Virus record (IMG/VR): IMGVR_UViG_3300006805_000185
Location: 1-22,382 of that record
Source: a virus
DNA: 22,382 nt
Strand: one strand, 5' to 3'
In this document: piece after piece, positions 1 to 22,382 of the stretch
Layout: each line of letters opens with the position of its first letter
Position numbering within the stretch: the stretch's first letter is position 1
Notes under the pieces: model-generated
The model's input: the letters and a program-made list of their open reading frames with translations, nothing else
Databases searched by the model: none
What the model was told of the DNA's origin: nothing
Program-made: the position numbers and the translations under genes

Positions 1-193
1 AATGTCCAATCCAGCATCAGAAAAACAGATGGCACTAATTGCTAAGCATAATATGCCAGTACACAGTGACACTCTAACAATGAAAGAAGCATCAGCTATT
101 ATAGACACCTTTGCCAAGGCAAACGGATGGGCGCAAAAACCATTCACGCCTAAAGCTAAAGCGGAACCTACACCAATGCCAGATAGCTTTTAA
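1..193 (+). CDS. C-terminal end of a phage DNA-metabolism protein (partial)
   Basis: A reading frame runs in from the left edge and stops at 191-193. An ATG at position 2 is in frame but need not be the start, because upstream sequence is missing and no ribosome binding site can be seen. The visible 63 residues begin with a pattern of the form ASEKQ-x-ALI-x-KH, followed by a lysine/glutamate helix containing EASAII, and end in a Lys/Pro/Ala-rich tail. From family knowledge, such a 'KQ...L...-...EAS.LI' segment often ends phage recombination or single-strand-binding proteins (ERF-like annealing proteins, RecB-like exonucleases). Which of these it belongs to cannot be told from this piece. It is the last gene before the control region. 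Confidence 0.5.
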   Translation, partial: MSNPASEKQMALIAKHNMPVHSDTLTMKEASAIIDTFAKANGWAQKPFTPKAKAEPTPMPDSF

Positions 194-208
194 TTTTTTT
201 TATATTAT

Positions 209-238
209 TTGACTACGGCATTTTGAGTGTGATATGAT
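209..238 (+). promoter_or_regulatory. Putative sigma70-type promoter P1
   Basis: TTGACT (209-214) and TATGAT (233-238) are separated by 18 bases, close to the bacterial sigma70 consensus. The expected start point is near 244-246, directly before two hairpins and a terminator with no ORF between, so it should drive the small RNA at 244-400. Confidence 0.6.
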
Positions 239-243
239 TAGAG

Positions 244-400
244 CCTCTTAGGAAAGCCCTGAGAGACGTTAGGAGCAATCCTAAGGTACATAATCAGTGA
301 TGATGAACTAAATAGTAAAGAACTACTTCTACGGGATTAGAGCAGTTCTCCTTTAAGATTAAGACTGGTAGAATTAAAACCTCTACTGGTCTTTTTCTTT
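244..400 (+). ncRNA. Putative structured small RNA 1
   Basis: This unit has its own promoter (209-238) and a Rho-independent terminator (361-400) and contains no credible ORF. The predicted transcript of about 150 nt opens with a hairpin pairing 245-252 with 258-265 (8 bp, one G-U), followed by a 6-bp hairpin at 269-284 closed by a GCAA (GNRA) tetraloop. A weaker stem pairs 319-324 with 344-349. The 3' half holds TTCTCCTTTA at 346-355, complementary to the phage's own AAGGAGAA ribosome binding sites and similar to the 3' end of 16S rRNA. It matches no RNA family I know. A processed leader or phage regulatory RNA is possible; expression is unproven. Confidence 0.5.
361..400 (+). terminator. 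Rho-independent terminator of small RNA 1
   Basis: A 10-bp stem (363-372 with 382-391, two G-U pairs, extendable by two A-T pairs) with a 9-base loop is followed by TTTTTCTTTT. This is a classic intrinsic terminator for rightward transcription. Confidence 0.75.
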
Positions 401-461
401 TATATGCCTTGAAGTATTTGGCATATTGTAATGATAATGAAAGGGCAGTACTTAAAGAAAA

Positions 462-563
462 GGGGGGTGGGGTATTTGAGATATGCCGTATGTCCCTAGA
501 TAGATAGAGTATCTATTATATATATGGGGTACGGGGGGGGTGGTGTGGGGGTGTGTCTCGGGG
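462..563 (+). repeat. G-tract cluster, G-quadruplex candidate
   Basis: Six runs of four or more G lie on this strand in otherwise AT-rich DNA: 462-467, 469-472, 526-529, 533-540, 547-551 and 560-563. The last four are spaced by 3, 6 and 8 bases, which fits a four-tract G-quadruplex with somewhat long loops. Between the two groups is a small palindrome, TAGATA-gag-TATCTA (501-515). There is no ORF. Possible roles are a transcription or replication pause site; nothing proves one. Confidence 0.5.
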
Positions 564-632
564 TTTGGTCTTTGATTGTTCACATCGTATCCTTGAAGCC
601 GGCTGATATATCAACTATATATTCTAGAAGCC

Positions 633-661
633 TTGACTTGATTCCGGAAGTATGCTATGAT
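633..661 (+). promoter_or_regulatory. Putative sigma70-type promoter P2
   Basis: TTGACT (633-638) and TATGAT (656-661) are separated by 17 bases. Both hexamers are identical to those of P1. The expected start is near 668, where the long hairpin of the second small RNA begins. Confidence 0.65.
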
Positions 662-667
662 TGTTCT

Positions 668-784
668 TGTCGGTAGGAGAAGGACTCGGGGGGATAGTTC
701 TCCTACTGGCTGTTGTTAAGCTATGCCATATAAGGCCCAGGATTGTTCAGGATAATACTTGAATGGTCCTGGGCTTCTCCTTTA
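668..784 (+). ncRNA. Putative structured small RNA 2
   Basis: The unit lies between promoter P2 (633-661) and a terminator-like hairpin (733-776). The predicted transcript of about 115 nt starts at a 13-bp stem pairing 669-681 with 698-710 (two G-U pairs), whose loop contains a run of six G. The 5' arm carries AGGAG and the 3' arm CTCCT, so a Shine-Dalgarno-like sequence is sequestered by an anti-Shine-Dalgarno-like one. The 3' end repeats TTCTCCTTTA (775-784), also present in small RNA 1. The DNA after both units is related: ATAT-s-CCTTG-w-AGTAT-ww-GGC at about 402-422 and 784-804. This suggests two copies of one cassette. No known RNA family is recognised. Confidence 0.5.
733..784 (+). terminator. 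Terminator-like hairpin of small RNA 2
   Basis: A 15-bp stem pairs 735-749 with 760-774 (three G-U pairs; GCCCAGGA and TCCTGGGC at the base), extendable by one or two pairs. It is followed by TTCTCCTTTA, an interrupted rather than continuous T tract, so termination may be partial. Confidence 0.55.
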
Positions 785-814
785 TATCCCTTGTAGTATA
801 AGGCTTATGAGCCG

Positions 815-834
815 GCTATCTGGATTAGTGATGG
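815..834. repeat. Imperfect direct repeat, copy 1
   Basis: GCTATCTG-g-ATT-a-GTGATGG matches the sequence at 913-932 in 18 of 20 bases. The function is unknown. It may be an operator or the remnant of a duplicated promoter region. Confidence 0.5.
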
Positions 835-912
835 ATAAGAGCTGATATATCACGGAATGAGATAACCCTCAACCTTTACTTTAGAGTTACCCTATATCTA
901 AAGGGATTGACT

Positions 913-932
913 GCTATCTGCATTTGTGATGG
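913..932. repeat. Imperfect direct repeat, copy 2
   Basis: This is the second copy of the 20-base repeat (18 of 20 identical to 815-834). It directly follows a TTGACT hexamer (907-912). The bases after it, TTAGAGCC, match the start region of small RNA 1 (238-245), so this looks like a degenerate promoter copy lacking a good -10 box. Confidence 0.45.
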
Positions 933-963
933 TTAGAGCCATATTCATCTTATATTATAATAC

Positions 964-993
964 TTGTATTGGATTCCTAGTGCTTGCAATAAT
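964..993 (+). promoter_or_regulatory. Putative promoter P4 upstream of the 1179-2011 genes
   Basis: TTGTAT (964-969) and AATAAT (988-993) are separated by 18 bases. The start region resembles that of P1: CCTCTTAG lies exactly five bases after the -10 box in both (244-251 and 999-1006). An overlapping alternative -10, TATAAT at 956-961, has only a weak -35. The transcript would have a leader of about 180 nt with a 7-bp hairpin (1078-1084 with 1094-1100). Confidence 0.4.
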
Positions 994-1178
994 TAGCACC
1001 TCTTAGCATTATTACTCTCTCTAGTATATGTGTCATACCAAGAATAAGATTGATTGTTTGTTCTTCGCGGCGAATCGGTAATATATCAGAAGAATATTAC
1101 TCTAGAACTTGTGCGAACTGCTAGAATCGTGTACTATATATCTATCAGCAAAACCGCTGAATGAACAAGGAGATTAAA

Positions 1179-1274
1179 ATGAAGCTAGGTACAATGTTCG
1201 CAGTAAGACAAGCAGTAAGCAATGTTAAATACTCAATCGAATTGTTGGTTGAGAGAATCGTTTGGATGTTCTAA
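1179..1274 (+). CDS. 31-residue micro-ORF ahead of the ADP-ribosyltransferase-like gene
   Basis: ATG at 1179 is preceded by AAGGAG (1167-1172) at good spacing, one of the best ribosome binding sites on this strand. The peptide begins MKLGTMF, contains an amphipathic helix-like centre and ends in IVWMF. It stops at 1272-1274, two bases before the ATG at 1277 of the next gene, which has no good ribosome binding site of its own. It may therefore act as a translation-coupling leader, as a functional micro-protein, or both. It resembles nothing I recognise. Confidence 0.55.
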   Translation: MKLGTMFAVRQAVSNVKYSIELLVERIVWMF

Positions 1275-1276
1275 TC

Positions 1277-2011
1277 ATGGAAACTTTAACTAAGGATAAC
1301 TGGAGAGCAACTTGGGCTGCTGAGTGGTGTGAAGATAGAGCTTTAAAACAAGAGTTAATAACATGGTGTGAAAAGAATCATGAAATGGTTTTAAGAGAGA
1401 TTGACCACAGACATGGTTTAAACAATTTTAAAGATTGGCCTAATGTTGAAGGCAATTATACTGACACTCTTCAATTCTATATTGCCATGGTGCAGTGGCT
1501 TAAAATTCATGGTAATGAACTAGATGATAAAGAGTATTGGGAACAAGTTTCTGAGTCATGGCGTTTGTTTAAGCATCCTGAGATGCATCATAGTTATTTT
1601 AATAAGTTGTTCTTTGCCGGCCGACCGAACCGTGAGAAGTACATCATGACATTCAATTCTAAAGAGCTTTATGATTCTTTACCCGACGTGGTTACAGTCT
1701 ACCGTGGATGCTGGAAAGGATGCGAAGATGGTTTGTCTTATAGTTTGAGACCAGAAGTTGCTACATACTTTGCCTTTAGAGGTATTGGCTTTCCACGTGG
1801 ACATCGTATAATTACAGCTGAGGTTAAAAAGAAGGACATCATCATGGTTTGTGATGCTGACCTTGAGCAAGAGGTTATTGCCACCAAGGTCAAGGTACTC
1901 GATATTGCTGAGGTAAGCCAAAAGGAGCTAAAGCAACCACTCTACACCAGCCTTAAGGTTGAGTGGAATAACAAGACAGCAGCACACAAAGCTGGAGTCT
2001 ACGTAGGATAA
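1277..2011 (+). CDS. Putative mono-ADP-ribosyltransferase (R-S-E type)
   Basis: The frame opens at a TTG at 1262, but ATG 1277 (244 residues) is preferred because it follows the stop of the micro-ORF at 1274 and suits reinitiation. The C-terminal half carries the three signature elements of arginine-type ADP-ribosyltransferases in the right order: VYRG (Arg143), GLSYS (Ser154 in the place of the STS/SWT strand, followed by ATYFAFR), and EQE (Glu197 and Glu199). This R-S-ExE layout is established for NAD-dependent mono-ADP-ribosyltransferases, including T4 Alt and ModA, which modify host RNA polymerase and other proteins. The N-terminal 130 residues are acidic and helical with no recognised domain. 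Soluble, with no signal peptide. The substrate is unknown, and the assignment rests on motifs alone. Confidence 0.55.
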   Translation: METLTKDNWRATWAAEWCEDRALKQELITWCEKNHEMVLREIDHRHGLNNFKDWPNVEGNYTDTLQFYIAMVQWLKIHGNELDDKEYWEQVSESWRLFKHPEMHHSYFNKLFFAGRPNREKYIMTFNSKELYDSLPDVVTVYRGCWKGCEDGLSYSLRPEVATYFAFRGIGFPRGHRIITAEVKKKDIIMVCDADLEQEVIATKVKVLDIAEVSQKELKQPLYTSLKVEWNNKTAAHKAGVYVG

Positions 2012-2018
2012 TGGATAG

Positions 2019-2052
2019 TTCCTCCGAATCTTCCTACGGAAGATCGGAGGAA
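2019..2052 (+). promoter_or_regulatory. Strong intergenic hairpin between ADP-ribosyltransferase-like and HNH genes
   Basis: TTCCTCCG (2019-2026) pairs with CGGAGGAA (2045-2052), and ATCTTCC (2028-2034) pairs with GGAAGAT (2038-2044), leaving one bulged A and a three-base loop: 15 bp in all. No T tract follows, so an RNA processing or stability element is more likely than an intrinsic terminator. Confidence 0.6.
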
Positions 2053-2095
2053 TACTCTAGTCACCAATACAAACAACAACACAGAAAGAATTAAC

Positions 2096-2686
2096 ATGGA
2101 AGATTTAGAAATACCAGAGAGAGTTAAGAAGTATATTAAATTAGATGAAAGCGGATGCTGGATATGGACTGGAGCCAAGACCAGAGCAGGTTATGGCGGG
2201 TTCCTCAGAACTATAGAAGGTAAGAACAAGTATTTTTATGCTCACCGTTTTATATATGAGATAGCTAATGGACCAATTACAGATGGTCTGTTCTGCTGCC
2301 ACCACTGTGATGTACGCAACTGCGTTAACCCAGAGCACATATTCCTGGGGACAACACAAGACAACACACGTGACATGATGGCTAAGGGTCGTTACAAACC
2401 ATCAAAGATTATCACTGATGAAACAAAGGATGCCATACGAGCTGCTTATGCCACTGGTACATACAAGCAATACGAAGTACAAAAGGAATATGACGTATGC
2501 AATGTGACAGTTATGAGGATAGTTAAAGGATATCCTGGCAGTTGGTATCTCTTTAAATATAAGCCTGAGTTTATTAAAGAAATCAAAGAGCTTTATAGTG
2601 CCGGCAACCATACTTATAGAGAGATTGCTTCACTGTATGGTCTATCATTTGATATGGTGGGCAGAATTATAAGAAGCAAAAGATAA
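2096..2686 (+). CDS. Free-standing HNH endonuclease
   Basis: The N-terminal half (about residues 17-100) has the conserved phage HNH layout: GCWIWTGA, then YGGF, then AHRFIYE, then HHCD...CVNPEH...GTTQDN. His69 (or His70), Asn78 and His81 fit the catalytic H-N-H triad, and cysteines 71 and 76 are typical of the family. The C-terminal half (about 105-196) contains two helix-turn-helix-like segments (DAIRAAYATGTYKQYEVQ and IKELYSAGNHTYREIASLYG), as in homing-type HNH proteins that bind DNA through such repeats. It likely cuts DNA as a selfish or homing enzyme and is not part of the packaging module, since no terminase is nearby. The ribosome binding site is weak. A strong hairpin lies upstream. 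Confidence 0.85.
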   Translation: MEDLEIPERVKKYIKLDESGCWIWTGAKTRAGYGGFLRTIEGKNKYFYAHRFIYEIANGPITDGLFCCHHCDVRNCVNPEHIFLGTTQDNTRDMMAKGRYKPSKIITDETKDAIRAAYATGTYKQYEVQKEYDVCNVTVMRIVKGYPGSWYLFKYKPEFIKEIKELYSAGNHTYREIASLYGLSFDMVGRIIRSKR

Positions 2687-2697
2687 ACTGATGTTTC

Positions 2698-2706
2698 TGG
2701 TATAAT
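2698..2706 (+). promoter_or_regulatory. Putative extended -10 promoter for the micro-ORF/glycosyltransferase operon
   Basis: TGG-TATAAT (2698-2706) matches the TGn extended -10 element. No good -35 is seen. It is about 30 bases upstream of the ORF at 2735 and just after the HNH stop, so it suits a start for the 2735-5910 gene chain. Confidence 0.45.
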
Positions 2707-2734
2707 TGATTACTATTACATACAGGAGGATGAT

Positions 2735-2887
2735 ATGCCTAAGAAGAAGATTAATAAAGATGTTTGTGAGTCTTGCGGCAAACCGAAAATGGATGAAGCT
2801 ATGACTCATTTTAAAGCAGTACAAGAAGCAATGAAGTACATTAGAATTAAAGATAATAACTTTGACTTGGAGGAGTTACCATTATGA
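2735..2887 (+). CDS. 50-residue protein with a CxxC motif
   Basis: ATG 2735 is preceded by AGGAGG (2724-2729), a near-perfect ribosome binding site. The product starts with a basic segment (MPKKKINK), has CESCGKP at residues 11-17, which resembles half of a zinc ribbon, and continues as a charged helix. A single CxxC pair could bind metal as a dimer. Its stop overlaps the next start (ATGA at 2884-2887), so it is the first member of a translationally coupled chain that leads into the glycosyltransferase. Family unknown. Confidence 0.6.
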   Translation: MPKKKINKDVCESCGKPKMDEAMTHFKAVQEAMKYIRIKDNNFDLEELPL

Positions 2888-2997
2888 GCAATACAATTAC
2901 ATATGCAGGTGCAGTTTGGATGATAGCAGGTTGGACTATAGGTAGAATCATTGGCATTATACTTATTGATAGATTGGATAAACGTAATGATAAATGA
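2884..2997 (+). CDS. 37-residue single-pass membrane peptide
   Basis: The ATG overlaps the previous stop, with GGAGG at 2869-2873. The product has one hydrophobic helix (about residues 7-30, containing WMIAGWTIGRIIGIILI) followed by a charged tail (DRLDKRNDK), typical of a small inner-membrane peptide. It overlaps the next micro-ORF by 11 bases. No family is recognised. Confidence 0.5.
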   Translation: MSNTITYAGAVWMIAGWTIGRIIGIILIDRLDKRNDK

Positions 2998-3082
2998 GAT
3001 TGTATTCATGACTGTTATGTTTGCGGCAATTGCAATAACTATTAAAGGTTTGTGCGGAATTGCAGGGAGACTTATTAAATGA
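2987..3082 (+). CDS. 31-residue hydrophobic peptide
   Basis: ATG 2987 lies inside the end of the preceding micro-ORF. The stop (3080-3082) overlaps the glycosyltransferase ATG (3079) as ATGA. The sequence is a single hydrophobic segment with a basic C-terminus (RLIK). No strong ribosome binding site is present, so translation would depend on coupling. It may be a membrane peptide or only a coupling ORF. Confidence 0.35.
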   Translation: MINEIVFMTVMFAAIAITIKGLCGIAGRLIK

Positions 3083-4800
3083 AAGTTGTTGTTGCAAGCA
3101 TTGCTTTGAATGAAGAGAAGCATGTGAGACGTTGGGCTGAGTCAGCCAAGGGAGCAGATTACATCTACCTCCTGGACACTGGCTCAACCGATGACACCAT
3201 CAAGATTGCTAAAGAGTGTGGTGTGACTGTCATTGAACACAAGATTGTACCTTGGCACTTTGGTAATGCTCGTAACTATCTGCTTGAGCGTCTTCCTGAG
3301 GATGCTGATTGGGTTATTAACTTAGACCTTGATGAAGTTTTAATTGATGGTTGGCGCGGCCATTTGGAATCTGTTCCAGCCGGCATCACTAGACCAAGAT
3401 ACAACTACACTTGGAACTGGGATGCAGATGGCAATCCAGGTCTGATATATCAGGGTGACAAGATTGTTGTGCGTCATGGATACAAGTGGCACAATGCTGT
3501 ACATGAAATCATGCACGAGATTGCACCATTGGTAGAGACTCAATGCTTCACTGGCCTAGAGATACACCACCATGCTGACAACACCAAGTCACGTGGCTCA
3601 TACCTACCTCTCTTGCTGCTTGACGTTGAAGAGAACCCTGACAACGACCGTAATGTTTATTATGCTGCTCGAGAACTGATGTACTATGGGCGTACTGAAG
3701 AGTCAGTAGCCTTGTTCAAGCGTCACTTGACAATGCCTAGTTCTATCTGGCCACCAGAGAGAGCGTTCTCGATGCGTTACATAGCCAAGCAAATACCTGG
3801 TGAACGTGAGCACTGGTTGCTACGTGGTTGTGCAGAGTATCCTTGGGGCAGAGAGTTATGGGTTGACTTAGCTACTCACTATCATGATACTCATAATTGG
3901 ATTGGTTGTTATTATGCGGCCAAACGAGCACTGTCTTTGACTGACCGTGGTACGTTGTATCTAACTGAAGCTGTGATGTGGGGATGGATGCCTCATGATT
4001 TGGCTGCTCTGTCTGCATACCATCTAGGATTAAATGATGAAGCTATTGCTCAAGGTAAGATTGCATGTGAGCTTGCTCCTAATGATGTTAGATTGAAGAG
4101 TAATTTATTATTTTATTCTTTGCGCGAATCCAAAGTTAATGTGGTCATACCAACCAAGACAAACATCGGTGGTTTGACCAAGCTTGTAAACCAATTACTA
4201 TCTGACACCATGGTAAATAAGATTATCATTGTTGCAGATGGCAGTGAAGCTTATGATAACTTGACTGCAATACCAAAGTTCAACAAGGTCATCAAGGTCA
4301 TGGTCAATGAAGGTGTTGGTATCCATGCCATGTGGAACTTAGGCATGAACATCGCAGGTTATGATGGGCACATTGCATTTATCAATGATGATGTAAGTCT
4401 CGATAAAGATTGCATGTATGAATTGGGTGCAGTGCTGTCAAAGAATCATGACTATGGTTTGTTGTGCCCGAGCTATTCAACAGTTAAACCAACAGAGGAT
4501 AGAGTTGTTACTGACACATGCCGTAGTAGATACGATGGTACTGGTGGTATGGCCGGCTTCTGCATGGTGTTGACTAAAGACTTGGTGCCACGCTTCCGCT
4601 TTGATGAGAACATGAAGTGGTGGTATGGTGATGACATGTTAGTTGATTGGGTTACTAAACAGAATCGTAAGTGTGTGATTAGCGCGGCGACCAGTTGCAC
4701 ACATGAGGATTCTAAAACTATAAAGACAAACCCACCCAAGGACTTTGCTGCAATCGTAGCAAATGACAAAACAATATACGAAGGAAAGAAGAATGCATAA
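3079..4800 (+). CDS. Two-domain glycosyltransferase (GT2-like / helical linker / GT-A-like)
   Basis: The N-terminal 170 residues form a GT2-type GT-A domain: MKVVVASIALNEE, LLDTGSTDDT (residues 31-40) and the metal-binding DLDE at 83-86, followed by a His-rich segment. The middle (about 185-350) is helical with tetratricopeptide-like periodicity (YYAARELMYYGRTEESVALF, EAIAQGKIACELAPND). A second GT-A-like domain starts near 352 (VNVVIPTKTNIGGL) with IIIVADGS, NDD at 436-438 and WWYGDDM near 514-520. These enzymes transfer sugars from nucleotide-sugar donors. The acceptor is not evident: DNA, a virion protein or a host surface glycan are all possible. The start overlaps the micro-ORF stop, with AGGGAG at 3064-3069. 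The next gene, a methyltransferase, overlaps its end. Confidence 0.8.
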   Translation: MKVVVASIALNEEKHVRRWAESAKGADYIYLLDTGSTDDTIKIAKECGVTVIEHKIVPWHFGNARNYLLERLPEDADWVINLDLDEVLIDGWRGHLESVPAGITRPRYNYTWNWDADGNPGLIYQGDKIVVRHGYKWHNAVHEIMHEIAPLVETQCFTGLEIHHHADNTKSRGSYLPLLLLDVEENPDNDRNVYYAARELMYYGRTEESVALFKRHLTMPSSIWPPERAFSMRYIAKQIPGEREHWLLRGCAEYPWGRELWVDLATHYHDTHNWIGCYYAAKRALSLTDRGTLYLTEAVMWGWMPHDLAALSAYHLGLNDEAIAQGKIACELAPNDVRLKSNLLFYSLRESKVNVVIPTKTNIGGLTKLVNQLLSDTMVNKIIIVADGSEAYDNLTAIPKFNKVIKVMVNEGVGIHAMWNLGMNIAGYDGHIAFINDDVSLDKDCMYELGAVLSKNHDYGLLCPSYSTVKPTEDRVVTDTCRSRYDGTGGMAGFCMVLTKDLVPRFRFDENMKWWYGDDMLVDWVTKQNRKCVISAATSCTHEDSKTIKTNPPKDFAAIVANDKTIYEGKKNA

Positions 4801-5296
4801 TGCAGCAATGGAGTTTATATTTACTAGCTTTCACAATTGGAAAGGTGATAGGACTGATTTAAATGTATTAGAGATTGGCTCACTAGATATTAATGGTAGT
4901 GTGCGCCCAATGTTTAAACCATTCCAAGGTAATTATGTTGGAATAGATATGCAGGAAGGACCAGGCGTAGACATTGTTGCAGATGCTGCTAAGTTTATTA
5001 ACTTTGAAGCTTATGATGTTATTGTTTGCGCCGAAGTCTTTGAGCACACTCCCTACTGGCCACAGATAATTCAAAATAGTTATAATAATTTAGTTAGTGG
5101 TGGCTTGTTTATCGCTACTATGGCAGGTGAGGGTAGGTATCCACACTCAGCTATGGATGAGAATCCAATTAGAGAATGGGAACACTATTCAAACATAGGA
5201 TGGTGGGAACTACAGCAAACCCTTAAAAGATATGGGTTTGAAAATGTTAATGTAAGTGTATCGGACCAAGACACCCGTTGCTGGGCCGTAAAATAA
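4793..5296 (+). CDS. SAM-dependent methyltransferase (class I)
   Basis: ATG 4793 overlaps the end of the glycosyltransferase and follows an AAGGAAAG-type ribosome binding site; a longer in-frame start at 4763 lies inside that gene and is less likely. The 167-residue product has motif I VLEIGSLDINGSVRP (glycine-rich SAM loop), YVGIDMQEGPGVDIVADA (ribose-binding acidic position), and YDVIVCAEVFEHTPYW, the usual post-II motif of Methyltransf_11-type enzymes, then LVSGGLFIATM. The close coupling with a glycosyltransferase suggests action on the same glycan or small-molecule substrate, not on DNA; no target-recognition domain or DPPY/PC motif is seen. Confidence 0.75.
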   Translation: MHNAAMEFIFTSFHNWKGDRTDLNVLEIGSLDINGSVRPMFKPFQGNYVGIDMQEGPGVDIVADAAKFINFEAYDVIVCAEVFEHTPYWPQIIQNSYNNLVSGGLFIATMAGEGRYPHSAMDENPIREWEHYSNIGWWELQQTLKRYGFENVNVSVSDQDTRCWAVK

Positions 5297-5320
5297 TTGA
5301 CTATAGATAAGGAAGTTCAT

Positions 5321-5488
5321 ATGTACTATGAAAGATTAGAAGAAACAGATAAAAAACTGGAAGCCATCGAAGCATGGCAAAAGAAACAGTTAATAAAATT
5401 ATATGAAAAATCAGAGAAGAAAATAATGAAGGTGTTTAAAAAGTTAAACGCCACAATACCCGAGGAGGTTAAGCGTGGAAGCAAGTGA
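5321..5488 (+). CDS. 55-residue coiled-coil protein
   Basis: A longer frame opens at TTG 5297 directly after the methyltransferase stop, but ATG 5321 has AAGGAAG (5309-5315) five bases upstream and is preferred. The product is almost entirely charged helix, rich in Lys and Glu (EETDKKLEAIEAWQKKQLIKL), and probably a short coiled coil. Its end overlaps the next gene by 14 bases. Function unknown. Confidence 0.6.
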   Translation: MYYERLEETDKKLEAIEAWQKKQLIKLYEKSEKKIMKVFKKLNATIPEEVKRGSK

Positions 5489-5741
5489 AGTAGCAGTCAA
5501 GTTAATGTTGATGGTAAAAGAAGGATACACTTTAGATGATGCCATTGCTGACTATAAGAAAGCTTTGAATGCAGTAGGTGGAAGCATTGTTATATCCAAT
5601 CCTGCTAGCAATGTGTTAGGTAAAACTGGTGGACGTAACGTACCTATTGTTAAACAACACCATGATATTAAAGCAAGACTAACCGAAACGATTGCTGCAT
5701 CGGCAGGTAGTGCAGTGCAATCAAGTATGGTACAGTTTTAA
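5475..5741 (+). CDS. Hypothetical small protein, GTG start
   Basis: GTG 5475 is preceded by GAGGAGG (5462-5468), a strong ribosome binding site lying inside the preceding gene. The 88-residue product begins with an acidic/hydrophobic helix (VAVKLMLMVKEGYTLDDAIADYKKAL), then has a Gly/Asn-rich middle and a Ser/Ala-rich end. No domain is recognised. Confidence 0.6.
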   Translation: MEASEVAVKLMLMVKEGYTLDDAIADYKKALNAVGGSIVISNPASNVLGKTGGRNVPIVKQHHDIKARLTETIAASAGSAVQSSMVQF

Positions 5742-5742
5742 G

Positions 5743-5910
5743 ATGAAGAAGTTAATTAATATAACAGCCAGCCTGTCATTTACTTTGGCAGGTATGGTTG
5801 TTGTATTCATTACACTTAGTGGGGATACAAGAAGAGTAGCTTTGATTTCTTCGGTGTCGGCATTACTAGTGCACTACACCTATGAAATTTTAAGGAGCGA
5901 CAATGACTAA
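5743..5910 (+). CDS. 55-residue membrane protein, two predicted helices
   Basis: ATG 5743 follows the previous stop by one base; the frame is open further upstream, but the upstream part overlaps the preceding gene. Two hydrophobic stretches (about residues 8-23 and 29-46) are separated by GDTRR, suggesting a two-pass hairpin membrane protein with a short acidic tail. The end overlaps the ATG at 5903 of the disrupted nuclease gene. Function unknown; a small antiholin or membrane modulator cannot be excluded. Confidence 0.5.
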   Translation: MKKLINITASLSFTLAGMVVVFITLSGDTRRVALISSVSALLVHYTYEILRSDND

Positions 5911-5993
5911 GGGTTATCAGCCACGGACATGATATAGATACTAAAGCAGGACGTAGGATTAATTGGAAGCGCGACTTGGCTATTGGTCAAGAG
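5903..5993 (+). pseudogene. Frame-disrupted N-terminal coding segment of the nuclease at 5983-6357
   Basis: ATG 5903 has AAGGAG (5892-5897) at ideal spacing but encodes only MTKGYQPRT before TGA at 5930. Skipping T5930 opens a second frame that reads DIDTKAGRRINWKRD and on to GQE at 5991-5993, then meets TGA at 5997. Skipping C5994 joins GQE to the GEDLFEEF frame that continues to 6357. The composition across the three pieces reads like one basic-then-acidic protein N-terminus, so the gene probably once began at 5903. Either two frameshift errors or mutations, or +1 recoding, separate it from the rest. Confidence 0.6.
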
Positions 5994-6357
5994 CGGTGAG
6001 GATTTGTTTGAAGAGTTTATTAAATCATTAGATGATGCTGACTTTGAAATCAAGCGCGACATGTATCGTAACGGGCGCATGGTTGTAGAGATGGAACAGA
6101 AACCTAAGGACAAAGACTGGAAACCATCAGGTCTGGCTATAACTAAAGCTAAGTACTGGGTGTACATGTTTAGTGCAGATGCATACGCAGTGATTGAAGT
6201 TGCAAGACTGAAGAAGTATTTAAAGATTAATAATAAGATTCCATTGAAAACATTTGCACCATACAGTGCTAACCCAACTAAGGGTTACTTGTTAATGGAA
6301 GAAGATGTAGTTAAACTTATGAGTTCAGAACTCTATGACACAAAGGGGAAGAAATGA
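5983..6357 (+). CDS. PD-(D/E)XK-like nuclease, probably missing its N-terminus through frameshifts
   Basis: The open frame could start at TTG 5983, but no ribosome binding site precedes it. The true start is likely ATG 5903, in another frame. The core reads GEDLFEEF, then FEIKRDMYRNGRMVVEMEQKP, then WKPSGLAITKAKYWVYMF. The spacing of Glu (GEDLF), Asp (KRD) and the VEMEQK strand fits the restriction-endonuclease fold of phage Holliday-junction-resolvase-like or nicking nucleases. The C-terminus (VIEVARLKKYLKIN) is the usual closing helix. The enzyme would cut or process phage or host DNA. The motif-based call is moderate, and activity is uncertain because of the broken 5' end. Confidence 0.55.
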   Translation: MVKSGEDLFEEFIKSLDDADFEIKRDMYRNGRMVVEMEQKPKDKDWKPSGLAITKAKYWVYMFSADAYAVIEVARLKKYLKINNKIPLKTFAPYSANPTKGYLLMEEDVVKLMSSELYDTKGKK

Positions 6358-6896
6358 AGCTACCAATCGTTGAAGTAAAGTTATGCTCGCACCTAAAGAA
6401 TGCTAAGCCAGGTCAACTGTCAGCAGATAAGCTACGTAAGATTGAAGGTGGCGGGCAGCTTCACCACTGTGCAGCAGATGCATACGAAGCAATGGATGCT
6501 GCAGCTAAAGCAGAAGGAATAGAATTAAAGCCAACAAGTGCAGGTGATACTTACCGTACACTAGCAGCCCAGCTCGCTGGCTTTAACCAACGCTACCAGT
6601 TGGAGCCAATCGAGGGACAAAGTACCAGGACATATGAAGGTAAGAAATGGTATTTGAAGAAGGGGATGGCTCCACTGGCTGCGCCAGGTACTAGTAAGCA
6701 CAACCTTGGGATTGCAGTTGACATTGCCAATGCCTCAGGTCCAAGACTTGAGTGGCTAGTAAAGAATGCTCCTGAGTTTGGCTTTTCATGGGAGGTAGTT
6801 CCTGAAGAACCATGGCACATTCGTTATGTCGCAGGGGATAATGTACCAGCACGCGTTAGGAAGCATCTGGACGCGTCTGGTGGCAACGTAGCATGA
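6354..6896 (+). CDS. VanY-type D-alanyl-D-alanine carboxypeptidase / endopeptidase (peptidase M15)
   Basis: The ATG overlaps the preceding stop (ATGA). The C-terminal half carries both M15 zinc signatures: SKHNLGIAVDI (His116 and Asp123 as ligands) and EEPWHIRYV (catalytic Glu152, ligand His155). A substrate-pocket segment, TYRTLAAQLAGFNQRY, lies at about 66-81. These enzymes cleave D-Ala-D-Ala or peptide cross-links in peptidoglycan. The first 35 residues (including KLCSHLKN and LRKIEGGGQLHHCAADAYEAM) have no separate recognised cell-wall-binding domain. No signal peptide is present, so it would need the holin to reach the wall. It lies on the opposite strand from the holin and lysozyme genes. 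Confidence 0.85.
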   Translation: MKLPIVEVKLCSHLKNAKPGQLSADKLRKIEGGGQLHHCAADAYEAMDAAAKAEGIELKPTSAGDTYRTLAAQLAGFNQRYQLEPIEGQSTRTYEGKKWYLKKGMAPLAAPGTSKHNLGIAVDIANASGPRLEWLVKNAPEFGFSWEVVPEEPWHIRYVAGDNVPARVRKHLDASGGNVA

Positions 6897-6897
6897 C

Positions 6898-7293
6898 ATG
6901 TGGGCAACGATAGGTCACACTGTGAAAGTAAATAACCGAGAGGTACCTTTCCTCATTGATGACCTATTGGCTATAGTGATTAGCCCAAGGCCAGAGAATG
7001 ATTGGCAAGCTTTAATGGAAGCTGTTCCCGGTGATGAGCCAGCAGAAAGTAAAGATGCACTGCAGCCACTGCGTGAAGCAGTAGTAGATTGCATTGACAT
7101 GCTGTCAGAACAAGACCATTTTATTATTGATGCTATGAACTCAGAGCAGATAACATATGATGAGTTGGGCAAACGATTAGGCACATCGCTTACACATGCC
7201 TGGCGTCTACGCAATGCAGCATACAAGAACTTAGAACAAATACTAGAACGTCATGATGTTATAAGAACTTACTTAAGGTTAGATGATGAGTGA
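6898..7293 (+). CDS. Sigma-70 region 4-like helix-turn-helix regulator
   Basis: ATG 6898 follows the peptidase stop closely. Residues from about 60 to 120 read LREAVVDCIDMLSEQDHFIIDAMNSEQITYDELGKRLGTSLTHAWRLRNAAYKNL, which matches the sigma-70 region 4 pattern: an acidic 'l.eqer.vi' helix, then helix-turn-helix with a YDELGKRLG first helix and a recognition helix ending in RxxAYxxL. The N-terminal 55 residues contain no region 2, so the protein cannot be a full sigma factor on its own. It may redirect or modify host RNA polymerase, or be a simple DNA-binding regulator. It overlaps the next gene by 11 bases. Confidence 0.65.
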   Translation: MWATIGHTVKVNNREVPFLIDDLLAIVISPRPENDWQALMEAVPGDEPAESKDALQPLREAVVDCIDMLSEQDHFIIDAMNSEQITYDELGKRLGTSLTHAWRLRNAAYKNLEQILERHDVIRTYLRLDDE

Positions 7294-7570
7294 TGAATGG
7301 GCAGAAGAAGTCTTGCATGCTAAAGACTTACATGATTTATCTTTAACATCTGAACGTATTGTTCGCGACAACGAGCATGGTATAACTGTTAACCTAGGTT
7401 TGTCTAATGAGTTTTGCATTAACCTTTGCCAACGTTGGACTAAAGCTATGCGCTTTGCTGATTGGGAATCAACTATCATGGTTCATGCATTCTTTCAAGG
7501 GTTTATAGATTACCTTGATGAGTATTTAAAGGAAGAGGGAATTGACTTTAGGGAGTACCCTGAGTTATAA
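7283..7570 (+). CDS. Hypothetical acidic protein
   Basis: Two start codons stand in tandem (7283 and 7286), overlapping the end of the sigma-like gene. The 95-residue product is acidic and probably helical; the C-terminal half (QRWTKAMRFADWESTIMVHAFFQGFIDYLDEYL) is rich in aromatics. No domain is recognised. Its position between two putative regulators suggests it belongs to the same operon. Confidence 0.6.
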   Translation: MMSDEWAEEVLHAKDLHDLSLTSERIVRDNEHGITVNLGLSNEFCINLCQRWTKAMRFADWESTIMVHAFFQGFIDYLDEYLKEEGIDFREYPEL

Positions 7571-7577
7571 TATTAAT

Positions 7578-8159
7578 ATGAAGAAAGAAACTAAATATTA
7601 TACATGTCGTGCTTGCAGTACAAGTTTTACCCATACCATCAGGCAGGGTAGAGACCCACAGTATTGCTCTGACCAATGCAGAGGCAAGAGCGTAGATAGA
7701 ACAGTAAAGCCATTGATATGGAATCTGAATTGCAAAGCTTGTAAAAAAGATTGGTCAATGAAACGCGTCAAACAAAGTGGACGCAAGCCACACTTCTGCC
7801 CTGACTGTTATGATGTAGCTAATAAAGAACGTCATAATAAAAGACAGAAAGAACGTGACAGAAGTTATGTTCCTAAAAAAGAACGTGCTTTGACTGAACA
7901 AAAGATGATTAAGTGGTTACCATTTGAACCATTAATAAAAGTATTATTACAAGGTCATATTAAAGACGAAGACTGGGCTGTTGTGGATTCACGTGACCGC
8001 AGCACAATAACATACATGGCAACCAAACTAGGTTTGCAATACAGTTCTATGTCTCGTTACTTAGAACCAGGTGCAAAGATTAATGCATACAAAGCTGATG
8101 AGTTTGCTATCCGTTTGCGGATTGCATCCAATGCTTATCTGGGGAATGGGTTTCTATAA
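7578..8159 (+). CDS. Zinc-binding protein with two CxxC pairs and a helix-turn-helix-like tail
   Basis: The frame is open from 7542, but ATG 7578 (193 residues) lies after the previous stop and is preferred. The ribosome binding site is poor, so coupling is likely. The first module has CRAC (15-25 region) and CSDQC; the second has CKAC and CPDC about 40-60 residues later. Both resemble small treble-clef or ribbon fingers. A basic linker (KERHNKRQKERDRSYVPKKER) follows, then a C-terminal part with STITYMATKLGLQYSSMSRYL, like a helix-turn-helix. This suggests a DNA-binding regulator. The end overlaps the convergent lysozyme gene by 25 bases. Confidence 0.65.
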   Translation: MKKETKYYTCRACSTSFTHTIRQGRDPQYCSDQCRGKSVDRTVKPLIWNLNCKACKKDWSMKRVKQSGRKPHFCPDCYDVANKERHNKRQKERDRSYVPKKERALTEQKMIKWLPFEPLIKVLLQGHIKDEDWAVVDSRDRSTITYMATKLGLQYSSMSRYLEPGAKINAYKADEFAIRLRIASNAYLGNGFL

Positions 8160-8593
8160 ACTTGAGGTAGTTGACTTTGAGGTTGGTCAGAGACAGCGTG
8201 AGGCTTCACGTAAGTCCATGGCGCTAGCCCGCCAGCGTCGTATAGACTCTTTGCTACAGCAAGGTTACAGTCCAGAGTCAATAACAAAATCAGGTCGCCT
8301 CCGCAAACGCGGCGTACCATCTCACGATGACCAGAATTAATTTGCAGCAAGCCTGAGTCATAACTCTTATTCTTATTCAGGTGATATATCATTTCACCTT
8401 TGCTATTCCATATAGCATTGATTGCTTTAACGCGGCATCTTGATTCGCGCCAAGCTATGAAACTAAACTCCTTTACTGGCAGGCCAGCAGCTTTGATAGC
8501 GGGTTCCCACTTAGGACAACTGTTGGTGGCAGCTGATGCCTGACTGGGTATAGCAAAAAAAGTTATGGCAATAGCCAATATAAGTTTACGCAA
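8135..8593 (-). CDS. Secreted lysozyme-like (SLT-fold) endolysin
   Basis: The frame is open to 8644, but a TTG at 8593 has AAGGAG (complement of 8601-8606) seven bases upstream and gives a proper signal peptide: MRKLILAIAITFFAIPSQASA, with likely cleavage after residue 21. The mature part has the goose-type lysozyme/transglycosylase pattern: FIAWRES (catalytic Glu50), SYDSGLLQINSGH at about 77-89, and CNLAVAKSLYDAGGLAPW near 109-126. Four cysteines (26, 53, 97, 109) may form disulfides after export. It cleaves peptidoglycan glycan strands from outside the membrane. It follows the holin gene at a 22-base distance. A signal-bearing endolysin would be exported by Sec, with the holin timing or depolarising. 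Confidence 0.8.
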   Translation of the reverse strand: MRKLILAIAITFFAIPSQASAATNSCPKWEPAIKAAGLPVKEFSFIAWRESRCRVKAINAIWNSKGEMIYHLNKNKSYDSGLLQINSGHREMVRRVCGGDLILLLTLDCNLAVAKSLYDAGGLAPWTYVKPHAVSDQPQSQLPQVYRNPFPR

Positions 8594-8615
8594 TAGTTTT
8601 CTCCTTGTTAGGGGT

Positions 8616-8864
8616 TTATTCTGCAGCTTTAGCTTTCTTATCAACCTTGTTAAATACTTGGTTGATTTCTGCAGCGGACAGTTTACCGTCGTCCAAGAAG
8701 GCTCTTGATAGTCCTTCTACTACGGTGGCTACACCAGCCATGCCTGCCATGAAGCAGGCTTTCCATATTGATACGCCGGCAATTGCGCCAGCACCAATAA
8801 CACCTAGACCTGACGCTGCAAATGTTGCAACGATTCTCATAAGAATATTATTAAGTTGTTTCAT
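8616..8864 (-). CDS. r1t-type holin
   Basis: ATG with AAGGAGA upstream on the minus strand. The 82-residue protein has two hydrophobic segments (about 8-28, VATFAASGLGVIGAGAIAG, and 31-50, SIWKACFMAGMAGVATVVEG), then LDDGKLSAAEINQVF, an ending typical of the phage r1t holin family of Gram-positive and actinobacterial phages. Holins oligomerise in the cytoplasmic membrane and open it at the end of infection. It sits between the last structural gene and the endolysin, forming a normal lysis cassette. Confidence 0.8.
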   Translation of the reverse strand: MKQLNNILMRIVATFAASGLGVIGAGAIAGVSIWKACFMAGMAGVATVVEGLSRAFLDDGKLSAAEINQVFNKVDKKAKAAE

Positions 8865-8873
8865 AACTTCTCC

Positions 8874-11800
8874 TTATTGATTCTTTAACATTTCATTTAG
8901 TCTGTTAATTATTTCATAACGCGCAGTGTTCTCTTGGTTTGGAGTAACAACTGTTAGTGGTATACCAAGCAGTGATAGTAATGAGTTAAGCTTTTCTTGA
9001 TTAGCAGTGCCTGGCTCTTTTGCTTTCTTGACTCCTGGTATTGCTGATACTCCAGGTATACCTTCTCCAGCAACAAGTGGATTTAAATAACGTGATGCAA
9101 GTCCAACAGGACCACCATAACGTTGACCAAGATAACTTGCAATGTCACCAGGACCTTGAATCTTTTCACCAGTAACAGCCTTCTGACCAAATGCAATTTC
9201 AGCTGGAGTTAAATACTGTGGTGCGATAGATGAAAGTATGCTTCGTGGGTCAGTGAGTCCAGTTTCTAATGGAGATGGTGAACCAGCACCTGGGAAACCA
9301 AGGTCTGGTTTAGCAAACAATCTACCAGCAATTGGGAATGCACCAGCCTTTGTCAAATAACTTGGTGTCAAAATGCTATTGCCTTCTTTATCTGTGTATG
9401 CTTTACGTGCTTGATTGTAAAGCTGATATATCTGTGGATTATAAAACATATTTTCAAATTGAGCTGGTAAGTTGCGGCTCATGAACATCCAGAATGGAAC
9501 CACTTGTTTAATGACCTGGTCTGCTGCGGACAAATTACTATAATCAATTAAGAACTTAGAAGTTCTAGCTACTGATTCTGCTGGAGTTAAACCTTGACGA
9601 ATACCATCATAAGTAAACATAAAGCGCGCATGGTTTTCAATTAGACTACCAATGTCTGCTGATTTTTCTGCAACCTTGCCAGCTCCACGTGAAATCTTTC
9701 CTATCACTGGCTTGCTTGTAGCTTCATTACCAAAGAAACCTAATTTGCCACTAACAATATCTCTTACAACTTCTTTTGTTTGACCACCACCAGCAGCACC
9801 ATATAATTTTAATGCTTCTTCAAATGCATAACGTTGGTTCTTAGGAACTTTATATTCAATAAAGAAGTTCTTAATATAATTTTCTGGAGTGTCAGTATAA
9901 GCTTCTCCTGAAGCAGTAATCTTTCTGATGTATTCATTCCATTGACGCGATAAAGGAAGTCCTTCTTTGAGATATTCTAACTTTGCTCCGCCTGCCAGCA
10001 TCTGCATACCGTTGCTCAGTATGTTGCGGTTATGAAATCCTGGTGTAGTAATCAACCATGTCTTTACAAATTGATTATAATCTTTAAGGAAGTTAGCAAA
10101 CCTACCAACCTGAGCTGGTTCTTTTAATGTACGAATGTTATTCCAAATTTGAGCAATGTCTGCGCGGGCAAGTCCGTCAGGAGCGACTGAACTATCTAAT
10201 GCAACATAAGCATCTTCGATTAAGTTAACAATTGTTTTTAATCTCTCTGGCTTTATAGTTGCTAGATAATCAACTACCTCTGATGCTGGACGTGAGAACA
10301 AGTTAATATAATTATCAGCTAAGTTACTACCAAGTGATGCCCATGCTGCTGCTACTGCGTCTTTGTCTCCTGCATTTCTTGCAATCAATTCAAGTACATT
10401 ATCTAATTCAATAAGAGCTTTTTCTGTTATTTCTCTGCTTGCTTTACTTGCACTTGATGTAGTGTTCTCTCTGCCAAGTTTAATTATTTGGGCACGAGCT
10501 AATGCAATTTCTTCTGGCGACCAATTAGGAATAAGTGTCTTTAAGAATTCATTTACATCACCAGTAAAACCACGACTAATCATTTCTCTTAATATATTTT
10601 CCTGTGTTTTAATTGGTAGCGTACCACTAATCATTCCACCCTTATAAAGACCTGCTTGTTCTGCAGTAAGAAATGATGGTCGATTCATTCCACTATAATG
10701 TTCAATCATTTTTAAGAATGCAACATCACCAGAAAATTTATTTGCAAACTTTTGTAGTGCAGCTGCAGCATTAGTCTCAAAGAAATCTCCCTTGAATGCT
10801 CTGCCACCTTTAACAATATAATCTGCAGTTGGTTTATTAGCAAGTTCGTTCAATCTTGCAATGGTAAGGTCGGTGTCTTTTAATACATGACCAAACCATA
10901 TGCTATCTTTTTTTAATACATTAAGAAGATTACGACCAGGTAATGGCGCAGCATCAAGTCCAAAAGCTTCAAGTAAAAGTTTAGCTTGTGTTCCTTTACC
11001 AGCCATTTCAGCAGAAGCTTTATTAGTTAATACTTGAGGAAACCATCTATCTGGATTTGTTGATGCGCTAAAGCCCGTGCCTACTGCTTTGCCTGCATGA
11101 CTGTCAATTACAATGCCAAGTTGTTCTCCAAATTTATATAAGTCTTGAGCGAAGGCAATCTCTGCTGCATCTCTGCCAAGAGTTTTAGCTAATACTTCTG
11201 GTGTATTAGAAGTTAAGACTTCAGCTGGTACAGTTTCAATTAAACTATGAACTGTTGTAAGATATGGTTTGTATTCTTTGTTTGAAAGAATTGCTCTGGC
11301 TTCTGCATTGATAACTTGATTAGCAAGTCCTTTGTAACCTTTATAAACATTATTCTCAGCTAAACGTTGTACAGATTTTAATGCTTCACCAGTTCCCTTT
11401 TTAAGAACTCTACCACTATTTAAGCCAACCTTTAAGTCAATTACTTCTGGACCCATGCCTTCAGCACCAGTTATTATTTTTCCTATTGCTCCACCTGGAT
11501 TATAACCTAATGGTTCCCAATTCCATAAACCTAAACGTGCACGTGATGTAGCTTGACCAATTGCACCTGTAATTTTAGATGTTCCTGGTATACTAACCCC
11601 AGGTGCATAAGGAAGTTTCCACCTTAATCCACCAGGCAAACCAAGTTCTGGTCCAATCTTTCTTAATGCAGTATAACCTTTGACTGCTACTTCATCTATA
11701 ATTTGAGGTGTAACAGTCTTAACAAAATTCTCTGCAACTCTACCTTGTGCAGTGCCAGCATATCTTATAGCATCTTCTTTAGCTACTTGAACTGCACCGT

Positions 11801-12773
11801 CTAATGCATCAGCTAATGCGCGCTTAGTTCCACCACCTAAAGTTCTACGTGGACCAGCAGCACCCCATTGTCTTGCAGCTTTAGCTACTGTTCCTTTTGC
11901 AAGTACTCTTCCTTCTGCCTTTGCTGCTTCATCTGCAACTTGTGCAGCTTTAGCAACTATAGCAGCAGCACCTTGTCTTATTTCTTTTTTAGCGGCACTT
12001 TCACCTAACTGTACAACTAATTGTTCTGCGGCTTGTTTAGTTGCACCTTTGACACCTTGTTTAACAATAGCTTCTGCTGCATCTCTAACTAAAATTTCTG
12101 CGCCATCTTTAACACCAGCAGCAACAAGCTTTTTACTTAATTGTCCTACTGCAACTTCAGCTGCAGTTCCTGTACCAAGTGATGCATATGTAACTGGGTC
12201 AAGACCAACATCTAATGCAAAAAAGATTGTTCCATCAACATATTTATTTCCAGTTGGTTGAACACCAGCAAAAACTGTATTGCGAAAACTTGTATCTGTA
12301 TCTTTTATTTGATTGTAATAATCTTTAAGACTGAATCCACCTTCACCAGCAAAACCACGTTTGCCTCCAGTGGCAATCTTCATTGCAACGTCAAGTCCTT
12401 CCTTAACAGAAGAAACAATTATACGGTGTGGTGCATCTAATACTGCTAATGGACCAGCAACAGCTTTAAGAACAGCTATGCCAGCATCTTTATACCATGG
12501 TAAATCTGGTGATGCTGTTTCAATTTGTTTTGGTGTGTACTTTGTACCATACAACTGTGACTGCTTATAAAGAATCTGTTCATTTAATTTATCAGACAAT
12601 GGCACATCACTGCCTTGTGTCTTAGTTTTAATTATAGGTGCATTAGTTTTAGGTACAGTAGTTTTAGGTTGACCAACTACCGTAGTAGGAGTAAAACCTG
12701 AACCATATACAGTTCCAACCCAGTCAACTGTTCCTGGAACAGTTGTTGATGGTGGTGTAGGAGTGGTTGCCAT
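8874..12773 (-). CDS. Large internal virion / DNA ejection protein
   Basis: The 1299-residue protein starts right after the upstream stop (TAA-ATG) with AAGGACAAG upstream. The N-terminus is Thr/Pro/Val-rich and flexible (about 1-60), followed by a long Ala/Lys-rich helical part (about 200-350) with heptad-like character. Near residue 911 stands GFHNRNILSNGMQML and near 1098 PFWMFMSRNLPAQFENM. Such NRN...SN and PFW...RN.P elements recur in very large virion-associated proteins of podoviruses and actinophages. By position (after fibres, before lysis) and size it should be packaged in the head and ejected with DNA. No lytic transglycosylase, peptidase or polymerase motif was seen. It uses mostly A/T-ending codons. 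Confidence 0.65.
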   Translation of the reverse strand: MATTPTPPSTTVPGTVDWVGTVYGSGFTPTTVVGQPKTTVPKTNAPIIKTKTQGSDVPLSDKLNEQILYKQSQLYGTKYTPKQIETASPDLPWYKDAGIAVLKAVAGPLAVLDAPHRIIVSSVKEGLDVAMKIATGGKRGFAGEGGFSLKDYYNQIKDTDTSFRNTVFAGVQPTGNKYVDGTIFFALDVGLDPVTYASLGTGTAAEVAVGQLSKKLVAAGVKDGAEILVRDAAEAIVKQGVKGATKQAAEQLVVQLGESAAKKEIRQGAAAIVAKAAQVADEAAKAEGRVLAKGTVAKAARQWGAAGPRRTLGGGTKRALADALDGAVQVAKEDAIRYAGTAQGRVAENFVKTVTPQIIDEVAVKGYTALRKIGPELGLPGGLRWKLPYAPGVSIPGTSKITGAIGQATSRARLGLWNWEPLGYNPGGAIGKIITGAEGMGPEVIDLKVGLNSGRVLKKGTGEALKSVQRLAENNVYKGYKGLANQVINAEARAILSNKEYKPYLTTVHSLIETVPAEVLTSNTPEVLAKTLGRDAAEIAFAQDLYKFGEQLGIVIDSHAGKAVGTGFSASTNPDRWFPQVLTNKASAEMAGKGTQAKLLLEAFGLDAAPLPGRNLLNVLKKDSIWFGHVLKDTDLTIARLNELANKPTADYIVKGGRAFKGDFFETNAAAALQKFANKFSGDVAFLKMIEHYSGMNRPSFLTAEQAGLYKGGMISGTLPIKTQENILREMISRGFTGDVNEFLKTLIPNWSPEEIALARAQIIKLGRENTTSSASKASREITEKALIELDNVLELIARNAGDKDAVAAAWASLGSNLADNYINLFSRPASEVVDYLATIKPERLKTIVNLIEDAYVALDSSVAPDGLARADIAQIWNNIRTLKEPAQVGRFANFLKDYNQFVKTWLITTPGFHNRNILSNGMQMLAGGAKLEYLKEGLPLSRQWNEYIRKITASGEAYTDTPENYIKNFFIEYKVPKNQRYAFEEALKLYGAAGGGQTKEVVRDIVSGKLGFFGNEATSKPVIGKISRGAGKVAEKSADIGSLIENHARFMFTYDGIRQGLTPAESVARTSKFLIDYSNLSAADQVIKQVVPFWMFMSRNLPAQFENMFYNPQIYQLYNQARKAYTDKEGNSILTPSYLTKAGAFPIAGRLFAKPDLGFPGAGSPSPLETGLTDPRSILSSIAPQYLTPAEIAFGQKAVTGEKIQGPGDIASYLGQRYGGPVGLASRYLNPLVAGEGIPGVSAIPGVKKAKEPGTANQEKLNSLLSLLGIPLTVVTPNQENTARYEIINRLNEMLKNQ

Positions 12774-13472
12774 TTATTTTCTTGTCCTTATCTTTGCATA
12801 TACTTGGTCTACAAATGGGTTAATACCTGCTGCATTTATCTTTGCAAGAACTGCTGAACCTAAGTTCTTTACGTATGCTTCAGTATAAGCTTGAGCATTT
12901 TGTGCACTGACACCACGTTTAATAAGGTCGTTATATCTTTCAGTGCCTTTTTTATTTACATAATCTACTGCTGGTTTGTAAGCTACTGTATTTTTATTTG
13001 GGTCACTTACTAAACCATAACGTGCTTCTGGGTCTAAACCATACTGAGCAAAGACATGAGTTTCTTTTTGTGCTTTGTATTTTTTTTCTGCACTACCTTT
13101 TTGATAATAAATATCTTTGAGTTGGTCATAATAGTCACCGCTAGTGAGACCTGTTCCAGTTAAGTAACCTTCTTTTGCGGCTCTTCTAGATGCTGCTGAC
13201 ACATCTGCCAACGATGTTAGTGTATCAATATTATCTCTAGTAAATCCAGACAACTTGTCATCGCCGCTATAAGTTTTAGTTCTTATATAATCAGGTGCTT
13301 CGTAGTCATACCATTCAGTTTGCGAATACCACTTGGGTGGTTTCTTAAAACTAGCAATGGTTCCTTTAGGGTTAGCAATGTACTGGAATGCAGTGTACTG
13401 CGATGCTCTTACAGGGTCTTGAAACTCCATAAGGTATTGATTATATACTTGACCTAGGTCTAATCCTGCCAT
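12774..13472 (-). CDS. Putative virion protein, 232 residues
   Basis: ATG with AAGGA upstream. The protein is rich in Tyr, Lys and Gln, with no transmembrane segment or signal. It contains FQYIANPKGTIASFKKPPKW and a helical C-terminus (NDLIKRGVSAQNAQAYTEAYVKNLGSAVL). No domain is recognised. It is immediately followed by the 1299-residue protein and preceded by the Ala-rich protein, the place where T7-like phages keep their internal core proteins, so an internal virion role is inferred from context only. Confidence 0.55.
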   Translation of the reverse strand: MAGLDLGQVYNQYLMEFQDPVRASQYTAFQYIANPKGTIASFKKPPKWYSQTEWYDYEAPDYIRTKTYSGDDKLSGFTRDNIDTLTSLADVSAASRRAAKEGYLTGTGLTSGDYYDQLKDIYYQKGSAEKKYKAQKETHVFAQYGLDPEARYGLVSDPNKNTVAYKPAVDYVNKKGTERYNDLIKRGVSAQNAQAYTEAYVKNLGSAVLAKINAAGINPFVDQVYAKIRTRK

Positions 13473-13481
13473 AAATAATCC

Positions 13482-14777
13482 TTACTTCTTTTTAGCTGCT
13501 GCTTTTACTGCTGCTATTCTAAGTTGTGGGAACTCTGCTTTAACTTGTGCTGGTGTAGCTGTTGGATTAGCTGCTATAAATGTATTTGCTCTAGCTTGTA
13601 GAGCTGGTGCATTCGAACCTTTAGCTGCTGCTACTTGTTTAGCAAGTATGTTAACTGCTCCTGAACGAGATGCCGCTGTCTCTGCTGCGGCTTTATCAGC
13701 GGCTGCTTTTTCTGCTGCTGTTGCTGCTGCTATACGGGCTGCTCTTTCTTCTGGAGTTTCAGTTGAAGGAGTGGTATCAATATTAAGAGAACCGCTTCCC
13801 TGTAAAGTTGCAATAGCATCGCGCAATGCATTCTCACGTGCAATAGAATCTCTCTGGAGTTCTAGTCTAGATGCAGTGTACTGCTGTTGTATTGCATTCA
13901 ACTGTGCTATCTTAGCCTGGTCTAATGCTCCTTCTTGTGCAGCTTTTTGTGCAGTCAGTGTTGCTTGTGCCAGTCTCTGTGCCATTGCTTGTTCATTTAA
14001 TCTTGACTGATTTGCTTGTGTTGAAGTTGCAGCAAGTGTTGTCAAAAGATTATTATAATTAGCTGCTCCACCTTGTGCTGCTGCCTGTGCTGCTAGCAAT
14101 CCTGGTTGGACTCTTGCTGCATCTACACCTTGTGATTGCATGTACTGAGCAATGTCATTAGATACTGGAGCTGCAGTTGCACGTGGTGCTGTGGCATAAG
14201 CGTTTTGTGGTGCACTTTCCAGGTATGATTTAAGTGCGCCGAATCCTTCATCGGTTAAACCTTGCGCTTCTCCATATCGAGTACCTAATCTACTTAAAAG
14301 ATTACCATATGTTGTATTTGCAAAACCTTCACGAGCAGCTTTTTGTTCTTCTAAAGTTGTGTTTAATGCTTCTGGAATTTGTCCACCTTCAACATTACCA
14401 AGTTGACTTTGATAATATTGCAAAGCTTGTTGTGCACCTAATCCTTTTCTTTGTTCTGCTGCGGCATCTAGTGCTATCTGTTGGTTATACTTTGCTATTT
14501 CTAAATCTAATTTATCTGATGCAGTACCAGCTTCACTAGTACGAGCAGCACCCAATGCATCATAATAAGAACTAGGTATATTGCTACCACCACCACTACC
14601 AAGGACAGCACCTGACCAATCATAAGTAGGAAGTTCAAAGTCAGCAGCTTCGTCAACACTAGGAGTACCAGCTGTTGGTGGTAGTATTGGATTGAATACA
14701 GAAGGTGCACCAATGCCTGCAGCTTTAGCTCCTGCTCGTGCACCTGGAGGTGCTGGTAAATATTTAGTAACGGCCAT
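13482..14777 (-). CDS. Ala/Gln-rich coiled-coil internal virion protein
   Basis: The start is ATG at 14777 with TAGGAC upstream. The 431 residues comprise a Pro/Gly/Ala-rich head (1-75), a long Ala/Gln helix-rich body with segments such as ALNTTLEEQKAAREGF and NEQAMAQRLAQATLTAQKAAQ, and a very Ala/Lys-rich tail (about 335-431, EERAARIAAATAAEKAAADK). The composition suits extended coiled coils, as in the internal core proteins of podoviruses. No enzymatic motif is seen. The shadow frames on the other strand result from the Ala bias. Confidence 0.6.
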   Translation of the reverse strand: MAVTKYLPAPPGARAGAKAAGIGAPSVFNPILPPTAGTPSVDEAADFELPTYDWSGAVLGSGGGSNIPSSYYDALGAARTSEAGTASDKLDLEIAKYNQQIALDAAAEQRKGLGAQQALQYYQSQLGNVEGGQIPEALNTTLEEQKAAREGFANTTYGNLLSRLGTRYGEAQGLTDEGFGALKSYLESAPQNAYATAPRATAAPVSNDIAQYMQSQGVDAARVQPGLLAAQAAAQGGAANYNNLLTTLAATSTQANQSRLNEQAMAQRLAQATLTAQKAAQEGALDQAKIAQLNAIQQQYTASRLELQRDSIARENALRDAIATLQGSGSLNIDTTPSTETPEERAARIAAATAAEKAAADKAAAETAASRSGAVNILAKQVAAAKGSNAPALQARANTFIAANPTATPAQVKAEFPQLRIAAVKAAAKKK

Positions 14778-14783
14778 CTTGTC

Positions 14784-15215
14784 CTACCTTAACTCTAATA
14801 ATGCTGCAGCATCGGCAGCTATTTGTCTTGCCTTGTTTGATTCTATATCTTTTAATGATTCTTGATAAGACTCTTGACCTTGTGTTGCGGCCAAGTCATA
14901 TCCTCTTAATTGATTAGCCAAATCACTTTGAGCATAACCTAATTGCTTAGTTCTCTCTGAGGCATAGTCACCCAAAGCTTTCTTATATACGCCTGAACGC
15001 ACACCCATGCCTTGAAGTCCACGCTGACCATAGTTGGCAGTAAGTCTTGGGACTTGTTTCTGTATACCAAAGGCTGCTTCTTGAATCTGGGTGATAGGGC
15101 GTTGACCAGCAGTCTCTGCCAAATAACGCCTGTATGTATTAAGAGCTTGTTGCTGGCCTAGGCTAGTCTGCAAGTTTCTACGCTGCTGCTCATATATTGA
15201 TGGGTCAAATGCCAT
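14784..15215 (-). CDS. Gln-rich helical virion protein, 143 residues
   Basis: ATG at 15215 follows an AGAGGT-type ribosome binding site. The product is helical and Gln/Arg/Ala-rich (YEQQRRNLQTSLGQQQALNTYRRYL), with a glycine-rich centre (YGQRGLQGMGVRSGVYKKAL). It precedes the Ala-rich protein with a 6-base gap and likely works with it in the virion. No family is recognised with confidence; the internal-virion role comes from position. Confidence 0.55.
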   Translation of the reverse strand: MAFDPSIYEQQRRNLQTSLGQQQALNTYRRYLAETAGQRPITQIQEAAFGIQKQVPRLTANYGQRGLQGMGVRSGVYKKALGDYASERTKQLGYAQSDLANQLRGYDLAATQGQESYQESLKDIESNKARQIAADAAALLELR

Positions 15216-15254
15216 TTAAATTACCTCTTATTATTATAGCGAAAATTTTTCATA

Positions 15255-15482
15255 TTACCACTTTTGTAAAGGGCAAGTTGCTAATTTTAATTTAACTTTA
15301 GCTTTCATTACACACATACACAAACCGCACTGAGTGGTTGCCTTAATAAATTCTGGGCAATCTTGACACAATGAGTATCTAGTACTTTCTTCTTCATCGC
15401 TCACGTATTCAGTCTTTGGATTTAAAAAATCCCAGGGTCTAGTTACGCCTACTCTAGCTTTATAATCCTTCCAAGCTGACAT
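15255..15482 (-). CDS. Cysteine-rich zinc-binding small protein
   Basis: ATG at 15482 is preceded by GGAGG and overlaps the upstream stop (TAATG). The 75 residues contain CQDC (39-42), CGLCMC (52-57) and Cys70 in a C-terminal module ending in CPLQKW. The pattern CxxCPEF...T.QCxxCxCxMxxKxKL...CPLxKW is one I know from short proteins in many phages of aquatic bacteria, of unknown function and probably zinc-binding. It sits among structural genes, but a virion role is not shown. Confidence 0.65.
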   Translation of the reverse strand: MSAWKDYKARVGVTRPWDFLNPKTEYVSDEEESTRYSLCQDCPEFIKATTQCGLCMCVMKAKVKLKLATCPLQKW

Positions 15483-15688
15483 TATTCCTCCGCTAACTTA
15501 AATTCTTTGCCGTCCCATATTACACCAAGATTTAAGCTAAAAGCTTGTTCTTTAGTAATTGGAATTATTGTTGGATTTGAACTCATGCCTGCAATTAAAG
15601 CTGGCATGTTATATGAAACTCCTACAGCTCCAGTATACTCCCCATCTACAACAGCTGCAAAATAACTAAATTGTAATTCTTCATTCAT
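15482..15688 (-). CDS. Hypothetical 68-residue protein
   Basis: ATG at 15688 with AAGGAAAA upstream. The protein is small and mixed alpha/beta in appearance, with FAAVVDGEYTGAVGVSYNMPALIAG and a C-terminal VIWDGKEFKLAEE. There is no signal peptide. It is translationally coupled to the cysteine-rich protein (TAATG at 15482-15484). It may be a tail-associated chaperone or small virion part; nothing in the sequence decides. Confidence 0.55.
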   Translation of the reverse strand: MNEELQFSYFAAVVDGEYTGAVGVSYNMPALIAGMSSNPTIIPITKEQAFSLNLGVIWDGKEFKLAEE

Positions 15689-15714
15689 TATATTTTCCTT
15701 CTATTGTTTTAACT

Positions 15715-16554
15715 TTAACACACACAGCCATAGGCAGGATATGTGCATGGGTCAAGTGGATTTGAACAGTATCCAGAATTCACAAATCCCCAGCCAGGAC
15801 CCCAATATATAGTTGTTGGACAACTACAACCACTGCAACCGGGAGGACCGCAACTGCCATCATAAGATGTGCCATAGCGTGCCCATAAACGAGATGGTGG
15901 ACAACATTGACTATCGCTTACTGCAACACCTACACAATATGTGCAAGGAGGTGGCGGTTCATAACCACAACCAGTGTAATTGGCTATATATACTGCGTCA
16001 TACGTTCCACAGGAACCGTTAGTATATGAACGCATCAAATCAAAACCTGAACAAAATTGATTGTTTGTCCATTGTCCAGCTGGAGGGCATGTTGGAGGAG
16101 GAGGTGGAGGGTCATAACCACATTGTCCAGCTACTTGACCTTGTGATACTGAAGTCGTTCCGCAACTTCCATCAGTATAATTCCAATATAAAGTTGTTCC
16201 ACTACAGAATGAACCTACATATTGTCCTGCTGGAGGACAAACTGGTGGAGAAAATGGAGTAACTGCATTTGATGCTGCTGAAGAAGCAGATTGAATTCCA
16301 TAGTCAGTTAAACCATATATTGTAAAAGTATAAGATGTTCCATTTGTTAAACCTGTAACGACAATTGGAGAAGCAGCTGATGTTGCGGTAAATCCACCTG
16401 GTGATGAAGTAGCAATATAATTTATTCCACCTTTACCAGTATAAGTTGGTGGAGTAAATGTAATACTAGCTATAGTGTTTCCAGCCGTGGCAGTACCAAT
16501 CGTTGGTGCGCCAACGGTGTCACCGCTACCATCTAGAATTCCAATGATTGGCAT
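15715..16554 (-). CDS. Fibronectin type III plus cysteine-rich repeat tail protein
   Basis: The frame extends to 16584, but ATG 16554 (279 residues) overlaps the upstream stop as TAATG and is preferred. Residues about 15-100 form one fibronectin type III-like domain (GNTIASITFTPPTYTG, then IVVTGLTNGTSYTFTIYGLT, then SAASNAVTP). From 104 onward come cysteine-rich modules separated by Pro runs: CPPAGQ...FCSG...TDGSCGT...CGY (106-147), a second copy (156-198), and a diverged third (204-246) plus a tail. There are 20 cysteines after residue 105. FN3 domains and repeats of this sort are typical of phage surface or fibre proteins that touch the host. Host adhesion is an inference. Confidence 0.6.
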   Translation of the reverse strand: MPIIGILDGSGDTVGAPTIGTATAGNTIASITFTPPTYTGKGGINYIATSSPGGFTATSAASPIVVTGLTNGTSYTFTIYGLTDYGIQSASSAASNAVTPFSPPVCPPAGQYVGSFCSGTTLYWNYTDGSCGTTSVSQGQVAGQCGYDPPPPPPTCPPAGQWTNNQFCSGFDLMRSYTNGSCGTYDAVYIANYTGCGYEPPPPCTYCVGVAVSDSQCCPPSRLWARYGTSYDGSCGPPGCSGCSCPTTIYWGPGWGFVNSGYCSNPLDPCTYPAYGCVC

Positions 16555-17192
16555 TAAGAACTCAAGTCTCCTAGAGCAACCCAAATATTTGCAGCTCTCT
16601 TAATTAAAGTAGCAGCAGTCCATTGTCCACGAGTCTTTACTCCAGGGTTACCGTTTAAAGTAACACCAGCAGTAGGAACAAATGTTAATTGACCAGTACC
16701 TGTTTGGACAACAGTAATCTGCGTACCAATTGGAAATGCTACAGAAGACTCTAAAGGAATAGTTACGTTAACTGCAGTTGCTGATAAAACTTCAACAATT
16801 TTTCCATCATCTGCTAATACTAAAGTGTAAGCAGTGGTTTGATTATTTGTTGCAATATGATAAACAACGTTTCCAACTACTGAAACGCTAGCACCAACTG
16901 TAACGCTGCCAGATACAGCAAGAGATGTTGCGCTTGCCACTCCCAAGACTGGTGTAGTAAGTGTTAATGATGCAGCTAGTTTTACTGAGGTTACGTTGCC
17001 ATCAGCAATCAATGCCGTAGTAATAGCTTGACCAGCAATGGATGCTGTTCCTATCGCTCCGTTATCAAAGTTTGAACCAGCAGACAAACCATTGGAAAAG
17101 TTTGTTATTGCAGTGTTGTTTGAATTGTGCTGTGCAGCAACAATCGGTTGACCATTTTGAAAGTTTGGAAATGGTATTGTAAGTGTAGCCAT
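16554..17192 (-). CDS. Tail fibre-like structural protein
   Basis: ATG at 17192 has AGGAG upstream. The N-terminus FPNFQNGQPIVAAQHNSNNTAITNFSNGL resembles the start of many phage fibre or appendage proteins. The middle is Ser/Thr/Val/Gly-rich beta repeat (about 45-110). The C-terminal domain (about 110-212) contains YTLVLADDGKIVEV, VTIP, GTQITVVQTGTGQLTF and RGQWTAATLIKR, a beta-rich tip domain widespread in phage fibres. It probably attaches to the nozzle encoded just upstream and carries or assists the FN3/Cys-repeat protein, to which it is coupled by TAATG. Confidence 0.65.
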   Translation of the reverse strand: MATLTIPFPNFQNGQPIVAAQHNSNNTAITNFSNGLSAGSNFDNGAIGTASIAGQAITTALIADGNVTSVKLAASLTLTTPVLGVASATSLAVSGSVTVGASVSVVGNVVYHIATNNQTTAYTLVLADDGKIVEVLSATAVNVTIPLESSVAFPIGTQITVVQTGTGQLTFVPTAGVTLNGNPGVKTRGQWTAATLIKRAANIWVALGDLSS

Positions 17193-17194
17193 TG

Positions 17195-18967
17195 TTAAGT
17201 ACTCCTAATTTTTCTTCTCTTAAATTTATAAGCGATTGAATTTAATCCCCAGGCTCTTCCTGGAAAAACTGTTGCATCTGTTATATCATCTGGACCCATG
17301 AACTCTAACTGTACTGCAAATCCTCTGCCTAAAGGAGCAATACCTTTTCTTTTAATTACTGCTCCACCAGTATTGAAACCGTATTCTGCAGTACCATAAA
17401 CACCACCAGAACCATCTATCGAATAAGTTCCACCACCAGAAGTAGCATTTAAAGTAATTGTTCTTGTTCCGCCGAGTTGATTTGTTTCATCAAAGTTTTT
17501 ATAACGATTTAATCTTATTGCTGTAGCCGATGTTACATCTTTAAACACAAAGTATGGACGAATAAAAGTTTTTAATTGAACATATGCTTTATCATCAAAC
17601 CATGATGTACGATAATAAGATTTAAATCTTCCGCTCAATGATGGTGTTGCACCAACAATAACATCGTCATCAGTATTTGCATAATCATCTACAAAGTATA
17701 CGTAAGGAAAATCATCATCTGGATGAATCATTAAATAATAAGGTTGGTCATCTGCAGTGCGCCAGTCACAACCAGATACTAAACCAAATCCAGGAATGAC
17801 AGTTGGAGTTGCATCATCTGATAACATAGGTGCAGACTGGAACATGGTGTATGCACCTGTTCTACCAATGGTAGCATCATATATTAAATTAACAGTTGCA
17901 TATGCTGGTGGATTACCCTGTTGTGGTGTAGCATATGGCAATGACACCCATACTCTGTTGCGTATAAAGGATAAAGTTATTTTATCAGTGTTCTGTGCAT
18001 TAACTTCATTGTTAATAATGATTGGTCTTATGCGTTCAAAGATATCTTGTATGCCATTACGATTATAGAAATATAATCCTTGCGGCCAGTCGAAGAAATA
18101 AACTCCACCATTACCAGCAACAGCTTGTTGTGGTGTATCAACACCAAGGTTAGTTGAAACTTCTACTAACTGAAATGAGTCCGCGTCATAGCCCATAAGC
18201 AAATAAATAGCTTTAGGTTTGAATATCATTAGCTGACCATCAACTATTTTAATTGCACGTATACCTTCTCCACCTGCAATAATGTCTATGTAGTCATCTT
18301 GAAACCAGTTCTCTGGTGAGCTTTCATGTGACCAACGGAGTCTATTAGGATATGCAGTTAATGTTGGAGTTGCATCACTATTATATTCTTTTGTATTAGC
18401 TACAAATAATTTATTAGCATGAGCTACTGTATGTTCTGCACGTGGCATAAAGCCACCAACTGGCAATTGGTATGGTTGCCATGTAGGGCCAGATGCAGTA
18501 AGTGGAGTTGCATATGTATCGCCAACATTCCACTTATACATATTTGCTGCATCTCTACCAAGAGCAACATACAAAGTATCTTCCCATTGAGTCATGCCTG
18601 CGCCATTAATAGACTTAACTGCTAATGGAGTTAACGACGCACTATTTAAATAACTGAAGTTGCCACCAGAAGAAACATAAACTCTTCCATCATATGAACC
18701 AGTTGTTTGATAACCAGTTGTTAACATGATTTGTGGTGCGGCAGGATACTTATAATTATATAATCCTTTTGGATTCCATGTTCCAGTAAATGCTATTGGA
18801 CTAGGGTTTTTTATTTGATAGCCGGCACGAGAGAACACACCACCACGTGGGTCAATCTCAACATTGAGCATCTCAGGTGATTCATTTGGTGCTAACTGAA
18901 ATTGGTCAGCACGAAAGTTAAGTCCACCAGTAAAGTCAAATAACTGTTGAACTGCAATTTGAGCCAT
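17195..18967 (-). CDS. Tail nozzle protein (T7 gp12-like)
   Basis: The 590-residue beta-rich protein has the opening FTGGLNFRADQFQLAPNESPEMLNVEIDPRGGVFSRAGY, a conserved start in podovirus nozzle proteins, then blades such as WEDTLYVALG, ANKLFVANTKEY, QLMIFKPKAIYLLMGY and GGVYFFDWPQGLYFYN that suggest a beta-propeller body. It starts three bases after the adaptor gene, in the same order as T7 genes 11 and 12. In that family six copies form the tip of the short tail through which DNA passes. The ribosome binding site is weak, so coupling to the adaptor gene is probable. Confidence 0.7.
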   Translation of the reverse strand: MAQIAVQQLFDFTGGLNFRADQFQLAPNESPEMLNVEIDPRGGVFSRAGYQIKNPSPIAFTGTWNPKGLYNYKYPAAPQIMLTTGYQTTGSYDGRVYVSSGGNFSYLNSASLTPLAVKSINGAGMTQWEDTLYVALGRDAANMYKWNVGDTYATPLTASGPTWQPYQLPVGGFMPRAEHTVAHANKLFVANTKEYNSDATPTLTAYPNRLRWSHESSPENWFQDDYIDIIAGGEGIRAIKIVDGQLMIFKPKAIYLLMGYDADSFQLVEVSTNLGVDTPQQAVAGNGGVYFFDWPQGLYFYNRNGIQDIFERIRPIIINNEVNAQNTDKITLSFIRNRVWVSLPYATPQQGNPPAYATVNLIYDATIGRTGAYTMFQSAPMLSDDATPTVIPGFGLVSGCDWRTADDQPYYLMIHPDDDFPYVYFVDDYANTDDDVIVGATPSLSGRFKSYYRTSWFDDKAYVQLKTFIRPYFVFKDVTSATAIRLNRYKNFDETNQLGGTRTITLNATSGGGTYSIDGSGGVYGTAEYGFNTGGAVIKRKGIAPLGRGFAVQLEFMGPDDITDATVFPGRAWGLNSIAYKFKRRKIRST

Positions 18968-18970
18968 TGT

Positions 18971-19846
18971 TTACCAGGCCACCGCACTAGGAACAGATGT
19001 AGAACTTGGTAAGACACGAATACCTGGAACATTCAACCCATAACCAATTCCAGATAGTTGTAATCCACCAGAGTAAATCAATGGTTGGTTACCATTAGGT
19101 GCCGTCAGATAATCTTGGTAGTTCTTTAGGTTAGTAATAAATTGTTCTCTATAAACTCTTGCCATTTCTGCATCTTCTTGGAATTGATAGATGCGTGACA
19201 TGGTATAGGTCATTAGACATGCTTGTAATTCAAGGTCTAAGTCTACATAGTTTAATGATTCTGAGTTAGTTGAATCTAATAGCCAGTTATAATTTGGCTC
19301 ACGATATCCTCTAAGATAAAGCGTATACAATTGATTTGGGCGCGGCCATAGATATAGTGAGTTAGACCATAGAGAAAAATATGCTGGAATGCCAGGTTGG
19401 TTGTTGGAACCTACCCACCATCTTTCACCTTGGTCTTGACTAATATAAATTAATTCATTACCAAAATTATTATATTGGTCTGTGCCTTGAATTGATACAA
19501 CATTTATCAATTCTTTTATTTCAAATAAATTAACAATTGCACCTATCGTTACATAGGGGGATGGTGCATATGCTGCATAAAGGACAAATACTGATTGGTT
19601 ACCAGTGATAATTCCGCTTCCATCATTAGTAGTCGTGTCTATTGTAGATGAATAACTTGCCTCAAACCAAGGCCAACGAGTATCGGCATCTACAATTGTT
19701 TGAAAACCTTCTTTAAGATATTGCAGCACTAGGTCTTGGTTAATATCATCAACATCAGTATCATATCCAATTTGTAATTGAGACATGTCCTCAAGTAAAC
19801 TAATAAGCCAATAAGAGTTTAAACCACCTGTTGGGTCTAGTGCCAT
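18971..19846 (-). CDS. Head-tail adaptor (T7 gp11 / P22 gp4-like)
   Basis: ATG at 19846 with AGGA upstream. The 291-residue protein has an N-terminal helical part (LLEDMSQLQIGYDTDVDDINQDLVLQYLKEGFQTIV) followed by DTRWPWFEASYS, a beta-rich centre with FSLWSNSLYLWPRPNQLYTLYLRGYREP, and C-terminal helices with LQACLMTYTMSRIYQFQEDAEMARVYREQF. This is the usual pattern of podovirus adaptors: an N-terminal helix bundle touching the portal and a conserved 'W-P-P...L.yr' strand. It lies between capsid and nozzle genes as expected. Twelve copies form a ring under the portal in relatives. Confidence 0.7.
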   Translation of the reverse strand: MALDPTGGLNSYWLISLLEDMSQLQIGYDTDVDDINQDLVLQYLKEGFQTIVDADTRWPWFEASYSSTIDTTTNDGSGIITGNQSVFVLYAAYAPSPYVTIGAIVNLFEIKELINVVSIQGTDQYNNFGNELIYISQDQGERWWVGSNNQPGIPAYFSLWSNSLYLWPRPNQLYTLYLRGYREPNYNWLLDSTNSESLNYVDLDLELQACLMTYTMSRIYQFQEDAEMARVYREQFITNLKNYQDYLTAPNGNQPLIYSGGLQLSGIGYGLNVPGIRVLPSSTSVPSAVAW

Positions 19847-19855
19847 GTTATATTC

Positions 19856-20137
19856 CTATTCTTTAGACTTTGCTGCTTTAGCCTGTTGATTTAAATGGCC
19901 AATACAGAATTCGGTTTTTCTAGCTTGCGGTGCTCTACATCTTTCTTGCTTCATTTCATTCCAGTGTGTGCAGGTTGGCACTGGGGGAATGTATTCTACG
20001 CCAGATGGTGGAGCAAGTTCAGTATTAGATTGCACAAAGTTAGGCTTAACGCCTGCTACATCTTGTCCAGACTTTGGTGAATTATACATCTCACAGTTTG
20101 CTGGAACTTGGCTTGTAAATACTGGCTGTCTTGTCAT
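19856..20137 (-). CDS. Small putative zinc-binding protein
   Basis: The frame is open up to 20248, but the first 37 residues there run through the terminator hairpin. ATG 20137, with an AAGGA-type site upstream, is the likely start (93 residues, MTRQPVF). The C-terminal part has CTHW...ERCRAP...EFCIGH, a C/H-rich cluster like short 'CRAP...FCxxH' zinc knuckles found in many bacterial and phage proteins. The N-terminal half is Pro/Ser/Asn-rich and probably unstructured. It lies between capsid and adaptor genes; its role is unknown. Confidence 0.6.
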   Translation of the reverse strand: MTRQPVFTSQVPANCEMYNSPKSGQDVAGVKPNFVQSNTELAPPSGVEYIPPVPTCTHWNEMKQERCRAPQARKTEFCIGHLNQQAKAAKSKE

Positions 20138-20204
20138 ATGTTTATTATCCTTCGTGATAATTTGTTCTCTATGTATTGTACAAATTTTTTCATTTAAAAG
20201 GAAA

Positions 20205-20264
20205 TAGCTGGCACTAAGAGGGTTGCCCGAAGGATGACAACCTTTCAACTCTTAGCACCAGCTA
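20205..20264 (-). terminator. Long hairpin terminator after the major capsid gene
   Basis: On the minus strand TAGCTGG pairs with CCAGCTA, CTAAGAG with CTCTTAG and GGTTG with CAACC, with small internal loops (19 bp in three blocks, 20205-20264). It is followed in the transcription direction by TTTCCTTTT (about 20204-20196). This is a good intrinsic, probably partial, terminator directly downstream of the capsid gene. Confidence 0.7.
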
Positions 20265-20297
20265 AACCTATTTAACTAGCCGAAGCTAATTAATTTA

Positions 20298-21278
20298 TTA
20301 TGCGTCAGCTGACAAGTAGCCCTGACGTGAACGGTTGGAGCAAGTAAGCTGTCCGTAGGCCAATACGATGGCGTAACGAGCATCTTTTTGTGCAACTGTA
20401 CCCTGTTGGAATGGCGTTGTAGTCCACCAATGTCCGTTCATACCAGTAAGCTTGAGGTACTTCGAGTTAAGGAAGTACATCGAGGCATTGGATACCTGGT
20501 TACCTGGCATTGCAAGGTCAAACACAACTGGTGTCTGCTTGAACATCAAGTTTTGGAATCCAGCATTAGCCTTAGCTACGTCCTGGTAACGAACGTTTGG
20601 TGTCAACAGTGACTCATACTTGCTGAACAACTGCTCAGTGGTGATGATAAGGTCTGGAGTATCATTACCCTTCGATGCGTTGTTGTAGGTATTTGCCATG
20701 TTAACTAAGCTCAAAGTTGCACCTTGAATGCCTGCCTGAATGGTTGGGTTCCACCATGAACTGGTTGCTGCGTCGATACCACCGATTGCAGTGTTCAATG
20801 AACCAGCGAATCCGCCGATACCGTTGAACTCTTTTGCGGTGCCACCAGTACCGTCATTGGAGCTAAGAAGCTGACCGTTGACAAGTGACTTAATCGACAT
20901 TTCTGCCTGCATGATTTTAGCATTCAACAACTTGATGATTGCTTCTGTTCCACGGTTCTGTGCTTCTTCGATACCGCTAATTGCGATGGATGCAGCGATT
21001 TGCTTCCAGTCGTAAATAGCAGACGTGATGCCGTCTTGTGGGGTAAGAGCAATGTTGTCATAGCCCGAGTAGGATGCAGCGGTTGAGTTCTCTTCATAGA
21101 GCACTGGCTCTACGATTTGAGTTCCGCCTTCTTCCATAACAACTCTTCCACCTGAATTTAGGTGGTTCAAGAGCACGAGGTCCTTGAAGATGTTGTCAAC
21201 CAGCGTTGGCTGGTAGTTTTGTAGTGTCGTAGAAAACAGTGCATTGTAGTCTACAGACTGCACGTTTGGTGAAGTCAT
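20298..21278 (-). CDS. Major capsid protein
   Basis: ATG at 21278 is preceded by AAGGAGAA at good spacing. The 326-residue product directly follows the scaffold gene and is followed by a terminator hairpin, as capsid genes usually are. Features include the N-terminal arm (YNALFSTTLQNYQPTLVDNIF), GGTQIVEPVLYE (E-loop-like strand), YDWKQIAASIAISGIEEAQNRG (long spine-helix region near 90-112) and IITTEQLFSKYESLLTPNVRY in the axial-domain region, consistent with an HK97 fold. Codons are visibly more C-ending than in neighbouring genes (for example ACC, GGC, TTC, AAC), as expected for the most highly expressed protein. The fold call is inferred from pattern and context. Confidence 0.8.
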   Translation of the reverse strand: MTSPNVQSVDYNALFSTTLQNYQPTLVDNIFKDLVLLNHLNSGGRVVMEEGGTQIVEPVLYEENSTAASYSGYDNIALTPQDGITSAIYDWKQIAASIAISGIEEAQNRGTEAIIKLLNAKIMQAEMSIKSLVNGQLLSSNDGTGGTAKEFNGIGGFAGSLNTAIGGIDAATSSWWNPTIQAGIQGATLSLVNMANTYNNASKGNDTPDLIITTEQLFSKYESLLTPNVRYQDVAKANAGFQNLMFKQTPVVFDLAMPGNQVSNASMYFLNSKYLKLTGMNGHWWTTTPFQQGTVAQKDARYAIVLAYGQLTCSNRSRQGYLSADA

Positions 21279-21310
21279 TTTATTTTCTCCTTATAATGTT
21301 AGTGTTTTGG

Positions 21311-22096
21311 TTAAAGCCCCAAGCCTTTTTTGGCTTGTTCAAAGGCTTCAAATACTGTTTTAGGTGCAGTAGTTGCGGTTTGACTTCCACCCTTAGAAGA
21401 TGTGCCTGTGGAAACAATTGTTGCCGAACGCTTAGCTTGAACTCTAGCTTGCTCGTCTGCCAGTTTCTTGCTGGATTCCGAAGCTTTAGAATAAACTTTA
21501 TCAAAAGCAATCTGTTTAAAGACTGCTTCTAAGTCTGTCATTCCTGTTGCTATAGCTTTTGCTACAACTTCATCTGGATTAAAATCTTCACCGTACTTGC
21601 TTTGTAATTTATCGATAGTTCTAGTTAACTCATCCATAGCTTTTGATTGCTCGAAAGCTGCAATGCGTTGCTCTAACTGTCGCATTTGCTTTTCAGCTGG
21701 GTCCAACCATTCGTCTTCTTCAACTATTGGTTGAGCTGTACCCACACCGTAGTGCTGCTGTAAAGCCTGCAAGGTGCCTGCTGGGTCTTCTTGCAACGAT
21801 TGTGCAAGAGTAGCAGCAAATTCAACTTGCTTTCTTTGTTCGCTAAGTTCCTGTGTCTTACGGGTATAATCCGCTTGACGCTGGTACCCAGCTAGAGCCT
21901 CTTGTAATGGTACTTGTACCTCTTGACCATCTACTTGCAGTTTAACAAACTTGTCGTTATACTGTGTAAAGTCAAATAACTCTGGCTCTTCTATTACGCT
22001 TGCTTCGCCTAATTCCTCGACTTGTCCATCTTCGATAATGGGGTCGATTACTTCAGTACTAGCACTAGCATCATTATTTATTTCTTCATTACTCAT
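21311..22096 (-). CDS. Scaffolding protein
   Basis: The 261-residue product is acidic at the N-terminus (EEINNDASASTEVIDPIIED) and has the conserved scaffold segment VKLQVDGQEVQVPLQEAL-AGYQRQADYTRKTQEL (about 51-84), then long charged helices (EKQMRQLEQRIAAFEQSKAMDELTRTIDKL) and a basic/Ser/Thr-rich C-terminus likely to contact the capsid protein. This is the standard architecture of capsid assembly scaffolds in tailed phages. It lies directly upstream of the capsid gene with a 32-base gap. The ribosome binding site is AAGGATGG. Confidence 0.8.
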   Translation of the reverse strand: MSNEEINNDASASTEVIDPIIEDGQVEELGEASVIEEPELFDFTQYNDKFVKLQVDGQEVQVPLQEALAGYQRQADYTRKTQELSEQRKQVEFAATLAQSLQEDPAGTLQALQQHYGVGTAQPIVEEDEWLDPAEKQMRQLEQRIAAFEQSKAMDELTRTIDKLQSKYGEDFNPDEVVAKAIATGMTDLEAVFKQIAFDKVYSKASESSKKLADEQARVQAKRSATIVSTGTSSKGGSQTATTAPKTVFEAFEQAKKGLGL

Positions 22097-22132
22097 TTGG
22101 AGTCCATCCTTCTAGTTGGTTGTTCCTATATG

Positions 22133-22152
22133 TATGTAAAGTTTTTTACATA
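22133..22152 (-). promoter_or_regulatory. Small AT-rich hairpin between scaffold and upstream gene
   Basis: TATGTAAA (22133-22140) pairs with TTTACATA (22145-22152) around a four-base loop, a perfect 8-bp stem with no T tract on the minus strand. It may mark mRNA processing or be accidental. Confidence 0.3.
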
Positions 22153-22156
22153 AACC

Positions 22157-22382
22157 TTATTGTTGCGGCGCCTGTCCTTGTAAAGCAGCCAATATTTCTG
22201 GTGGTAATCCTTCCATTCCACCTTGTGTTGGTCCAGCTTGTGGTGCTTGACCTTGTAAGGCAGCTAGTATTTCTGGTGGTAAACCTGCTAATTCAGGAGG
22301 TAATCCACCTTGTGGTGGTGGACCCTGTTGTGGCGGACCACCCTGTCCACCTTGTAAAGCAGCCATTAATTCAGGAGGTAGA
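22157..22382 (-). CDS. C-terminal end of probable portal protein (partial)
   Basis: The minus-strand frame enters from the right edge with no true start in the window; an internal ATG at 22366 is part of a repeat. The visible 75 residues are Gln/Gly/Pro-rich and contain three copies of a PPE-[IL]-[LM]-AALQG unit separated by Pro/Gln/Gly linkers. The gene directly upstream of a scaffold gene is normally the portal, and disordered Pro/Gln-rich tails occur at portal C-termini, so portal is the best guess. The sequence itself does not prove it. The stop is at 22157-22159. Confidence 0.5.
   Translation of the reverse strand, partial: LPPELMAALQGGQGGPPQQGPPPQGGLPPELAGLPPEILAALQGQAPQAGPTQGGMEGLPPEILAALQGQAPQQ

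Follow-up and report, generated by a model that had tools for sequence, protein, structure and literature searches.

Two putative structured RNA genes with comparative support in the control region of an uncultured freshwater phage group

What is encoded in the ~1 kb of non-coding DNA that separates, in a 22,382-base IMG/VR virus record, a 63-aa gene ending at 193 from a 31-aa gene at 1179? A sequence-only reading had seen there two units, each a promoter followed by strong hairpins and a terminator, and had taken the pair for a duplicated, undescribed phage small-RNA gene. The record, analysed over its whole length and called the window below, belongs to an uncultured tailed phage group of lake- and river-type freshwater, in which the minus strand carries the late genes and the plus strand the early ones. 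In IMG/VR, 191 relatives of its major capsid protein were found, and identity to proteins of annotated phage records is 36% at most; no close isolate of the group was found in the phage collection searched, nor any similar DNA in phage and plasmid records. The comparisons presented here, together with the folding of both units, support the view that the control region carries two separate folded non-coding RNA genes, designated RNA1 and RNA2, whose predicted shapes are kept while their letters change. The features of the region, all on the plus strand, are as follows.

209-238: promoter P1, TTGACT-18-TATGAT, extended -10 (TGA ahead of TATGAT)
~244-400: RNA1, ~155 nt, five helices with an intrinsic terminator at the end (folding, alignments, covariance models)
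245-265: RNA1 helix H1, 8 bp, loop AAAGC, at the predicted transcript start (alignment pairing)
267-286: RNA1 helix H2, 7 bp, one base past H1 (both bases changed in 5 of 7 pairs)
293-304: RNA1 small hairpin (helix 3), AUCA-GUGA-UGAU (single folds, alignment pairing)
311-318: RNA1 invariant single strand AAUAGUAA (all 12 rows)
319-349: RNA1 helix H4, GGGA-type loop, in relatives two sequence variants that can replace each other (single folds, alignment)
355-400: terminator T1 (RNA1 helix 5), 12-bp stem and U-tract (folding, alignment)
460-570: G-rich block with the window's only quadruplex motif (526-563), also in distant relatives
633-661: promoter P2, TTGACT-17-TATGAT, extended -10
~668-785: RNA2, ~118 nt (folding, alignment, covariance model)
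669-710: RNA2 stem-loop, 13 bp (669-681/698-710), G-rich loop (both bases changed in 7 of 12 pairs)
711-732: RNA2 conserved linker GCUAwGCCAUA (copies compared)
733-785: terminator T2 (RNA2 helix 2), 18-19 bp stem (733-776) with invariant G-U pairs, then CUUCUCCUUU
1109-1137: candidate promoter P3, TTGTGC-17-TACTAT, for the first downstream gene (read by eye, unscored)
1179-1274: first downstream gene, 31 aa, ribosome site AAGGAGA

Relatives were gathered by a DNA search of capsid-related records and by three pattern scans of IMG/VR. The control region was found, whole or in part, in ~30 contigs, which after removal of repeats left 12 distinct copies of each unit, all from one phage group; these include a very diverged RNA1 recovered with the covariance model (L147, E 4e-7) and another diverged RNA1 in L145. 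One relative, G028, could be closed via a 41-base end overlap and measures ~35.5 kb. A 47.8-kb contig (G035; L113, L112) carries the control region twice, in diverged versions ~37.3 kb apart, probably because the assembly went once round a circular genome and continued into another strain.

The hexamers TTGACT and TATGAT, which the sequence-only reading had placed 17-18 bases apart in both units, are indeed present at 209-238 and 633-661, each pair with TG ahead of the -10 element, and P1 and P2 are predicted from these letters to be promoters of the sigma-70, extended -10 type. Promoter-type matches are not rare by themselves (11 found vs 8.0 expected), and the case for the units therefore rests on the relatives. 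A TAnnnT box ends 5-7 bases ahead of the first stem pair in 24 of 24 copies and is preceded by TG in 23 of them; at P1, TGnTAnnnT stands 5-6 bases ahead of H1 in all 12 copies, with a spacer of 18 in nearly all. The position of the -10 element is kept even where an HNH endonuclease gene, its 3' end overlapping P1, has taken the place of the 63-aa gene (L119, L133, L134, L145 and G028), and in G028 the stop codon of this gene lies inside helix H1. Elsewhere in the window, a 131-aa protein (6898-7293) matches phage RNA polymerase sigma factors weakly (phrog_1740, 7.5e-6).

Folding and comparison bear out the succession of strong hairpins from the predicted transcript start and then a terminator in both units, into which, as had been noted, no ORF fits. 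RNA1 (244-400) folds at -49 kcal/mol (z -4.45) and RNA2 (667-790) at -51.2 kcal/mol (z -3.81), each beating all 200 shuffles. The check proposed earlier, for stems maintained in relatives through compensating changes, was carried out with a positive outcome. In the model-fitted alignment of 12 RNA1 copies, standard pairs fill 98.0% of pair cells and both partners have changed in 23 of 40 pairs (7.8 on average after shuffling, 0 of 500), and for the 12 copies of RNA2 the figures are 95.3% and 11 of 30 pairs (shuffled 5.3, 0 of 500); the alignments are small, their rows are related and the shuffle control leaves this relatedness in. Sliding one arm by 1-3 columns lowers pairing to 38-61% in RNA1, and slides give 32-53% in RNA2. 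An unfitted MAFFT alignment of 10 RNA1 copies still shows 97.1% of cells paired and 11 of 36 pairs changed on both sides, and six diverged RNA1 copies folded singly have in common the 5' hairpins, the small hairpin, H4 and the terminator. Such conservation of stems shows that the structures are not due to chance.

The direction of the wobble pairs identifies the molecule under selection. G-U cells outnumber A-C cells by 84 to 3 in RNA1 and by 87 to 4 in RNA2 (12 distinct copies each); a functional opposite strand would give the reverse excess, and DNA palindromes would give neither, which argues that RNA of the plus strand is what has been selected. The G-U pairs had earlier been read in just this way, as a mark of functional RNA. 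The same asymmetry refutes, for the main stems, the idea that they are operators or protein-binding palindromes in DNA that only resemble RNA hairpins. That idea finds some footing in the true DNA palindromes of the region, for instance TGATATATCA at 604-613 and 843-852, but with stem letters that vary while pairing is kept, it is barely credible as an account of the units. Palindromes of the TGATATATCA type recur at 603-613, 842-852 and 1077-1088 of the window and in relatives, and could themselves be operators. Two other repeated motifs were seen: CTATCTGnATTnGTGATGG at 815-837 and 913-935, which recurs in most relatives and, on the opposite strand, in the distant L168 (7040-7060), and GCGGCGAATC at 1065-1076, of which G028, G013 and G017 have a copy overlapping the -35 element of candidate P3.

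Within RNA1, what stays fixed are the AAAGC loop, GUGA, the single strand AAUAGUAA and the GGGA loop, the stems being free to change. The small hairpin reads UACA-GUGA-UGUA in L145 and UCUAA-GAAG-UUAGA in L147, which with the window form makes a clear compensated series. RNA2 keeps its G-rich loop and GCUAwGCCAUA and likewise lets its stems change: the upper stem is highly variable, with 13 bp in the window and 15-17 bp in other copies, the loop retains its G-rich run, and in L146 an extra hairpin-like insert lies within that loop. The stems of this unit had been given as 13 and 15 bp; the 13-bp hairpin stands as described, but the terminator stem is longer than stated, at 18-19 bp, and its tail, CUUCUCCUUU, is U-poor. 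Compensated changes occur in both terminator stems, and each unit has, at the level of sequence and throughout its 12 distinct copies, its own conserved promoter and terminator.

The proposal of a duplication fared less well. The architectures of RNA1 and RNA2 differ, and when their covariance models were cross-searched each found its own unit only, the RNA2 model adding weak matches to its own terminator in mirror image. The trailing sequences, which had been described as related, do resemble one another significantly in the window (local score 18, vs 6.5, sd 1.3, after shuffling), but in eight of nine relatives the resemblance is at chance level; a trace remains only in L121, whose unit 2 is closest to that of the window. 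The models that do not cross and the trailing sequence that is not kept lead us to reject a duplicate pair. A search of Rfam 15 with both units, at gathering and relaxed E-values, returned no family (the weak matches, at E values of 1.9 and above, scored far short of the thresholds), and a tRNA/tmRNA search found none. Covariation, strand-specific G-U pairs, a fixed promoter position, conserved terminators and the lack of an Rfam match together favour the earlier suggestion of an undescribed phage structured RNA, here probably two.

How far the RNAs extend beyond the group was assessed in several ways. Neither model matched the searched relatives at ~70-75% capsid-protein identity, an Rfam search of four distant relatives gave no match, and the RNA1 core, sought as an exact match only, was absent from bacterial genomes. 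A candidate structured RNA at the corresponding site in the distant relative L168 (5968-6250) was discarded, its folding being no better than that of shuffles.

We consider it likely, at a probability of roughly 0.6, that RNA1 and RNA2 are two separate, non-homologous small RNA genes whose products act in trans and are recognised by their structure. From the conserved sequences, host RNA polymerase with its main sigma factor would start RNA1 at ~242-244 and RNA2 at ~668, and would stop at the intrinsic terminators ~155 and ~118 nt further on. The RNAs would fold while being made, the structure itself being evident from covariation, and would then most likely work in trans; the likeliest role is to bind a protein or an RNA of the host early in takeover. 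The conserved loops and single strands fit a protein or host RNA as the recognising partner. Tested segments of both RNAs have no run of at least 10 Watson-Crick pairs with the plus strand of the window and only isolated 10-mers in G028; with no long antisense pairing in either, no phage mRNA target is seen. Phage-encoded small RNAs have been reviewed as a class (PMC12197685), and RNA1 and RNA2 would resemble its members in being short, non-coding and phage-borne, with a promoter and an intrinsic terminator of their own, both predicted here; they differ in lacking a shared family and in that two different structured RNAs stand side by side. The G-rich loops, with GGGGA in the H4 loop, call to mind another kind of trans-acting RNA. 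Sponges of the CsrB/RsmZ type carry several hairpins with G-rich loops. A CsrA sponge was nevertheless rejected, as GGA is not kept: the RNA2 loops of L120, L122, L123 and L145 carry GGGGGGCU without GGA.

The main rival to such stand-alone RNAs starts from the position of both units upstream of the same genes, which is compatible with a role in cis. P1 and P2 would then feed the early genes, and the 5' hairpins would modify RNA polymerase, or a factor of phage or host origin would permit passage through T1 and T2. The model is HK022 put, two stem-loops in ~70 nt, of which putL lies downstream of PL, that suppress downstream terminators via the beta' zinc-binding domain (PMC9378689). Like put, RNA1 opens at the start of a predicted early sigma-70 transcript with two adjacent hairpins, terminators precede the early genes, and a small ORF begins just past T1 in the left copy of G035 and in relatives nearly identical to it. 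However, H1 and H2 span ~42 nt, their stems are shorter and freely exchanged, three further helices follow, and RNA2 has a single stem-loop ahead of its terminator. T1 and T2, moreover, are conserved as terminators close behind the upstream hairpins, and the downstream genes seem to have a promoter of their own, candidate P3, at whose matching place TTGCGG-17-TATAAT is read by eye in G028, G013 and G017. A strong promoter, a short RNA and a terminator ahead of phage genes are also found in the lambda 6S RNA/pR' leader. Regulation there acts through the DNA-bound Q protein, whereas here the RNA structure is under selection. A riboswitch or attenuator with mutually exclusive folds, to which a structured RNA followed by a terminator might also point, is highly improbable: no Rfam riboswitch matches, and L121 and L141 share the upstream part bar a few bases beside the terminator, yet their terminators differ, so that no upstream strand must pair with a terminator arm; with the terminator exchanged and the upstream part nearly constant, none was found to pair and co-vary with it. 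The exchange of terminators, candidate P3 and the lack of a two-stem put form in RNA2 favour stand-alone RNAs and make the cis role, though the main rival, an unlikely one.

The G-rich tract between the units raises the further question of whether the region serves DNA replication. The conserved element TATATATA..GGGTACnGGGGGGG..GGGGG, of quadruplex type, lies at 460-570 in the window, at ~6730-6770 in L168 and, on the minus strand, at ~17810-17860 in L163 and ~400-430 in L165, a wider spread than that of the RNAs. An origin in the control region is a fair guess. Transcripts of the region might then prime or regulate phage DNA replication, the tract forming an R-loop, a proposal that we regard as more doubtful than the cis role. 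It draws on the sole quadruplex region of G028 lying, as in the window, between the units and on the non-template strand, on the survival of the tract in relatives at ~72% capsid identity where neither RNA model matches, on a GC skew that shifts at the control region from about zero or negative to positive, and on the proteins scanned (part of the set, including G028), among which no DNA polymerase, primase or helicase family was found. Against it, T1 ends RNA1 ahead of the tract and RNA2 begins past it, GC skew tracks gene direction here, and the many proteins without a family match could be replication proteins. A search of the region for exact DnaA boxes (TTWTNCACA) found none. Paired structured RNAs and a G-rich sequence are also features of ColE1, where RNA II and RNA I form an antisense pair. 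RNA1 and RNA2 share with these a setting that could be an origin, but lie on the same strand and are not mutually antisense, and the tract lies outside both. Fainter still is the prospect of a double-stranded DNA phage devoid of recognisable replication proteins that replicates with host enzymes from an RNA-primed G-quadruplex/R-loop origin, the two RNAs serving as parts of its primer or of its copy control.

RNA1 and RNA2 would constitute two new, comparatively supported families of structured RNA in phages, and as concrete molecules with predicted ends they can be sought in lake metatranscriptomes. The 1-kb non-coding region that carries them may hold the switches for replication and early control in a phage without recognised replication genes.
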